A stretch of 64,000 nt of DNA from Deltaproteobacteria bacterium (GTDB lineage Bacteria > Myxococcota_A > UBA796 > GCA-2862545): NCBI GenBank assembly GCA_007693595.1, contig REDI01000010.1, positions 1 through 64,000 on the forward strand, read 5' to 3'. This document shows, one piece after another, positions 1 through 64,000 of the stretch (its first letter is position 1; every line of letters starts with the position of its first letter). A program made the position numbers and the translations under genes. The notes under the pieces are model-generated. The model was not told where the DNA came from. It worked only from the letters and a program-made list of their open reading frames with translations, and searched no databases.

Positions 1-67
1 GGTGTCGGTGTCCGTGTCGCTGTCCGTGTCGGTGTCCGTGTCGGTGTCGGTGTCGGTGTCGGTGTCG
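1..67. repeat. Tandem GTGTCG-type hexamer tract coding Asp-Thr repeats
   Basis: About eleven degenerate copies of a GTGTCG/GTGTCC hexamer. Read on the minus strand they give GAC-ACC/GAC-ACG codons (Asp-Thr) inside the lipoprotein gene. The mix of synonymous codons argues for protein-level selection with occasional slippage. Copy number probably varies between strains. Confidence 0.8.
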
Positions 68-144
68 AGGCGGCTCTCGGTATCGATCGAGTCTGCGGGA
101 CACGCCATCAGGAATAGGAGCGAGAAGAGCAGGGGGGGACGCAT
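1..144 (-). CDS. Lipoprotein with Asp-Thr repeat (3' end outside window)
   Basis: The reading frame starts at ATG 144 and runs off the window at base 1, giving 48 codons. A strong ribosome site (GGAGG, 4 nt before the ATG) supports this start. Residues 1-15 form a lipoprotein signal peptide: an Arg near the start, a hydrophobic stretch and the lipobox LMAC with Cys15. From about residue 26 the protein is an alternating Asp-Thr repeat with one Asp-Ser. Such acidic DT linkers usually tether a folded domain to the outer membrane of myxobacteria-like organisms. The functional domain lies outside the window, so no role can be given. The frame is sure; the role is unknown. Confidence 0.75.
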   Translation of the reverse strand, partial: MRPPLLFSLLFLMACPADSIDTESRLDTDTDTDTDTDTDTDSDTDTDT

Positions 145-281
145 GGGACCTCCAAGGGTCTGCGGAGCGGTTGGGACGGGCTCCTGCAGCGGTGAAGCAA
201 GGGATGTGCCATCGAGTTTACCAAGTCCGAAAGGTCACCTCGAGCTAGCGTGGCGAGACGATCACGACATCGGGATCGCGG

Positions 282-1952
282 TCATTCCCCGTCGGAGGCG
301 AGGTGTGGATGCGACAGGACGGGCGCGTCGCGGCGACGTGGAGGTGCGGGGAGTACCTCGACCTCGCCGATCAGCACGTCGGGAGCTTCGAGCCAGCCGG
401 GGAGGCCCGTGGTCGCGCCTCGTGCGGCGTCTCCGGGCTGGAAGCCGAGCAGGATCGGCGCCGCGCTCTGGTCTCCGGCTGCGATGATGTCGCGGAGGAT
501 CCAGCGCTCTACACCCGTGAACTTCGCCCCTCGAACCCGTTCCTCACGACCGTCGGCGTGGACCTTGACCAGCACGAGCGGGGTGGGCAGCGCGGGCTCA
601 TTGAAGCGGAAGATGTCGTCGCGAACCGCTGGATCAACGAGCCGGTCCACCCGTAGGTACCAGTCGCGGCCGTAGGGAGCGGCCAGGCGGAGCGCCATGC
701 GGTGCAGGCGCCGAGGGTTGCGCTGCCGGGGGGGCGTGATGGTCGTGACCGAGGTCCGCCCGGCCATTCGGTTCGAGAACGAGCCACGAGCGTGCCCGGT
801 GCTCTGATCGGTCTCCTTTCGCGGAACCCTCGAGGTGAGCAGGCGCCGGACGACCCCGCTCTCGACCGCTTCGACACGGGTCGCGGGAGTACCCTCGTAG
901 TCGTGGGTGAAGGATCCGGGACGGGTCAGATCGCTGGTGGGGTCATCGACTACCGTCCAACCAGGGGGCAAGACCCGTCGGCCGACCCGGACCGTGTCCG
1001 ACTTCTCGCCGATCTCGCCGAAGTAGGTGTCGAAGGGGGAGTCGGGGGGGGTGCCCTCGAGTTGGGGCAGGAGGAGGTAGCGGAAGAGGTCGCGGGCCGC
1101 GGCGTCGGTGAAGAGCACCGGCCCGATCACCTCTTGATCCAGGACCGGGGCATCGGCCACGGAGGCGAGCTCCTCGGCCATCTGGCGGACCTCGGCCTTC
1201 AGATCCTCGAGTGGAGGGAGGTCCTCGGGGCGCAACACGGACCACAGGCGGTCGTTCACCAGGCGGTGGCCGTCGGGCAACCGGATCTGGAGCATGGCGC
1301 GCAGCGTGGTCTCGGTCATCGGCCGGATCACCTTGGTGCCCTCCGTGTCGAGCACCGCATGGCGTCCGACCTCGTGGCCGACGAAGACCTGGCCTCGCTC
1401 GAGGTGGGGCAGTCCGCGGAACTCGGCGGATAACGCGCGAGCGAGCTCCCGAAGGGGCTCATGCTGAGCGGGGGGAGGAGGCAGGGCGGTCGCCGAGACG
1501 GGGCCGGTGAGGGTGTAGTCTCCCGGGTGGTCCTCGGGGGGCTTGAATTGTGCTTTCTTTCGAGAGAACTGTTCCACGGCCTGCTTGAAGGCGGTGTCGG
1601 TCAGCCGCCAGGCCGCGAGCTCGACGGATCGGGGGGTGGCGCGATCGGGCAGCGAGGCCATCGAGAAGCCGTTCTGCCACCCGTAAAAGCCCGTGTTGTC
1701 GAAGTCGGGGTCACCGACGCGCACCTCGACCGCGATCTGGTTGAAGGGTCGATGTTCCTCTTCGATGAGCTCCCCGAGACTCGACTGGATCGTGCTCGTG
1801 TGCAGAGCGCGCAGGTGGTAGCGCAGGTGGTAGATGGGCGGAGAGCCCTCGTCGAAGGTGAGCTCTGTGCTGTAGCGGGGGAGCGACTCTTCGAGCGGGG
1901 GAAGGAGGGGCTCGAGGGCCCAAGAGATCCCAAAGAGCAAGGCGAGGATCAT
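282..1952 (-). CDS. TldE/PmbA-like exported protein lacking the metal motif
   Basis: 556 residues with an N-terminal hydrophobic segment (about residues 1-14) that could be a signal peptide. Its start codon overlaps the stop of the upstream TldD-like gene (ATGA, 1949-1952), so the two are translationally coupled. Overall layout parallels its neighbour, but the region aligned with the neighbour's HEVFGH reads FTDAAARDLF, with no HExxxH. In the known TldD/TldE pair, TldE (PmbA) lacks the metal site and dimerises with the active TldD. By analogy this is the inactive partner of an exported heterodimer. Family assignment rests on the pairing and weak similarity. Confidence 0.6.
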   Translation of the reverse strand: MILALLFGISWALEPLLPPLEESLPRYSTELTFDEGSPPIYHLRYHLRALHTSTIQSSLGELIEEEHRPFNQIAVEVRVGDPDFDNTGFYGWQNGFSMASLPDRATPRSVELAAWRLTDTAFKQAVEQFSRKKAQFKPPEDHPGDYTLTGPVSATALPPPPAQHEPLRELARALSAEFRGLPHLERGQVFVGHEVGRHAVLDTEGTKVIRPMTETTLRAMLQIRLPDGHRLVNDRLWSVLRPEDLPPLEDLKAEVRQMAEELASVADAPVLDQEVIGPVLFTDAAARDLFRYLLLPQLEGTPPDSPFDTYFGEIGEKSDTVRVGRRVLPPGWTVVDDPTSDLTRPGSFTHDYEGTPATRVEAVESGVVRRLLTSRVPRKETDQSTGHARGSFSNRMAGRTSVTTITPPRQRNPRRLHRMALRLAAPYGRDWYLRVDRLVDPAVRDDIFRFNEPALPTPLVLVKVHADGREERVRGAKFTGVERWILRDIIAAGDQSAAPILLGFQPGDAARGATTGLPGWLEAPDVLIGEVEVLPAPPRRRDAPVLSHPHLASDGE

Positions 1953-3622
1953 TGGACACCCCCATCGGCTGAGCCATCGGCGGTGATAGGCTTATCGATC
2001 AAGGGTGGGCGCTCCTGGCCCTTTTCCTTGAGCTGGAACTCGAGTCGGCTCACGAGCAGCCCCGGTGCGACGCCGCTCACGGGAACCCAGCCGGACTCCG
2101 CGCCACAGTGCCCGTTGAAGACCTCGACCTCGGTGGAGGCTGCGACGACGTTCTGAAAGGCGACGAGCGGTGTGCCGACCAAGTCGATGCCGCGAACCAG
2201 CTCATCGGGGCGGCCGTCGGCGTAGACCCGGAAGGTGGTGTTGGCCCGCACGTTGAAAGAGTTGGGAATCATGCGGCCGGTGAGGGTGAAGCCGCCGTCG
2301 ATGTCGCGCACGATGTAGCCGTACTCGAGCCCCTGACGCCGGACCTCGGCCACGAGTTTCGCGCGGAGCTCCTTAGGGCTGACGGCTTGCCTCGCATGGA
2401 CGATGGTGTTGGCCATGCGGGCTACCGGCTCCCGGCCAGGCTGGCGCCGACCATGCCCGTTGCTCCCTTCGACCTCGGGCAAGGGGCTCCGACTCATCAG
2501 GAAGCCCGCGAACCGACCTTCGCGCACCAGCTCAGCGCGCTGGGCCGGGACCCCCTCATCATCGTAGGCGTAGTGCCCGTTCAGATCGATCTCGCCCCAC
2601 CGCGCGAGGGAAGGGTCGTCGTAGACGTCGATGAACGGAGGGAGGATGCGCTCCCCGATCTTGGCGGCGAAGGTCCGGCCCTCCCATTCGCGCTTCTGCC
2701 GATGCCCCTCGACCCGATGGCCGAAGACCTCGTGGAAGAACACGGCCGAGGCCTTGCCCTCGAGGAGGACCGGGCCGGTATAGGGGGTGCCGCGCGGTGC
2801 TTCGCGCAGGGCGTGAAGGTGTTGGACGGCCTGGTCGGCCCACGCGGCGAGGACCTCGCGCTCGGGTAGGCGGGCAGGATCGTGGACGTCGAAGGCGCGA
2901 AAGACCGAGACCTCGTCTCCGTCTTCGGCGACGGTCCGCAGGTTGAGGGAGAGTCGTGCGTGGGTGCGTCCGTGCCGCAACTTCGCACCCTCGGTGTCGA
3001 TGAAGGTCTGCACACTGCGGTCTACGGTGAGCCGTACCCCCTGACCGAAGACCCAGGGAGAGGCATCGACCTGCTCGGAGAGGTCCACTAGGATCTCCTC
3101 CCAGGCCTCGGGGTCGAAGGTGATGTCGACAGGTAGCCGGGTGTCGACCAGACCCTCGCGGGGTTCGAAGTCGTCGGCCTCGACCTCCTCTTCGATCTTT
3201 ACGGTGTGCTCGGCACGGATCATGACCATCCGCTGCAACGCTCCGCGGTACTGACTGTCGATCGCGCGCCATAAGGCGACGCGGAGGGCGTCGGGGTCCT
3301 CGCCATCGACCGAGAGACGGAGGGCTTTCTTTTGACTGCCTTCGTACGCCGACAGGCCCCGAAGCGGACGGGTGCTGTCGAGCTCGGGGGTGCCTACGCG
3401 CAGGTCGACGTCGAGGATGCGCTGGGGCTGTTCGTGGACCCGCGCCAAGGTCCCGTCGACCGCGCTGAGCTCGAGTTTATGGGTCTCATGGAGGGCGATG
3501 GCGAGGTAGTGAACCTGCTCGTCTTCTTTGGAGAAGGTCTGGATTGCGCGATCGCGCTCCGCGATCAGGATCTCTTCGACAGGCGAGGCCAGGGCGGCGG
3601 TGAACAACCAAAGCGGGATCAT
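1949..3622 (-). CDS. Exported TldD-like metalloprotease
   Basis: 557 residues. The start at ATG 3622 has AGGAGA 5 nt upstream. Residues 1-13 look like a short signal peptide, unusual because classical TldD is cytoplasmic. The metal motif HEVFGH is at residues 297-302, followed by VEGH (304-307), matching the family pattern HExxGHxxE. Near the C-terminus GHCGAESG (Cys506) corresponds to the GxCGK motif whose Cys is a metal ligand in TldD. Both catalytic features are therefore present. TldD/TldE pairs cut unfolded peptides, for example in microcin maturation. The gene lies 55 bp downstream of an alpha-2-macroglobulin gene on the same strand and overlaps a TldE-like gene, suggesting a periplasmic or surface proteolysis operon. 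Confidence 0.8.
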   Translation of the reverse strand: MIPLWLFTAALASPVEEILIAERDRAIQTFSKEDEQVHYLAIALHETHKLELSAVDGTLARVHEQPQRILDVDLRVGTPELDSTRPLRGLSAYEGSQKKALRLSVDGEDPDALRVALWRAIDSQYRGALQRMVMIRAEHTVKIEEEVEADDFEPREGLVDTRLPVDITFDPEAWEEILVDLSEQVDASPWVFGQGVRLTVDRSVQTFIDTEGAKLRHGRTHARLSLNLRTVAEDGDEVSVFRAFDVHDPARLPEREVLAAWADQAVQHLHALREAPRGTPYTGPVLLEGKASAVFFHEVFGHRVEGHRQKREWEGRTFAAKIGERILPPFIDVYDDPSLARWGEIDLNGHYAYDDEGVPAQRAELVREGRFAGFLMSRSPLPEVEGSNGHGRRQPGREPVARMANTIVHARQAVSPKELRAKLVAEVRRQGLEYGYIVRDIDGGFTLTGRMIPNSFNVRANTTFRVYADGRPDELVRGIDLVGTPLVAFQNVVAASTEVEVFNGHCGAESGWVPVSGVAPGLLVSRLEFQLKEKGQERPPLIDKPITADGSADGGVQ

Positions 3623-3677
3623 TTCGTCTCCTTGGGTCTGACGCCGCTAACCAGATCTCTGTGAACTGGCCGCTCGG

Positions 3678-6600
3678 TCAGTAGACGATGACCCGCTCGC
3701 TCGCTCCGCGACCGAAGGTTTCGGGGTGGTACATCTCTTCGATCTTGGGTGGGGGCACGACGAAGCGCCCGGGGGTGGTCGCCACCGCGGTGTAGACGTA
3801 CTCATGCACACCGGGCCACAGGAGGTCGGCGAAGGCCTCGGCTCGCTCGTCGCGGAGGTTCTGGTGGCTGTACCAGGGCCGGTGCCACCACCAGTAGCGC
3901 CCCCCAGGGGGCGTGGCGTTGGGGTCGACCGGGAGGCTGCCCGTGATCGCGATCGCCGGGTTCATGGCCTCGAAGCCGGCGGGCATGGGATCCATCATGG
4001 CGACCAGGGTACGTCGAGCCGGGGCGACGAGGGTAACGCGAACCCGGACCCGCGCGCCTGCCTTGACCCGCCAGGTCCCGTCGGCGTCGCGGACGACATC
4101 CTTGGGGTCGTCGACGGCCTCGTAGGTGCGCTCGATGGTCATCCCGTGGCTGGCTGGGTCGATCTGGAGGTCGCCGGGCGCGTAGCGCAGGCCCAGGCGG
4201 TAGTAGAGCCTCCCTTGGCCTTCGTGGCTGAGCACCAGATCGCGCTGCTCCTGCTCGGCGAGCCAGCTCATCGGCACGTCGAGGTGGTTGCGCTCGGTAC
4301 TGCGCCCCTTGAACTGAGCCTGGGCGACGAAGCCGCCATCGATCCACGTCCTCGCGACGAAGTCGGGTGTGACCCCCTCGTAGACCCGGAAGTAACGGTC
4401 CATCGCGAGGAGAACGAAGGCGTTCTCTTGGGTGGTGGACCAGCGACCAGCGACCCGATGACCCAGCAGGCCGCGGACGACCTTGACGATCAGGTCGTGC
4501 TCGGGACGAACCTCGAGGAGCGACTCGAGCAGGACGCCGTCCGTCCGGCGGTTGCCGTGCATGAGCACATAGTCGTTGTGGTCGGTGTAAGACTCGTTGA
4601 ACTGGGCGGACGCCGCGGTCTCCGCCACGTTGTTCTCCCAGTGGCGGAGGGTCTGACGGACCGCGGCGTCCTGTCCGCTCGCGTGCAGGACGGGGACTAG
4701 CCAGCCCTGCGCCTCGAGGGGCAGGCGGTCGAGCCCGACGCGAAACAAGGCCTCGGCCTTTGCCCGGTCGGTGTCGCCAGCGCGGTGGCGAACGTAGAGG
4801 GCGTAGGCACGCAAGGTCAGCTTGGCCCGACCGCTGTACCAGCTCGGGATGTGGCGCTCGATGTTCTGGGCGTAGCGCAAGGCCCGACTGACCACTCCTT
4901 GATCCACCGTCCAGCCCTTGTCGCGCGCCCGCACGAAGGCGTGGGTCGCGTGCAGGGAGGCGTAGGGGTAGACGCGCTCGGTGGACCAGTAGCGGAACCC
5001 TCCGCTCGAGACCTGCCGTCGCCCGATCTGCTCCAGGTCCCGCTCGACCTGGGCCGCCAGCTCGCGCGCGGGCGGGAGCTGGGGAGACTCGAAGGCTTGC
5101 AGCACATCGCGCATGGCGGCGTTCACGAGCACTCTCGAGGCGATCTGCTCGGTACAGCCGTAGGGGTAGGCGTTGAGGTAGATCATGCCATCCGTCAGGC
5201 TGTGAAGCTCGGTGCTCGAGAGGCTGATCTCGAGCCCGCCGAACTGTGGCCACGCCTCGGTGGGGACCTCGATGGGGTAGGCCGAGGCCCCTTGGGTCAG
5301 GGTGCCGTAGGTGGCGAAGGCCTCGGTGGTTGCGGGGGTCCAGATCGGCAGGTCGTCGCTGGCTGCATCGCTGCTCCCTGCACCGACGATCGCGGCTTGC
5401 CAGCGGAATCGACCCGCGTCGACCACCCCGACCGGCAGGCGCACCTCGCGGCGGTCCTCGGCGGGAACGGTGAAGCGCAGCCCGGCGCGGTCCTCGGACG
5501 GGGCCTGGCGAACGTCGTCGTCGACCGATCCCAAGACCTTTCCGTTGTCGACCTGGAGCGCCAGCTCGACGGTGATGGGCTCGTCGGAGGGGTTCTGCAC
5601 GACGAAGGGCAGCTCGGCCCGATCGCCGACGTTGAGGAAGCGGGGTAGGGAAGGCCGCAGCATCAGGGGCTTTCGGGCGACCACCGTGTGCTCCCCCGAC
5701 CCGAAGCCGACCTCGGTGTCGGCGGCGACGGCGAAGATGCGGTAGCTCGTCAGGTTGTCGGGCAGCTCGATCTGAACTCGCGCGCTGCCTTGGGCGTCGG
5801 TTCGCACCCTGGGCGAGAAGATGGCGACGGCACGAAAGTCTGTGCGCACCTCGATCGCGCCGCCGGGGTCCTCGACCGGCTTGGGCTCCTCGGTCCGTTC
5901 CATGTCCATGTCCATGGCGCTGCTCTCGGCCAGGGGGGCGGCTGCGGCGGGGGAGGGGGGAGGGGCTGCCCCGGTGGGGGCGGCCCGAGATGAGCGGGCG
6001 CGCTGCATCGGGGGGTGGGATGGGGCCATGGGCTCCGCGCCGGCCTCGAGGGACTCTGGATCCGCTAAGGTCACCAGCGCGCGGCTGTGCACCCGGCGCA
6101 CGCCGTCGGGTCGGCTTCGGTAGAAGATCTCGATCGGATCGGGGAGGGTGTAGCCTGAGAGCGCCAAGACCGACTCGTCCACCATCCAGACCGCGACCTC
6201 GGCGTCTTCCGCGGCTCGACCGTCGGCGTGTCGGACGGTGATGTCGGCGAAGGTCGCGCTGCCAGGAGAGAGCGCCTGGCGCTCCGGCTTGACCTCGACC
6301 TGGAGGGTCTGCTCCAAGGGGGGAACCTTGAGGGTGAGCGATCCGCTGGCGTAGGCCACGCGAGGCTCGGCGCCGGGGATGGGCGTTCCGTCGTCGTCGA
6401 GCCGCTCGGAGGAGCCGTTGACCTCGACGACCAGCCCTACGTTGGGCACGAAGCGCTCATCGATGGGGATCGACAGGGTCGTGGCGCCGTCGGGCAGCTC
6501 CACTCGCTCGCTGCGCAGCACGCCGTCCTGGTGGATGGTCACCAGGGCTTGCGCGGGAGCGAAGGGAGCTTGGAGAAGGATCTCGGCCACGTCGCCGACC

Positions 6601-9600
6601 TTGTAGGTCTCGGCGCTCGGTACGAGCGTGACCTCCTCGCGCTCCACCGTTCGCTGCGGCCGGGAGGGGCCTCCGCTCACCCAAAACCGCACGGTGCTCT
6701 CGTTGCGTCGGCCTGCTTCGTCGCGCAAGGTGGCGGTCACCCGGTACGATCCCCCCTCGTCGAAGGTGTAGGCGCACGAGACCGGCTCGGAGGTCGAGGT
6801 CAGCTCGCAGGTCTGGACCCGGGCGACGTCCTCGACGTAGCGACCCCGACGATAGCTCCAGGTGGTCCGCTCGATGACCAGCTCGAGGGGCACGTCGGAG
6901 ACGGCCTCGCCCTCGATGCTGGTGACGATGGCTTGGAACTCCTGTTCCTTCCCGCGCTGGATGAAGGGTCGAGCGAGCTTGAGCCCCACGTATCGCGTGG
7001 CGGGGTGGACGAGAAAGCTCCCCGACGAGGACCACCGCTGTCGGTTCACGTCCTCCACCGTGGCCTCGGCTCGAACGCGGGCCGGCCGAGTGGGCTTGAC
7101 GCCTAAGAGATCGATCCGCACGTCGTGGGTGCCGTCGGATCCTGTCTGGCTCGAGAGCGTCTGTTTTTGGCTCTGACCGCTGCTTCCCGAGGTGGAGCGC
7201 CACCAGGGGCTCCACGGCCCGAAGGAGAAGTCTCGCCAGCCTGGTGGCGTGTAGCTCGCCAGATCGGCAGAGACGTTCCAGGTCACCGAGGCGTTGGGCA
7301 GGGCGCCGCCCGCGTAGTAGGCCGCCTCGACCGTCGCGATCGCGTGATCCCCTAGGACGTAGGGGCGCGGATCGATCTGGGTCGATACGCGATATTCAGG
7401 TCGTCGAAACTCTTGAATCTGAAAGGTGTGGGTGTAGGACTGTGAACGACCCTCGAAGGTGGTCGAGAACGTCACCCGTGCCCGCCCGAGGTTCGGCGTG
7501 TCGGGGATGGGGATCGTGAGATCGAAGCCACCGTTGTTCTGAACCTTGGTCGTGCCCTCACCGATGTCGGCGCCGCGGCTGTCGACCGCCTTCCAGCGAA
7601 GGTCGAGGTCCTGGGGCAGGGCGCGCAGGCCCTCGCCGGGCTTGGGCAGGAAGGGACGCACGAAGCCCTTGATGTAGGCCTCTTCACTCGGCTTGACCAT
7701 GCCCCGGTCGTCGAAGACGAACCAACTCAGCCGTTCGGGGTTGGAGGTCCCGACCCAGCTTCCGTGTCGACCCCACCGGCGGTTCGAGGGGGTGAGGAAG
7801 GCCTGATCGCCCTGATGCTCAGCGATGAGTGCCTGGTCCTGCGTGCGGGCCCGATAGATGCCCAGTCGGGCCACGCCGTCGGCGTCGGAGGTCGCGGCGC
7901 CCTGGCCCGAGGCGTTCAGGCGCACCTTCGCGCCCTCGACCGGCTCGCCCGTGCGGAGGTCCGTCACCCACGCGAGGACCTGGTCCTGGTCGAGGTATCC
8001 GGTGAGCCCCAGGTTGGTTCGCTGGACCCACATGCGGAGGTGCTGCCGGCGCCACCGATCCGACGCCTGGGGACGGGGGCGCACGTCGACGAAGACCTGC
8101 CCGACGCCGTTGTCGAGGAAAGGCTCGAGGTCGAGCATGCTCTCGACGTAGGCGAGGTCATCGTCGCCCGAAACGCGGATTGTCCGGCGGTCTAACCGGG
8201 TCAGAGGCGGCTCTGGCGGCTCGTCCTCGTAGTAGGTGCTCAGGTAATCGCCCAGCTTGGCGAGGTCGGTGGGGCTGATCCTGTAGATCGAGACCTGGAG
8301 GCTCGTGAAGGTGCGGCTGTAGATCGGGAGCTCTGCGGGGCCGGCGGGATCGAGCACGATGTGAAAGCCGCCAGGGCCGGCGAGCAGCGGGTCGTGGGCT
8401 CCGATCCGATAGGTGTGCTGGGCGCCGCGATGGAGGGGCTGCCCGAACACGTCCTTGATCTGGTCGGAGAGGGTGACCTGGACGCGGCTCTTGGCGGGGA
8501 AGGCGCCCCGGAAGGTGATGGCTCGTCCGCTTCCTTCGACCCGGATCCCCTCGAGGTCGGGACTGAACTGGACGAGCTCATCGAGGTCTTGCTCGGGGTC
8601 GAGCTCGTTGTTGAGCTGGACCGAGAAGGAGCCTTGTGGTGCGCAGCCATCACTCCGCTCCCAACAGTGCCAGCGCTGGACCGTAAGCGGGTCGTAGGTG
8701 CGAAAGGAGCTCGTCTGCTCGCTCTTGGTCACGCGAGGGCCCTCAGCGGAGGGCGCGCCGGACCGCACCGCCATCGTGTAGCTGGTTCCAGGCGTGAGCG
8801 TCGTTGTGGGCTTCATGGCCAGGAAGCGCCCCTCCTGGGTCGCCTGGATCAGGCGCTTTGCGGGGGGCCAGGCGTCGATCTCTTCTTGGGTCGCGGGGCG
8901 GAGCGGGATCGGGCTCCCGCTCGCGCGTAGCTCGACGAAGTCTTGGAAGCCGTCGCCGATCCCTTGATCGAAGGTCCAGACCAGGACCGGCTCCAGCGCT
9001 TGCCCCTCGCCCTGCGGGGTGGCCGATTCGAGCTGTAATGCGGGGGTCGAGAAGGTCCAGCGATGCTCCTGGGTGAGCTCGCTTCCCCGGACCGACGCGG
9101 TCCCCACGGGTACGACAGCCGTGAAGTGCGTCGCCATGGGAAGACGGGGATCCGGCTCGAAGAGGAGCGTGTCGGTGCCCACCCAGCGCCAGTGACCTTC
9201 GACCTCGGGGCTGAGCTGGACCGGGACCGTCTGGCTGGCTCGGTCCTGGCTTGTCAGCGCCACCATAGGCTGGTTGAAGGTGATGGAGAGGTGCCTCGCG
9301 ATGGGAATGTCGCCCTCGGGGGCGTAGCGGCGGATCGCCAGCTCCTCGATCTCGACGTCCGGGGCGACGTCGGGGGCTTTGGGAGGCGGCCAGGGCTGCT
9401 GGATGTCGGTGCCGGAGCGGGGCGGCGGTGGGCTTCCAGCTCGAAGCGCGAACTCGGCGCGCTCTGCGGCTTCGATGCCAGGGAGGCGCTGGAGGATGGC
9501 GTCGACCCGGTCCTTCGGTAGCGGGCTGGCGTCGGCGAGCGGGGCGCGCTCGCCCGCTTCGATGGCTCGCTCCCCCTCGGAGAGCGAGAAGCGCAGCCCC

Positions 9601-9749
9601 GTGGGGTCGTCGTCGGTCGGATCTTCGATCACAGGCGCCTCCGTCGTCGCGGGTTTCACCCCTCCACTGCCGTTGGCGACCTTCGACTCTCGGCCGGAGC
9701 AAGAGAGGAGGAGCAGTAGCAGGGCAGAGAGAGCGCGGGCTGAAAACAT
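3678..9749 (-). CDS. Alpha-2-macroglobulin family lipoprotein
   Basis: 2023 residues. The start at ATG 9749 follows GAGGA. The signal peptide ends in LLLLSC (lipobox), so the protein is probably anchored in the outer membrane facing the periplasm. The thioester motif YPYGCTEQ is clear: Cys1532 and Gln1535 form the internal Cys-Gln thioester that traps attacking proteases in this family. N-terminal MG2-like segments, a carboxypeptidase-like beta domain, and a low-complexity Pro/Ala linker near the middle precede the thioester domain. Length is somewhat above bacterial A2M proteins such as YfhM (about 1650). Bacterial A2M genes often sit beside pbpC; here the partner genes are instead TldD/TldE-like proteases. 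Family confidence is high. Confidence 0.93.
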   Translation of the reverse strand: MFSARALSALLLLLLSCSGRESKVANGSGGVKPATTEAPVIEDPTDDDPTGLRFSLSEGERAIEAGERAPLADASPLPKDRVDAILQRLPGIEAAERAEFALRAGSPPPPRSGTDIQQPWPPPKAPDVAPDVEIEELAIRRYAPEGDIPIARHLSITFNQPMVALTSQDRASQTVPVQLSPEVEGHWRWVGTDTLLFEPDPRLPMATHFTAVVPVGTASVRGSELTQEHRWTFSTPALQLESATPQGEGQALEPVLVWTFDQGIGDGFQDFVELRASGSPIPLRPATQEEIDAWPPAKRLIQATQEGRFLAMKPTTTLTPGTSYTMAVRSGAPSAEGPRVTKSEQTSSFRTYDPLTVQRWHCWERSDGCAPQGSFSVQLNNELDPEQDLDELVQFSPDLEGIRVEGSGRAITFRGAFPAKSRVQVTLSDQIKDVFGQPLHRGAQHTYRIGAHDPLLAGPGGFHIVLDPAGPAELPIYSRTFTSLQVSIYRISPTDLAKLGDYLSTYYEDEPPEPPLTRLDRRTIRVSGDDDLAYVESMLDLEPFLDNGVGQVFVDVRPRPQASDRWRRQHLRMWVQRTNLGLTGYLDQDQVLAWVTDLRTGEPVEGAKVRLNASGQGAATSDADGVARLGIYRARTQDQALIAEHQGDQAFLTPSNRRWGRHGSWVGTSNPERLSWFVFDDRGMVKPSEEAYIKGFVRPFLPKPGEGLRALPQDLDLRWKAVDSRGADIGEGTTKVQNNGGFDLTIPIPDTPNLGRARVTFSTTFEGRSQSYTHTFQIQEFRRPEYRVSTQIDPRPYVLGDHAIATVEAAYYAGGALPNASVTWNVSADLASYTPPGWRDFSFGPWSPWWRSTSGSSGQSQKQTLSSQTGSDGTHDVRIDLLGVKPTRPARVRAEATVEDVNRQRWSSSGSFLVHPATRYVGLKLARPFIQRGKEQEFQAIVTSIEGEAVSDVPLELVIERTTWSYRRGRYVEDVARVQTCELTSTSEPVSCAYTFDEGGSYRVTATLRDEAGRRNESTVRFWVSGGPSRPQRTVEREEVTLVPSAETYKVGDVAEILLQAPFAPAQALVTIHQDGVLRSERVELPDGATTLSIPIDERFVPNVGLVVEVNGSSERLDDDGTPIPGAEPRVAYASGSLTLKVPPLEQTLQVEVKPERQALSPGSATFADITVRHADGRAAEDAEVAVWMVDESVLALSGYTLPDPIEIFYRSRPDGVRRVHSRALVTLADPESLEAGAEPMAPSHPPMQRARSSRAAPTGAAPPPSPAAAAPLAESSAMDMDMERTEEPKPVEDPGGAIEVRTDFRAVAIFSPRVRTDAQGSARVQIELPDNLTSYRIFAVAADTEVGFGSGEHTVVARKPLMLRPSLPRFLNVGDRAELPFVVQNPSDEPITVELALQVDNGKVLGSVDDDVRQAPSEDRAGLRFTVPAEDRREVRLPVGVVDAGRFRWQAAIVGAGSSDAASDDLPIWTPATTEAFATYGTLTQGASAYPIEVPTEAWPQFGGLEISLSSTELHSLTDGMIYLNAYPYGCTEQIASRVLVNAAMRDVLQAFESPQLPPARELAAQVERDLEQIGRRQVSSGGFRYWSTERVYPYASLHATHAFVRARDKGWTVDQGVVSRALRYAQNIERHIPSWYSGRAKLTLRAYALYVRHRAGDTDRAKAEALFRVGLDRLPLEAQGWLVPVLHASGQDAAVRQTLRHWENNVAETAASAQFNESYTDHNDYVLMHGNRRTDGVLLESLLEVRPEHDLIVKVVRGLLGHRVAGRWSTTQENAFVLLAMDRYFRVYEGVTPDFVARTWIDGGFVAQAQFKGRSTERNHLDVPMSWLAEQEQRDLVLSHEGQGRLYYRLGLRYAPGDLQIDPASHGMTIERTYEAVDDPKDVVRDADGTWRVKAGARVRVRVTLVAPARRTLVAMMDPMPAGFEAMNPAIAITGSLPVDPNATPPGGRYWWWHRPWYSHQNLRDERAEAFADLLWPGVHEYVYTAVATTPGRFVVPPPKIEEMYHPETFGRGASERVIVY

Positions 9750-9883
9750 GGGGTCCTCGCAGTCGTCGGCTCGATAACGCCACGGCGTCTGCGGACCTTA
9801 CACAAGGAGGGCTTCGGCCACCGACGGCACCCTTCATCGTCAGGGCGGCTACGGGAACGGGGGGGAGAGGAGCCCCCGCGGCG

Positions 9884-10849
9884 TCAGGGCGCCGTGACGG
9901 GCATGTTGCCAAGGTCGCCGTTGAAGGCGATGCCGACAGCGATGAGGGGGAAGAACTGGGACTGCTCTTCGCCGGTCCGGTAGGGATGCTTGAGCCAGAG
10001 CTGGGCCAAGGCGAAGACGGTCGCTTGGTTGAACTTCGAGCCCGCGGGCTTGTCATTGATCTGGTAGGCGAAGAGGGGGCCGAGGCGATGGTTGGACATG
10101 CCGCCATCGGTGGAGCTGTCCCCGCCGAAGAGGTTGTCGGTGAAGGTGTGGCGCAGGCCGATACGCACGTCGTCCTTGACGAAGAGCACGTCCAGGTCGT
10201 TGAGGACCATCCATCCGCCGTTGGGGGCGAGCCGGTCCCAGTACTGGTCGTAGAAGAAGGCGTCGGCCCCCGGAAGGTTCAGGCTCAGGGTGGTGTATTG
10301 GGTGATCGATCGCACGGCGATCGGCCCAGCCTTGGCCTGAACCGTGTGGCTGAAGGTGGCGTAGTAGCCGAGGCGGGCGGCTGCGTCGTCGCCCCGGTCG
10401 CGGATCGCGCGGTCGCTGTAGCGGGCGCCGGGGTCTTCCCAGGAGAGGATCTGATCGAAGGTGCTGAAGTAGCCGACGACACCGACGTCAGCCGAGGCGC
10501 GGAACAGGGCGATCGGGGCGATCTCGGCGTAGCCACCTGCGCGAGCCCAGGCTGGCGTGAGCACTGCAGTTCCTCCCAGGTAGGTGTAGGTGTCGTTGAA
10601 GAGGATGCTGTCGCTGGTGGACATGCGGTGCCGCCAGCCGATGCGGTTGACGTTGATCAGACCCAATGGATTGACGCGGGCGAAGGTCGCGCTGGTGTAC
10701 CAGAGCCGGTTGAGGGGGGGCGGTTCTTCGCCGCGTCGGAACGAGGAGTCGTCGGCGCGCGCGCCCCGGTCGGCAGCGTATGCCGTGTCGACCGCAGCGG
10801 TCGATGCGATCGCCACGGTGAGGGCGAGTGTCCAGGCCAAGTGACGCAT
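9884..10849 (-). CDS. Secreted outer-membrane-barrel-like protein, unknown function
   Basis: 321 residues, with AGGAGG 7 nt before ATG 10849. Residues 1-25 form a classical Sec signal peptide ending in AYA, with predicted cleavage before ADRG. The mature part alternates polar and aromatic residues (many Tyr, Phe and Trp) and ends in a beta-like hydrophobic segment, typical of outer-membrane beta-barrels. I do not recognise a named family. It stands alone: 134 bp precede the A2M start and 170 bp separate it from rsgA, and neither gap shows an obvious gene. Confidence 0.7.
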   Translation of the reverse strand: MRHLAWTLALTVAIASTAAVDTAYAADRGARADDSSFRRGEEPPPLNRLWYTSATFARVNPLGLINVNRIGWRHRMSTSDSILFNDTYTYLGGTAVLTPAWARAGGYAEIAPIALFRASADVGVVGYFSTFDQILSWEDPGARYSDRAIRDRGDDAAARLGYYATFSHTVQAKAGPIAVRSITQYTTLSLNLPGADAFFYDQYWDRLAPNGGWMVLNDLDVLFVKDDVRIGLRHTFTDNLFGGDSSTDGGMSNHRLGPLFAYQINDKPAGSKFNQATVFALAQLWLKHPYRTGEEQSQFFPLIAVGIAFNGDLGNMPVTAP

Positions 10850-11019
10850 GCGGTCCTCCTTGATGAGCGCCAGAATACCGGCTGCAGCGGCGTGCTCCTA
10901 TGCGGTGGGGAGGATGCCGTGGGAGGGCCCTGGCGTCCTCGGCGTGAGAGGCAGGATATACGATAGACCGCGTCGATCGCTCCGGGGCCCTCCGGCTGGT
11001 GATGCGGTGGTGCGGCTCG

Positions 11020-11958
11020 TCATGTCCTTCGCTTCTCTTGCTCCCCGCGCCCGCGTCGTGTGCCGGCCTCGATCTCGAGGAGCTCGGTGAGCAAGGTGCG
11101 ATAGCTCTGCACCAGCTCGGGGTGGACCGTGGTCTCGAGCGTGCAACCCTGTTCGCCCTCGCGGTGAAGGCAGTCGCGAAAGGCGCACTGAAGCTCCGCC
11201 ATGCCAGGGAAGTAGGCGCGGAGATCGGCGACCTGAAGGCCGGCGGGCGTGAAGCTGCGGATCCCAGGGGAGTCGATGAGCGCGGCGCCCTGTCCGAGGT
11301 CGAAGCGGGTGGACGAGGTGGTCGTGTGCTTGCCAAGACCCCAATACGCCGAGAGTTCGCCCACCGGCCCGGCGTCGGCCTGGGGAAGCAGCGCGCGGAC
11401 CAAGGAGGTCTTGCCGACGCCTGAGCGCCCCACGAGCGCCCAGGCGCCACCCGCCTCGCGGACGGCCTGGCGCAGGCGCTCGAGGCCCTGCCCCTGGTGC
11501 GCGCTCACCTCGAGGGTCGGGACCCCGCAGGAGGCGCGGAGATCGAGCTGCTCCCTCGCTTTGGGTGGGGTGGGCTGATCCACCTTGTTCAGGGCGATCA
11601 TGGCGCGGAGCCCACCACGCCAGGCCGCTACGAGGTAGCGGTCGAGGATCACGGGGGCCAAGGGCGGTTCGTTCGCGGTCTCGACGATGATCACCCCCGT
11701 GAGATTCGCTGCGAGCACTTGCTCGCGGCCTCGATGGTCGACCCGTGCGAGGCGGGTTCTGCGCGGGAGGACCTCGATGAGCTTGCCGCCTTCGCCGGGG
11801 GCGCGCACGAACCGGACCTCATCGCCGATCACGGCACGCCGCCCGGAGAGAAAGCAGACGATCTCCTCGTCGGCGTGGCGCACCCGAACCCGCCGACCCA
11901 CCGTCTCGATGACCTCTCCGCTCAGGATTGGGGCGCTCGAGTGCTTACGCCGACTCAC
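11020..11958 (-). CDS. rsgA: Small-ribosomal-subunit GTPase RsgA
   Basis: 312 residues, GTG start at 11958 with only a weak GGAA upstream. Circularly permuted GTPase that acts late in 30S maturation. An OB-fold N-terminus (about residues 12-70) precedes the G motifs in the permuted order G4 NKVD (124-127), G1 GRSGVGKT (177-184), G2-like KHTTTSS (210-216) and G3 DSPG (229-232). A zinc knuckle follows with Cys258, Cys263, His265 and Cys272. All catalytic elements are intact. It is divergent from the RelA/SpoT-like gene, with about 130 bp between the two starts. Identification is very secure. Confidence 0.96.
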   Translation of the reverse strand: MSRRKHSSAPILSGEVIETVGRRVRVRHADEEIVCFLSGRRAVIGDEVRFVRAPGEGGKLIEVLPRRTRLARVDHRGREQVLAANLTGVIIVETANEPPLAPVILDRYLVAAWRGGLRAMIALNKVDQPTPPKAREQLDLRASCGVPTLEVSAHQGQGLERLRQAVREAGGAWALVGRSGVGKTSLVRALLPQADAGPVGELSAYWGLGKHTTTSSTRFDLGQGAALIDSPGIRSFTPAGLQVADLRAYFPGMAELQCAFRDCLHREGEQGCTLETTVHPELVQSYRTLLTELLEIEAGTRRGRGEQEKRRT

Positions 11959-12088
11959 GCTCGTCTTCCAGCCATGGATCCTCCTCGCGCTCGCCCTATC
12001 CGGTCTCCGGCTCCCGTGGCGTGAGCGATGTCGTCAGCGCGACGATCATGTCGCTCCGGCCCCCCCGCCACTCGGTTATGCATGAGGA

Positions 12089-13252
12089 ATGCGACGCGAT
12101 ATACTCGAGCTCGACCAGTTCATCCAGCGACGGCTCTACAGCCTCGACCTCAGCCTCATGGAGGTCGAGGCCATGCGGCTGGTGCTCTCGGGGGGCTCGG
12201 TCGTCGACTGGCAGCGCATGGCCTTCTCCACCCCCGAAGAGGTCGACCACTTTCTGGCGATCCAGCGCATCGACCTGAAGGTTCCCGAGGACCGGGAGCG
12301 GGTGCGCTACGTCTTCAACGAGGCGGTGAGCTACCTCGAAGAGCACCTATATCTTCGTTTTCCAAGGGATCTCCGCAACCCGGACGATCTGCGCGATATC
12401 TTCTTGGCGGCGAGCGATCCCTCGGGCTTTCGTAGGCGGCAGGTGCTCTGCTGCGTAGCGCTCAAGCTCATGCACGTCATCCACCACATGGAAGCCGCGG
12501 AGCTGAAGTCGAAGATCCCGGTGGCCGAGGCGGAGCTCTTCGATCTGGCCGAGGGCGACATCCTCCGTCGTGCGCGCGTCATGCGCGAGTCCGGGCTCCC
12601 GGTGCTCTCCTTCTATGGCTCCCGAAAAGCCAGGAGCTCGGTCATCACCAAGCTCATCTCGAAAAAAGAGAACCTCGCCGCCACCATCTTCGACAAGCTC
12701 CGCTTCCGCATCGTCGTCGACCACGCCGACGCCCTCGCCCCGACCTTGGCCTACCTGACCAAGCAGTTCTTTCCCTTCAACTATGTCATCCCCGGCCAGA
12801 GCCACAACAATCTGCTCGCGCCCGAAGATGTGGTGAGCTGTCTCCCCTCGCATACCGAGCTGCAGGAGCTCATCGAATATCCGGGGCTGGCCACGAGCGG
12901 AAAGAATGAGTTCTCGGGTGAAAGCTATCGAATGATAAATTTCATCGTGGACTATCCGGTCCGTGTGCCCGACCGCTACATTACGGGCCTTCCTTTCGAG
13001 CTCGGGCGGATCGTCTTCGTGATGGTCGAGTTTCAGCTCGTCGACGAAGAGACCGCCAGGCTCAACGAAGCCGGAGAGAACGCCCACGCCCTGTATAAGG
13101 CCCGTCAGTACGAGACGGTCTTTGGGCGCCTCGTGCGGGGCTATGAGCATGCCCGCCGCAGCCGCGTGGGGCCGCTGGCCGACTCCGATGGGGGGCCCGA
13201 AGATCTCCCAGCCGAAGACGATCGTACCGAGATCATCGCCCCGGAAGAGTAG
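12089..13252 (+). CDS. RelA/SpoT-fold-like conserved protein (possibly TIGR04552 type)
   Basis: 387 residues. ATG 12089 follows TGAGGA closely. The protein is cytoplasmic, with no signal or membrane segment. Residues 177-189 read GSRKARSSVITKL, which lines up with the (p)ppGpp synthetase motif G..K...S...K-hydrophobic (Lys180, Ser184, Lys188). FDKLRFRIVVD (201-211) matches the following D..A.RV(I/V)V strand (Asp202, Arg207). The rest, including an N-terminal helical region (1-140), does not resemble long Rel proteins, and no HD hydrolase motif is seen. I recall a deltaproteobacterial family (TIGR04552) of similar length but cannot confirm membership. A nucleotide pyrophosphokinase-like fold is an inference; activity is unknown. 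Confidence 0.7.
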   Translation: MRRDILELDQFIQRRLYSLDLSLMEVEAMRLVLSGGSVVDWQRMAFSTPEEVDHFLAIQRIDLKVPEDRERVRYVFNEAVSYLEEHLYLRFPRDLRNPDDLRDIFLAASDPSGFRRRQVLCCVALKLMHVIHHMEAAELKSKIPVAEAELFDLAEGDILRRARVMRESGLPVLSFYGSRKARSSVITKLISKKENLAATIFDKLRFRIVVDHADALAPTLAYLTKQFFPFNYVIPGQSHNNLLAPEDVVSCLPSHTELQELIEYPGLATSGKNEFSGESYRMINFIVDYPVRVPDRYITGLPFELGRIVFVMVEFQLVDEETARLNEAGENAHALYKARQYETVFGRLVRGYEHARRSRVGPLADSDGGPEDLPAEDDRTEIIAPEE

Positions 13253-13366
13253 GCGCGTGGTGGCCGCTCGCGGTCATCCACGGTGGTTCGGGGCGTTTGG
13301 ATCGCCCGAGAGGTGTTAGGGGCGGCCGGGCGCGGACGTTTATGCCGACCCGGTTGGAGGAGTTTG

Positions 13367-14689
13367 ATGACGCGTCTGGGGCTCGTGCCGTGGCTTACCG
13401 CGGGAGCATCGCTGACCCTCTTGCAGGGAGGCGCGCTCGCGTGGGGCATGTCTGGCGAGGGGGCCTTGCTCACCTTGTCGGTCGCTGCGGTGGGGGCTCT
13501 CCAGATCGTCAAGACCTGGCTGAGCGTGTTGCGCCTCAACGACCTTGGCTTGGAACCTTCCAGGGCGCTTATGACGGCGGTCCCGCCGCTCAACCTCTTT
13601 CTGCTGGGCACGCTCTTTGCGGCGACGCCCTCGGATTCGCTCCGGGCCAAGCGACGCGCGGTGTGGAGTGGAGGGACCTCGCTTCTCGCTGCGGTCGGCC
13701 GCGGGGCCCGGGCCCTGTCGAAGGCGTGGTGGCTCCTCCTCGTGGTGTGTCTGGGGCAGGGTGGCGTCGGGTGGCTGCTCGAAGCGAGCCTCCCTTCGGC
13801 GCTCGCCGCGTTTCTCGAGGGGGACCTCGAGGCGAGACAGATCTGGTTCCAGGGCTCGCTTGTGGTCTTCGGGGCCCTGGGCCTCTACCTGATCGTGCAG
13901 ATCTTCAATCGGTCCAAAGCCTCGCGCGCCTCCTGGCTTCCGACCTTCTTCGTCCTTCCCATAGGGCTCTTCGCGCTTGGGGTCTATCCTCCACTCCCAG
14001 ACACGATCGGTGTCGCCCCCGCGGTGGCGGTGATGTACGGCTCGATCGTCTTTGGGGTCTGGCTCGTGCTCTCGGCGCTGCTCCACCCGCTGTGGATCCA
14101 GGTCGTCGACGAGGGGCTTCGTCGAGGGGCGCGGGCCGAGCTGAGTCGGGCCATCGACCGCTGGAAGGCGGGGTGGGCGGGGGCCGCTGCGGTCTACGCG
14201 GGCGCGATGACCGCCATCTTTCTAGGGCTCCAGGCGCTCTATGTGCCGGGCATTCTCCTCGCGATCGTCTTTGCCTTCGCGCCCCATGCCGGCATCTTGG
14301 AGCCTCAAGAGCGCCCCTATCGACTCTCTCGCGTGCTGGCCCAGCGCGTGGGCTTCCGCTTGGTCCTTCTGCTCGGTGCGGGCGGAGTGGCCTTGCTGCT
14401 CACACAGTTCGGAGGGCAGCTCCTCGCCGAGGCCCTCCTCGCGACCTTCTCCACCTCGGACTACCTCGTCGACGGGCGGTTCCTGCCGGAGCGGGTCTTG
14501 TTCTCGACTGGCTACGCCTTGATCTTTCCTGGCAACGCACCGATCTCTCCGCTCGGGGTCGGGCTGTCCAACGCGGTGGGTGGGCTCATCTGGGCGGTGG
14601 TGCTCGCCGGCCTGACCGTCTTGTATCGGGGGCAACGACCTGCCGAGGACTCGACGGGCGAGGCCGCAGATTCATCGGCGCCGACCTAG
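13367..14689 (+). CDS. Polytopic membrane protein, unknown function
   Basis: 440 residues from ATG 13367, chosen because GGAGGAG lies 5 nt upstream; an earlier in-frame ATG (13283) has no ribosome site. The sequence contains roughly nine to ten hydrophobic segments (for example around residues 5-25, 35-60, 80-95, 115-140, 155-180, 195-215, 225-245, 270-310, 330-350 and 400-420) with a Ser/Thr/Glu-rich hydrophilic tail. It belongs to the inner membrane. I recognise no transporter or enzyme motif. It sits between the RelA-like gene and mfd in the same direction, with gaps of 114 and 66 bp. Confidence 0.72.
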   Translation: MTRLGLVPWLTAGASLTLLQGGALAWGMSGEGALLTLSVAAVGALQIVKTWLSVLRLNDLGLEPSRALMTAVPPLNLFLLGTLFAATPSDSLRAKRRAVWSGGTSLLAAVGRGARALSKAWWLLLVVCLGQGGVGWLLEASLPSALAAFLEGDLEARQIWFQGSLVVFGALGLYLIVQIFNRSKASRASWLPTFFVLPIGLFALGVYPPLPDTIGVAPAVAVMYGSIVFGVWLVLSALLHPLWIQVVDEGLRRGARAELSRAIDRWKAGWAGAAAVYAGAMTAIFLGLQALYVPGILLAIVFAFAPHAGILEPQERPYRLSRVLAQRVGFRLVLLLGAGGVALLLTQFGGQLLAEALLATFSTSDYLVDGRFLPERVLFSTGYALIFPGNAPISPLGVGLSNAVGGLIWAVVLAGLTVLYRGQRPAEDSTGEAADSSAPT

Positions 14690-14755
14690 GTCGAGGGTCG
14701 CTATGGGTGCCGGGGTGCGGGCCGAGCCGCCTCGTCCAGGCTAGGCGCTCCGAGC

Positions 14756-17700
14756 ATGTCAGCGCTCCTCCATCAAGCTCGGGCCCTGCGTGAGCGAGGG
14801 CAGCCTTGGGCCGGGCTCGGCGGCGATGCCCTCGCCTTCGTCCTCGCGCAGCTCTGCCCGGGTGGACGCTGGCTGGTGGTGGTCGATGAGCCCGATCGCG
14901 CGGACGCGATGGTGCGCGCTCTTCGCTTCCTTCACCCCGACCCGAGCCAGATCGCCTACTTCGCCGTCGATGACGCGCGTCCCTACGACGGCTTCTCGCC
15001 CAGCGCCGCAGCTCCCCGAGCTCGACTCCACGCGCTCCACCGCGTCGACGCCGGTCGACCGAGCCTCGTGGTGGCGTCGGCGCGGGCGCTGCTCAAGCGC
15101 GTCCCAGGTCCTGCGGATCGAGTCCGGCTGCGGTGCAGGCTCAAGGTCGGGCAGCGCATCGATCGGGCGGATCTTGCGCGCTGGCTGCGCGGGGCGGGCT
15201 ACCTCGCGGCGGAGCACGCGGTCGAGGAAGGCTTCTTCGCTGTCCGAGGAGATGTGGTGGATGTCTGGCCCGCCGGCCGGAGTCTACCCTTCCGCATCGA
15301 CTTCTTCGATGACGAGATCGAGGCGATCCGAAGCCTCGACCCCTCGACCCGGCGGAGCGTCGACCGGCGGGAAGGCGCGACGCTGCTCGCGGCGCGTGAA
15401 GAGCTCCTCGACGAGCGGGCGCTACGTCGCGCCCAGGCCGAGCTGGCCCGCCATGCCGTCGCCCAAGGGGTCGACGGTCGGCTCCGGCGCCGTGTGCTCG
15501 AAGATCTGCGGGCGGGGATCCGGTTCGCCGGCCTTCAAGACTGGCTCCCAGCCTTGGTCGAGGTCCAAGATCCCCTCGACGCCTTCGCGGGCTTCCAGCG
15601 CGTCATCGTCCATCCCGAGGACGTGGCGGCGGTGATCCGCGACGGCGCGCGGACGATTCAGGATCGGTACCGTGCCTTAGACCTCGAGGATCGTCCGATC
15701 GTCCCGCCCGAGAGCACCTTCTGCGCGGCCGATGACGTCCTAGCGGCCTTGGAGTCGGCCCAGGTCGTTCAGGACGTGCCACGGGACCGGCGACACGATC
15801 TCGGCGCGAGGCGACCGGATGGGCTCGCGGTGCGTGGCGTCGAGCTCGCGCCGGTGGTCGCCCGGCTGCGCGAGCTCGCGGAGGAGGGCGTCTCGGTCGG
15901 GATCGTCTGTGCGACCGACCGGAGGGTCGAACATCTCCGAGAGCTGCTGGGCGCGCACGGTCTCTTCCCGGATTTCGTGCCCGGTCCGTCCTCCCTGCCT
16001 CCGTCTGAGGTCAGCCTCCTCCTCGGTGATCTCCCCCGGGGCTTCGTGGCCGAGGATGCGAAGATCGCCCTGATTCCCGACACGTCGCTCTTCGGCCATC
16101 GGGCACGCCGGGCGGTGGCCGACCGCATCCACGCCTTCTTCGACGCGGGCCTCACCGAGATCTCGCAGATCAAGGAAGGCGACTACGTCGTGCACAAGAT
16201 CCACGGGGTCGGGCGGTACGAAGGCATGGATCGCATGGCGGTCGGGGCCTCGGAGCAGGACTACGTGAGGATCGGCTATCGGGGCGGCGATATGATGTAC
16301 CTACCCGTTGCCCGCCTCGGGCAGCTCTCGCGGTACGTGCCGACCAAGGAAGGGGCCGAGGTGCGCTTGGATCGCCTCGGTGGGCAGACATGGGAAGCCC
16401 GAAAAGGCAAGGTGCGCGATAGCTTGTTGCGCATGGCCGAGGAACTCCTGCGGATCCACGCGGCGCGGGAGCTCTCGACGCGGCTCCCTCACGCGCCAGC
16501 GGGGGATCTCTACCATGCCTTCGTGGCGCGCTTTCCCTACGATGAGACCCCCGACCAAGCCTTGGCGATCGACGCCGTGATGGAGGATCTCTCGAGCGAA
16601 GCCCCGATGGACCGGCTGCTCTGTGGAGACGTCGGGTTCGGAAAGACCGAGGTCGCGATGCGAGCTGCAGCACGGGTGGTCGGAGGCGGGCGCCAGGTCG
16701 CGGTGCTCTGTCCGACCACGGTGCTCGCTTACCAGCACCGACAGACCTTCGCGGAGCGCTTCGAGGGCCTGCCTGTGAGGATCGGCCTGCTGTGCCGCTT
16801 CAACTCCCCTGCGGAAGACAAGGAAGTTCGACGCGCCCTTCGACGGGGCGAGATCGACATCGTTATCGGAACGACGGCCCTTCTCGGTCGAGGGATCCGC
16901 TATGCCGATCTCGGCCTGATGGTGGTCGATGAGGAGCACCGCTTCGGCGTGCGCCAGAAAGAGCGCCTCAAGAAGCTCCGAGCCGAGGTCGATGTCTTGT
17001 CGATGTCCGCCACGCCCATCCCGCGCACGCTCCAGATGGGCCTCTCGGGCATGCGCGAGATGTCCTTGATGTCGACGCCACCCAGGGATCGCCTCGCGGT
17101 TCGGACCTCGACAGCGTCCTTCAAGAAGGCGCGTGTTCGCGACGCCATCCTGCTCGAGATCGAGCGGGGAGGGCAGGTCTTCTTTGTGCACAACCGGGTC
17201 GAGACCCTCCAGCAGGTCGCCGATCGCCTCAAGTCCTGGGTGCCGGAGGCGACCTTCGCGGTCGCTCATGGGCAACAGAGTGCGCAGGATCTCGAGGACA
17301 CCCTGATCGCCTTCACGCTCAAGAAGGTCGATGTTCTCGTCTGTACCGCGATCATGGAGACGGGAATCGATCTGCCCAACGTCAACACCATGATCGTGGA
17401 TCGGGCGGACCGCTTTGGGCTAGCCCAGCTCTACCAGCTCCGCGGACGAGTCGGCAGGGGCAGCGTTCGGGCCCAGTGCCTCCTCTTGCTCCCCGAAGAC
17501 GCCACGCGGGATGCGCGGCGAAGGGTGCAGGTCATGGTCGAGCACACCAGCCTGGGGTCGGGTTTCCAGATCGCCGCGGCGGATCTCGAGATGCGCGGAG
17601 CGGGCAACCTGCTCGGCGAGGCCCAGAGCGGGAACATCGACGCGGTCGGCTATGAGGTCTGGCTGGAGCTGCTCGAAGAGGCGGTCCAGCGTGCGCAGGG

Positions 17701-18178
17701 GAGGCTCGGGGCGGCTCGGGTCGAGACCGAGGTCGAGATCCCGGTGCCCGCCTTCATTCCCCAAGAGATGGTTCCCGATCCGCAGCTTCGCCTCGCGTGG
17801 TATCGGCGCTTCTCCGATGCACAGAGCCCGGCTCAGGTCGAGCGCGCCCTAGACGAGCTCGAGCTGGAGCACGGTCGGATCCCGGTCGAAGTCCAGAACC
17901 TGGTCGGGCTTCTGATCACCCAGCTTCAGGGGCGTCAGATCGGACTCACCCGCATCTCGTGGCTCAAGGTCCGGGTCCTCTTCGAGTTCCATCCGGGCAG
18001 CGCGGCCCTCGGCCCTGAGCTTCATGCCCTCGTCGCGAGGATGCCCAAGCGGCTCGCGCTCGAAGGAGGGCGAGAGGACGCGCCCGTCGTGCTCTCGGCA
18101 CGGTTCGAGCCCTCCGAGGCCGAGCGACCCTTCCGCTTCCTTCGATGGCTCTTGGCCCAGCTCGGGGCTCGGGGCTAG
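14756..18178 (+). CDS. mfd: Transcription-repair coupling factor Mfd
   Basis: 1140 residues, the usual Mfd length. It removes RNA polymerase stalled at DNA lesions and recruits UvrA. Domains in order: UvrB-like N-terminus (about 20-330); CarD/RNAP-interacting domain starting near residue 471 with KEGDYVVHKIHGVGRYEG; SF2 translocase with Walker A GDVGFGKT (about 624-631) and DEEH box near 725; RecG-like motor half including the GRVGR motif; C-terminal TRCF domain that masks UvrA binding. All motor motifs are intact. The ATG at 14756 has no strong ribosome site, but the next residues match the expected N-terminus. It is the last protein gene before the long region without protein genes. Confidence 0.97.
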   Translation: MSALLHQARALRERGQPWAGLGGDALAFVLAQLCPGGRWLVVVDEPDRADAMVRALRFLHPDPSQIAYFAVDDARPYDGFSPSAAAPRARLHALHRVDAGRPSLVVASARALLKRVPGPADRVRLRCRLKVGQRIDRADLARWLRGAGYLAAEHAVEEGFFAVRGDVVDVWPAGRSLPFRIDFFDDEIEAIRSLDPSTRRSVDRREGATLLAAREELLDERALRRAQAELARHAVAQGVDGRLRRRVLEDLRAGIRFAGLQDWLPALVEVQDPLDAFAGFQRVIVHPEDVAAVIRDGARTIQDRYRALDLEDRPIVPPESTFCAADDVLAALESAQVVQDVPRDRRHDLGARRPDGLAVRGVELAPVVARLRELAEEGVSVGIVCATDRRVEHLRELLGAHGLFPDFVPGPSSLPPSEVSLLLGDLPRGFVAEDAKIALIPDTSLFGHRARRAVADRIHAFFDAGLTEISQIKEGDYVVHKIHGVGRYEGMDRMAVGASEQDYVRIGYRGGDMMYLPVARLGQLSRYVPTKEGAEVRLDRLGGQTWEARKGKVRDSLLRMAEELLRIHAARELSTRLPHAPAGDLYHAFVARFPYDETPDQALAIDAVMEDLSSEAPMDRLLCGDVGFGKTEVAMRAAARVVGGGRQVAVLCPTTVLAYQHRQTFAERFEGLPVRIGLLCRFNSPAEDKEVRRALRRGEIDIVIGTTALLGRGIRYADLGLMVVDEEHRFGVRQKERLKKLRAEVDVLSMSATPIPRTLQMGLSGMREMSLMSTPPRDRLAVRTSTASFKKARVRDAILLEIERGGQVFFVHNRVETLQQVADRLKSWVPEATFAVAHGQQSAQDLEDTLIAFTLKKVDVLVCTAIMETGIDLPNVNTMIVDRADRFGLAQLYQLRGRVGRGSVRAQCLLLLPEDATRDARRRVQVMVEHTSLGSGFQIAAADLEMRGAGNLLGEAQSGNIDAVGYEVWLELLEEAVQRAQGRLGAARVETEVEIPVPAFIPQEMVPDPQLRLAWYRRFSDAQSPAQVERALDELELEHGRIPVEVQNLVGLLITQLQGRQIGLTRISWLKVRVLFEFHPGSAALGPELHALVARMPKRLALEGGREDAPVVLSARFEPSEAERPFRFLRWLLAQLGARG

Positions 18179-18191
18179 GCTTGCCACCGAA

Positions 18192-18207
18192 GCAGGATCC
18201 TTCCTGC
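18192..18207 (+). terminator. Weak hairpin after mfd
   Basis: GCAGGA and TCCTGC form a 6-bp stem with a TCCT loop, 13 nt after the mfd stop. No T-run follows, so it may be an RNA 3'-end stabiliser or a poor terminator rather than an efficient one. Confidence 0.3.
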
Positions 18208-18330
18208 GCCTTGTGAAACAGATTGCTCGAAGGCATATGTCTTTGTTAGATGACTGTTTTTGCGTCATGCTTGCCCCAGATGTGCGGAGAGTGGGGCACG
18301 GCCGGATGCGCTCATGTGCAAATGATTTCT

Positions 18331-18343
18331 AGACGAATCGTCT
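18331..18343. promoter_or_regulatory. Palindrome upstream of sigma-54 promoter
   Basis: AGACGA-A-TCGTCT is a perfect 6+6 inverted repeat centred about 63 bp upstream of the predicted start site. Sigma-54 promoters need an activator bound upstream, and such palindromes are typical activator sites, though these are usually farther away (80-150 bp). Its role is inferred only from position and symmetry. Confidence 0.35.
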
Positions 18344-18373
18344 GATAGAGCACTTTTGTCTGTTCAGCCATGT

Positions 18374-18390
18374 TTGGCACGCCGCATGCA
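18374..18390 (+). promoter_or_regulatory. Sigma-54 (-24/-12) promoter of the giant RNA
   Basis: TTGGCACGCCGCATGCA matches the RpoN consensus TTGGCACG-N4-TTGCW at 12 of 13 defined positions. The invariant GG (18376-18377) and GC (18388-18389) are exactly 10 nt apart. It lies in non-coding DNA about 200 bp after mfd and points into the hairpin-rich region. The predicted transcription start is about 18400. This is the best match of its kind I noticed in the window; a similar TTGGCACG at 33315 inside a gene lacks the -12 GC. Confidence 0.7.
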
Positions 18391-18949
18391 CTATGTCTCC
18401 GTGCAGCCGGTCGAGCCGGTGAGCGACCGACGGGAGCATCCCGGCGATCCTCACTGTCGATTCAGGCAGGAGGGTCTTCGGGCCGTCCACGCGCTCTTTG
18501 ACGTCAAAAACTCCATGGAGGGTGGTGACCCTGCCGTCCTGTCGCGCTTCGCGGCCCTCGGGCAACGAAACCAGGACAGTATTCACCTACTCATCGGTCG
18601 GACAGACCTGCTGCCTCAGGCATAGACGAGTCCTCGTCTCAGCCCAAGGCGCGCTCTCGCAGCGCACGGCAACCCGCCCCTCACCTGAGGGCCGCGAGCC
18701 GGGGTAGGGGATCGCACGAGAGATCGTGTAGCGATGCGATGGGGAAGACCTCGAAGGAGTCCAAAGCCCATGGAAGGACAGGGTCTCTAGCGGCGGCAAC
18801 GCCTCTAGAGCGCTACGGACTCGTCGACGGAGCAAAGCCTTGAAGGTGAACGCTCCAGCCTGAGCATCGCTCGGGTAAGCGGCGCAAGTCCTGAAGATTG
18901 GCAGCGGAAACGCCCGCCTCTCGGAGGGAGGAGTGGTCGCGCGAACCGA

Positions 18950-19011
18950 GGTGGCTTCGGCCATTCGATTCGCACGGTACGACGAGACGCGATGTTCGAT
19001 GGCTTCGGCCA
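18950..19011 (+). other. Twin UUCG hairpins in the giant RNA
   Basis: TGGC-TTCG-GCCA occurs twice (18952-18963 and 19000-19011), 48 nt apart. Each has the C(UUCG)G closing pair. Flanking sequence is also partly shared (ATTCGAT / GTTCGAT), suggesting an internal duplication of an RNA arm. Confidence 0.6.
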
Positions 19012-19069
19012 GCAGCCTGCGTAGGGCTGTCTCGATGCATCGCGCGCGGCCCCAGGGCCGCAGCACGCG

Positions 19070-19091
19070 GCATCTCCCCGGTAGGAGATGC
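19070..19091 (+). other. 8-bp perfect hairpin in the giant RNA
   Basis: GCATCTCC pairs with GGAGATGC across a CCGGTA loop. A second perfect stem, GCGGCC/GGCCGC near 19046-19061, lies just upstream. Both fit a continuous structured RNA. Confidence 0.6.
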
Positions 19092-19235
19092 GCGTGAGCC
19101 CCGAAGTTGGAGTCAGAGATGCTCCGCCGAGGGGTGGGTTCCAGCGCTGATCGAGCGCTTGAGGACAAGTCGGGTATCCGGCACCGACCAGTAAGTTCCC
19201 TGATTTTCTGGTCGAAGGCTGTGTCTAGGCGCAGC

Positions 19236-19267
19236 GTTGTGCACACTTGCCCCACAGGTTGTGCACA
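19236..19267 (+). repeat. Direct repeat GTTGTGCACA, two copies 22 bp apart
   Basis: Copies at 19236-19245 and 19258-19267. TTGTGCACA resembles high-GC DnaA boxes (TTGTCCACA) with one change, and each copy holds a GTGCAC palindrome. In the RNA they could also act as self-complementary kissing sequences. Neither use is established. Confidence 0.5.
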
Positions 19268-19440
19268 GGTCTGATGGCGCGACGGCGTCTCAGCGCGCAT
19301 GCCCCTTGGGGTGTGTGCCTCGCACCCGCGGACTGCGGCGGAGCGAGCGGGAGTCTTGGCCTTGGCCAGGGCGGAGCAGAGTCCTCTCTCGGGAGGGCGA
19401 AGCAGCGGCGAAGTCACCTCCCTGGGGGGCTTCGTCGAGG

Positions 19441-19629
19441 GATCTTCGGATCGCGAAGGGGTGGCGACACCTCGACCCCGAGAGGTATCGAGACCTCTCG
19501 GAGGAGGCTTCGCTTCGGCGAAGAACCAGGGCCTCGGCAGCTACGCAGGGTGCCGAGCAGGGATCTTCAGCGGCGGCTGAAGGTCAGGTCAAGACTTAGG
19601 TCCTGACCGCATCGGGCGTGTCCCGATGC
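19441..19629 (+). other. Run of seven consecutive perfect hairpins in the giant RNA
   Basis: In 189 nt there are seven stems almost end to end: 4-bp UUCG (19441-19452), 9-bp CCGAGAGGT/ACCTCTCGG (19478-19501), 6-bp UUCG (19508-19523), 7-bp (19533-19557), 7-bp with GGCG loop (19565-19582), 7-bp GGTCAGG/CCTGACC (19582-19608, sharing one base with the previous stem) and 8-bp GCATCGGG/CCCGATGC (19609-19629). Coding DNA would not be expected to show this density. It is the strongest local evidence for RNA structure. Confidence 0.75.
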
Positions 19630-19801
19630 CTCGAATGGGAGCGTCCCGGGCCCCATCCGTGAGCGCCGCATAGGCGGTAGCAGGAGTGTTTCGACGGTCA
19701 TCTCGGGTCGTCGTGCACGAGGCTGGCTCCGGCCAGTCGCTTCTTATCGAAGCACGCTCTCTTGGCGTTCCGGGCCGAGGGAGGCTGGCTCTGGGCCAGC
19801 A

Positions 19802-19885
19802 CCCGCGCGAGCGGGAGGCAGGCGACTCGTCGCCTACGGAGTCATCACCGCGTGGTGTGATGGGCAGCACTCGACCTCGGTCGAG
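19802..19885 (+). other. Hairpin block with GNRA and CUCG tetraloops
   Basis: CCCGC-GCGA-GCGGG (19802-19815, GNRA loop), AGGCGA-CTCG-TCGCCT (19820-19835) and CTCGAC-CTCG-GTCGAG (19870-19885) are perfect stems with stable RNA tetraloops. Two of the loops are identical CUCG. Confidence 0.65.
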
Positions 19886-20734
19886 GGGCTGCAAGTCGGA
19901 GCTTAGCATCCGGCGACCTGCGAGAAGACCTGGCCAAGGTTCATCGCAGCGGGGGCTCAGCTCTCGGGCTGGGCGAGCTTCCGAGCTCACAGGGGTGCCT
20001 CGGCTTCGAGGCTCAGGGGCCGGCCTTCATCCGGTCAGCCAAGATTGCGGCGTGCTCTACGCTGTGATCGGAGCGAGGGTGCCAACGACCTCGTCTCCTC
20101 TCCAGCAATGGAGGTTGGACAGACCTTCGGGTCGAACTCAGGCGGCCTTCGGTCGCTACAAGCGCGCGCACTCGAGGCGCGTGGGGAGCCGCATCGGTCT
20201 TCGGAACGAGCGACTCACCATAGAGCAGGACGGGCGCATCGCGCCGGATCGACGTCCGCCGCTCTTCGGAGCGGATCGCCCCAGAGTCTCGACTCAGGGG
20301 TGTCGTATCGAGGAGTGCAACATCAAGAAGGCAAGGGCTGCGGCGACGCAGTACGGCTGTTGACGAGTGGAATTCTTTGAAGGGTCCGAAAGGTGTCGCG
20401 GGGGCAGCTCCTCCCGAGTCTGGCAGCGAGAGCTGTCGGGCACGAAGCGAGCCGAAACGCGACGAACCCCATAGCTGGCAGCGGGATGCAACAAGCCCGC
20501 GGAGCCTGAGCGGAGTAAGGCGTCGAGGTGGTGAGAAACCACGAGGACGTAACGAGATGGTGCGGTGTGGCAGCTGCACCCCGAAGCTGACCTCGGTCGG
20601 CGGGAGTGGACGCACAGGTCGTGAAGCGGAATCACATCACCACAGCGCGAAAGCCTCCTCTTCGGGGGAGCCTGAGCGAGATGGCGGTGGCCGTGACACG
20701 CGAACGGCAGAGGGGACCTGAGAACGGACGAAGC

Positions 20735-20775
20735 GTGAGCCGGAGCGACCCAGAGATGGGTGGCGAAGGGCTCAC
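20735..20775 (+). other. Composite stem with internal loop and GAGA tetraloop
   Basis: Outer helix GTGAGCC/GGCTCAC (20735-20741 with 20769-20775) encloses a purine-rich internal loop and an inner helix ACCCA/TGGGT capped by GAGA, a GNRA loop. The layout recalls tertiary-contact arms of large ribozymes. I checked it against group II intron domain V, and it does not fit. Confidence 0.6.
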
Positions 20776-21005
20776 AAGAGACCTCGGTGATGCGCGAGAG
20801 CGGTTCCCAAGGTCATGCAGGGCGACGCGGAGCTTCGGCTCCGAAAGAACCGCCCGGTCAAGCCCACGAGAGGAGGCGTCGGAGACGGCGTAAACCTGAG
20901 GTGGTCTGCGGGGAAAGCCAATGACCCGCGCCGGATGGTGTCTTAGTCAAGCTCACACCGATTCAGGTTGGTGTTTGCTCGTCTCCTGGTAGTCTAAGGC
21001 TGCTC

Positions 21006-21021
21006 ACGCGCGGATGCGCGT
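21006..21021 (+). other. Hairpin near 3' end of the giant RNA
   Basis: ACGCGC-GGAT-GCGCGT is a perfect 6-bp stem with a GGAT loop, about 55 nt before the terminator hairpin. A GCCGAG/CTCGGC long stem (21026-21031 with 21060-21065) fills the space between. Confidence 0.5.
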
Positions 21022-21074
21022 TCCAGCCGAGTGTCTCTCTTCGTCCTGTCCTCCATCGGCTCGGCATGCTGCAG

Positions 21075-21112
21075 CGCCCCGTTCGGGTTCATCCCGCGCG
21101 GGGCGTTTTTTT
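21075..21112 (+). terminator. Strong intrinsic terminator of the giant RNA
   Basis: CGCCCCG (21075-21081) pairs with CGGGGCG (21099-21105), with an inner CGGG/CCCG stem, and is followed at once by seven T residues (21106-21112). The T-run is on the plus strand, so it ends a rightward transcript. On the minus strand no T-run follows the hairpin, so it does not serve the convergent lipoprotein gene. No protein gene on the plus strand lies in the preceding 2.9 kb. Confidence 0.88.
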
Positions 21113-21166
21113 GTCTCGGGGTTTAGGAGGGGCCAGCCGTCGGCGACGGGGCTGCGCGACAGTCGG

Positions 21167-22303
21167 CTAGGGGGCGAGCCGGTGGTACTGGGCCTCGCCG
21201 TGGCCGTTGATGGTCGTTGGGAGTCCCTCGACGCTCACCTGGTGCCGCTCTACTGCGACCTCGCCGTGGACCTCGGCGACCTGACCGTGGAAGATGTAGT
21301 CAAAGCCCGAGGTCTGGGTGATCGGCGAGTAGTTGGTCGCGTGTCCGAAGGCGATCCCGTCGCTCGGCTCCAGCGTGGCCTGGAGGGTACGCAGGTAGGC
21401 TCCTCGCGCCTCGGGATCCTCCACGTGGAAGCGCCACGACAGCGAGGTCCACCCCACCAGGGGAGCTCCGCTCAGCGCGACCTGAACCTCCGCGGGATCG
21501 GGATCGGGCTGGGGGTCGGGGTTGAAGCTGCTGGAGCCGAGCTCGTAGCTGGCCTGGTTGTGGATCTCGTGCACGTCCGACTCGACCTCGCCGACCAAAG
21601 CCGTCACCTGGACCTGCATGCCGACGACCGCGTCCTCGACGATATCGTCGAGGCAGGTGCGCATCTCTTCGAGGGTGCGACCCGCGCTGAACCCGAAGTG
21701 GACGGGCACGAGCACCTCGCGACGGGTCGGAGCCAGGGAGGGCTCGCCGAGCGAGACCGAGATCTCGGTGGGGTTCCAGCCATGTCGTGGGTCGTAGCAC
21801 GATCGGGCCCGCGCGTGATCGGGCAGGGGGCGAGAGGTGTCGAGGGTGAACCCGGAGATGAGCGCCACCGCAGTCCCCGAGGCACGGCGGGGCAGGGAGA
21901 TCGAGAGGATCTGCTCGCTGCCCTGGGCCGAGACGCTGGCCTCGAGGGTGGCGTTGGCGAGGACCACGGTGCGGCTCTCGAGGGTGTTCCAGGTCACGCC
22001 CACGTCGCTGCGGTCCTCGACCGGGAGCTCGCCACAGGGCACGTCCGAGACGCAGTCGGGGTCCTCAAAGACGATCGCGGTGGTCGAGGTTCCACCGACC
22101 AGGGCGACCTCGACCGCGGGATCGTTCAGTGTGCGCACCCCGAGCTCCGAGAGGCGGTGGTTGAAGAGTTCCCACCCGAAGGTGTAGCTCTGAAGCGATG
22201 ACGCCTCGGTGGGGGCCTGGCAGGCGATCAGCCCCACCCCGAGGCCAAGCGAAGCGAGGGCGTGGCGTAGCGGTCGGCGAGGCTTGGGGGTCGTGCGTCT
22301 CAC
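21167..22303 (-). CDS. Lipoprotein, unknown function
   Basis: 378 residues from ATG 22303. The signal peptide has a long basic n-region and ends in LIAC (Cys28), giving a lipoprotein. The mature part is beta-rich and acidic with a DPDPQPDPDP linker around residue 270, probably joining two domains. I recognise no domain. It converges with the giant RNA and ends 54 bp past its terminator. It is divergent from the ATC-hydrolase-like gene, with 80 bp between starts. Confidence 0.7.
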   Translation of the reverse strand: MRRTTPKPRRPLRHALASLGLGVGLIACQAPTEASSLQSYTFGWELFNHRLSELGVRTLNDPAVEVALVGGTSTTAIVFEDPDCVSDVPCGELPVEDRSDVGVTWNTLESRTVVLANATLEASVSAQGSEQILSISLPRRASGTAVALISGFTLDTSRPLPDHARARSCYDPRHGWNPTEISVSLGEPSLAPTRREVLVPVHFGFSAGRTLEEMRTCLDDIVEDAVVGMQVQVTALVGEVESDVHEIHNQASYELGSSSFNPDPQPDPDPAEVQVALSGAPLVGWTSLSWRFHVEDPEARGAYLRTLQATLEPSDGIAFGHATNYSPITQTSGFDYIFHGQVAEVHGEVAVERHQVSVEGLPTTINGHGEAQYHRLAP

Positions 22304-22383
22304 GGGCGCTCCACTCTCGGGTCCACGAGGCAGGTCGAGCTCGTAGCGGTAAGCTAGCAGAGCGCATCGCCTCCGGGGTTGTC

Positions 22384-23070
22384 ATGTCTATTCTGCCGCA
22401 GATCCCTCCGCCTCGACGAGCGGATCACGTCCGCTTCGAGCTCTCCGGCGGGCACACCCGTGCGCTCGGGGTGTTGCGAGATCACTTGGGCACGCTCCGC
22501 GCGCTGCGTGCGGTCGCTGCGCTGGTCCGTCGCCAGGCCACGCGCGATCCCTTCGCTGATCTGCCGCCCGTGGCTGCGGAGGATGTCGCGGAGTGGCTGT
22601 GCCGTCGGCAGCTCGGTCCAGTCTTGCACCTCGCCGACGTGTTGACCCAGGATCTCGGACTGGAGCGGGCGCAGGCGCGGAGGGTCCTCGCCGAGGTGAT
22701 CGCCGAGGTCGGGGCCCTGCTCCTCTCTCGGCGTTTCCCTCGCCTCGATCCCATCGCCTGGGCCCGGGCCAGCCCGCAGGCGCGCGAGACGGTCGCGCGC
22801 GCGGTCTTCGCACGTCTGGGCAACATCTTTGCGGCCGACGTCGACTCGACGGCCCGCACCCTGTCCTTCGATGTGCGTCGCTGTCGCTTTGTGGAGCTCT
22901 GTGCTCAGGTCGGCCAGCCCGATCTCGCCCCGCTCTTCTGCGCGGCGGATGAACGATTCTTTCAGGGAGCCGGAGCTCCGGTATCGCTCGAGCGCACCCG
23001 CACCCTGGCGACGGGTGCGGCCTGTTGTGACTTCCGCTTCTCGCTGCACGCCCCCGAGGAGGCCCCGTGA
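22384..23070 (+). CDS. ATC hydrolase-like protein (L-2-amino-thiazoline-4-carboxylate hydrolase family)
   Basis: 228 residues from ATG 22384; a longer frame starts upstream but has no ribosome site. The C-terminal part fits the family pattern: a Cys followed by a helix (CRFVELCAQVG), a second LFCAADE segment, then RTRTLATGAACCDFRF. Family members hydrolyse the cyclic amidine of 2-amino-thiazoline-4-carboxylate or serve as uncharacterised homologues. The stop overlaps the GTG start of the following alpha/beta hydrolase (GTGA), so both are one operon. Substrate unknown. Confidence 0.6.
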   Translation: MSILPQIPPPRRADHVRFELSGGHTRALGVLRDHLGTLRALRAVAALVRRQATRDPFADLPPVAAEDVAEWLCRRQLGPVLHLADVLTQDLGLERAQARRVLAEVIAEVGALLLSRRFPRLDPIAWARASPQARETVARAVFARLGNIFAADVDSTARTLSFDVRRCRFVELCAQVGQPDLAPLFCAADERFFQGAGAPVSLERTRTLATGAACCDFRFSLHAPEEAP

Positions 23071-24056
23071 CCTTCCAGCCCGCTTGGTGGCTTCCCGGAC
23101 CCCATGCCCAGACCCTCTGGGCTGCGCTGGGTCGACGCGTGCGCCTGCCTCCGCTCCGCTGGGAAGAGGTCCTGCTCCCCGATGGGGACTTCGTCGAGAT
23201 CGCCTGGGTCGATCGGTCGGTGCTCCCGGATGCGCCGACGGTCCTCGTCCTCCACGGGCTCGCCGGGTCGGTCCAGAGCCCCCACGTCGCCGGGTTGGTG
23301 GAGGCCCTGGCGGAGCGAGGCTGGCGGGTCGGCGCCTTTCACTTCAGAGGCTGCGGCCGACGCCCCAATCGCTCTGCGGTCGGCTACCACTCAGGCAAGA
23401 CGGATGATCCCAGAGCGGTGCTTCGCCTCTTGCGTGAGCGTCATCCGGGGCCCTTGGGGGTGGTGGGCTTCAGCCTGGGCGCCAACGTCACCCTCAAGAT
23501 GCTCGGGGAAGACGGCTCGGCCTCCGTGGTGGATGTCGCCGCCGCGATCAGCCCCCCGCTTCGGCTCGAGCTCTGCGCCGACCGGATGCAGCGGGGCTTC
23601 TCCAAGGTCTATCAGGCCAAGTTGGTCTTGGAGCTGCGCCGATACGTGCGCGCGAAGATCCGCGCGGGAGTTCCCATCGACCCGGAGCGCTTGCGGGGCG
23701 TCTGGTCCTTTCGTTCCTTCGACGACGCGATCACCGCACCCTTGCACGGCTTCACCGACAGCGCCGACTACTATGCCCGCGCCTCGTCGAGGCCCTTCCT
23801 ACCCTCGATCCGCGTTCCGACCCTCGTTGTGCACGCCCTGGACGACCCCTTCTTCACCCCAGAGGTGCTGCCTCAGCCCCACGAAGTACCGGCGGCGGTC
23901 CAGCTCGAGGTCGAGCCGGCGGGTGGGCACGTGGGCTTCGTCGAGGGTCGGCTCCCGCTGCGGGGGCGCTACTACGTCGACACGAGGGTGCCCGCCTTCT
24001 TCGCGAGCCGCTTCGCCTCGATCTCGGCCCAGGCGGCTCGGGTGTCCGGGGGGTAG
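23067..24056 (+). CDS. YheT/UPF0017-type alpha/beta hydrolase
   Basis: 329 residues, GTG start at 23067 with GAGG about 7 nt upstream, overlapping the previous stop. The start PAWWLPGPHAQTLW and the nucleophile elbow GFSLGAN (Ser136) are hallmarks of the YheT/EMB8 family of hydrolases. The oxyanion region VLHGLAGS (about 61-68), the acid in DDPFF and the base in GGHVGF (near residue 295) complete a Ser-Asp-His triad. Probably cytoplasmic esterase or lipase. Natural substrate unknown. Confidence 0.85.
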   Translation: MTFQPAWWLPGPHAQTLWAALGRRVRLPPLRWEEVLLPDGDFVEIAWVDRSVLPDAPTVLVLHGLAGSVQSPHVAGLVEALAERGWRVGAFHFRGCGRRPNRSAVGYHSGKTDDPRAVLRLLRERHPGPLGVVGFSLGANVTLKMLGEDGSASVVDVAAAISPPLRLELCADRMQRGFSKVYQAKLVLELRRYVRAKIRAGVPIDPERLRGVWSFRSFDDAITAPLHGFTDSADYYARASSRPFLPSIRVPTLVVHALDDPFFTPEVLPQPHEVPAAVQLEVEPAGGHVGFVEGRLPLRGRYYVDTRVPAFFASRFASISAQAARVSGG

Positions 24057-24059
24057 CGG

Positions 24060-24536
24060 CTACAGGTTGTCGAGGAGCGAGCCCGAGAGGCTGCATGTCA
24101 GGCCAAAGCCGTCGGGCTCGACCTGAAGCGCCTTGACCACGCCGTCCTCGATGAGCATAGCGTAGCGCTTGGAGCGTAGTCCGCCCAGGACCTTGGCCTC
24201 GACCCCCAGCCCGAGGGATTTCGTGTAGTCGCCGGCGGGGTCGGCCAGCATGCGCACCTTGCCTTGGGCTCCGTGGGCTTCCCCCCACGCGGCCATGACG
24301 AAGGCGTCGTTGACGGCGAGACAGTTGACGCTGTCCACGCCCCGCTGCTTAAAGGTGGCGTGATCCGCGATAAAGCCAGGTAGGTGGGTCTGGCTACAGC
24401 CCGGCGTAAAGGCGCCGGGCACGGCGAAGAGGACGTGACGACCCTCGGCGAAGAGCTTGGCGGGGTCGTGACGCTTGCCGGGAGAGCCTTCGTGAAGCTC
24501 GCCGGTTGGAAGGGGCTGGCCTGGGGCGATGGACAT
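24060..24536 (-). CDS. Peroxiredoxin (Prx5/PrxII type)
   Basis: 158 residues. ATG 24536 was chosen because GAGG precedes it and the downstream sequence begins the Prx fold; the open frame extends further upstream without a ribosome site. The peroxidatic motif PGAFTPGCSQTHLPGF holds Cys47. Cys72 is 25 residues later, matching the PrxII resolving cysteine spacing, and a third Cys148 sits in GLTCSLS as in animal PRDX5. It reduces H2O2 and organic peroxides using thioredoxin or glutaredoxin. Convergent with the YheT gene, only 3 bp apart. The AGCS gene lies upstream on the same strand. Confidence 0.92.
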   Translation of the reverse strand: MSIAPGQPLPTGELHEGSPGKRHDPAKLFAEGRHVLFAVPGAFTPGCSQTHLPGFIADHATFKQRGVDSVNCLAVNDAFVMAAWGEAHGAQGKVRMLADPAGDYTKSLGLGVEAKVLGGLRSKRYAMLIEDGVVKALQVEPDGFGLTCSLSGSLLDNL

Positions 24537-24619
24537 AGAGACCTCGGGGCGCGGGGTGGCGAGGGGCGTAGCGCGATGGTCGAGCCTCGCCAGCCCGATC
24601 CGTTCAGGGGTGGCGGAGA

Positions 24620-26086
24620 TCACCGCGGATTGGGGCCTCGCTTGCGTAGGCGCTCCAGCTCTCTGCGAAGGATGGGCGTGAGCAGGATGATCCCAGCGAG
24701 GTTCGGGATGCACAGCACGAAGACCATCGCATCGGAGAAGTCGAGCACCGCCTCAAGGTTGATCGAGGCCCCGAGGGCGACGAAGAGGCAGAAGACGACT
24801 TTGTATCCGGCCATGGCGGTGGGGCTTCGACCTACGAGGTAGGTCCAGCCCTTCAGGCCGTAGTAGGCCCACGAGATCATCGTGGAGATCCCAAAGAGCA
24901 TGGCGGCGATGGCGATAAGGTAAGGGGACCAGCCGATGCGCCGGGCGAAGGCGTCGGAGGTGAGGGCGACCCCTTCGAGTCGCTGCGAGAGGAAGGTGGG
25001 ATCGAGCTCGGCGGTGGTGGTGATGACCAGGGCGGTGATCGTGCACACGACGACCGTGTCGATCAGCGGCTCGAGCAAGGCGACGTAGCCCTCGGTCGCC
25101 GGGTGCTTGGTCTTGACGGCGGCGTGGGCGATGGCGGCGGAGCCGATGCCCGCCTCATTGCTGAAGACAGCCCGTCGAAAACCGATGATCATCACTCCGA
25201 ACATTCCGCCTGCGATCCCTGGCGCCGTGAAAGCCTCGGTGACGATGCGGAGTACGGCTGCCGGCAGGACCTCGGCGTTGAGCGCGAGCAGGGTGAGGGC
25301 CCCCGCGAGGTACAAGCCCGCCATCAGGGGCACCAGCCGGGAGGTGACGCTCGCGATCGACTGGATCCCTCCCAGGATCACCAGCCCCACGATGATCGCC
25401 AGCACGATCCCGATCAGCCAGCCCTGTCCCGCGAGCAGGCCGGTCTCGGCGCCTCCCGTGACGGCCTTGAGCTGGATCGCTGCCTGGTTGGACTGGAACA
25501 TATTTCCGATCCCTAGACATCCAACGACGATCCCCGCGGCGTAGAAGGTGCCGAGCGCCTTGCCCATCCGCCTCAGACCGAGCTCCGCGAGCCCCCGCTC
25601 CAGGTAGTGCATGGGGCCGCCCGAGACGGTCCCGTCGGGGTGAAGCCTTCGATAGCGAACGCCGAGCGTGCACTCTGCGAACTTGGTCGCCATGCCGAGC
25701 ACCCCCGCGACCACCATCCAGAAGGTCGCGCCGGGCCCACCGGCGGCGATGGCGACGGCGACGCCCCCGATATTGCCGATCCCTACCGTGCCCGACAGGG
25801 CGGTCGCCAGGGCTTGGAAGTGGGTGACCTGCCCGGGAGGATCGGGGTCGTCGTACCGTCCCCGCAGCACTCGGAGCGCGGTCGGGAGCCCTCGGAGGTT
25901 GATGCCGGACAAGGCGATCGTGAAGTAGATCCCGCCCGCGACGAGCCACACGACGACCAGGGGCCAGTCGACTCCGAAGAGCGTGACCTCGAAGAAGACG
26001 ACGCTCGACAAGGCGTCGGCCATGGGACGGACCACGGCGTCGATCCAGGCGTCGAGGGTGGTAGGCGGGTCGTGGGGCTCGGGCAT
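24620..26086 (-). CDS. Sodium:alanine (AGCS) symporter
   Basis: 488 residues from ATG 26086 (a GTG at 26110 is an alternative). About eleven membrane segments. The signature TALSGTVGIGNIGGVAVAI and GGPGATFWM are typical of the alanine/glycine:cation symporter family, which imports alanine or glycine with Na+. PMHYLERGL is another family motif. Length is normal. Followed 84 bp later by the peroxiredoxin gene. Divergent from the multiheme lipoprotein gene with a short gap of 75 bp. Confidence 0.93.
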   Translation of the reverse strand: MPEPHDPPTTLDAWIDAVVRPMADALSSVVFFEVTLFGVDWPLVVVWLVAGGIYFTIALSGINLRGLPTALRVLRGRYDDPDPPGQVTHFQALATALSGTVGIGNIGGVAVAIAAGGPGATFWMVVAGVLGMATKFAECTLGVRYRRLHPDGTVSGGPMHYLERGLAELGLRRMGKALGTFYAAGIVVGCLGIGNMFQSNQAAIQLKAVTGGAETGLLAGQGWLIGIVLAIIVGLVILGGIQSIASVTSRLVPLMAGLYLAGALTLLALNAEVLPAAVLRIVTEAFTAPGIAGGMFGVMIIGFRRAVFSNEAGIGSAAIAHAAVKTKHPATEGYVALLEPLIDTVVVCTITALVITTTAELDPTFLSQRLEGVALTSDAFARRIGWSPYLIAIAAMLFGISTMISWAYYGLKGWTYLVGRSPTAMAGYKVVFCLFVALGASINLEAVLDFSDAMVFVLCIPNLAGIILLTPILRRELERLRKRGPNPR

Positions 26087-26161
26087 GGGCGCTCGGGGGC
26101 GGGGCTCCACCCTAGCGGATCTGGGATGCTAGCGCGTCGGCGGTGCGGGTTAGATGGACTC

Positions 26162-28246
26162 ATGCGTGCCCTCTGTCTGCTCCTGCTCGTCGGCTGTCCG
26201 GCGGAGCCTCCATCGGTCTCGAGCTCCTCTTCATCCGCGGAGCCGGGCTCGGTGGTCGATCCGCAGGGGGTCGTCGCACAGGGAGTCCTCGTCACCCTCG
26301 ACGGGGAGCCCGCGCAGGGGGTGGTGGTACGGCAGCCTGGGCTTCCGGGGACGTACCTGACCGATGCCCACGGCATGGTGACCGTCCCCCTCGACTTTGA
26401 CGTGACCTTCGAGGTCTGGATCACCGCTTCGCACCCGCAGGCGCGCATCGGCGGAAGGCGGGTGCGCGTCCCGATCGAGGAGGGTCTGAGCATCGCGCTC
26501 TCCACCTACGACCCGGCAGATAATGAAGCGTACGACTTCCATGATCCCGGCACCCCCTTCCGTCGCGACAGCACGGACCAGTGCGCGCACTGTCACGTCA
26601 CCCTCAACGAAGACTGGCACGCCTCGGTCCATGCCGGGTCCGCCTCGAACGAGACCGTGCACGACCTCTACGCGGGCACGGCGGCGATCTTCAGCCGGCT
26701 CGCCTGCGAGCGAGCGGGTGGTCGCTGGGCGATGGGACCCTTGCCGGGAACCGATGCTCAGGGCGCGTCTTGTTATCTGGGGCCGGGCGTCGTGCACGAT
26801 CTCGATCCGCGGTGCGATGCCCCACCCTGCGACGCGCCCGTCGCCGATCCGGGAGGCTGTGCTGACTGCCACGCTCCGGGCATCGATGGCGCGCTCGGAG
26901 GCCGGGGTCTGCACGAGGCGCGGGGGATCGCCTTCGAGGCGGGCGTGCACTGTGATGTCTGTCACAAAGTTGAAGCGGTGGACCTCGACGAGCCCCCTGG
27001 GGTCGCGGGTCGGCTACGGCTTCATCGGCCCTCGGAGCCCACGACCGCTCCGGGTCTCGGCGACTTCCTCCCGCTGACCTTCGGACCGCACCACGATGTG
27101 CCGAACCCCCGGATGGGCTCGGTACAGCGGGAGCACTTTCGTCAGGCCACCCTGTGTGCGGGCTGTCACGAAGACGTGCACGCTCCAAGGGTCCCCGGCG
27201 TCGAGGTCGATCGCGCGCGGTGGCCCTCAGGCGCGCTCCCGATCCAGACCACCTACTCCGAGTGGCGAGAGGGCCCGCTCGGCGAAGGCGTTCCCTGCCA
27301 GTCCTGCCACATGCCGCCTGATCCCAGGGTGACGAACAGCGCGGACCTGCAGCTCTTCCAGGTCTTCGAAGGGGAGGGCAGTCTGGCGTCGGGCTGGCCG
27401 CGTCCGCCGGGTGCGGTGCGGCGACACAGCTTCGTCGGGCCGCGAAGCGCCGATGCGCGCATGCTGGAGCTCTCGGCCGCCCTCGAGCTTCAAGGTACCG
27501 TTCACGACGATCAGATCGTGGTCCAGGCCACGGCGCGTCACGTCGGTCCGGGTCATGGGCTCCCCACTGGCGAGCCGATGCGCCACCTCGTGCTCCGGGT
27601 GGCGGCCCGGTGCGGGGAGCGCGCCCTCCGCGCCACCGGAGGGACAGCCATCCCCGATACGGGGGGAGCGCTGGCGATCAAGGGCTCCGAGGACGACTGG
27701 GAGCGCTGGTCCGAGGCCCAGGTGGGTCATCGGGTGAGGGTGGTCCAGCGTCCAGATCACTACCTTGATTATCAAGGATGGGGCCCTTTTGGCGACGGCA
27801 CCTTCTCGCCCGAGCAGCGCGGCTTGCGCGTCGAGCGGGTGGTGGGCGAGGTGGCGATCCTCGAGGTCATCGATGGCGTCGCCTCCTTCGACGGGCCCCT
27901 GCCCGAGGGGGATCGCGCCTACCTCGTCGACGATGAGGGCTGGATCGAAGACGGTGTCGAGGCGAGGGCCGCTGCTGGGGGGCCGGGCTTCGCCTTTGCG
28001 CGGGTCACGGTCGATGCCCATGGAAACCGCCACGTCGCCGCGCATCGGGCCGTAGACATCGCGAGCGACAACCGCCTCATGCCGGGGGGAGCGTCGACTA
28101 CCACCCACCACTTCGCGCTCGACGACTGCGTCGACCCTCAGATCGGTGCCGCGTTGACGTGGCGAGCCTATCCGGTGGAGCTTGCGCGCCAGAAGCGATG
28201 GTCCAACCCGGAGCGCGTGCTGGTCCAGACCTGGAGGTCGCTGTGA
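26162..28246 (+). CDS. Five-heme c-type cytochrome lipoprotein
   Basis: 694 residues from ATG 26162. The signal peptide ends in LLVGC (Cys12). Residues about 35-110 resemble a carboxypeptidase-regulatory-like beta domain. Five CxxCH heme sites follow: CAHCH (about 141), CADCH (about 235), CDVCH (about 264), CAGCH (about 332) and CQSCH (about 379). Extra His residues nearby could be distal ligands. The C-terminal 250 residues are beta-rich and heme-free. The protein should carry electrons in the periplasm or at the cell surface. The stop overlaps the GTG of a multicopper oxidase gene, so they probably share an electron-transfer job. Confidence 0.88.
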   Translation: MRALCLLLLVGCPAEPPSVSSSSSSAEPGSVVDPQGVVAQGVLVTLDGEPAQGVVVRQPGLPGTYLTDAHGMVTVPLDFDVTFEVWITASHPQARIGGRRVRVPIEEGLSIALSTYDPADNEAYDFHDPGTPFRRDSTDQCAHCHVTLNEDWHASVHAGSASNETVHDLYAGTAAIFSRLACERAGGRWAMGPLPGTDAQGASCYLGPGVVHDLDPRCDAPPCDAPVADPGGCADCHAPGIDGALGGRGLHEARGIAFEAGVHCDVCHKVEAVDLDEPPGVAGRLRLHRPSEPTTAPGLGDFLPLTFGPHHDVPNPRMGSVQREHFRQATLCAGCHEDVHAPRVPGVEVDRARWPSGALPIQTTYSEWREGPLGEGVPCQSCHMPPDPRVTNSADLQLFQVFEGEGSLASGWPRPPGAVRRHSFVGPRSADARMLELSAALELQGTVHDDQIVVQATARHVGPGHGLPTGEPMRHLVLRVAARCGERALRATGGTAIPDTGGALAIKGSEDDWERWSEAQVGHRVRVVQRPDHYLDYQGWGPFGDGTFSPEQRGLRVERVVGEVAILEVIDGVASFDGPLPEGDRAYLVDDEGWIEDGVEARAAAGGPGFAFARVTVDAHGNRHVAAHRAVDIASDNRLMPGGASTTTHHFALDDCVDPQIGAALTWRAYPVELARQKRWSNPERVLVQTWRSL

Positions 28247-29640
28247 GATCCGCCCTGATGCTCGGATGCCTCTTGGCCTGCGGTCCGGACGCGGGGGAGG
28301 GCGAGAGCGCCTCCTCGACCGATCGGATCGTGTCATCGGACGCGGAGCCCCGGCCACGGCTCCGCTCTCCTGCCGAGGCCCCGGATCTCGCGCCCGACGA
28401 TCCCGAACGGGTCCAGGTCGAGCTCACCGCCGCCCCCCACTCCTTCGAGGTGGCGGGCCAGGCCGTCGAGGGCTGGGCCTACAACGCCCAGGTGCCCGGC
28501 CCGACCCTACGGCTGACTCGAGGCCAGATCCTCGAGGTCACCCTCCACAACGCGCTGACCGATCCTACCACGATCCACTGGCACGGCCTTCATGTGCCCT
28601 TCGAGATGGACGGCGCGACCTGGATGCACGATCCCGTTCAGCCCGGCCAGAGCTTCACCTACTCCTTTATCGTGGATCAAGTAGGAACCTTTTGGTATCA
28701 TCCCCACTTCGATACCGCCCGACAGGTCGACTTGGGCCTCTACGGCGCCATCGTCGTCGACGATCCTGACGAGCCCGAGGTCGACCTCGACGTGGTGGCG
28801 ATCCTGGATGCCTGGGCCGAGATCGACGATCGGGACGATCATCACGGCCTGGACGGAACCTCCCCGCTCCTCACGGTGAACGGAGCGCGCGACCCGATCC
28901 TTGAGGCTCCGCCGGGAAGCGTCGCAAGGATCCGATGGATAAACGCTGCAAACTTGGCTTATGCGGGGATCCGTAGTGAGGGCATGACGGTGATCGCTGG
29001 GGATCAGGGCCTCCTCGCGGCGCCGCGACACGGCGAGGTGCTCCTCACGCCGGGGGAGCGCGCCGAGACCGAGCACCTCTTGGGCGAGGCGGTAGAGATC
29101 CTGGGGGACCCCTGGTCGCTGTACGGCGGCCGAACCCCCGGTCCAGTCCAGAGGCTCCTCACCGTGGAGCCCTCCGAGGTGCGAGAGGCTCCCCAGTCCC
29201 CGGCCTGGGCCTTCTCGGGCCTGCCTCCAACGCCGGATCCTCTCTCCACCGATCTCGTGTACGTCCTCCAAGGGGACCCCATGACCCAGGACTGGCGCAT
29301 TAACGGGGAGCGCTTTCCAGACATCACCCCCTTCCACCTCGATCTCGACGCCGAGGCGATCCTCGAGGTGCGCAACCTCTCGGGTTCAGAGCACCCCTTC
29401 CACCTCCACGGCCACGCCTTCGAGGTGCTCAGCCGTGACGGCGTCGCGCCCCCTTACCGAGAGATCGTCGACACGGTGAACGTGCGCCTGTTCGAGTCCC
29501 TCCGCCTAAGGCTGGTCGCGGACAACCCCGGAAGCTGGATGGTGCACTGCCACATCCTGCCCCACGCCGATCAGGGCATGATGACGATCCTTGGCGTGGG
29601 CGACGGACCCCACGAGCCCCATGACCACCGAGGGCGATAA
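28243..29640 (+). CDS. Multicopper oxidase lipoprotein
   Basis: 465 residues from GTG 28243 (GGAGG upstream, GTGA overlap with the cytochrome stop). The signal peptide has lipobox LLAC (Cys13). Four copper motifs are present: HWHG (about 112-115), WYHPH (about 150-154), HPFHLHGHAF (about 385) and HCHILPHADQGM (about 435), the last with Cys-His type-1 ligands and an axial Met. These oxidases take electrons from metals or organics and reduce O2 to water. Coupling with a five-heme cytochrome suggests an oxidase at the end of a short extracytoplasmic chain. The substrate is not visible. Confidence 0.93.
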   Translation: MRSALMLGCLLACGPDAGEGESASSTDRIVSSDAEPRPRLRSPAEAPDLAPDDPERVQVELTAAPHSFEVAGQAVEGWAYNAQVPGPTLRLTRGQILEVTLHNALTDPTTIHWHGLHVPFEMDGATWMHDPVQPGQSFTYSFIVDQVGTFWYHPHFDTARQVDLGLYGAIVVDDPDEPEVDLDVVAILDAWAEIDDRDDHHGLDGTSPLLTVNGARDPILEAPPGSVARIRWINAANLAYAGIRSEGMTVIAGDQGLLAAPRHGEVLLTPGERAETEHLLGEAVEILGDPWSLYGGRTPGPVQRLLTVEPSEVREAPQSPAWAFSGLPPTPDPLSTDLVYVLQGDPMTQDWRINGERFPDITPFHLDLDAEAILEVRNLSGSEHPFHLHGHAFEVLSRDGVAPPYREIVDTVNVRLFESLRLRLVADNPGSWMVHCHILPHADQGMMTILGVGDGPHEPHDHRGR

Positions 29641-29669
29641 GGGACGGGCGCAGTCTGTAGGAGCTCCCG

Positions 29670-30143
29670 ATGAACCACCTCTCCCTTCCCGAAAAGCGGC
29701 TCGCCGCGCTGGGCTATGTCCTGCCTGATCCGCCACCTCCCGCGGCCAACTACGTGCCGTTCGTCGTGGTGGGCGGGCTGGTCTACGTCTCGGGGCAGAT
29801 CCCGATGGAGCCCGAGGGGGCCTTGGTGCTGGGTCGGGTCGGGGAGCAGTGTACGGTCGCCCAGGCGCAGGATGCGGCCCGGCTGGTCGCGCTGGCCCTG
29901 ATCAGTCAGGTCAAGGTCGCGTGCGGTGGCGATCTGGATCGGGTGGTGAGGGTGGTGAAGCTCGGCGGTTTCGTGGCGTGTACCCCCGACTTCAGGCTCC
30001 AGTCGCGCGTCATCGATTCCGCGAGCGACCTGATGATCGCCGCCTTCGAAGGGGCGGGGCGGCACGCTCGGGCGGCGGTCGGGGTGACCTCACTTCCCCT
30101 GGGCGTCCCGGTCGAGATCGACGGCATCTTCCAGATCCGCTGA
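29670..30143 (+). CDS. ridA: RidA family enamine/imine deaminase-like protein
   Basis: 157 residues, longer than archetypal RidA (about 128). GGAGC precedes ATG 29670. GGLVYVSGQIP near the N-terminus and RAAVGVTSLPLGVPVEID near the C-terminus fit the YjgF/RidA fold with the conserved Arg, which cleaves reactive enamines derived from PLP enzymes. It follows the oxidase by 29 bp and could be co-transcribed. Subgroup (RidA or Rid1-7) was not determined. Confidence 0.88.
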   Translation: MNHLSLPEKRLAALGYVLPDPPPPAANYVPFVVVGGLVYVSGQIPMEPEGALVLGRVGEQCTVAQAQDAARLVALALISQVKVACGGDLDRVVRVVKLGGFVACTPDFRLQSRVIDSASDLMIAAFEGAGRHARAAVGVTSLPLGVPVEIDGIFQIR

Positions 30144-30225
30144 GGACCGGGTGCGGGCGAGTGCCTCGCGAGGTAGAGCCAAGCTCTGGCGGTGCCTCCA
30201 GGGTCGGCCGCCGTGGAGGAGCCTC

Positions 30226-31263
30226 ATGGTTCAGCTCGTTCGTTTCGCTGCGCTGTTCTTCATCGTCACGGGTTGTGAGCCTGCAGAAGGGCCTCGTGGC
30301 CCCCAGGGTCCCCCCGGCTTCGACGGCCGGAACGGGGCGGATGGTCGCGATGGGGACGACGGCGAGGATGGCCAAGACGGAGAAGATGGCGCCAACGCCC
30401 CGTGCGCAGACAGGCTCCCGCTCCAGATCGAGGAGCTCTCCGGCGCAGCCCCCGTCCAGCTGGCCTATTGGCCCTCCGCTCCGGTTGAGGTCTCGTTCAA
30501 CACCGAGGAGCACGTCGAGCTGTCGATCGTCGGCTACGAGCTCGACGTCGAGGTGGACGGCTCGGTCTTCTCGGTCACACCGCTGCGCGAGGGTCGGTTC
30601 TCGGCGCTCCTCGTGGCGAGTGATGGGTGTACCACGGCCATGGAGCCTTACCTCTTCGACGCCCAAGCCGGCGAGGCGACCGTGCAGTTCGTTCACGCCG
30701 ACCGCAACCAGGGCAGGTTGTCCATCGCCGACGAAGCCACCTCGATCAGCGAGAGCGTCTCCTTCGCCGAGATCTCGGAGCGGGTCAGCCTGCCAGCCCG
30801 TCCGACGACCTTTCAGCTCTCGGACGATCTCGACACCTACCCCTCTCCCAACTTCGGGCTTCGACCCGGAGATCACACGGTGGTCATCTACGACGATGGC
30901 ACCTCGGTCGCCTTCGCCCGGCTCGACGACGATCTGGCCCCGGTTAGCGGCGATCACGTCCTTGTCGATGCCTTCCACGCCTTCCCACCCGCGTCGAGCC
31001 TCGACGTCTACGATCAGGGCGACGAGCTGGTGTTCGGTGGGCTCACCTTGGGCTCCGTCGCCTCCGAGAGGGTTCTTCGAACGCTCGAAGTGGTGGACCT
31101 GAACCTCGACCTCACCGGCGACGGTGCCTACGAAGACACCCTGCATCTCGACTTGAACCCGTTGACCGGGTCGTCCTTGAGGCTCTTTTTCGTACCTTCG
31201 GCTCTCGACCCCGAAGAGCCGGCCTTCTTCTACCAGTTCCTCTGGGGCATACCTCCCCTTTAG
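30226..31263 (+). CDS. Lipoprotein with collagen-like GXY repeat and DUF4397-like domain
   Basis: 345 residues from ATG 30226 (GGAGGAG 5 nt upstream). The lipobox is VTGC (Cys17). Residues 22-57 form twelve Gly-X-Y triplets (GPR GPQ GPP ... GED GAN), a short collagen-like stalk that becomes acidic at its end. The remaining part contains a FVHADRNQGRL... segment and beta strands resembling DUF4397 domains. Such stalks lift a domain from the outer membrane. Function unknown. Confidence 0.75.
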   Translation: MVQLVRFAALFFIVTGCEPAEGPRGPQGPPGFDGRNGADGRDGDDGEDGQDGEDGANAPCADRLPLQIEELSGAAPVQLAYWPSAPVEVSFNTEEHVELSIVGYELDVEVDGSVFSVTPLREGRFSALLVASDGCTTAMEPYLFDAQAGEATVQFVHADRNQGRLSIADEATSISESVSFAEISERVSLPARPTTFQLSDDLDTYPSPNFGLRPGDHTVVIYDDGTSVAFARLDDDLAPVSGDHVLVDAFHAFPPASSLDVYDQGDELVFGGLTLGSVASERVLRTLEVVDLNLDLTGDGAYEDTLHLDLNPLTGSSLRLFFVPSALDPEEPAFFYQFLWGIPPL

Positions 31264-31268
31264 CTGAC

Positions 31269-31287
31269 CGTCGGGAGCTTCCCGACG
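31269..31287. terminator. Hairpin between convergent genes
   Basis: CGTCGGG/CCCGACG, 7 bp with a 5-nt loop, directly after the stop of the collagen-like lipoprotein gene and before the end of a convergent gene. No T-run, so either a rho-assisted or weak bidirectional terminator. Confidence 0.4.
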
Positions 31288-31305
31288 TCGCCTCGGGTTG
31301 CACCG

Positions 31306-31857
31306 TTAGGGTACCCAGATGGTGCCGGTCATCAGCAGGGTCTCGACGTCGTCGGAGCCGCTGGAGTCGATCCGATGCTCCATGCGTCCGTCGCCGAGGG
31401 GGATCGCGCCCCAGGTGCCTGCGACCCAGTTGGTCGGGCCGATGAACGCTGGGGGGTCGGCCGCGAAGAGATCGACGGAGAGGCTCTGTTCCTCCATGGG
31501 GTTGTAGGTGCCTTCGCGCGGGGCGTCGCTGGTGACCCAGGCGAAGGGCTGGTCACCGAGGGTGAGCAGGATGCGAACGCGCAGCTGGTCTTCGCTGGCG
31601 CACCCGCCGGCTTGCCCTTCGTAGGTCTCTTCGGGGGTGAAGAACGGCAGGAGCGTGACGGAGTTGTAGTTGAAGTAGTTGATGACGCCTGCGAGGTCGG
31701 TGCGCTCTTCCATGCCTACGGGACAGCCCCCTGGACCGCCGTTGCCGCCGGAGGTGTCGGTCCCAGGCCCGCCTCCGTTGCCCCCTGGCCAGGAGGGGCC
31801 GTCCATCGGCTCTTCGCAGCCCAGGAACGCCAAGGATAGGATCAAAATCCACCGCAT
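31306..31857 (-). CDS. Small lipoprotein, unknown function
   Basis: 183 residues. Two ATG codons (31860 and 31857) are adjacent; GGAGG spacing favours 31857. The signal peptide ends in FLGC (Cys14), followed by a Gly/Asn/Pro-rich linker (about residues 20-45) and a beta-rich domain with Cys residues that could form a disulfide. Divergent from pyrF. No family recognised. Confidence 0.72.
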   Translation of the reverse strand: MRWILILSLAFLGCEEPMDGPSWPGGNGGGPGTDTSGGNGGPGGCPVGMEERTDLAGVINYFNYNSVTLLPFFTPEETYEGQAGGCASEDQLRVRILLTLGDQPFAWVTSDAPREGTYNPMEEQSLSVDLFAADPPAFIGPTNWVAGTWGAIPLGDGRMEHRIDSSGSDDVETLLMTGTIWVP

Positions 31858-31958
31858 CATCACCTCCGGGCTCATCATAGCCTGTCCGCGGTCCGATCGT
31901 AGCGTACCCGCACGGTGAGCCCGAGCTATGGTACAGCTTGGGCTGTTGGAGGTGAGCG

Positions 31959-32858
31959 ATGATCTCTTTCGCCGATAGGTTGACCGACGCCGTCCAGCGG
32001 GCTGGGTCGCCGGCATGCGTCGGGCTCGATCCCGATCCCGCACGCCTGCCGCTGCCGCTGCTCCGGGACCCGGACTCGGCGTCCCGCGAGGCGCTCGCGG
32101 AGGCGGTCGAGCGCTTCTGCTGTGGCGTGCTCGACGAGATCGCCGGGTTGGTGCCGGCTGTGAAGCCCCAGGTGGCTTGGTTCGAGGCGCTGGGGGCTCC
32201 GGGGTTTGCGACGCTGGAGCGGGTCGTGGCCTACGCCCGTCAAAAAAGGATGCTCGTGATCTTGGATGCGAAGCGTGGGGACATCGGATCCACCGCGCGG
32301 GCGTATGTGAGGGCCACCCTCGACGACCGAGGTCCCCTCGGGGCTGACGCGGTCACGGTGTCGCCCTACCTGGGCGAGGAGTCGCTGCGGCCCTTCCTCG
32401 AGGCGACGGCGTGGGGCAAGGGGCTCTTCGTGCTGGTGCGAACGTCCAACCCGGGTGCCGGTCAGTGGCAGGTCGGGGGGGAGCATCCCTTCGCGGGCCG
32501 GGTGGCGGGCTGGATCAGCTCGGTCAACGCGGAGCGCGTGGGGTCGAGCGGCTACGGGCCGGTCGGGGCGGTGGTGGGGGCGACGCTGGCGACCGAGGCG
32601 GCGAGGTGGCGGGCCGCCATGCCCAAGGCCTGGTTCCTGGTGCCGGGGTATGGCGCACAGGGGGCGAGCGCCGACGACTGCCGAGCTCACGGCCGAGATG
32701 GAGGGGGGGGCGCCCTGATCGTCTCGGCGCGGGGGGTGTTGTACGGAGCCGGCGTCGAGCGGGCCGGCGCGGCGTGGCGAGCCGAGGTCAGGTCGCGTGC
32801 GGACGACTTTGTTCATGATCTTTCCAGGCTTCAACAGCCGAGGGGGGGCGGGCGCTGA
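31959..32858 (+). CDS. pyrF: Orotidine-5'-phosphate decarboxylase
   Basis: 299 residues, the long (type 2) form. It converts OMP to UMP, the last step of de novo pyrimidine synthesis. Catalytic signature ILDAKRGDIGSTARAY holds the Lys/Asp residues. CVGLDPDP near the N-terminus and VTVSPYLG further on are typical. ATG 31959 follows GAGGTG. It stands alone, not linked with other pyr genes. Very secure. Confidence 0.96.
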   Translation: MISFADRLTDAVQRAGSPACVGLDPDPARLPLPLLRDPDSASREALAEAVERFCCGVLDEIAGLVPAVKPQVAWFEALGAPGFATLERVVAYARQKRMLVILDAKRGDIGSTARAYVRATLDDRGPLGADAVTVSPYLGEESLRPFLEATAWGKGLFVLVRTSNPGAGQWQVGGEHPFAGRVAGWISSVNAERVGSSGYGPVGAVVGATLATEAARWRAAMPKAWFLVPGYGAQGASADDCRAHGRDGGGGALIVSARGVLYGAGVERAGAAWRAEVRSRADDFVHDLSRLQQPRGGGR

Positions 32859-32860
32859 CG

Positions 32861-32880
32861 AAGGCGGACGCAATCGCCTT
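32861..32880 (+). terminator. Possible terminator after pyrF
   Basis: AAGGCG/CGCCTT stem with an 8-nt loop just after the pyrF stop, followed by GCCTT. Weak T content. Confidence 0.35.
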
Positions 32881-32935
32881 GCCTTGATGTGACGATCCTG
32901 GTAGTTTCGGCCTTGTTCCAATCTGGAGGTTCTCG

Positions 32936-33850
32936 ATGCTCACTCGCTCACTCTTCTCGGTCACGGCGCTCCTCCTAGCCGTCGGTTGCAACGCGACGGC
33001 CACTGGCACCCTCGTCGATGGCATCACTGGCGAGCCGGTCCCAGGCTCTGCCGGCGGCACGCCAGACGCTCCCCTCCGCATCATCGCCGAAGCGGTCACC
33101 GAAGGGGAGGACGGGCGCTTCGAGCCGAACCGCGAGGCGGGGCTCACCTGTCAGAGCGCCAGCAGCGAGGTCGGCGGCGACGGCACCTTCCGCATTCCAG
33201 ACCTCTGCCTGAGCACCACCGGCTACCGCCTACGCTTGTCCGACAACAACTTCTTCCTCGGCGAGACCGACTTTCTCCCGCAGGGCTCCGACGTTGCGAG
33301 CCTTAGCATCAAGGCTTGGCACGCCCCGATGGGCGCGGGCGTGAAGATCCTCAAAGACGATCGACTTGCGCGCATTCGCAGCCGCGTCAGCCTCAAGTCC
33401 GAGATCATCAAGGGCACCGAAGACCAGAAGGTCTTCTACCCCACGGCCATCCCCAACGGCATCCCGATGGTCAAGGCAGGCGAGAGGCTGGTCATCACGG
33501 GCATGGCCAACAAAGACATGAAGCTCGTCCCCGTGATCAACAGCGGTGAGCGTGAGTTCAAGGTCGAAGAGGGCATGGAGACCGGCCCCACCATGAACCC
33601 CTGGTCCTACCTCGGCACCAAGTTTACCGACGACGAGACCTTCGAGCGCGTCTCAGTAGACCTCGACGAGTCCAAGACCACCCGGGTCGAGCATCGCAAC
33701 CACTACGCCAAGTTCGTCCCCGCCGAAGCGGTGAACCCTCCCGGCCGCTATGCGCTGTGGGTTGATGGCCAAAAGACAGCCTTCCTTGTCGACTTCATCG
33801 AGGAAGGGGTCGATCCGAATCCCAAGGAAGACGCCGAAGACGACGGCTGA
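32936..33850 (+). CDS. Lipoprotein, unknown function
   Basis: 304 residues with GGAGG before ATG 32936. Lipobox LAVGC (Cys18). The mature N-terminus (TATGTLVDGITGEPVPG) looks like a carboxypeptidase-regulatory or CNA-B-type beta domain. A second, Lys/Glu-rich domain follows, and the acidic tail ends in EDAEDDG. No named family. Possibly a surface-anchored binding protein. Confidence 0.72.
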   Translation: MLTRSLFSVTALLLAVGCNATATGTLVDGITGEPVPGSAGGTPDAPLRIIAEAVTEGEDGRFEPNREAGLTCQSASSEVGGDGTFRIPDLCLSTTGYRLRLSDNNFFLGETDFLPQGSDVASLSIKAWHAPMGAGVKILKDDRLARIRSRVSLKSEIIKGTEDQKVFYPTAIPNGIPMVKAGERLVITGMANKDMKLVPVINSGEREFKVEEGMETGPTMNPWSYLGTKFTDDETFERVSVDLDESKTTRVEHRNHYAKFVPAEAVNPPGRYALWVDGQKTAFLVDFIEEGVDPNPKEDAEDDG

Positions 33851-33979
33851 GGTCGCGCTTCGAGCCCGCTTCGGTGGACTCGCGTCCTCGATGTGTACGG
33901 CCGCACCCTTGTCGAGTCGAAGCACGGTGACTAAGGCTTGGGCGCCCGGCGAGGTCGCTCGGGATGGTCTGAGGGTTCG

Positions 33980-34228
33980 ATGTTCTCTGCTGCGCGTATT
34001 CATGAGCTCTTGATCGAGGGGTTACCGGACTGTCGGGCCATCGTCCGCGACGACGCCAACGACGGGGAGCACTTCTCGGCCGAGGTGACCTCCTCGGCCT
34101 TCGTCGGCCTGCGATCGGTGCAGCAGCATCGCCTGGTCTATCGGGCTCTGGGCGACCACATGCGCCGCGATATCCACGCGCTCGCGCTCAAGACCTACCC
34201 GCCCGATCGCTGGCCGCACGCCGACTGA
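33980..34228 (+). CDS. bolA: BolA family protein
   Basis: 82 residues from ATG 33980 (GAGGG upstream). The sequence MFSAARIHELLIEGLPDC and the Arg/His-rich helix RSVQQHRLVYRALGDHM fit BolA, a small KH-like protein that binds an Fe-S cluster together with a monothiol glutaredoxin. The grxD gene follows 21 bp later, giving the classic BolA-Grx pair for iron sensing or cluster delivery. Confidence 0.9.
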   Translation: MFSAARIHELLIEGLPDCRAIVRDDANDGEHFSAEVTSSAFVGLRSVQQHRLVYRALGDHMRRDIHALALKTYPPDRWPHAD

Positions 34229-34249
34229 AACTCATCCAGGGGAGCTCCG

Positions 34250-34558
34250 ATGTCCGACGTTCAAGCGCGAATCGACAAGATGGTCAAGGATCACGACGTC
34301 TTCTTGTTCATGAAGGGCACGCCCGACATGCCGCAGTGCGGCTTCTCGATGCGTGCCGTGACCATTCTCAACCATCTCGGCGTCGACTTCGGAAGCTTCA
34401 ACGTCCTCTCCGATATGGAGGTCCGCCAAGGCATCAAGGAATATGCCAACTGGCCCACGATCCCTCAGCTCTATGTGCGCGGTGAGTTCCTCGGGGGCTC
34501 CGACATCATGCTTGAGATGTTCCAGAACGGCGAGCTCGAGAGTGAGATCAAGGGGTAG
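34250..34558 (+). CDS. grxD: Monothiol glutaredoxin Grx4
   Basis: 102 residues with GGAG upstream of ATG 34250. The active site CGFS (in MPQCGFSMRAV), the preceding VFLFMKGTP and the C-terminal WPTIPQLYVRGEFLGGSDI are diagnostic. It forms a [2Fe-2S]-bridged dimer or complexes with BolA. It is the second gene of the bolA-grxD pair. Confidence 0.97.
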   Translation: MSDVQARIDKMVKDHDVFLFMKGTPDMPQCGFSMRAVTILNHLGVDFGSFNVLSDMEVRQGIKEYANWPTIPQLYVRGEFLGGSDIMLEMFQNGELESEIKG

Positions 34559-34566
34559 AGCCTGTC

Positions 34567-34594
34567 GGGGTCGAGCGATCGATCGTCGAGGCCC
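34567..34594 (+). terminator. Possible terminator after grxD
   Basis: GGGGTCGA pairs with TCGAGGCCCC with a small bulge, enclosing a GATC-rich loop, followed by TCTT. Moderate evidence only. Confidence 0.4.
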
Positions 34595-34661
34595 CTCTTG
34601 GGCTCGGATCTGTGGCCACGCTCCAGGGCCGGACGGCTCTCGCCCCGTGCGGGGTCCTGGT

Positions 34662-35276
34662 TCATCCGGTTCCGGTAGGCGGCAGCCAGAGCGCGAAAAA
34701 GGCCCCGGCTTGCAGCGAGAGGCCCTGGGTCATGGAGCGGCCGATCAGCAGGTGGTCATCGACCCGGATCATGCGGTCGACCAGCCCGCCGTAGACCAGG
34801 CGAGAGAGGGGTCCCGGCCAGACGATGGCCCGGTTGTCGCGCACCGGAGGAAACTCGGGGTGCTGCCCCGTCGGAGGCGTGCGGTAGTCGATCCAGACCT
34901 CGCCCTCTCGCTCAGGGGAGGGGCGGACGACGAAGTGACCGTCGCCCACCCATAGGCGCTCCCAGCCGGTCTCGTTGTAGCCGACGATCTCGTCGCCCAC
35001 GCGGGCGAAGCGCTTCTCGAAGTGGTTGAAGAAGGGGAGGTGGTTCTTGCCCGGCAGGATCCGGACCTCACCGCTGTCGGGTGCGAAGTCGCCCACGTCG
35101 AGGGGGAGGGGATCCGCCTCGGCCAGCGCCCATAGGCGCTTGAGCTGCCCCCCGCGAAGACGCTGCATCCAGGTGCGCTGCACCTCAGGGGGATGGGGGG
35201 CCAGTCCGCGGCGCAAGAGGTCGGCGCTCTCGACGGCTCCTGGCAGGGGAATGGCGGTTGGTGCAGGGAGGTCCAT
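34662..35276 (-). CDS. Conserved-looking cytoplasmic protein, unknown function
   Basis: 204 residues. ATG 35276 was chosen because AGGAGA lies 4 nt upstream; the frame is open further upstream. No signal peptide or membrane segment. The sequence has several aromatic residues in FFNHFEKRF and WIDYRTPP and a hydrophobic C-terminus. I do not recognise it. It converges with grxD and is divergent from the SNF2 helicase gene (89 bp between starts). Confidence 0.7.
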   Translation of the reverse strand: MDLPAPTAIPLPGAVESADLLRRGLAPHPPEVQRTWMQRLRGGQLKRLWALAEADPLPLDVGDFAPDSGEVRILPGKNHLPFFNHFEKRFARVGDEIVGYNETGWERLWVGDGHFVVRPSPEREGEVWIDYRTPPTGQHPEFPPVRDNRAIVWPGPLSRLVYGGLVDRMIRVDDHLLIGRSMTQGLSLQAGAFFALWLPPTGTG

Positions 35277-35365
35277 GGCTCTCCTGTCGCAGACACCACC
35301 TGTGCGGCGGGTGGCGTGTGAGCGAGGCGCCAGTCGTGCTAACCCGGTGGCTTGGAGGACGTCGC

Positions 35366-38323
35366 ATGACCATCGATGCGCTGCTGGACCGAGCACGACG
35401 CACGGTGCCCCGCGCCATGTGGAGCGAGGCGGTGGAGCTCGCCCGCGCAGGGGCGGTGAAGGGAGTCAGTCAGACCGAGGACGAGATCCACCTCAAGGTC
35501 AAGCTGCGGGGCAAGGCGGTGCCGCTCGAGGTCTGGCTCTGGCCCGACGAGGACGACTTTGAGTGTGACATCGAGGCTCGCACTCCCGAAGGCTTCAGCG
35601 TTCCGGTGGTCGCCTCCCTGATCGCGGTCAAGCAGAGCCACAAGACCGGAGAATCGCTGCCTCAGCCAAAGGCAAGGTACAAGGTCGGGCTCCGCTATGC
35701 GCTGCGCAGCCAAGGCCCCAACCTCTCGCTCGAGCGCCAGGTGGTGTGGCCCGATGGCCGGGTCGAGCCGCTTCGCGGGACGCTGGCTGATAACGATCTG
35801 GTGGTAGGGCGCGGCGACGCCCAGGCCGAGACCCTGCTCGCCCTTCATCCTGGCGGGCCGCTCCAGGGCGAGATGGTCCGGCGGCTCCTCCGCTTCCTCG
35901 AGGGCAAGGCCGACGCCACCCTCGACGGGGAGCCCATCGAGCTGTCCCCGGTCGACGTGCGCTTCGAGGTCCGCGTGCTCGACGAGGGCGATGGCTTCAA
36001 GGTCGGGCTCTACCGCCCCTCGGAGATCGACAAGCTCTACCGTGGCGCCGCCCTGGTGGGGCGAACGCTGCACCCCACCTCGCACGGTGAGCTCAAGCCC
36101 GACCAGCGACGCCAGCTCACCCGCGGCCTGCACTACACCGCGGATCAGATGCACCTGCTCGTCAACGAGACCCTCCCTCGGCTTCGGCTGCAGATCCCCG
36201 TCAAGGTCGAGACCGCTCGGCTCCCCGAGGGCGACCAGCTCGAACCGCGCGTCGCGATCCAGCTCAAGGAGGTCCCCCTGGGGCTCAAGGTGCTGGCCGT
36301 GCTTGAGTATGGAGAACCCCCGGTGGCCCGCGTCGAAGAGGGCGTACTCAAGACGCTCGGCGATGTGGTACCCGCGCGGGACCTCGGGCGGGAGCGGATG
36401 GTCGTTCGGCAGTTCACCGCGCGCATGGGTCTGCCCGTGGGCACGCCCGTCGTTCTTCCCCCCGAAAAGGCTGCGGCGTTCCTCGAGGACCGCATGCCTC
36501 GCCACGAAGGGCCCGTGCACGGTCGGCTCAGCCGCGATCGCTTCACGGTGGTCGATGCCCCGGTCGCCGCGCGTCTGGCGGTCCAGCGCTACGACCAGGA
36601 TCAAGAGCGCGACCGTCCCAACTGGCAGCTCGACGTCACCTTCGAGGGCGAGCGGGGGCAGGCAGATCCTTGGGCGGTGCTCGAAGCGTGGCGTGCGGGG
36701 CGCTCTTTGGTGCCCCTCTTTGAAGGCGGGTTTGCTCCACTACCGCTCGACTGGCTCGAAGAGCATGGCACGGTCCTACGCGAGCTGCTCGAGGCGCGCG
36801 ACGCCGACGGGCGGGTCGATCGCAACGCCACCGCCGCCCTGGTCGAGCTGCTCGAAGGTAACGATCACCGCGTCCCCCACGACCTCACCCGTCTTCGGGA
36901 CTTCCTGAGCCGCGAAGAGGAGCTCCCAGCGGTCCCGATCCCCGACATCTTCTCGGGGGAGCTGCGGCCGTATCAGGTGGCGGGCTTCCGCTGGCTCAGC
37001 TTCTTGCGCCACATGGACATCCACGGCATCCTCGCCGATGACATGGGCCTTGGCAAGACCATTCAGGCCCTCGCTGCCATCGCGGGCGCGGGGGGGCAAG
37101 CCCTGGTCGTGGCCCCCACCTCGGTGCTGCGCAACTGGGAGCGCGAGTCCCAGCGTTTTCTACCCGGGATCTCTGTGAACGTCTATCACGGCCCGACCCG
37201 GTCCCTCGACGAGAGCGCCATCACCCTCACGAGTTACGCGCTCATGCGCTTGGATCTCGATCTGCTCCGAGAGCGGGTGTGGACCTATGTGATCCTCGAC
37301 GAGGCCCAGGCGATCAAGAACTCCACGTCGCAGACGGCGCGTTCCGCCTATCAGCTCCGCGCGGAGCATCGGCTCTGTCTCACGGGTACGCCGGTCGAGA
37401 ACCGTCTCGAGGAGCTTTGGAGCTTGTTCCGCTTCCTCATGCCGGGGCTGCTCGGGGGGCTCGACGCCTTCCGCGAGCGCTTCGTGCGGCCGATCGAGGC
37501 CGGGAGCGTCCAGGCTCGTGAGGCGCTCCATCGTCGAGTTCGGCCGTACGTGCTTCGCAGGCTCAAGCAGCAGGTGGCCCCCGAGCTCCCCACCCTCACC
37601 GAGATGGTCGTGCGATGCGAGATGGGACCTGAGCAGCGTCGGGTCTACGATGCGGTGCGACTGGCGGCTCGCGAAGACGTGCAGCGGGCCTTCGCGGAGC
37701 GGGGGGTCGGGCGCTCCACCTTCCAGGTCCTCGAGGCGCTGCTGCGCATGCGACAAGCCTGCTGTGACCCGGCTCTTCTCCCAGGCGATGCGGGACAAGG
37801 GGCGAGCTCGTGCAAGCTCGACCGGCTCGAGGAGCTCTTGGTCGAGATCATCGTCGAGGACCACAAGGCCCTGATCTTCAGCCAGTGGACGGGCCTGCTC
37901 GATCGCGTGGAGCCGCGCTTGAGGAAGCTCGGCATCGACTGGGTACGCCTCGATGGCAGCACCCGCAACCGCCAGGATGTCATCGACGCCTTCCAAGATC
38001 CAGAGGGCCCGCCCGTCTTCCTGCTCTCGCTCAAGGCGGGTGGTACCGGCCTGAACCTGACCGCAGCGGACTACGTCGTGCATCTCGACCCTTGGTGGAA
38101 CCCAGCGGTCGAACAGCAGGCCACCGATCGCGCCCACCGGATCGGTCAGGACAAGCCGGTGGTGAGCTGTCGCTTTATCGCCGAGGGAAGCGTCGAGGAG
38201 CGCATCCTCGAGCTCCAAGACGCCAAGCGCGACCTGGCCGAAGCGGCGCTCGGCACCGATGGGGGCTTCGTGAAGAGCCTCGACGCCGACGAGCTCCGAA
38301 GCTTGTTCGAAGACGCGCTGTAG
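35366..38323 (+). CDS. SNF2/HepA-type helicase
   Basis: 985 residues. ATG 35366 follows GGAGG by 7 nt; a longer in-frame start lacks support. Residues 1-520 form a large N-terminal region of unknown fold. The SF2 motor begins near 540: Walker A DDMGLGKT (about 557-564), DEAQ box (about 645), LTGTPVENRLEELW, then the C-terminal lobe with ILDRVE/FSQWTGLLDR, LSLKAGGTGLNLT and ATDRAHRIGQ. These ATPases move along DNA or remodel protein-DNA complexes, such as RNA polymerase recycling (RapA). All motor motifs are intact. The partner is not apparent. Confidence 0.92.
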   Translation: MTIDALLDRARRTVPRAMWSEAVELARAGAVKGVSQTEDEIHLKVKLRGKAVPLEVWLWPDEDDFECDIEARTPEGFSVPVVASLIAVKQSHKTGESLPQPKARYKVGLRYALRSQGPNLSLERQVVWPDGRVEPLRGTLADNDLVVGRGDAQAETLLALHPGGPLQGEMVRRLLRFLEGKADATLDGEPIELSPVDVRFEVRVLDEGDGFKVGLYRPSEIDKLYRGAALVGRTLHPTSHGELKPDQRRQLTRGLHYTADQMHLLVNETLPRLRLQIPVKVETARLPEGDQLEPRVAIQLKEVPLGLKVLAVLEYGEPPVARVEEGVLKTLGDVVPARDLGRERMVVRQFTARMGLPVGTPVVLPPEKAAAFLEDRMPRHEGPVHGRLSRDRFTVVDAPVAARLAVQRYDQDQERDRPNWQLDVTFEGERGQADPWAVLEAWRAGRSLVPLFEGGFAPLPLDWLEEHGTVLRELLEARDADGRVDRNATAALVELLEGNDHRVPHDLTRLRDFLSREEELPAVPIPDIFSGELRPYQVAGFRWLSFLRHMDIHGILADDMGLGKTIQALAAIAGAGGQALVVAPTSVLRNWERESQRFLPGISVNVYHGPTRSLDESAITLTSYALMRLDLDLLRERVWTYVILDEAQAIKNSTSQTARSAYQLRAEHRLCLTGTPVENRLEELWSLFRFLMPGLLGGLDAFRERFVRPIEAGSVQAREALHRRVRPYVLRRLKQQVAPELPTLTEMVVRCEMGPEQRRVYDAVRLAAREDVQRAFAERGVGRSTFQVLEALLRMRQACCDPALLPGDAGQGASSCKLDRLEELLVEIIVEDHKALIFSQWTGLLDRVEPRLRKLGIDWVRLDGSTRNRQDVIDAFQDPEGPPVFLLSLKAGGTGLNLTAADYVVHLDPWWNPAVEQQATDRAHRIGQDKPVVSCRFIAEGSVEERILELQDAKRDLAEAALGTDGGFVKSLDADELRSLFEDAL

Positions 38324-38483
38324 GACGTGGGACCTCGGGCGATGCGCCGAGGGGCCCCTCGGAGTGCGCGAGCGCTTGGGGCGCATTTTGGGCCAGGGGG
38401 GTATCGGATGCGCGTCGTCTTGCGAGCCCGTAGCGCACCGCAGGTCGACTTGGGCTACACTGCGGTCTAGGAGGTCGTCCCCC

Positions 38484-39299
38484 ATGGGAAATCAGCCGAA
38501 TGTTCGTCTGCGCGCCGCCATCTTTCTCACCATCGCTGCGGTGGCTGCGGTGGCCCTCGGCGTGGTGGTCGTCGGGCTGTACCAGCAGTACGTGATCCGG
38601 ATCGCCGAGGCGGAACGCGAAGAGCACGTCGAGTTTTACTTGGTGGCGGCCTCGGAGCTCAACCCGGGGATCCCCATCACCGAGAACGATCTCTTCGCGG
38701 TTGAGATCGCGCCGCGCTACCTGCACAAGCAGGGGGGCGAAGGCTCGAACCTCTTCACCAACTACGAGAAGATCCGCTCCCGCATGCCCAAGGAGCGCAT
38801 CCTCCCGAACGAGTTTATCCGCGAGGAGCGGCTCGCCGACAAGGACGCGGGAACCGGCCTCAACGCGCTCATCCCCCGTGGTATGCGCGCCATCGCGGTC
38901 CAGCTCACGGGGGGGCGGGCCGTGTCGGGCTTCCTCTCGCCGTGGGACTTCGTCGACGTCATGGTCACCTTCACCCCCGAAGACGCCCTCGAAGCCGAGA
39001 CCCACTACCTTCAGCAGTCGGTGCTCGTCTTAGGTGTGGGGCACCGCGCCACCGACGAGGAAGAGGTCGACAATCGGCGGATGACCCGACTGGAGCGTCG
39101 CCGCGTCGCGCAGGCCAAGCAGACCGTCACCCTCGCGGTCAGCCCCCAGCAAGCGGAGTGGATCGCCCATGGCCAGGCGCTCGGCAAGCTCACCCTCACC
39201 CTTCGCAACAACGCCGATGTCGAGCCGGTCGAGGGCCTCACGGGGGTTGGAACCGTAGATCTCTTTGGGGTGCAGACCCGCCAGAGCAGCGAGCCGTAG
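38484..39299 (+). CDS. cpaB: Flp pilus assembly protein CpaB (RcpC)
   Basis: 271 residues from ATG 38484 with GGAGG upstream. One N-terminal membrane segment (about residues 10-32), a SAF-like domain around 45-130 (VAASELNPGIPITENDLF) and an RcpC/CpaB C-terminal domain (RGMRAIAVQL...GFLSPWDFVDVMVTF). CpaB helps secrete and assemble Tad/Flp pili. No other cpa/tad gene is nearby, so either the locus is scattered or this copy is an orphan. Its 3' end overlaps the convergent lpxC-like gene by 62 bp. Confidence 0.85.
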   Translation: MGNQPNVRLRAAIFLTIAAVAAVALGVVVVGLYQQYVIRIAEAEREEHVEFYLVAASELNPGIPITENDLFAVEIAPRYLHKQGGEGSNLFTNYEKIRSRMPKERILPNEFIREERLADKDAGTGLNALIPRGMRAIAVQLTGGRAVSGFLSPWDFVDVMVTFTPEDALEAETHYLQQSVLVLGVGHRATDEEEVDNRRMTRLERRRVAQAKQTVTLAVSPQQAEWIAHGQALGKLTLTLRNNADVEPVEGLTGVGTVDLFGVQTRQSSEP

Positions 39300-40125
39300 C
39301 GTCATCGACCGCTCGCCAGAGGGCGGCGCTCAGCGCGTGACTCGGTCGCCAGAGCTCGACGTGACCCGAACGGAGCCCACCGAAGGCGCGGTCGCCCAGG
39401 GCGTCGACGAGCAGATGGGCGACCGGCTCGTCGCTGGGGTCTCCGGCGCGCCACAGCAGGGTGTTGCAGGGGCAGGCGCCTCGGCCGCGCCCTTGGCGGC
39501 GCAGACGGGGCAGGTCTACGAGCCGGGCGAAGGTGCGTGCGCGCCGCAGCGCCTCTGGGATCGGATCGCCCAGGGTGTAGCTGGCGGAGCCCTTGGGACC
39601 CCCAGGAAAGTCAATGTAGACCGTAGTCTTGCAGGTGTGACGGGGTGTGATCTGGGCCCGCCCCCCCGCGGCCTCGACCGTGAGGGTCGGGAGGGGGCGT
39701 CGCGCGAGCGGGGGCGTCTCCTTTAGGCCTGCTCTTTGGATCGCGCGAAGAAAGGGCTCGATCGTGCCGTCGAGGATCGGGACCTCGGGGCCTTGGACCT
39801 CGACGATCGCGTCGGGGATCTGGGTGAGAAAGAGGCTGGCGAGCAGGTGCTCGACGGTGAGGACCGCCCTGTCGCCGTGGTGGACCGAGGTACAGCCGGG
39901 ATGATGTCCGAGCGTGCTCGGCTCGATAGGGATGGCGGTGCCCTGTGCGACGATACGCAGCCCGGAGCCCAGCGGGGCGGGGCTGACCCGGACGATGCCT
40001 GGCTGACCCAGGTGCACGCCTCGACCCGTCAGGGCGAAGGCCGTCCGCAGCCGGCGCCGGACCGAAGCGGGGACGCCCACGGCGCGGGGCGCGGTCGTTG
40101 AGATGCTCCGCTTGGGGGACGACAC
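39238..40125 (-). CDS. lpxC: Divergent LpxC (UDP-3-O-acyl-GlcNAc deacetylase)
   Basis: 295 residues from GTG 40125 (GAGG 8 nt upstream). LpxC performs the committed step of lipid A synthesis. The motifs LTGRGVHLG, LTVEHL (Glu92, His93), LDGTIEPF, RARTF, His237/Asp241 in HLLVDALGD and SHAL (His263) are present, so the zinc ligands equivalent to E. coli His79, His238 and Asp242 are kept. The conserved Lys after the second His (E. coli Lys239) is Leu238, and the usual GGS-D region is CPCN-like. It may be a diverged or second copy. Divergent from ruvC. Confidence 0.75.
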   Translation of the reverse strand: MSSPKRSISTTAPRAVGVPASVRRRLRTAFALTGRGVHLGQPGIVRVSPAPLGSGLRIVAQGTAIPIEPSTLGHHPGCTSVHHGDRAVLTVEHLLASLFLTQIPDAIVEVQGPEVPILDGTIEPFLRAIQRAGLKETPPLARRPLPTLTVEAAGGRAQITPRHTCKTTVYIDFPGGPKGSASYTLGDPIPEALRRARTFARLVDLPRLRRQGRGRGACPCNTLLWRAGDPSDEPVAHLLVDALGDRAFGGLRSGHVELWRPSHALSAALWRAVDDATARCSGGSAPQRDLRFQPP

Positions 40126-40213
40126 GGTATCTACCTCGGCCTGCGTGCGGCCCCTTGTAACGCCTCTGACGCGTGATCGGGCTCGCCAAGGGCGGCCCGC
40201 TCCGGTAGAGTGC

Positions 40214-40249
40214 AGATCCCTCCCTCCTCCTCCTTCCCCCCGCCTCCTC
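40214..40249 (+). promoter_or_regulatory. Pyrimidine tract immediately before ruvC
   Basis: 36 nt composed almost only of C and T end right at the ruvC ATG, so no Shine-Dalgarno sequence is present. Translation may start by an SD-independent route. A regulatory role is unproven. Confidence 0.45.
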
Positions 40250-40738
40250 ATGCGCGTGCTCGGCATCGATCCCGGCTCTACGGTCACCGCCTATGGGGTG
40301 GTCGACAAGTCACGTGGGCGCTTGATCCTCGTGGGGAGCGGATACGTCCGGACGACCTCCAGCGAAGAGATCGCGACGCGCTTGCGCAAGATCTTCGACA
40401 CCCTGGAGCTGGCGCTGGCCGAGCACCGCCCGGACGTCGTGGCGATCGAGTCGATCTTTCGGCACAAGTCCTCCGAGAGTGCGCTCCGGCTCGGTCAGGC
40501 CAGGGGGGTGGCTCTGCTCGCGGCGGCTCGGGCGGGGTACGAGCCCCTCGAATACAACCCCATGACCATCAAGCGAACGGTCGGCGCCTACGGCAAGGCC
40601 AACAAGTCCGCGGTGGCGCGCATGGTCGGAATGCTACTCGGCGAGGTGCCAGACGGACCTGCCGATCTGACCGATGCGCTGGCGATCGCGATCTGTCATC
40701 ACCAGCACGCCCGGGTGGCGGTCGGGGTCGCGCGATGA
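40250..40738 (+). CDS. ruvC: Crossover-junction endodeoxyribonuclease RuvC
   Basis: 162 residues. RuvC resolves Holliday junctions. Acidic residues of the RNase H-like fold are in MRVLGIDPGST (Asp7), VVAIESIF (Glu), and the C-terminal DLTDALAIAICHHQ (two Asp). Length is normal. The stop overlaps the ruvA start (ATGA). A C/T tract precedes the ATG. Confidence 0.95.
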   Translation: MRVLGIDPGSTVTAYGVVDKSRGRLILVGSGYVRTTSSEEIATRLRKIFDTLELALAEHRPDVVAIESIFRHKSSESALRLGQARGVALLAAARAGYEPLEYNPMTIKRTVGAYGKANKSAVARMVGMLLGEVPDGPADLTDALAIAICHHQHARVAVGVAR

Positions 40739-41343
40739 TCGGGCGGCTTCGGGGCGCGGTGGTGGAGCGCGACGGGAACCAAGCGGTGATCGAGGTCCAA
40801 GGCGTAGGCTATCTGGTGACCGCGCCAGGTCCGACCTTGGATTCGTGGCAGGCGGAAGACCACGAGATCGTCGCCGTCGTGCACACCGTGGTGCGCGAAG
40901 ACGCGATCACGCTCTTCGCCTTTGCGACGCGCACCGAGCGCACGGCCTTCGAGGTCCTCATCGGCGTGAACAAGGTCGGCGCCAAGATCGCGATGGCGGC
41001 TCTGGACACCCTTGGGCTCGAGGGGCTCCGGCGCGCGGTGGAGACGAGTGATGTGCCGAGCCTCTGTCGTATCCCGGGGGTCGGCAAGCGCACCGCCCAG
41101 CGCCTCGCGCTCGAGCTGCAGGGTAAGCTCCCTGCCGGGGAGTTCGCGGTTCTCAGCGCTGCTTCTTCGCGCCCTGCGCCCTCCTCGGCCGACGATACCT
41201 TCGCCTTGGCCTTGCAGCAGCTCGGGTGGGGGAAGTCCGAGATCGACGCCGCGCGCGCTCGGCTCGAGGCCGAAGGGGTCGACGCCTCGGTCCCGGTCCA
41301 CGAGCGGGTTAGGGCTGCCTTGCGCAGCTCGATCAGGAGATGA
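40735..41343 (+). CDS. ruvA: Holliday junction DNA-binding protein RuvA
   Basis: 202 residues. Begins [11 protein letters not shown] as usual; has helix-hairpin-helix segments ([12 protein letters not shown] and [17 protein letters not shown]) and a C-terminal RuvB-binding domain ([14 protein letters not shown]). RuvA tetramer targets RuvB to junctions. Overlaps ruvC upstream and abuts ruvB downstream. Confidence 0.96.
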
Positions 41344-41345
41344 GC

Positions 41346-42353
41346 ATGGATCGCCTCGTAGACGCCGCGATGCCCGAGCGCTTCGATCCCGCCCTCCGTC
41401 CCCGTGGCCTCGGCGAGTTCGTAGGTCAGACCGCGATCGTCGAGAACCTCCGTGTCTACGTGCGCGCGGCCCTCGAGCGGGGCGACGCCCTGGACCATGT
41501 GCTGCTGTCGGGGCCGCCGGGGCTCGGCAAGACCTCCCTCGCCCTCATCCTCGCCGAAGAGCTGGGCGTGACGTGTCATACCGCCGCGGGACCGACCCTC
41601 GAGCGGGGCGCAGATCTGGCGGCGGTGCTCACGAACCTCGAGGACCGCGCGGTGCTCTTCATCGACGAGATCCACCGGCTCAGTCGGGCGGTCGAAGAGG
41701 TGCTCTACCCTGCGATGGAGGACTACGAGATCAACGTGGTGATCGGTCAGGGGCCCGGAGCGCAGTCCGTCAAGCTGCCGGTCAATCGCTTTACGCTGGT
41801 GGGGGCCACGACCCGCTCGGGCATGTTGACCTCGCCGCTGCGGGCTCGGTTCGGGATCCACGCCACCTTCGACTTCTACAACCCCGAAGAGCTCGCCCGG
41901 ATCCTCGACCGCTCCGCCTCCCGGCTCGGGGTGCGCATCACCCCCGAGGGCACTCGAGAGCTCGCCGGTCGCGCTCGTGGCACCCCGCGGATCGCCAACC
42001 GACTGCTCCGGCGCGTGCGCGACTTCGCCCAGGTCGAGGGAGACGGGACCATCGATCTCAAGCTGGCGGGCATGGCCTTGGACCGCCTCGAGGTCGACCC
42101 GCGCGGTCTCGACAAGATGGATCGCCGGATCTTGAACACCATCGCTCATAAGTTCGACGGCGGGCCGGTCGGACTCGACACCCTCGCGGCGGCCATCGGA
42201 GAGTCCCGCGACACCATCGAGGATACCTACGAACCGTTCTTGATCCAGCAGGGCTACCTGCACCGCACACCTCGGGGTCGGGTGCTGACGTCCCGTGGGG
42301 CGGAGCTCGTCGGCTTCTCGCCCACCCTCGATGGGCAGGAGCGGCTGCTTTGA
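41346..42353 (+). CDS. ruvB: Holliday junction helicase RuvB
   Basis: 335 residues from ATG 41346, favoured because AGGAG lies 6 nt upstream; ATG 41340 (overlapping the ruvA stop) is an alternative. AAA+ motor with Walker [12 protein letters not shown], Walker B FIDEIHRL, sensor GATTRSG and the Arg finger in LRARFG, then a winged-helix C-terminus. Drives branch migration. Overlaps the next gene. Confidence 0.97.
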
Positions 42354-42775
42354 GGGCCACGCTCGCGCTCTTGGTCGCGATGTCGAGCTGTGGGGGCACC
42401 AAGCTGCCGACCCGGTGGCTTGAGGTCGAGGGGCACCGGGTCTTCGTCGAGGTGGCCGATGACGAAGAGCGGCGCGCTCGCGGGCTAATGAATCGAGATA
42501 AGCTAGGCAGTAACAGTGGAATGCTATTTGTTTACCCCAACGAGGCGCCCCGTGGTTTCTGGATGAAGAACACCCGCATCCCGCTGTCGATCGCCTACAT
42601 CGACAAGTCTGGCGGGATCGTGTCGATCCACGACATGCGACCCATGAGCAGCCGGAGCGTCCCGTCCGACGGGCCTGCCATGTACGCCCTCGAGGTCAAC
42701 CAGGGATGGTTTGCGGAGCGCAGCATCGCTGCGGGAGCCCAGGTCAAGGGGCTCCCAGGGCCCTCCAAACACTGA
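42350..42775 (+). CDS. DUF192 family lipoprotein
   Basis: 141 residues from TTG 42350 (AGGAG upstream, overlapping the ruvB stop). A lipobox-like AMSSC (Cys14) ends the signal peptide. The body matches DUF192: [40 protein letters not shown] and a later [13 protein letters not shown]192 proteins are small exported barrels of unknown function, often linked to cell envelope or metal handling. Fourth gene of the ruvCAB operon. Confidence 0.85.
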
Positions 42776-42795
42776 AGCTCAAGCCGCCGCAGGGC

Positions 42796-43890
42796 TCAGT
42801 CCGCAGCGACGGCGCCGTAGACCTTGATGGTTCCTGGCCGGTACTCGATCGCGATCCCTCCGGCCCACGAGGCGGTGTCGACGAAGGGCTGACGGGTGGT
42901 GGGGTCCCATAGCAGGCGATCCACGCAGTCCTCGATCGTGGCAGCCTCGCAGTACCAGCCGACCGCCTTGTCGGGATCGCGGGCGAACCGCTTGGCGGTC
43001 GCCCTGAGGTCGGTCTTCGCCTCGTCACGGGCGCGTTCGGCGGCGGTGGTCATCAGTGGATCGGACTTGATGGGGTCGTTGCCGTAGGCGTCTCGGGCGA
43101 TGTTGATGAGCTGCCAGGCGCGCGTGTGCCCCTCTTTCGCGCTGTTGACGGACTTGTCGAGGACGGGGAGCACTCCCAGCCGTGGCGCCTGCTCGTTGAC
43201 GTAGACCGCGAAGCGGGCGAGATCGCCTTCGTCATCGAAGAGGTGCAGGATCCACTCCCCCGCGACGTCGAGCGGGATGGCAGCTCCGCTCTTCAGGCTT
43301 CCCTCGGACAGGAAGCCTTGGCCGTCGCTGGCGCGCCAGCGCCCGGCGGGGTGGGACGGCAGCTTGAGGATGTGGCCCAGGGTAAACTCGCGCGGCACGA
43401 TCCCGATGTCGATCTGCATCTCACCCGCGAGGGCGACCCAGGTGTCTCTGCCCATGCCGCGCGCGCGGACCACCCCGAGATCGCGATCGATCGGCTGCGA
43501 CTCGATCCAGGCTCGCAGCCCCTTGGGCGGCACCGCCTTCTCGTCGCCCTTCCACACCCCGATCGAGAGGACCGGCCAAGGGTAGCCGGCTTGCCAGCAG
43601 GCCTCGCGGATCTCACGCCGGCTGAAGCCCCCCTTGTCTTGGGCGGCGTCGAGCGCGAGCCCCGCGGCTGCACCTGCGAGGGAGGCGTCCCAGTTGCGGC
43701 CAGCGACGATGGAGCGCACGACAGGATCCTGGGGGATCTGGATCGTCTGGGCGTAGGTTCCGGCGCGCGGTGCAGGCAGCCGAGGCGTGTCTTGAAGCAT
43801 GTCGCGGGTCAGCGGCTCTTCGGTCTGCATGGGCGCTTTGGGGCATCCCGCAAGGAGAAGGCTAAGCAGGACCGGGTGCAGGCGTATCAT
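42796..43890 (-). CDS. Lipoprotein, unknown function
   Basis: 364 residues; ATG 43890 follows AGGAG 5 nt upstream. Lipobox LLAGC (Cys16). A region near residues 60-110 (ALDAAQDKGGFSRREIREACW) is helical, and its layout recalls CAP/SCP-type proteins, but catalytic residues are not visible. Convergent with the DUF192 gene. Family unknown. Confidence 0.7.
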   Translation of the reverse strand: MIRLHPVLLSLLLAGCPKAPMQTEEPLTRDMLQDTPRLPAPRAGTYAQTIQIPQDPVVRSIVAGRNWDASLAGAAAGLALDAAQDKGGFSRREIREACWQAGYPWPVLSIGVWKGDEKAVPPKGLRAWIESQPIDRDLGVVRARGMGRDTWVALAGEMQIDIGIVPREFTLGHILKLPSHPAGRWRASDGQGFLSEGSLKSGAAIPLDVAGEWILHLFDDEGDLARFAVYVNEQAPRLGVLPVLDKSVNSAKEGHTRAWQLINIARDAYGNDPIKSDPLMTTAAERARDEAKTDLRATAKRFARDPDKAVGWYCEAATIEDCVDRLLWDPTTRQPFVDTASWAGGIAIEYRPGTIKVYGAVAAD

Positions 43891-44020
43891 GTGTGCTCCT
43901 CGCCCGCGATGGTGCAAGAAAGGTGCCATGACGATCTCCGCCTCAGAGCCCTGCGCTCAGGGCTGCCCCTGACAGCCTGTCGAGGCGCTTCCGGGCATGG
44001 TGCCCGCGCCTGACGAAGTG

Positions 44021-44290
44021 TCAGTCAGAGAAGGGGAGGGAGTCGGCTGATTCTCTGGCGGTGTCGGCGCGGATGAAGTGGTTGATCTCGTCGCCGGTGA
44101 GGACCTCGACGAGCTCTAAGGCGGGGAGAGGCTGACCCTGCACCATGGGGATAAAGCTGTGGCCGTCCTTCATCCAAGCCAAGGCCTGCTCTCGATCGAT
44201 CGTGCGATCGGGGAGGCCCGAGAGCCGCACATCGAGGCTCTTGATCTTGCCTTCGGCGAGGGTGCCGGCGGTGACTTCTACGCGTGCCAT
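44021..44290 (-). CDS. Small acidic protein, unknown function
   Basis: 89 residues with GGAGG before ATG 44290. No signal or membrane segment. Contains LSGLPDRTIDREQALAWMKDGHSFIPM, and the pattern of charged and hydrophobic residues suggests a folded alpha/beta domain. It follows the TerB-FHA-ABC gene (66 bp) in the same direction, so they may share an mRNA. Confidence 0.68.
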   Translation of the reverse strand: MARVEVTAGTLAEGKIKSLDVRLSGLPDRTIDREQALAWMKDGHSFIPMVQGQPLPALELVEVLTGDEINHFIRADTARESADSLPFSD

Positions 44291-44356
44291 GGGAGTCCTC
44301 CAGAACAGGTCCAGTCTGTACCGCGTCGAGGAGGCCTTGGCGAGCGCGGACGGCCC

Positions 44357-46894
44357 TCAGTGCCCCTGGGCGCTCTTGCGGATGAAGACGGTGGTGATCC
44401 CCAGCATGATGGCGAACCAGGCGAAGAGGATCGCGCCGAGCCAGATCATGGGGATCCCCATGTCCTCGCTGGAGGAGGTGCGGAAGCCGAGCTCCCAGAG
44501 GAACCGGGCGATGTTCTCGCTGCTCTCGCCGATTCCTCGGTGGCTCGGCTTCGAGAGCTGTTCTCCGGTCTTGATCGACATCTCGAAAGAATACCGAGTG
44601 ATCATGGCATAGGCGACGATCTGTGAGACGAACTCCATGTCCTTGACCTTGACGATCAGACCCCCGAAGGTGATCTGAGGGATCAACAGCAGCGGCAGGG
44701 TGCCCACGGCCGCCTCGCTCGAGCCGAAGATCGCGCTCACCAGGAGCCCCATCGACATGCCGACCAGGCCGGTACTCACCGCCACACCGCTCAGTCCCCA
44801 CAGGCTGTAGCCGTAGTCCCCCATCGAGAGGCTGGCCCAGACGATCAGGGTGAGGGCGAAGCACTGGAGGGTCACGAGCGCGCCGAGTACGCTCACCTTG
44901 CTCGCCACATAAGGCGCGAGCCGTAACCCCACCCGCGCTTCGCGGCGCCAGATCGAGCGTTCAGCGATCAGCTCGCGCACCGAGGCCGAGGCGCCGAACC
45001 ACAGAGCCGAGAGAACGAGGACGAAGAGGGTCGCGATGTCGGGCTTGGGGAAGACGATCCACATCGCGATACCCAAGATTGGGGCTTGGGCCAGTAGGAC
45101 TCCGGTGCCGGTCCAGTCGCGCACCTTGACCTTGGCGTAGCGCTCCGTGAGGGTGAGGTATTGGGACCAGCGGCTCTGGCGAAGGCGCCGCCGCTCTTTG
45201 GCGCGCTGGGGTACCCCGTCGAGACCGACCAGGTGCTCTCGGCTCTTGACGTACTTGCGAAAGGCATAACTTGCGCGAAAGCCTCTCTTCCACTCCTCGG
45301 GGGTGTGGTCGAGCATGCGGGCGAAGATCTCGTCGGGGGTGCGCACGTTGAAGTAGTCGCAGGCTTCGTCGGGGGGGCCGAACCAGGCGAGCCGACCTCC
45401 TGGGGCCAGCACCATGAGGTGGTCGATCATCGCCATGATCGCCGGCGAGAGGTCGTGGGTGACGATGAAGACGATGCGGCCGTCGTCGGCGAGCTGTCGA
45501 ACCTGCGAGACGATCTCCTGGGCGGTCTGGGGGTCGAGGCCGCTGGTCGGCTCGTCGAGGAAGAGGACCCGGGTGGTGCGGGTGAGCAGCTCTTGGCCCA
45601 GGTTGACGCGCTTGCGCTGGCCCCCTGAGATCCCCCGCTTGAGGGTGCTGCCGATCCGGCTGGAGCGGATGTGGGCGATCCCCAGCTCGTCGAGGACCCG
45701 GTCGACCTCGCCTTGGATCGCGTCGCGCTTGACGTCGGACGGGAAGCGCAGCTTTCCCGCGTACCGCAGGCTCTCTTCGACGGTGAGCTCGCCATGGACG
45801 ACGTCTTCTTGCGGGACGAGGCCCACCATGCTGCGATCGCTCTGGAGCAGGGCGTGGAAGTTGCTGCGGTCGAGCAGGACCTCGCCCGCGTCGGCGTGGG
45901 CGATGCCGGCGATGGCTGAGATGAGGGTGGTCTTCCCTGCGCCCGATGGCCCGACGAGGGCGACGACCTCGCCGGAGAAGACCGTAAAGTCGATCTCGTC
46001 GAGGAGCAGGAGGTCTTCGGGCTCACCGCGCTTGGGAATGGTGCGTTTGAGGCCACGCACGGTGAGGGAGCTGAAGGAGGTTGGCCCGAAGGCGGTGAGG
46101 GATCTGCCGGTGTTGTCGAGGCTGAGCCGGTAGGGGCCGACCCGGAGGTCATCGCCGGGGTTGAGGGGGGCCGTGCTGATCGGGCTGCCGTTGAGCAAGG
46201 TCGGGCGCCCGCTTCCGAGGTCGAGCACATGCCACTGATCGGCGATGCGGCTGAGTCGGGCGTGGCGCAGCGCCACTTGAGGATCGGGGAGCTGGACCGC
46301 CAGCCCGTGCTGACGTCCGATGTCCAGGCGCTCCTGGCCCTCGAGATCGAAGGTGAAGTCCCCGGTCGCGTGCCGTACATCGTGCTTTCGGAACAAGGCG
46401 CCGATCAGCATGGGATCGATGCCAAGCCCTCGCGCCGCCTGCTGGAGCCGGTGGATCTCTCCGGGATCGATCTCGCCGTCGACGGCGCAGACCGCGAAGA
46501 GCGCGTCGAGGAGGAGCAGGGCCTCGGCCTCACCGTAGTGCTCGACGAAGGCGTGCAGGTCCACTTCTTCGGCCACTGCCGCACGCAGGGCCTCCTCTTC
46601 AGGCCGGCCGAAGCGTGCCCCGAAGGCTCGGAGCTCGTCCTCGCTGACGTCCACCCGATGCTCGGGCGCGACCACCAGATCGAGCAGCTGGTCGAGCTCG
46701 TCTTCGGTCAGGTCGGTGCGTGCCTTCAACGCTTGGAGCATGGCGTGGCGCGCAGGGGCGTCGACCTCGTCGGGCAGGATGTGCACCAAGATCCGAGAGA
46801 AGTCGATGGCGAACCGCACCGACTCGGAGCGTGGGTCCTCGGAGCTGACCCCGATCAGCGCTCGATAGCGATCTTCGAGCTGAGCCGAGAACAT
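44357..46894 (-). CDS. TerB-FHA-ABC transporter fusion (ABCG-like half transporter)
   Basis: 845 residues from ATG 46894, no clear ribosome site. Domains in order: a helical N-terminus; a TerB-like region (about 120-165: LLLLDALFAVCAVDGEIDPGEI); an FHA domain (about 188-265: LDIGRQH...RHARLSRI...LNG), which reads phospho-threonine; an ABC ATPase with Walker A GPSGAGKT (315-322), signature SGGQRKRV and Walker B FLDEPTSGLD; then a membrane domain with about six segments from about residue 620. The order NBD-TMD is that of ABCG. The FHA module suggests control by a Ser/Thr kinase, as in several myxobacterial transporters. Substrate unknown. Confidence 0.92.
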   Translation of the reverse strand: MFSAQLEDRYRALIGVSSEDPRSESVRFAIDFSRILVHILPDEVDAPARHAMLQALKARTDLTEDELDQLLDLVVAPEHRVDVSEDELRAFGARFGRPEEEALRAAVAEEVDLHAFVEHYGEAEALLLLDALFAVCAVDGEIDPGEIHRLQQAARGLGIDPMLIGALFRKHDVRHATGDFTFDLEGQERLDIGRQHGLAVQLPDPQVALRHARLSRIADQWHVLDLGSGRPTLLNGSPISTAPLNPGDDLRVGPYRLSLDNTGRSLTAFGPTSFSSLTVRGLKRTIPKRGEPEDLLLLDEIDFTVFSGEVVALVGPSGAGKTTLISAIAGIAHADAGEVLLDRSNFHALLQSDRSMVGLVPQEDVVHGELTVEESLRYAGKLRFPSDVKRDAIQGEVDRVLDELGIAHIRSSRIGSTLKRGISGGQRKRVNLGQELLTRTTRVLFLDEPTSGLDPQTAQEIVSQVRQLADDGRIVFIVTHDLSPAIMAMIDHLMVLAPGGRLAWFGPPDEACDYFNVRTPDEIFARMLDHTPEEWKRGFRASYAFRKYVKSREHLVGLDGVPQRAKERRRLRQSRWSQYLTLTERYAKVKVRDWTGTGVLLAQAPILGIAMWIVFPKPDIATLFVLVLSALWFGASASVRELIAERSIWRREARVGLRLAPYVASKVSVLGALVTLQCFALTLIVWASLSMGDYGYSLWGLSGVAVSTGLVGMSMGLLVSAIFGSSEAAVGTLPLLLIPQITFGGLIVKVKDMEFVSQIVAYAMITRYSFEMSIKTGEQLSKPSHRGIGESSENIARFLWELGFRTSSSEDMGIPMIWLGAILFAWFAIMLGITTVFIRKSAQGH

Positions 46895-46917
46895 GGGTCA
46901 GTGCCGGGGAACGAAGG

Positions 46918-47340
46918 TTAGCGGTAGGTCACGGCGAGGGCGACTCCGGCGCTCTTCGTGTCGGCTGCCATGGCTCTTGCGTGAAGCACCACGTAATAGG
47001 AGGCCATCTTGTCAGAGCTCAGGGTGAGGGTTGGCTCCCGGCCCGCGCTCGTACCTCGCTGGACGACCTTGCCCTCGGTGTCGTAGAGCAGCACGTCGAG
47101 CTCGGCGATGCCTGGGGCCCCGCACGTCTGGATGAAGTACTCCTTTCCAGGGTAGAGCGTGACGAGGTAGCTCTTGGTCTTTCCGGCCTCGAGGGTGGTC
47201 GAGGTCATGGTGCGGATCGCCCAGCCGTCGGCGTAGCCATCCCAGACCTTGGTGCGGAGGCAGGTCTCGGCCTTGGCTTCGTCGGCGTGGGCGGGCGAGG
47301 TGAGCGCCAGCGCCAGAAAGAGGGAAGAGAAGACCTTCAT
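46918..47340 (-). CDS. Secreted protein with beta-sandwich-like domain
   Basis: 140 residues, AGGAG before ATG 47340. Sec signal peptide (1-19, cleavage after AHA). The mature domain has two Cys (in AETCLR and IQTCG) that may form a disulfide and a strand pattern like a pre-peptidase C-terminal or Ig-like fold (LDVLLYDTEGKVV). Function unknown. Confidence 0.7.
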   Translation of the reverse strand: MKVFSSLFLALALTSPAHADEAKAETCLRTKVWDGYADGWAIRTMTSTTLEAGKTKSYLVTLYPGKEYFIQTCGAPGIAELDVLLYDTEGKVVQRGTSAGREPTLTLSSDKMASYYVVLHARAMAADTKSAGVALAVTYR

Positions 47341-47361
47341 GACGAACTCCTGGGAGAGGGC

Positions 47362-48231
47362 TCAGAGGAGCGCGAGCACGTCCTCGGTGACCTGGATGAC
47401 CGTGTCGAGCTTGCCATCGTCGAGGCTGTCGGGGCTCTCTGCGAGCTCCTTGAGCGTGCGAAGCGAGGACTCGAGCTTCTCGGTAACGGCTGCGGGGGCC
47501 TTGTCCTTCCCTTCACCCTTGGTCACGTACTCGATGAAGTAGTCGACGACCTTGGGCTGCTTGAGGATTCCGTCGGCGGCGCTGGGCTTGCCCGCAGCCT
47601 TGGTGGCCCGCGCCACCAAGTTGGAGCCCTGCAGCCAGGAGCCGGCCTGGATCAGGGGAACGACGCGCTCGTTGCCGTTGAACTCGAGCTCGGGGATGAT
47701 GGCGCCTGAGATCTCGTCGAGCTCCTTGAGCAGCTCGGCACGCGAGACGGCTTCGCCCTTGACGCGCTCGATGATGTCGTCGAGGGTGCGGTCGATGTCG
47801 CTTCCGCCGTCGAGGCCCTTCATGCCGACCTTGATGTGGTCGAGGTGGGTGAGGAGCTGCTCGTTGCTCGAGGTCTTGACCGTGAGCAGCATGTCGGCGA
47901 TGACCACGCCGGTACGCACTGCGATGTCGTCGATGTCTTCGTCGTCGAAGTCCATGTCTCGCTGCGGGATGAGGGTCGCGAGCTTCGTGTCGATGCCCGC
48001 GGACTCGAGCGCACCCTGGGTCTCGACGGGGGAGGGGACGAGCGCGTAGCGTTTCTCCGAGCTCTTCGAGAGCTCGGCGGGATCCAGATCGCCGAGGGGA
48101 GCGGCCGCCTCGGTGCCTTCGGCGGGGGGGGCGTCGCCGGGGGTGTCGCCAGCGGGGGGGGCAGGCTGCTCGGTCGTACAGGCCGAGACGAGGGCGAGGA
48201 GCCCAGCCAGAGTAAGGGTACGAAGGTCCAT
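47362..48231 (-). CDS. Lipoprotein, mostly helical
   Basis: 289 residues. Lipobox VSAC (Cys18) then a Pro/Ala/Glu linker (about 19-50). The rest is predicted helical and acidic (DMDFDDEDIDDIAVRTGVVI). It sits 21 bp upstream of the small secreted protein gene on the same strand. No family recognised. Confidence 0.72.
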   Translation of the reverse strand: MDLRTLTLAGLLALVSACTTEQPAPPAGDTPGDAPPAEGTEAAAPLGDLDPAELSKSSEKRYALVPSPVETQGALESAGIDTKLATLIPQRDMDFDDEDIDDIAVRTGVVIADMLLTVKTSSNEQLLTHLDHIKVGMKGLDGGSDIDRTLDDIIERVKGEAVSRAELLKELDEISGAIIPELEFNGNERVVPLIQAGSWLQGSNLVARATKAAGKPSAADGILKQPKVVDYFIEYVTKGEGKDKAPAAVTEKLESSLRTLKELAESPDSLDDGKLDTVIQVTEDVLALL

Positions 48232-48394
48232 GGGGGCGCTCCAGAGGGGAGGGTGATGTGCGCATCGGGGGATCGACGGCGACGCTTCGGGGGGGCACGT
48301 TAGCGCATCGCTGTGGCCTCGCGCAAGCCGGGAGGGCCGGGTTCGGCCTAAGTTCGCGCTCGGTGCCGACGAGCGGTCACGCCTGAGGTCAGCC

Positions 48395-49849
48395 TCAGGC
48401 TCGGGGGGGCTGGTCGGCGTGGGGCTGGGCTGGATCGGAGTTTGCCAGGTGCTGCGCGCAGACCATCAGGAGGGGAGCAGGGGTCTCGATCACCTGAAAG
48501 GAGAGCCCTGCGCGCTCCAGGAGTCTCGCGAGGCGCTCGGGGCGTCGCCGGACGGTCGGCCAGCCCAGCAGCCGATCGAGCAGGTGACGGTCGGCGGAGG
48601 GAAGGAGGGTCGCAAGGAAGAGGCTGCCATCTCGCTCGAGCCGCTGGACGATCTGCGAGAGGAGGCCCAGCGCGATCCGATCGGGCATGTACTCGATCAG
48701 CCCGTGGCAGATGATCGCGTCTTGGGGGGGGATCTGCTTCTGGACTCGGCCTAGGGAGAGCTCGACGAGGTTGGTCTGCACCGGGGCGATCTCGACCTGC
48801 ATCGGCCCTGCTCCGGTGCTCGCGTCGAGGACGGCCAGGGCCTCGCGAGACTGGTCGACGACGCTGAGCACAGTGGGGGCAGCGTCCAAGGCCGAGACGA
48901 GGCGCGCGACGAGGGAACCTGTCCCCGCGTTGAGGAGCGTGAGCCTTCGGTTGCGGTGGACCGGAATCGCGTGGTTGATCAGGGGCACGATCTGGTCGCG
49001 AAAGGTGCGCATAGCCTGGAAGGAGGGCCGGTCGAGCAGCCAACGGTCCAGCAGCGCGCCGACCTCGCCATCACCGCTGGCGGTGTTCACCAGGACGTGG
49101 GCGAGGACTTCGGTCACCCCTGCCACCCCTTGGGAGCGCCGAATGCTGCGCTCCGCCAGGGCGGACCGTACCAGGTAGGGATGCAGCTCGCGCGAGAGCA
49201 CACGGGCGGACTCCTGGGCTAGATCGGGCTCAGGGTGGGCGGTGAAGTGTTGGTCGATCCAGCGCTCCAGCTTGTTCATGGTGCGGGATAGCGCCGCCTT
49301 GGCGGCGCGGGGCTCCGTGTCTTGCCGCAGCGCGGTTTCGGCCTCGATCAAGGACTCCTTGGTGCGGTTGGCGAAGGTCAAGACCTCGGCGCGCAGGCTC
49401 TCGACGCCGGCGCGCATGGCCCCGTCGCGCCCGGCCAGGGTCGCGAGCGTGCTCTGGTTTTGGTTGCGCAAGCGCGCGCTGGTGGTGCGCGCGAGGTTCT
49501 CGTAGAAGGTGGCGGCGAGCCTGGGCTCCCTCGAGAGCAGGGCCGCGAGATCATCCTTGGCCCAACGCCGGACCTTGATGGGGGTCTGGGCCCTAGCGTC
49601 GGCCGATCGGGGGGCGTCGTCGAGGAAGGATCCCTCGCCCACGACGGCCCCCGGCTGGAGCACGGCCAGGATGGACTCGGGGGTGGCGCGGGCGTCGACG
49701 ATCTCAAGGCTGCCGTCCTCGACGATGAAGACGTCGCCGCCTGGCTCCCCTCGGCGCATGAGATACTCGCCTCGATCCAAGAGGATCTCGGTGCTCACGC
49801 CGTAGAAGAGAGAGCGCTGTTGCTGGTCGAAGCGGTCGAGGAAGCTCAT
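48395..49849 (-). CDS. Cyclic-nucleotide-binding domain fused to a class I methyltransferase
   Basis: 484 residues from ATG 49849, no clear ribosome site. Residues about 10-120 form a CNB/CAP-like domain (LLDRGEYLMRRGEPGGDVFIV...VVGEGSFLDD...DLAALL). A helical linker precedes a C-terminal domain (about 290-470) with TLLNAGTGSLVARLVSAL (SAM-binding motif I) and IICHGLIEYMPDRIALGLL, typical of a class I SAM methyltransferase. Linking a nucleotide sensor to a methyltransferase suggests second-messenger control of methylation. Target and ligand unknown. Confidence 0.8.
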   Translation of the reverse strand: MSFLDRFDQQQRSLFYGVSTEILLDRGEYLMRRGEPGGDVFIVEDGSLEIVDARATPESILAVLQPGAVVGEGSFLDDAPRSADARAQTPIKVRRWAKDDLAALLSREPRLAATFYENLARTTSARLRNQNQSTLATLAGRDGAMRAGVESLRAEVLTFANRTKESLIEAETALRQDTEPRAAKAALSRTMNKLERWIDQHFTAHPEPDLAQESARVLSRELHPYLVRSALAERSIRRSQGVAGVTEVLAHVLVNTASGDGEVGALLDRWLLDRPSFQAMRTFRDQIVPLINHAIPVHRNRRLTLLNAGTGSLVARLVSALDAAPTVLSVVDQSREALAVLDASTGAGPMQVEIAPVQTNLVELSLGRVQKQIPPQDAIICHGLIEYMPDRIALGLLSQIVQRLERDGSLFLATLLPSADRHLLDRLLGWPTVRRRPERLARLLERAGLSFQVIETPAPLLMVCAQHLANSDPAQPHADQPPRA

Positions 49850-49966
49850 GACGCGAGCCTATCGCATCGCGGGCGTCTCAGGGGTTGGCGTTCGTGCTGT
49901 GGGGCGTATGCGTGCGGGGAGTCGGCCTCTCGGATAGGGGCTGGCGTCTACTCCAAGGAGCCTCTT

Positions 49967-50461
49967 ATGTCAGGATTCGAGCAGCAGTCTGCGATCGACG
50001 CCCTCTTGGCCCGCCTCAAGGAGGTCGGCTGGAGGGAGCGCGAGGCCGTGAAGCAGGAGCTTCAGCAGGTGGCGCTCGCGGAGCCCAACCGGATCGCGGT
50101 GCGCGAGTACCTCCAGGCCCAACTCAAGGATCTCTCCTCGCTCGAGCTTCGCTGGGAGGTCGAAGAGGTGCTCGAAGCCCTCGCGCCGCCTCCCCCCGAG
50201 CCCGAGCCCGAGCCCGATGCGGAGCCGGAGCAGCCTGAGGGTGAGGGCCAGCTCCGCATGTCCGACCTCGATGTGGTCTACGACGATCCGCGCGGCCTGA
50301 TGGTCTATAAGCACAAGACGGCGGATCGCTGGTTCGCGGTCCAGCCCGATCCCCGCACGGGCCAGCCGCAGATGTTCGAGCTTCATCCCACCGAGGTCCA
50401 GCAGCTCAAGGCCCAGCTCAAGGGCAGCCCCTATTGGGTACTCGGCGCGGGCGTGGAGTGA
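49967..50461 (+). CDS. Small cytoplasmic protein with Pro/Glu linker
   Basis: 164 residues from ATG 49967 (AGGAG 8 nt upstream). An N-terminal helical half (1-70) is joined by a PEPEPEPDAEPEQPEGEG linker to a C-terminal domain MSDLDVVYDDPRG... with aromatic residues. Its stop overlaps the next start. Not recognised. Confidence 0.68.
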   Translation: MSGFEQQSAIDALLARLKEVGWREREAVKQELQQVALAEPNRIAVREYLQAQLKDLSSLELRWEVEEVLEALAPPPPEPEPEPDAEPEQPEGEGQLRMSDLDVVYDDPRGLMVYKHKTADRWFAVQPDPRTGQPQMFELHPTEVQQLKAQLKGSPYWVLGAGVE

Positions 50462-51288
50462 GCTTGGGTCGCGTCGCCTCCTCGCTGGCCGTGCTCTGGA
50501 TCGCAGGGTGTGGGCTCTTCTCGTCCGATGCGGTGTGTACCGAACCCGGCCAGGAGCTCGCCCCAGGATCGCCGCCGCTCTCGTGCGACGAGGCGGAGAT
50601 CGCGGTGCGATACGTCGATGTCTTGGCGGGCCGGCCCACAGGCACGGCGGATCGCAACCTGATCCTCAAGGATCTGGCTGCCTCCTACCGTACCGATCCC
50701 GGCAGGGTGCGCGGCGCCCTCGACGCGCTCCGCGCCACGGTGGTCGAGCTGGCAGGCCAGCAGGGCTTCGCCGCTGCCGAGGCCCGGAGCCGACGGGCCT
50801 ACCTCGACCTCAACGCCGAGTCTGCCCTCGATCCTTTCCCACAGGCGCGCCGTGTGCTCTCATCTCGCGTGGCCGTGTGGGCGACCGATGAAGCGCAGCA
50901 GCTCGTGCTCACCGAGTCCGACATCGAAGGCTGGATCTCGTACGCCTCGCTGTGTCGCGAGGTCCAGGAAGGCGGGCCCATGCGGCTCTCGGTCGCGCAG
51001 CGCGAGGGCATCTACCGCGACCTCCGTCGGCGCTTCCCAGATCTCGAGCGAGAGGACCAGATCGCGATGGTCGCGCTCGGCCCGTTCTGGCGGGGTATCA
51101 CCCGCCGCTGGAAGGCCGCGAGCTACGAGCGGCAGCAGGCGTGGATCCAGGCTGCTCCGCTGCCGCCTCCCATGACGGCGACCTCGCTTGGCTATGCCGA
51201 GGTGATCTTCGGGATCAGCCCCCGCCGCTCGGCCCAGACCCTCCACGAGACGCTCGGGCCTTTCGTTCTCGATGGCACCGCCCCGTAG
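50458..51288 (+). CDS. Lipoprotein, helical, unknown function
   Basis: 276 residues from GTG 50458 overlapping the previous stop; TTG 50464 is an alternative with better ribosome-site spacing (GGAG). Lipobox WIAGC (Cys18). Mature part is mainly helical with Arg-rich stretches. Forms an operon with the preceding gene. No family recognised. Confidence 0.7.
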   Translation: MSLGRVASSLAVLWIAGCGLFSSDAVCTEPGQELAPGSPPLSCDEAEIAVRYVDVLAGRPTGTADRNLILKDLAASYRTDPGRVRGALDALRATVVELAGQQGFAAAEARSRRAYLDLNAESALDPFPQARRVLSSRVAVWATDEAQQLVLTESDIEGWISYASLCREVQEGGPMRLSVAQREGIYRDLRRRFPDLEREDQIAMVALGPFWRGITRRWKAASYERQQAWIQAAPLPPPMTATSLGYAEVIFGISPRRSAQTLHETLGPFVLDGTAP

Positions 51289-51331
51289 GGCCCGGGGGGC
51301 CTGGTCCTGGCTGCCGCACCCAAACGAAGCA

Positions 51332-51354
51332 CGGCCGCCCCCAGGGAGCGGCCG
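51332..51354. terminator. GC-rich hairpin between lipoprotein gene and rpsD
   Basis: CGGCCGC/GCGGCCG, 7 bp with a 9-nt loop, between convergent genes. On the minus strand (after rpsD) a stretch with several T follows. Probably a shared terminator. Confidence 0.5.
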
Positions 51355-51378
51355 CGGTCCAAGCGAGAGGCTCAGCGA

Positions 51379-51996
51379 TCAGAGTTTCTGTGAGTAGAAC
51401 TCGATGATCGCGTTTTCGTTGAGCTCGAAGGGGAGGTCACCGCGCTCTGGGGCGCTGATGAGCTTTCCGGTCTTCTTGGCGGGGTCGAACTCGATCCAGG
51501 TCGGACGCGCCAGGCCGGCGGTGGTCGACAGGGTCTCGTCGAGGAAGGACTTGTTCGCGCTGCGCTCGCGGACGCTGATCACGTCGCCGGGCTGCACGAA
51601 GAAGCTGGGACGGTCCACGCGCTTGCCGTTGACCTCGATGTGGCCGTGCACCACGATCTGCCGCGCGGCGGAGATCGTGACAGCCAGCCCCATGCGCCAG
51701 ACGATGTTGTCGAGGCGGCTCTGGAGGAGGAGCAGCAGATTGTGGCCCGAGGGCCCCTTCATGCGGGACGCGCGGCGCACGTAGCGCTGAAACTGCTTTT
51801 CGAGCACGCCGAAGTGAAAGCGAGCTTTCTGCTTTTCGATGAGTCGAATCTTGAAATCTGAGGGCTTACGGCGGCGCTTCGCTCCGTGCTCACCAGGGGG
51901 AAACGGCCGGTCGAGGGTCGTTCGGGTGGTGAGTCCGGGAAGCACCGTGCCCACGGCCCGGCACTTTTTCAGCCGAGGTCCACGATAGCGTGCCAT
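51379..51996 (-). CDS. rpsD: 30S ribosomal protein S4
   Basis: 205 residues, AGGAG before ATG 51996. Starts MARYRGPRLKKCR and contains the S4 RNA-binding domain (RLDNIVWRMGL...VVHGHIEVNGKRVDRPSF). Primary 16S rRNA binder. In many bacteria rpsD sits in the alpha operon with rpsM, rpsK and rpoA; here none is adjacent, and rpmG is 90 bp upstream on the same strand. Confidence 0.98.
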   Translation of the reverse strand: MARYRGPRLKKCRAVGTVLPGLTTRTTLDRPFPPGEHGAKRRRKPSDFKIRLIEKQKARFHFGVLEKQFQRYVRRASRMKGPSGHNLLLLLQSRLDNIVWRMGLAVTISAARQIVVHGHIEVNGKRVDRPSFFVQPGDVISVRERSANKSFLDETLSTTAGLARPTWIEFDPAKKTGKLISAPERGDLPFELNENAIIEFYSQKL

Positions 51997-52086
51997 GATA
52001 GGCTCCTGTCGTACGGTGCAGAGGGAGGCAGACTGGGGGCTCTTGGTGACAGAACACGTGGGCCAGGCTGCCGGGTGAGGTCGGTC

Positions 52087-52275
52087 CTACTTGATCTCGC
52101 GATGAAGCGTGACGCGACGAAGGTAAGGGTTGTACTTTCTGAGCTCGATGCGCTTGGGCGTGTTCTTCTTGTTCTTCTGGGTCACATAGCGGCTGATGCC
52201 TGCTACGCCCGCTTCGCGCTGTTCGGTGCATTCGAGGATGATCGAGTGCCGAGCGTCTTTCTTCTTCTTAGCCAT
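52087..52275 (-). CDS. rpmG: 50S ribosomal protein L33
   Basis: 62 residues from ATG 52275 (GGAGG 6 nt upstream); a longer frame upstream has no ribosome site. [18 protein letters not shown]... and the ending [14 protein letters not shown] are typical. Only one Cys is present, so it is the zinc-free C- form. Precedes rpsD on the same strand. Confidence 0.95.
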
Positions 52276-52521
52276 AGGCGCCTCCAGCGGCGTCGAGAGG
52301 GTTGGACGGTCGATGGGGGGAGGGCCGACCTGGGCTGCCTCGACGAGGAGGCTGGGGTCGGCGCGCACCTCACCCGGCTCCGCGACCCGCGGCGTTTATC
52401 GGAGCGCGACCTCTTCGTCAAGGGGGTTGGGTCGCGAATCGGGTCGAGGGGGTGGCGGGTGGCAGAAAGGTGGGCTCGTCCGTGAGGGACGGGGTATCGT
52501 GAGGGGTGACGGGAGGTCGCG

Positions 52522-53895
52522 ATGTGGCGCAGCGGGGTGTCGGTCTTGTGGCTTGTCTGGGGGTGCTCGTCCACGCCCGACGGAGCGGAGCGGAGCCGTG
52601 AGAGCGCTTCGGTCGTGGACAGTGGCGCTTCGGTGGTGGACAGCGACGGTTCGTCCGTGGACACCGCCACGTCGACGGATCGCACCCAAGACTCCGCCGT
52701 CACGGGATCAGGCTCGGTCTCCGACGCGCCGACGGAGGCGCAGCTCGACGAGCAGGCGGCCCGCGCCGCGATCGCCGGCGAGCGGGAGGTGGCAGATGTC
52801 TTGGCCGAGGTCGCGTGGCGAGGCGGCTGGCCCGTGCAGACCGAAGCCGGGACCTTCCTCTTTCTTCGCCAATCCGAAGATCCCCATGGGCTCTCCATCG
52901 CTGGCGACTTCAACGCCTGGGAGCCGACGCCGATGACCTCGGGCTCGGGCCTCGCCTGGGCGGAGCTGACCGTCGCAGCGCCCCGAGGGAGCGGCTACAA
53001 GTTCGTGCACGACGCGGTCTACTTCGCGGATCCATGGGCCCGCTCCTTTACTTATGATGACTTTGGCGAGCTCAGCTTCGTGCGCCCCTCCGCCGAAGAC
53101 TGGCGCCTGGATCGCTGGCCCGACGCACAGGCTGCGGGGCTGCCTCCTCGGCCCGTCCACGCGCTCGTTCCCCCCGGCGAGGGTCCTTGGCCTGTGCTCT
53201 ACGCCCAAGACGGCCAGAACCTCTTCGACCCCTCGGGCATGTTCGGGGGCTGGAACCTCCAAGGTGTGCTCCCCGAAGCGAGCGATCCGGTCTTGGTGGT
53301 CGGCACCTTCGCGGGCCCGGATCGTCTGAGCGAGTATGCGCATGTCGACGACTCGGTCCACGCCATGGATGGGACCGGACGCCTCGACGACTACACGGAG
53401 CTGCTCGTCGGGGTGGTGCGACCGAAGATGGAGCAGGTCTATGGGGTGGGCCCCGTCACGGGCTTGCTCGGGAGCAGCATGGGGGGAGTGGCCTCGCTCG
53501 GCATCGCCCATGCGCACCCCGAGGACTGGGACTTCGTCGCCTCGATGAGCGGGACGCTGGGGTGGGGGCGCTTCTCGGCCGACGGGCCCACGATGCAGGA
53601 GCTCTACCTCGACGCCCCCCCCGACGTGGTGGTCTACGTCGACAGCGGAGGGGCGCCGGGCCCGCACGGCTGTCGGGACCTCAACGGGGACGGCTCCTAC
53701 GCCGACGATCCAGACCACACCGATAACTACTGCACGAACCGTGCCTTTGCCGACGCGCTGGCGGACGACGGCTGGATCTGGAACGAGACGATCTTTCACT
53801 GGCATGCTCCGGGGGAGCCACACAACGAGATCGCATGGGGCGGCCGCGTTCATCGCCCGATCGGGATCTTCCTGGAGCTCGCCCGCGCGCGCTGA
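52522..53895 (+). CDS. Lipoprotein esterase with CBM48-like domain
   Basis: 457 residues. GGAGGT precedes ATG 52522. Lipobox VWGC (Cys15), then a Ser/Asp/Thr linker (VVDSGASVVDSDGSSVDT) to about residue 70. A CBM48/AMPK-type domain follows (LSIAGDFNAWEPTPM, about 130-145), then an esterase D-like alpha/beta hydrolase with nucleophile elbow LLGSSMGG and a His in PHNEIAWGGR. Such proteins may cleave esters on glycans at the cell surface. Substrate unknown. Confidence 0.85.
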   Translation: MWRSGVSVLWLVWGCSSTPDGAERSRESASVVDSGASVVDSDGSSVDTATSTDRTQDSAVTGSGSVSDAPTEAQLDEQAARAAIAGEREVADVLAEVAWRGGWPVQTEAGTFLFLRQSEDPHGLSIAGDFNAWEPTPMTSGSGLAWAELTVAAPRGSGYKFVHDAVYFADPWARSFTYDDFGELSFVRPSAEDWRLDRWPDAQAAGLPPRPVHALVPPGEGPWPVLYAQDGQNLFDPSGMFGGWNLQGVLPEASDPVLVVGTFAGPDRLSEYAHVDDSVHAMDGTGRLDDYTELLVGVVRPKMEQVYGVGPVTGLLGSSMGGVASLGIAHAHPEDWDFVASMSGTLGWGRFSADGPTMQELYLDAPPDVVVYVDSGGAPGPHGCRDLNGDGSYADDPDHTDNYCTNRAFADALADDGWIWNETIFHWHAPGEPHNEIAWGGRVHRPIGIFLELARAR

Positions 53896-54094
53896 GCAGG
53901 CGGCGCTACCGCAGCGCAGACATTATGGGCGCCACGGCGAGGCGGCCGATCGGGTCGCGTCGCGCACTCGCGAGAGAGCCGGCCTTGTCTCTTCGCAGGT
54001 CTTAGGTCTCAACACGCTCGCTTCTCGGGTCTAGCCCAAGACGCGCGGCTAGCGTGCGGAGCGCCCCCCCCACAACAGCTCGCCAGGAGCCCTG

Positions 54095-55063
54095 TTGTCT
54101 GCGCCTGTCCTCATCCTCGGCCCGCAGCGGCCAACCCCGAATCTCCGAGCACACCTCGATCGCTGCGTCGAGCCGGGCTTGGTCGCGCTCATCACGGCCG
54201 GTTGGAGGCACGATGAAGACGAGGTCGGGCCGCTGCACAAGCACATAGGGCGGCCGCTGGAGCACCTCAGGCTCTACGCCATCATGGACCAGGTCCTCCG
54301 CGAAGCCCCCGACCTGGCGCGGGCCTATCACGCGCGACAGGCGCGTATCTTGGCGTACAAAGAGGTCTACCGGATCAGCCTCCGCGCTGCCTTCAACGCC
54401 GTGCGCGAGCTGAGGCGTCAGGCGCCGATCGATCCCGAGCTCTTTCAGCCGGATCTCGAGGACGCCTTCGAGGCGCTCCGGCAGATCGACACCCGCTTGC
54501 TGCGGAGGGTGCAGGAGATCCACGAAGCCCACGCTGAGGTCGCCGCGCCCTACCTGGATCACCCCGCAGTGCAGCGCGCGCGAGCGCGGATCCTGGCTGA
54601 GCTGGAGCCTGCCCGCGCGCTCCTCCTCGCCGGAGGGCATGTTGGGGTGCTCCGCAACCGGCTGCGTTTCTTCGGTCTCGAGGAGGCTATCTGCGCGCTG
54701 CCTTCGCAGGGGGTGCCGGTGTTCTGCTGGTCCGCGGGGGCCATGGTGCTCACCGAGCGGGTGGTGCTCTTCTACGACGATCCGCCCCATGGGCACGGAG
54801 AAGCCGAGGTCTTGGGCGAAGGCTTCGGGCTGCTGCCGGGAATGGTGTTGCTCCCGCACGCCCGCCTGCGCCTCGATCTCGCCGACGAGGAGCGCGTCGC
54901 GCTCTTTGCTGGGCGCTTCAGCCCTCGGATCTGCGTGGGGCTCGAGCCGGGGGCGGCCCTGGAGCTCGACCCTGCTACGGGCACGATCGTCGACCACAGC
55001 CTGCCCAGGTCGGTCTTCTGTCTCCAGCCCGATGGAAGCCTGGCCGATGGAGGTCCCCCGTGA
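54095..55063 (+). CDS. S51/cyanophycinase-like (class I GAT-fold) protein
   Basis: 322 residues from TTG 54095 (AGGAG 6 nt upstream). N-terminal Rossmann-like strand (PVLILGPQ), a helical insert (about 50-160), then the LLAGGHVGVLRNRL loop and the nucleophile elbow FCWSAGAMVLT, where Ser replaces the Cys of true glutamine amidotransferases. This matches the serine peptidases of family S51 (dipeptidase E, cyanophycinase). The later LLPHARLRLD may hold the catalytic His. First gene of a four-gene operon. The likely reaction is amide hydrolysis of a ligation product, but this is inferred. Confidence 0.7.
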   Translation: MSAPVLILGPQRPTPNLRAHLDRCVEPGLVALITAGWRHDEDEVGPLHKHIGRPLEHLRLYAIMDQVLREAPDLARAYHARQARILAYKEVYRISLRAAFNAVRELRRQAPIDPELFQPDLEDAFEALRQIDTRLLRRVQEIHEAHAEVAAPYLDHPAVQRARARILAELEPARALLLAGGHVGVLRNRLRFFGLEEAICALPSQGVPVFCWSAGAMVLTERVVLFYDDPPHGHGEAEVLGEGFGLLPGMVLLPHARLRLDLADEERVALFAGRFSPRICVGLEPGAALELDPATGTIVDHSLPRSVFCLQPDGSLADGGPP

Positions 55064-56211
55064 AGGCCATCGCCGCCCTGCACGAAGAGCTCGAGGCGAC
55101 GGAGGGGCCGGCCTCGGTGGTGCTCGCCCGCTTCGTGCGGTCCCACACCTTCCCCATCGTCGAAGGAGATACCGCTACCTTCTTCTACTACGATGGTCAC
55201 CCCCTCGACGGGGTGGTGCTGCGGCACTGGGTCTTCGGCCTGTCCTCGGATCAGCCCTTCCTTCGCTTGCCTGGAACCAACGCTTTCTTCCTCGTGCTTC
55301 AGCTTCCCCACAAAGGCCGGATCGAGTACAAGCTCGAGGTGCACCGGCACGGGGAACGACGCTGGCTTCGCGATCCACTCAACCCCCGGCAGGCCTTCGA
55401 CCCCTTCGGCAGCAACAGCGTCTGTCCCATGCCCGGCTACCGCGAGCCCGCTTGGGCCTTGCCCGACCCGCACGCGCGACAGGGGCGAATCACCGCGTTC
55501 AAGCTAAGCTCCGAGGTCTATGGCGACGAGCGTCGCGTCCGGATCTACCTTCCGTATGAGTATCATCCCCACCGAGCCTACCCCTTGATTATCTGTCACG
55601 ATGGATCGGACTATCTTCGCTTCGCTGGGATCAAGAACGTGCTCGACAACCTGATCACGCGCCACGAGCTGCTGCCCCTGATCGTGGCTTTCGTCGACGG
55701 CCACGACCGCAACCGCGAGTTTGGGGCCGACCCGCGCCAGCCGCAATACCTGGTCGACGAGGTGCTCCCCGCCGTCCAAGAGCGCTATCGCCTCCTCGAC
55801 GATCCGCGCGCTCGCGGCCTGATGGGAGCGAGCTTCGGCGGGGTATCGAGCTTGTTTTGCGCCTGGAACCATCCGGGCGTCTTCGGGCAGCTCCTCCTGC
55901 AGTCCGGCTCCTTCGTCTTCACGGATGTCGGGGAGCACGGGCGAGGTCCGCTGTGGGACCCGGTCGTGGCTTTCGTGAATGACTTTCGGCGGGATCCGGC
56001 TCGGATCCAAGCGCGGGCCTTCATGTCCTGCGGCACCTTCGAGTCGCTCATCGCCTACAACCGAGCGCTCGTCCCCGTCATGCGGCAGGCCGGGCTGGCG
56101 GTTCGCTTTCGCGAGGCCCACGATGGGCACAACTGGATCGCCTGGCGGGACCAGCTACGCGACGGGCTGACTTGGCTGTTCCCTGGCCATCTATGGATGA
56201 CCTACGACTGA
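55060..56211 (+). CDS. Enterochelin-esterase-like hydrolase
   Basis: 383 residues from GTG 55060 overlapping the previous stop (GTGA). N-terminal beta domain (about 1-110) resembles the Ig/CBM-like domain of Fes/IroE-type esterases, followed by a PF00756-type alpha/beta hydrolase: CHDGSDYLRF, nucleophile elbow LMGASFGGVSS, and the C-terminal His in GHNWIAWRDQL (H-x-W-x-x-W). Cytoplasmic (no signal). Part of the S51-esterase-ATP-grasp-esterase operon. Confidence 0.82.
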   Translation: MKAIAALHEELEATEGPASVVLARFVRSHTFPIVEGDTATFFYYDGHPLDGVVLRHWVFGLSSDQPFLRLPGTNAFFLVLQLPHKGRIEYKLEVHRHGERRWLRDPLNPRQAFDPFGSNSVCPMPGYREPAWALPDPHARQGRITAFKLSSEVYGDERRVRIYLPYEYHPHRAYPLIICHDGSDYLRFAGIKNVLDNLITRHELLPLIVAFVDGHDRNREFGADPRQPQYLVDEVLPAVQERYRLLDDPRARGLMGASFGGVSSLFCAWNHPGVFGQLLLQSGSFVFTDVGEHGRGPLWDPVVAFVNDFRRDPARIQARAFMSCGTFESLIAYNRALVPVMRQAGLAVRFREAHDGHNWIAWRDQLRDGLTWLFPGHLWMTYD

Positions 56212-56380
56212 GAGGCCGTCGGACGGCGGCGGCTCGTCGTCCCTTTCGAGGACTCCGCCCGGCCAGCCTCGCGACTCCCACGGCGCACCAGACCTGCCTG
56301 CGGGACTCCACGCGGCGCGCCGCTCGGGCGTGCCCTATCCGAACCGATGGGCTAAGCGCCGCTGCCACCTGGAGGCTGCC

Positions 56381-57646
56381 ATGGCTTCGTCTACCCGCCG
56401 CATCGGCCTGTCTCTCGGCGCCGATCTGTGTTGGCCCGCCGCCTACGAATCGATCGTGCGCGAGCTCGACCTTAACCTGGAGCTCGGCGACGAGACTGTG
56501 GGCTTCGAGGTGGAGAAGGTGCAGGTTGAACCCTTCGATCTCCAAGGCGCTTGCAGCTACGACCTCGTCCTCGATCGGCTCACCCATTGGCTGTATGTGA
56601 GCCGCGAGTGGATCAAGAAGATCGTGCTCATGGATGGGGTCTATGTTCTCAACAATCCCTGGGCGATCCAGGCCTACGAGAAGCACACCAGCTACGTCGC
56701 CATGATGCGGCTGGGCCTGCCGATCCCCCGCACCTTCATGATCCCGAGCAAGCACTACGATCCCGAGGACCACGCCGACCTCAAGGTCACGGTGGAGCGC
56801 TACAACAAGCTCTTCAACCTCGACGCCATCGGCGAGCAGGTCGGCTACCCGGCCTTCCTCAAACCCTACGATGGGGGGGGCTGGGTCGGCGTCACCCAGG
56901 TTCGCAACGCCAAGGAGCTGCACGCGGCCTACGACGCCTCGGGAAAGCGGGTGCAGCACCTGCAGGCGGCGGTCAAGGACTGGGATGTCTTCGCCCGCGG
57001 GATCGGGATCGGACCCCAGGTCAACGTCATGCGCTACGATCCCTCACGGCCGTTGCACGGTCGGTACGTCGTAGACTTTCACTTCCTCGACGCCGAGGAC
57101 TGGGCACGGGCCCAGAAGATCACGCGGGTCATCAACGCCTTTCACGCCTGGGATTTCAACTCTTGCGAGATGCTTCGGGCCGACGGCGTGCTCCATCCCA
57201 TCGACTTCGCCAATGCCTGTCCGGATAGCCAGGTCACGAGCCTACACTTTCACTTCCCGTGGCTGGTCAAGGCGCTCATCCGGTGGAGCCTCTTCTGTGC
57301 GGCGACCCGCCGGCGTCCCACGCTTCACCCGAACTGGGCTCCCTACCTTGAGATCGCGGACACTCCTGGGCTCTCCTTCGACGAGAAGCTGGATCGCTAC
57401 GACGCCTTGGCCCAGGCCCATTTCGACAGCGATCGATTCGAGGCTTTCTGCGAGGAACACCTGGCCGACCTCGATGAGGTGGCCTGGGCCTGGTTCGGCA
57501 CCGAGGACTTCCGACGGGCGGTGCGGGCGAAGGTCGCGGCCCTCTACCCGGCCCACGAGGTCGAGCGGTTCACCGAGCACTTCTTCGGTCTGGTCCAGTT
57601 CTGGCGCAAGACCGAGCGCGATCGGCTCGACGGAGCGTCCGAATGA
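56381..57646 (+). CDS. ATP-grasp ligase of unknown specificity
   Basis: 421 residues; ATG 56381 follows GGAGG 6 nt upstream, and an in-frame ATG at 56330 is less likely. ATP-grasp features: ATP-binding Lys in YPAFLKPYDGGGWVGVTQV (about 165-185), the DVFARGIGIG loop, and the metal-binding end LHPIDFANACPDSQ (Asp and Asn, about 280). Such enzymes join a carboxylate, activated as acyl phosphate, to an amine or thiol. The stop overlaps the next start (ATGA). The substrate is not recognisable. Central gene of the operon. Confidence 0.82.
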   Translation: MASSTRRIGLSLGADLCWPAAYESIVRELDLNLELGDETVGFEVEKVQVEPFDLQGACSYDLVLDRLTHWLYVSREWIKKIVLMDGVYVLNNPWAIQAYEKHTSYVAMMRLGLPIPRTFMIPSKHYDPEDHADLKVTVERYNKLFNLDAIGEQVGYPAFLKPYDGGGWVGVTQVRNAKELHAAYDASGKRVQHLQAAVKDWDVFARGIGIGPQVNVMRYDPSRPLHGRYVVDFHFLDAEDWARAQKITRVINAFHAWDFNSCEMLRADGVLHPIDFANACPDSQVTSLHFHFPWLVKALIRWSLFCAATRRRPTLHPNWAPYLEIADTPGLSFDEKLDRYDALAQAHFDSDRFEAFCEEHLADLDEVAWAWFGTEDFRRAVRAKVAALYPAHEVERFTEHFFGLVQFWRKTERDRLDGASE

Positions 57647-58374
57647 AGCGCGCGGAGCATGGCTGGTACAGCAAGGTGCTCGGGCGCGACATGCGACTGG
57701 TGCAGTATGGTCACTTCGGCAAGCCCCTCATCCTCTTCCCGACGGCGGGGGGGGACCATCTCGATAACGAGCGCTTCAAGCTCATCGAGTCCATCCGGCC
57801 GCTGATCGAGGCCGGGCGGGTCAAGGTCTACAGCTGCAGCTCGATCTCTTCCGAGACCTGGTGCGACAGCCACGCCGCCCCCTGGCACAAGAGCTGGCTG
57901 CAGGATCGCTTCCACGACTACCTCAAGCACGAGCTCATCCCTGCGGTGCGAGCGGACTGCGGCGGGGTCGCGGTCGCGGTAGCGGGGGCCTCACTAGGAG
58001 GGTATAACGCCGTGAACTCGGCGTGCCGTCAACCGGGAACCATCGATCTGGCCATCGGCTTGTCGGGCACCTACGACTTCGATCGATGGATGGGGCGGCA
58101 CCGTGATCTGGCGTATTACTTCAACCAGCCGCTCGCTTTCGTCCCCAACCTCCCCGAGAGCGATCCGCTCCAGGCCCTCCGCGGCGTCACCTTCGTCTTG
58201 GCGAGTGGAAGCGGGCGCTACGAGGCCCCCGATGAGTCTCGTCGGCTCGCAGCCATCCTGCGGAGCAAGGGGGTGAGGCAGGTCCACCTTGAGCTGTGGG
58301 ACGCGGACTGGCACCACGATTGGCCGACGTGGCGCGCGATGTTGCCCCTCTTTCTCGACAAGCTACTGCCCTAG
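57643..58374 (+). CDS. Second esterase of the ATP-grasp operon
   Basis: 243 residues from ATG 57643, overlapping the ATP-grasp stop. PF00756-like alpha/beta hydrolase without an N-terminal extension: LILFPTAGGDHLD oxyanion region, nucleophile elbow VAGASLGGYNAV, acid near ASGSGRYEAPDES and His in WHHDWPTWRAMLP (H-x-W-x-x-W, as in the first esterase). It could release a product from a carrier or act as an acyltransferase. Last gene of the operon. Confidence 0.82.
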   Translation: MKRAEHGWYSKVLGRDMRLVQYGHFGKPLILFPTAGGDHLDNERFKLIESIRPLIEAGRVKVYSCSSISSETWCDSHAAPWHKSWLQDRFHDYLKHELIPAVRADCGGVAVAVAGASLGGYNAVNSACRQPGTIDLAIGLSGTYDFDRWMGRHRDLAYYFNQPLAFVPNLPESDPLQALRGVTFVLASGSGRYEAPDESRRLAAILRSKGVRQVHLELWDADWHHDWPTWRAMLPLFLDKLLP

Positions 58375-58514
58375 GCGACCTGGGAGGGCGGGGTTCGGGC
58401 CTTGGGGCGTCGACTCTTGGTGCGGTATCTCGCGCGCGGAGCACGTAGGGCTGGCGAGCGGCTGGATCTTGTGTGCATTTGGTACTGTTCGACATCCCCC
58501 TCGACGAGGCTACG

Positions 58515-60527
58515 ATGCACCCCCAACACGTCTCGATCCGAATCGTCTTGTTGTCCCTCGGCTCCTCGCTGGTCGTGGCCTGCCAGTCGGGCGGGGGTTC
58601 GGGCCTGGGCGGGGCCGCTCTCTCGCCCGCGGAGCCCACCACCACCGACAACCTGGTGCTCTACCTTCAAGGGGCGCCCGCCTCGGAGGTCGCGACGCGC
58701 TGGTCGATGGACGGACAGTCCCAGCCAGAGCTCGACGATGCGGTTCAGGTGAGCTCGTCCTTGACCGCCAAGGGCCAGAGCTGGTCGGTCCAGGTGGCAC
58801 AGCGTGGCTCCGAGCCCGACGGGTCGGTGGAGGCGAGCGTCTCTATCCGAAACAGCCCACCCGAGATCGCGCGTGCCTTCGTGCAGCCCGAGCGCCCACG
58901 GCGGGGCGAGGAGTTGACGTGCGCGGCGGTGGGTTGGTTTGACGCCGACGGAGATCCGAGCGACAACCGGATCACCTGGAGCACGGGGGACGCGGGCTCG
59001 ACGCTATCGACCGAGAGCATGGAGGTCGGCGATCGGGTGAGCTGTACCATCACGCCCTTCGATGGCGAGGAGGAGGGGGAGCCCAAGACGTCGCCCGAGG
59101 TCGTGCTGGGACAGGATGGCCCCACAGTGCTCACCGCCTCGTTGCCGACGGATCTGCGCACCCAAGACGATGTGGTCCCAAGCTTTACCTTTGTCCCTGA
59201 CACTTCCCAGGTGTTGTTCTCCTTCGACTGGACCGTGAACGGCACGAGCGTCAGTGACGTCGAGGTGCTCTCCTCGGCCTACACCGCCAAGGGCGACACC
59301 GTGCGGGTCCGGATCACGCCGCGGCAGGGTGAGGAGCAGGGTCAACCCTTCGCCTCTAACCGGGTGACGGTGCTCAATACCGCACCTGAGATCCACTCCT
59401 TCGTCCTCCAGCCCAGCGCTCCGGGGACCCTCCAGTCCGTCACGGCGAATGTCGTCGACGAAGATCCTGACCCCGCCGACACCTTGGTCCGAACCTTCAC
59501 CTGGACGATCAACGGCAGCGAGGTCTCCGAGACCGGGCCCACCCTCGACGACGCTCGACACCGAAAGGGGGACCGCATCCGGGCCCGCGTGGTGGTCTCG
59601 GATGGGACCGAGAGCGTCGAGGCTGAGTCAGCTGAGATCGTCGTCGTCAACACGCCGCCCACGGCACCGGACATCGCGATCGAGGGCTCCGAGGTCGACG
59701 AGGACCTGAGCTGCGTCATCGTGCGGGGTGCGAGCGATCCCGACCCGACCGACACCATCCACTATGAGTACGGCTGGTTCGTCGATGGTCGAGAGACGGG
59801 CAGGTCAGAGGACTTCGTGTACGCAGACGACACCGCAGACGGCGAGGTCTGGACCTGCGAGGTCCATGCGGTCGATAGTGATGGGGCACGGGGTCCAGTC
59901 GCCCGGGCGACGGTGGTGGTCGGCGGGGGCTCCGGCGGCGGCCCCTGCGAAGTAAGGTCGGTCGCAAAGAGCCACATCTCGATGTCACGCTCCTCGGAGC
60001 GGGTGCTTGAGGAGTACCTGCACATCACCAGCGAGGACGATCCCGAGATCCGTCTCATGGCCTTCATGTTCTTCCCCTTCGAGGAAGCGTATCCTTCTGA
60101 TTGGGGGGACATCGCCGCGATGGAGCTAGAGCTGACCTTCGTCGCCTTCGAGGCCGCGTTGGGGTCGGATCGCGCCCTGCTGTTCTGGCGCCCCGAAGAA
60201 GCGATCCCGTGGAGCTCCGATGGCGGCCCTTACGAGCATCTCGTCCACACCCACCTCCGCCCCCACCTCACGCTGCCGGTCGAGGAGCCCGGGCCGGGGC
60301 GCCGGGTGATCCGGATCGCGCGCGAGCGGTTCGAAGAGCTCGAGATCATCCGTTTCTGGGAAGAGATGAAGGGCTTTACCCTTGCGATCGGAGCGAACGA
60401 CGAGCCGACGGGGGAGCGCACGGTGCTCGGCGGCACCTTCGATGAGCGCGACGCGCCGGTCCTGCGCCTGAGGTTCGAGCGGTGCGACGAGGAGCCTAGC
60501 CTCGAAGCCGTTGAAGCTGCTCGGTGA
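58515..60527 (+). CDS. Lipoprotein with PKD/Ig-like repeats
   Basis: 670 residues from ATG 58515 (GAGG 5 nt upstream). Lipobox VVAC (Cys23). Three or four imperfect repeats of about 95 residues carry the pattern TAPEIHSF...NGSEVSETG...DGTESVEAES...VVVNTPP, typical of PKD/Ig-like surface modules. The C-terminal 180 residues form a different domain with LMAFMFFPFEE and Leu-rich strands, possibly ligand binding. The 3' end overlaps the convergent cysteine desulfurase gene by 32 bp. Confidence 0.78.
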   Translation: MHPQHVSIRIVLLSLGSSLVVACQSGGGSGLGGAALSPAEPTTTDNLVLYLQGAPASEVATRWSMDGQSQPELDDAVQVSSSLTAKGQSWSVQVAQRGSEPDGSVEASVSIRNSPPEIARAFVQPERPRRGEELTCAAVGWFDADGDPSDNRITWSTGDAGSTLSTESMEVGDRVSCTITPFDGEEEGEPKTSPEVVLGQDGPTVLTASLPTDLRTQDDVVPSFTFVPDTSQVLFSFDWTVNGTSVSDVEVLSSAYTAKGDTVRVRITPRQGEEQGQPFASNRVTVLNTAPEIHSFVLQPSAPGTLQSVTANVVDEDPDPADTLVRTFTWTINGSEVSETGPTLDDARHRKGDRIRARVVVSDGTESVEAESAEIVVVNTPPTAPDIAIEGSEVDEDLSCVIVRGASDPDPTDTIHYEYGWFVDGRETGRSEDFVYADDTADGEVWTCEVHAVDSDGARGPVARATVVVGGGSGGGPCEVRSVAKSHISMSRSSERVLEEYLHITSEDDPEIRLMAFMFFPFEEAYPSDWGDIAAMELELTFVAFEAALGSDRALLFWRPEEAIPWSSDGGPYEHLVHTHLRPHLTLPVEEPGPGRRVIRIARERFEELEIIRFWEEMKGFTLAIGANDEPTGERTVLGGTFDERDAPVLRLRFERCDEEPSLEAVEAAR

Positions 60528-61632
60528 GGATCTGAGCTGCGCGCTGGACCTGTTCAGGGGTGGTACCTCGACCGAGTCCGATCCGGAGGGTGCTGAGCGC
60601 TTGAGAGGGGCTCAGGCCGAGGGCGGTGAGCACATGGGAGGGGCGCCCCGTTCCGGAGCTACAGGCGGACCCAGCGCTCAGCGCGAGCTCGTCGCGCACG
60701 GCCATCAGCAGGGTGGCGGCCTTGAGCCCGTCCACTCGGACGCTGAGGTTGTGGGGTAGCCGCCGGTCGAGACAGCCGTTCACGGCGACACCGGGCAGCT
60801 CGAGCAGCGCCGCGAGCAGGGTGTCGCGGAGCGGTCTGAGCGCGGACGGGCGACCCAGCTCCGCTTGCGCGAGCACGGCCGCGTGCCCTAGGCCGACAAT
60901 CAGGGGGACGGGCAGGGTGCCGGGGCGGAGCGCGCGCTCTTGGCCGCCGCCGTGTAGCAAGGGGGTCAGGCTGATCCGCGGCCGCCCGGAGCGGACGTAC
61001 AAGGCGCCCACCCCCTTGGGTCCGTAGAACTTGTGCGCGGTCAAGCTCAACAGATCGACGCCGATCGATCGGACATCTACAGGGATCCGGCCGACCGCCT
61101 GAGCCGCGTCGACGTGTAGGAGGACGCCTGCGCGTCGGGCGATTTCGGCGATCTCGGGGAGGGGCTGGAGAGTCCCGATCTCGTTGTTGGCAGCCATGAC
61201 GCTGATCATCACCGAGTCGGGTCGGAGCGCACGCGCGATGTCGGCCGGGTCTACCACCCCGCTGGCTCCCACCCCGACCCGGCTGACCTCGAAGCCATAG
61301 GGCTCGAGGTGGGCGAGGGGATCGAGGACGGCGCGGTGCTCGATCGCCGTGGTGATGAAGTGCCCCCCCTCGCGCCCCATCGCCGTGCCGAGTAGGGCGA
61401 GGTTGTTCGACTCGGTCGCGCCTGAGGTCCAGAGGATCTCGTCGGGCGAGGCGCCGATCAGGGCGGCGAGCTGGCCGCGAGCCCGCTCCACCGCCACCGA
61501 GGCCGAGAGGCCCAGCCGGTGGGCGGTGGACGAAGCGTTGCCGTACTCTTGGCTGAAGTAGGGCAGCATCACCTCGACGACACGTGGATCGCACGGCGTC
61601 GTCGCGTGGTGGTCGAGGTAGATCAGCGCCAT
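60496..61632 (-). CDS. iscS: Cysteine desulfurase (NifS/IscS type)
   Basis: 378 residues. PLP enzyme that removes sulfur from cysteine for Fe-S clusters or tRNA thiolation. LDHHATTP start, WTSGATESNNLA, the PLP Lys in SLTAHKFYGPKGVG and the catalytic Cys in SAGSACSSGTG are present, placing it in group I (IscS/NifS). No iscU or other isc gene is nearby. It lies 25 bp downstream of the enoyl reductase-like gene in the same direction. Confidence 0.92.
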   Translation of the reverse strand: MALIYLDHHATTPCDPRVVEVMLPYFSQEYGNASSTAHRLGLSASVAVERARGQLAALIGASPDEILWTSGATESNNLALLGTAMGREGGHFITTAIEHRAVLDPLAHLEPYGFEVSRVGVGASGVVDPADIARALRPDSVMISVMAANNEIGTLQPLPEIAEIARRAGVLLHVDAAQAVGRIPVDVRSIGVDLLSLTAHKFYGPKGVGALYVRSGRPRISLTPLLHGGGQERALRPGTLPVPLIVGLGHAAVLAQAELGRPSALRPLRDTLLAALLELPGVAVNGCLDRRLPHNLSVRVDGLKAATLLMAVRDELALSAGSACSSGTGRPSHVLTALGLSPSQALSTLRIGLGRGTTPEQVQRAAQILTEQLQRLRG

Positions 61633-61657
61633 GGCGCCCGCTGCGCCCTCGGCCGTC

Positions 61658-62434
61658 TCAGCCGCACAGGGTCTCGCCGCCGTCGACCCGAAGCACGTTG
61701 CCCGTGAGCCAGGCGGTGCCAGGCTGCGAGAGGCTCAGCAAGCAGCGCGCGATGTCCTCGGGGGTGGTGAGGCGCCCGCTGGGGTTGCGGCTCAGCGCGC
61801 GCGCTGCGATCTCTTCGGCGCCAGGGATTTTATCGAGGGCGGGGGTGCGGGTCACGCCGGCCATGATCGCGTTGACCGTGATGCGCTTGGGCGCCAGCTC
61901 CATGGCGAGCTGCCGCACGTGGGACTCGAGCGCGCACTTGGCGGCGCTGACCGCACCGTAGCTTGGCCACACGGCGATGGAGCCAGAGGAGGTCATGGCG
62001 AAGATGCGTCCGCCCTCGCCGAGCAGGTCTCGCGCGACCAGATCCTGCACCCAGTACACGAGGCTGTTCGCCATGACGTCGAGGGTCATGTCGAGGTGCC
62101 GGCGACCGATGCTCGGATCCCCAAGGAAGGGGCGAAGGGTGCCGAAGGCCAGGCTGTGCAGGACGATCCCCACCTGGCCCCCGTGCTCCGCCAGCCCCGC
62201 GGCGAGGGCGTCGAGGGCCTCGGCGCGGGTGTCGTCCGAGGCGGCGTTTCCGTTGTGGAAGATCACCGGCACGCTGTGGCTGCGGAGCTCTTCGATCAGC
62301 GCCTCGACCTGTGGGAGCGTGCCCCGCCTATCCATGTGGGCGCCAAAGATTGGGTGCCCGGCCTGGGCGAAGGCCCGCGCCGCTGCAGCTCCAAAGCCGG
62401 AGCTCGAACCAAGAATGACGACCCAGGGCTTCAC
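61658..62434 (-). CDS. FabI/FabL-like enoyl-ACP reductase (SDR family)
   Basis: 258 residues from GTG 62434 that overlaps the ppiC-like stop. Cofactor motif ILGSSSGFGAAAARA (about 8-22). HSLAFG (about 93-98) resembles the HS-IAFA motif of FabI. The catalytic pair Tyr159 and Lys166 has Y-x6-K spacing, as in FabI and FabL, unlike the Y-x3-K of ordinary SDRs. It would reduce the enoyl double bond of fatty-acyl-ACP. Other dehydrogenase roles are possible. Confidence 0.72.
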   Translation of the reverse strand: MKPWVVILGSSSGFGAAAARAFAQAGHPIFGAHMDRRGTLPQVEALIEELRSHSVPVIFHNGNAASDDTRAEALDALAAGLAEHGGQVGIVLHSLAFGTLRPFLGDPSIGRRHLDMTLDVMANSLVYWVQDLVARDLLGEGGRIFAMTSSGSIAVWPSYGAVSAAKCALESHVRQLAMELAPKRITVNAIMAGVTRTPALDKIPGAEEIAARALSRNPSGRLTTPEDIARCLLSLSQPGTAWLTGNVLRVDGGETLCG

Positions 62435-63303
62435 TCTGCGTCCTCCGCGCCGCTAGGGGCATCGGCGGCCGGGGGATCGGCGAAGGCGGCGGCGACATAC
62501 TCGACGTCGGCCTCGTTCATGAGCTCGGCGCGCGCGCTCTTCATGGCGTCGACCTTGATCGCGTCGGCGATCTGATCCCGCACTTCGTCGAGGGGGGTGG
62601 CGTCGCGGCGGTCGGTCACCTTGAGCAGGTGGAAGCCGAGGCGCCCTTCGATCGGGCCGACGACCTCGCCGATCTCGGCGGTCTCCCAAGCGCTCTTGAG
62701 CTCACGGGCAGGCGGGCGGACCGTCCAGCCGAGGTCGCCGCCGTTCTGACGAGCGCTCCGATCGACAGAGTGCTCCTTGGCGGCGGCCAAAAAGTCGACC
62801 TCACCCCCTCGGATCTGCTTGGCGACTTCTTCGGCCTTGTCCTGTTTCTTGATCAGGATGTGCTGCACTTGGGCGCTCGGACGCTTGAACTGCACGGCCA
62901 TGGCGTCGTAGCGCTCTTGGATCGCTTCGTCGGTGATCGCGGCCTTGCCGATGCGCTCCAGCATGACGTTGGCGAGGATCTCGCGCTGAGCCAGGGCCAC
63001 GGAGTCTTGGACCTCGGGGTCGAGGTGGAGGCCGTCTTCGATGGCGCGTTGGTAGAGCAGCTCGGCGAAGGCGAGGCGATCGACGACATCGCGCATGCGC
63101 TTCGGATCGTTGAGCAGGGCCTCGCGCTGGGCCTGCGGGACCGGCCGGAGCCCGATGTCGACCAGCTTCTGGGTGACGGGGTTGCCGTTGACCTTGACCA
63201 GGACCTCGCCGTCGAGCTCGAGCTGACCCGGAATGGGCGGCTCGGGCGGTGGGCCGCCGTTGCAGGCGAAGACCAAGAAGAGGGGGACGATCAGTGAGCG
63301 CAC
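62431..63303 (-). CDS. PpiC/SurA-like peptidyl-prolyl isomerase lipoprotein
   Basis: 290 residues from GTG 63303 (GGAGG 4 nt upstream). Lipobox VFAC (Cys14). An N-terminal SurA-like helical part (about 30-150) is followed by a parvulin domain: QVQHILIKKQ, FLAAAKEHSVDRSARQNGGDLGW, EIGEVVGPIEGRLGFHLLKV. Periplasmic folding helper for outer-membrane proteins. First gene of a three-gene operon (ppiC, fabI-like, iscS). Confidence 0.88.
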   Translation of the reverse strand: MRSLIVPLFLVFACNGGPPPEPPIPGQLELDGEVLVKVNGNPVTQKLVDIGLRPVPQAQREALLNDPKRMRDVVDRLAFAELLYQRAIEDGLHLDPEVQDSVALAQREILANVMLERIGKAAITDEAIQERYDAMAVQFKRPSAQVQHILIKKQDKAEEVAKQIRGGEVDFLAAAKEHSVDRSARQNGGDLGWTVRPPARELKSAWETAEIGEVVGPIEGRLGFHLLKVTDRRDATPLDEVRDQIADAIKVDAMKSARAELMNEADVEYVAAAFADPPAADAPSGAEDAE

Positions 63304-63420
63304 GGGGCCTCCAGAGCTTTGAGGCGGGCGCGTATCTCGGCGAAGCGTCCGTGACCACCACGACCCTACGGGCGCGTCATCTCGCCGCGCAGCCGTTAAG
63401 TGTTGAGAACAGGAGGTCCC

Positions 63421-63855
63421 TTGCCCCGGTTTCATGAGCGCGTCATGGGGGTCTACTTCGACGATCTCGACCCCTTCCATGTGCTACACAACGCAAGATA
63501 TCTACTTCTCTTCGAGCGAACACTGGGTTCACTCTGGGAAGAGATGGGCTTCGGTTCGCTCCAAGGAAGCGCCGAGGCCATGCACCTCGTGCGGGCGAAC
63601 ACCATCGCCTACCATCGACCCATCCAGGGCACGGGCAAGGTGAGGGTGAGGGTCTGGATCGAGCGGCTGGGTCGCACGTCGCTCACCTTCGGCTTCTCGG
63701 TCATGCCCATCGACGAAGACGTCGAGGCCGCCACCGGGGAGCGGGTCGTCGTCCACGTCGAGCACGGTACGTGGCAGCCCCGCCCTTGGAACGAGGACTT
63801 TCGCTCCAAGGTGGCGCCGTGGGTGGTGGCGCAGGCGCTCGGGGAGGTCTCGTGA
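63421..63855 (+). CDS. YbgC-type acyl-CoA thioesterase (4HBT)
   Basis: 144 residues from TTG 63421 (AGGAGG 4 nt upstream); a TTG at 63400 is less likely. Hotdog fold: VYFDDLDPFHVLHNARYLLLFERTLG matches the family helix, with the conserved Asp in DLDPFHVLHN. Hydrolyses acyl-CoA thioesters, perhaps in membrane or pathway maintenance. Its stop overlaps the next GTG. Confidence 0.85.
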   Translation: MPRFHERVMGVYFDDLDPFHVLHNARYLLLFERTLGSLWEEMGFGSLQGSAEAMHLVRANTIAYHRPIQGTGKVRVRVWIERLGRTSLTFGFSVMPIDEDVEAATGERVVVHVEHGTWQPRPWNEDFRSKVAPWVVAQALGEVS

Positions 63856-64000
63856 TCGCCTGGGTCCTGCTGCTGCTCGCGCTGGGGATCGAGGCGAGGG
63901 CCCAAGACGCCCCCGAGGCCTCGCCCGACACGACGGCGCCCGCCGAGGCTGATCCGGTGGCCAAGCCCGATCCGCTCAAGCGGCTGCCCAAGCCCAAGGA
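63852..64000 (+). CDS. Secreted protein, 3' end outside window
   Basis: GTG 63852 overlaps the thioesterase stop, with GGGGAGG upstream. The first 17 residues (VIAWVLLLLALGIEARA) form a Sec signal peptide, followed by an Ala/Pro/Asp-rich segment and a KPDPLKRLPKPK stretch. Only 49 residues are in the window. Function unknown. Confidence 0.6.
   Translation, partial: MIAWVLLLLALGIEARAQDAPEASPDTTAPAEADPVAKPDPLKRLPKPK

Follow-up and report, generated by a model that had tools for sequence, protein, structure and literature searches.

A structured, untranslated RNA gene of 2.7 kb with a sigma-54 promoter and its relatives: a probable new family of very large bacterial RNAs

Very few structured bacterial RNAs besides rRNA come near 1 kb in length, and the functions of OLE, GOLLD and ROOL are unsettled. 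OLE is about 600 nt long and is found mostly in Bacillota (PMC12054373); it binds several proteins (PMC12286853). The solved ROOL RNA measures 659 nt, and many different phages and prophages encode ROOL (PMC12286853). GOLLD and ROOL assemble into RNA-only nanocages, no protein partner of ROOL having been identified, and RNA-only assemblies are formed by OLE as well (PMC12286853).

The RNA gene described here could not be placed among these or other known RNAs. Rfam 15 covariance models gave no gathering-score match in the window (the whole stretch of 64,000 nt that was analyzed) or in 15 relative loci, and at E values up to 10 the window returned only chance-level matches of unrelated families. 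Membership by Rfam model was met neither for GOLLD, ROOL, OLE or HEARO nor for group I or II introns, rRNA, RNase P, tmRNA or any other Rfam RNA. The phage or prophage association that marks GOLLD and ROOL was not met either: blastn found no match in 50,697 phage records, there was none in plasmid records, and the core motif was not found in viral contigs, a weak test that used the exact pattern only. Since none of the tests for a known RNA family was passed, we regard the gene as representing a new family, akin to the ornate large RNAs only in kind. No description of it was found in the open-access literature on large structured RNAs in the phylum, and the suggestion of an undescribed system, made in a preliminary description of this DNA, stands in so far as Rfam holds no match in the window or the 15 relative loci.

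The gene lies on the plus strand at about 18401-21112 (about 2.7 kb), between mfd (14756-18178, +) and the next called gene. We confirm it as a structured non-coding RNA gene; transcription itself has not been shown, there being no RNA-seq. Its limits are set by a promoter and a terminator, by paralogues of 2.66-2.71 kb that align with it end to end and by duplicates in relatives that share the same bounds. The preliminary description had seen no plausible protein frame, and had named codon-like substitution in homologues as a sign that would refute an RNA. Codon scoring gave no coding signature on either strand: all ORFs of at least 80 aa in the three copies of this genome scored about zero or below, the best of them +0.004 per codon, whereas called genes had a median of 0.22 and a 5th percentile of 0.11. 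The same description had listed at least eight C(UUCG)G stems with a strand bias, together with GNRA tetraloops, and counting agreed on each point. Nine C(UUCG)G stems of at least 4 bp were found on the plus strand of the RNA and none on the minus strand (0.09 expected on the plus strand from dinucleotide shuffles, maximum 2), and there were 10 GNRA stems on the plus strand versus 2.5 expected. The UUCG stems listed earlier fall mostly in a fast-evolving part of the gene, the conserved cores being located elsewhere.

A DNA search revealed two diverged paralogues in this genome, one on contig C5 and one on C95 (2.66 and 2.71 kb; 70-72% identity), with 6 and 5 C(UUCG)G stems on the plus strand. 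The three copies are homologous from end to end; identity is mostly 60-80% in the outer (5' and 3') parts, and the middle has 32-76%. Two covariance models were built separately, R1 from the 3' core (20453-20556) and R2 from a 5' block (18746-18855). R1 matched 33 of the 63 genomes of the order, with E values down to 1e-26, and 64 of 379 genomes (about one sixth) across the phylum, which is probably Myxococcota, an inference from the NCBI taxonomy of the record name on several matching contigs. R2 matched 31 of the 63 order genomes and never occurred alone; in the two genomes with R1 only (G014 and G032) the R1 match lies near a contig edge. Wherever the contig was long enough, both models matched on a common contig and strand and in a common order. 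Six R1 matches in genome G066 were the most seen in any genome. About half of the order's genomes, many of them incomplete, lack the family, so it does not belong to the core RNAs of the cell.

The conclusion that this is an RNA rests on covariation, which was scored against shuffled and slid controls. A search for compensatory changes in homologues, proposed as a check by the preliminary description, found them in abundance. For the core, block D, a plain MAFFT alignment of 20 sequences had 98.9% of its cells paired and 34 two-sided changes versus 6.8 in shuffled versions, and slid versions of the structure in the same alignment were 27-41% paired. In 60 distinct sequences 99.4% of cells were paired and 13 of 14 pairs had two-sided changes (195 versus 46.8); this larger alignment was fitted to the model, so the 20-sequence test is the cleaner of the two. 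Block B, in 38 distinct sequences, was 80.9% paired versus 50.6% when shuffled and about 40% when slid, with 113 compensatory changes versus 44.2. For the 1.46 kb middle of the gene, the pairs predicted from a single paralogue were checked against another. Those of C5 placed onto C95 were 83% paired versus 39-44% slid, and 67 of 87 two-sided changes kept the pair; the same test with the window copy, which is more diverged, gave 58-63% versus 38-47%. G-U pairs are frequent and, together with UUCG loops on the plus strand only, indicate an RNA read from that strand. The folding energy of the conserved core, taken as a single sequence, was not unusual (z = -0.72), hence covariation and not minimum free energy is the proof. 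This ordinary energy, and the fact that the region is an intergenic stretch in a draft assembly, are what could be said for a decayed coding region or for hairpins that act at the DNA level. We consider such an origin practically ruled out, because both covariation tests of core D contradict it, as do the G-U pairs, the strand-specific UUCG loops, the conserved promoter and the terminators.

Along the transcript, conserved blocks alternate with stretches of variable length. Block B (18746-18855, +; R2 E value 3.2e-21 at this site) is composed of hairpins with variable stems and carries a GGAGCAA motif that recurs in block D. It is followed by the middle expansion of about 1.46 kb (18856-20318, +), structured and fast-evolving according to the paralogue alignment, the structure test and the gap lengths, and shorter or absent in relatives. 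Block C (20320-20385, +; nhmmer, 35 loci) precedes core block D (20453-20556, +; R1 E value 4.2e-26), whose model helices are 20481-20485/20496-20500, 20520-20524/20546-20550 and 20528-20531/20539-20542, and block E (20802-20929, +; nhmmer, 18 loci) lies towards the 3' end. In relatives only the blocks are conserved and the distances between them vary, with block order kept; the gap from B to C is 7-833 nt in relatives and about 1460 nt in this genome. The estimated length from start site to terminator is 0.99-1.8 kb in relatives and 2.65-2.71 kb in the three copies of this genome. The size of 2.7 kb in the preliminary description is therefore right for this genome, which has the expanded form, and does not extend to the relatives, at about 1.0-1.8 kb. 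A motif GGAGNAA-CC is common to blocks B and D, and R1, the model of the 3' core, also matches block B at L033:2834-2954 (-) with an E value of 4.5e-7 and, more weakly, at L119:2306-2455 (+); this suggests that the RNA contains an internal repeated module.

Such modularity, with conserved blocks set between variable inserts, would also suit a precursor that is processed into several smaller regulatory RNAs, and sigma-54-driven small RNAs with paralogues, such as Qrr and GlmY, are known. However, the blocks keep their order, B is found together with D, and structure is conserved in the middle as well; we find a precursor of this kind quite improbable. A large ribozyme deserves slightly more credit and is still unlikely: the cores hold highly conserved unpaired nucleotides, as large catalytic RNAs do, but no catalytic Rfam family was matched and there is no splice or cleavage context.

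The sigma-54-like promoter and the intrinsic terminator noted earlier on the plus strand were both recovered as features common to many members. The promoter, TGGCACGCCGCATGCA at 18375-18390 (+), is of the -24/-12 type, with a start site inferred at about 18401, one base from the start given originally. The pattern TGGCAC-N5-[CTA]TGC[AT] was found upstream of the core in 29 loci (0.7 expected), 395-2079 nt before it, and the feature expected of a sigma-54-dependent RNA gene, a -24/-12 promoter upstream, is thus present. About 40 nt above the promoter many members carry the palindrome TGGGAA-N6-TTCCCA, and a weaker second one frequently lies beyond it. In the window's own genome this putative upstream activating site is degenerate (18315-18332, +) and was recognized from the alignment upstream of the promoter, being intact in many relatives. 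The combined pattern of palindrome and promoter gave 12 matches in 22 genomes, at RNA genes, and 0 in the control. Intact copies of the palindrome alone, searched in 15 genomes, were essentially all at RNA genes, and the site on contig C9 of G046 turned out to mark one more RNA promoter, located where a contig ends. One palindrome (L150:1501-1518, equal to G049:C7:3983-4000) lies behind an RNA core, inside or just past the RNA, and not upstream of that gene's promoter. A motif scan for an enhancer-binding protein among the flanking genes gave two loci only, with no enrichment. The terminator, a GC stem followed by TTTTTTT (21074-21112, +), was identified from the sequence, and in relatives the homology between duplicates ends soon after the T-run; in many members terminators are found about 400-830 nt after the core.

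Downstream of the promoter, 28 of 36 members carry a boxA-like element GNTCTTTGACGT (0.1 expected), seen in the window as GCTCTTTGACGT at 18493-18504 (+). With the adjoining CAAAAACYCC it makes up conserved block A (18493-18524, +; nhmmer, 16 loci). In the 28 leaders the element has the form TCTTTGACGT, once TCTTTGAACGT, and it is missing in some distant members. BoxA is the Nus-factor site that shields rRNA from Rho (PMC4807359, PMC5725501); its gamma-proteobacterial consensus is GYTCTTTAANA (PMC5725501), and a boxA in front of CRISPR arrays has likewise been proposed (as reported in PMC7862264). By sequence, a boxA is present in the leader here, differing from the gamma-proteobacterial consensus after TCTTT. 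Since the rrn leaders of this genome and of two members of the order (16S leaders L141, L138 and L140) carry GNTCTTTGAAA, a boxA variant, the element is most simply read as boxA; TCTTTGA was not found in the 16S leader L139 of G004. This identification depends on sequence and position alone, and binding of NusB/S10 and resistance to Rho are inferred. Many members have a short hairpin directly 5' of the box. RNAalifold returned no consensus structure for a MAFFT alignment of the 5' leader, and these hairpins are accordingly described by inspection of individual sequences only.

The gene neighbourhood gives no constant partner: 156 Pfam families occurred among 103 flanking proteins and none of them in more than four, so that no function is common to the flanking genes. 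Proximity to mfd, recommended earlier as a guide to homologues, is not a family feature. The copy in G001, considered as an mfd-adjacent orthologue, was rejected because its neighbour is not Mfd. In four genomes belonging to the window's family (L123, L041, L029 and L030; Pfam TPR confirmed for L123 and L041) the RNA is followed by a gene of one TPR protein family, and an E1 dehydrogenase/transketolase-like gene adjoins or is near the RNA in five genomes of three other families.

Some genomes hold nearly identical copies. Two in G048 (C168/C194; L159 and L101) are 94.5% identical over 1551 nt, and three in G053 (C19/C53/C196; L162, L104 and L163) are 84-90% identical over about 1.2 kb. The homology begins slightly above the palindrome and ends no more than a few tens of bases past the terminator T-run, with unrelated flanks. 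As homology is limited to the unit, the RNA unit was copied by itself or has been kept alike by gene conversion; and as the duplicates end just past the terminator, one rightward unit of 2.7 kb, as originally proposed, is supported. A palindrome-promoter-RNA-terminator unit that copies itself, or is copied, to new sites like a non-autonomous mobile or selfish element would account for these near-identical copies in unrelated surroundings, for up to six copies per genome and for the patchy distribution. Nevertheless, inspection by eye of the duplicates' boundary sequences, whose 5' limits vary, showed neither terminal inverted repeats nor target duplications; no transposase or reverse transcriptase family recurs among the called neighbours; related genomes share the gene neighbourhoods of their copies; and gene conversion, as between rRNA operons, would look alike. 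We thus give a mobile element only a small chance. Old vertical paralogues also exist, since in the genus-g15 genomes G057, G061 and G062 the copies form two groups that differ in sequence and in the distance from promoter to core (630 and 428 nt in G057 and G061), and some lineages retain the neighbours of their copies.

What the genomes contain is a promoter with its palindrome, a boxA-like element, covarying blocks B and D, conserved blocks C and E, inserts of variable size, a terminator and no coding sequence. We consider it likely, the biochemical role remaining unproven, that these parts specify a signal-induced, antiterminated and untranslated RNA of an undescribed, very large structured family, which acts in trans, most likely as a scaffold or structural RNA. 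By inference, an unidentified and largely dedicated sigma-54 enhancer-binding protein would switch the RNA gene or genes on upon a signal, and Nus factors loaded at boxA would, as they do on rRNA operons, guard the polymerase against termination by Rho along 1-2.7 kb of untranslated RNA. The product would then fold into a stable multi-domain particle, its action in trans being likewise inferred. By analogy with OLE, ROOL and GOLLD the particle may be a structural or scaffold RNA, either as an RNP or as an RNA homo-oligomer; this is the most likely role and the weakest inferred step, a ribozyme or antisense regulator being less likely. Expression data, an identified activator, a known partner protein and a phenotype are all lacking, which counts against the explanation as a whole; so do the degenerate palindrome of the window's own genome, the limited basis of the boxA assignment and the absence of the family from about half of the order. 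For a wider version, in which giant RNAs of 1-2.7 kb, structured along their length and equipped with a dedicated sigma-54 activator and boxA, form rRNA-scale particles or a new ribozyme throughout the phylum, we put the chances somewhat above even. If true, the window copy would rank among the largest structured bacterial RNAs other than rRNA and introns. The family is an addition to the few large structured RNAs known in bacteria: unrelated to any Rfam model, it spans the phylum, reaches 2.7 kb and has as many as six copies in one genome, apparently under a sigma-54 activator of its own. The elements common to its members, namely the promoter, the palindrome and the boxA-like element, offer handles for tracing the activator, the signal that induces the RNA and the particle.

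Like GOLLD and ROOL, the members of the new family are large, ornate and untranslated bacterial RNAs of unknown function, but they lack matches to Rfam or to phage records, have a sigma-54 promoter and reach 1.0-2.7 kb. With OLE they have in common that they are chromosomal, conserved, large and of elaborate structure, whereas they match no Rfam model, have no constant neighbour and occur in another phylum. The rRNA operons also give a long, untranslated and structured transcript, with a hairpin and then a boxA-like element near the 5' end; the new RNAs are not rRNA by Rfam and differ in their sigma-54 promoter, their patchy distribution and a conserved ACGT after TCTTTG. Finally, Qrr and GlmY are sigma-54-dependent small RNAs, some with paralogues, that are driven via an enhancer-binding protein and work as base-pairing or decoy RNAs. 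They are far shorter than the structurally conserved RNAs of 1-2.7 kb described here, yet in both cases RNA genes with paralogues are driven by sigma-54.
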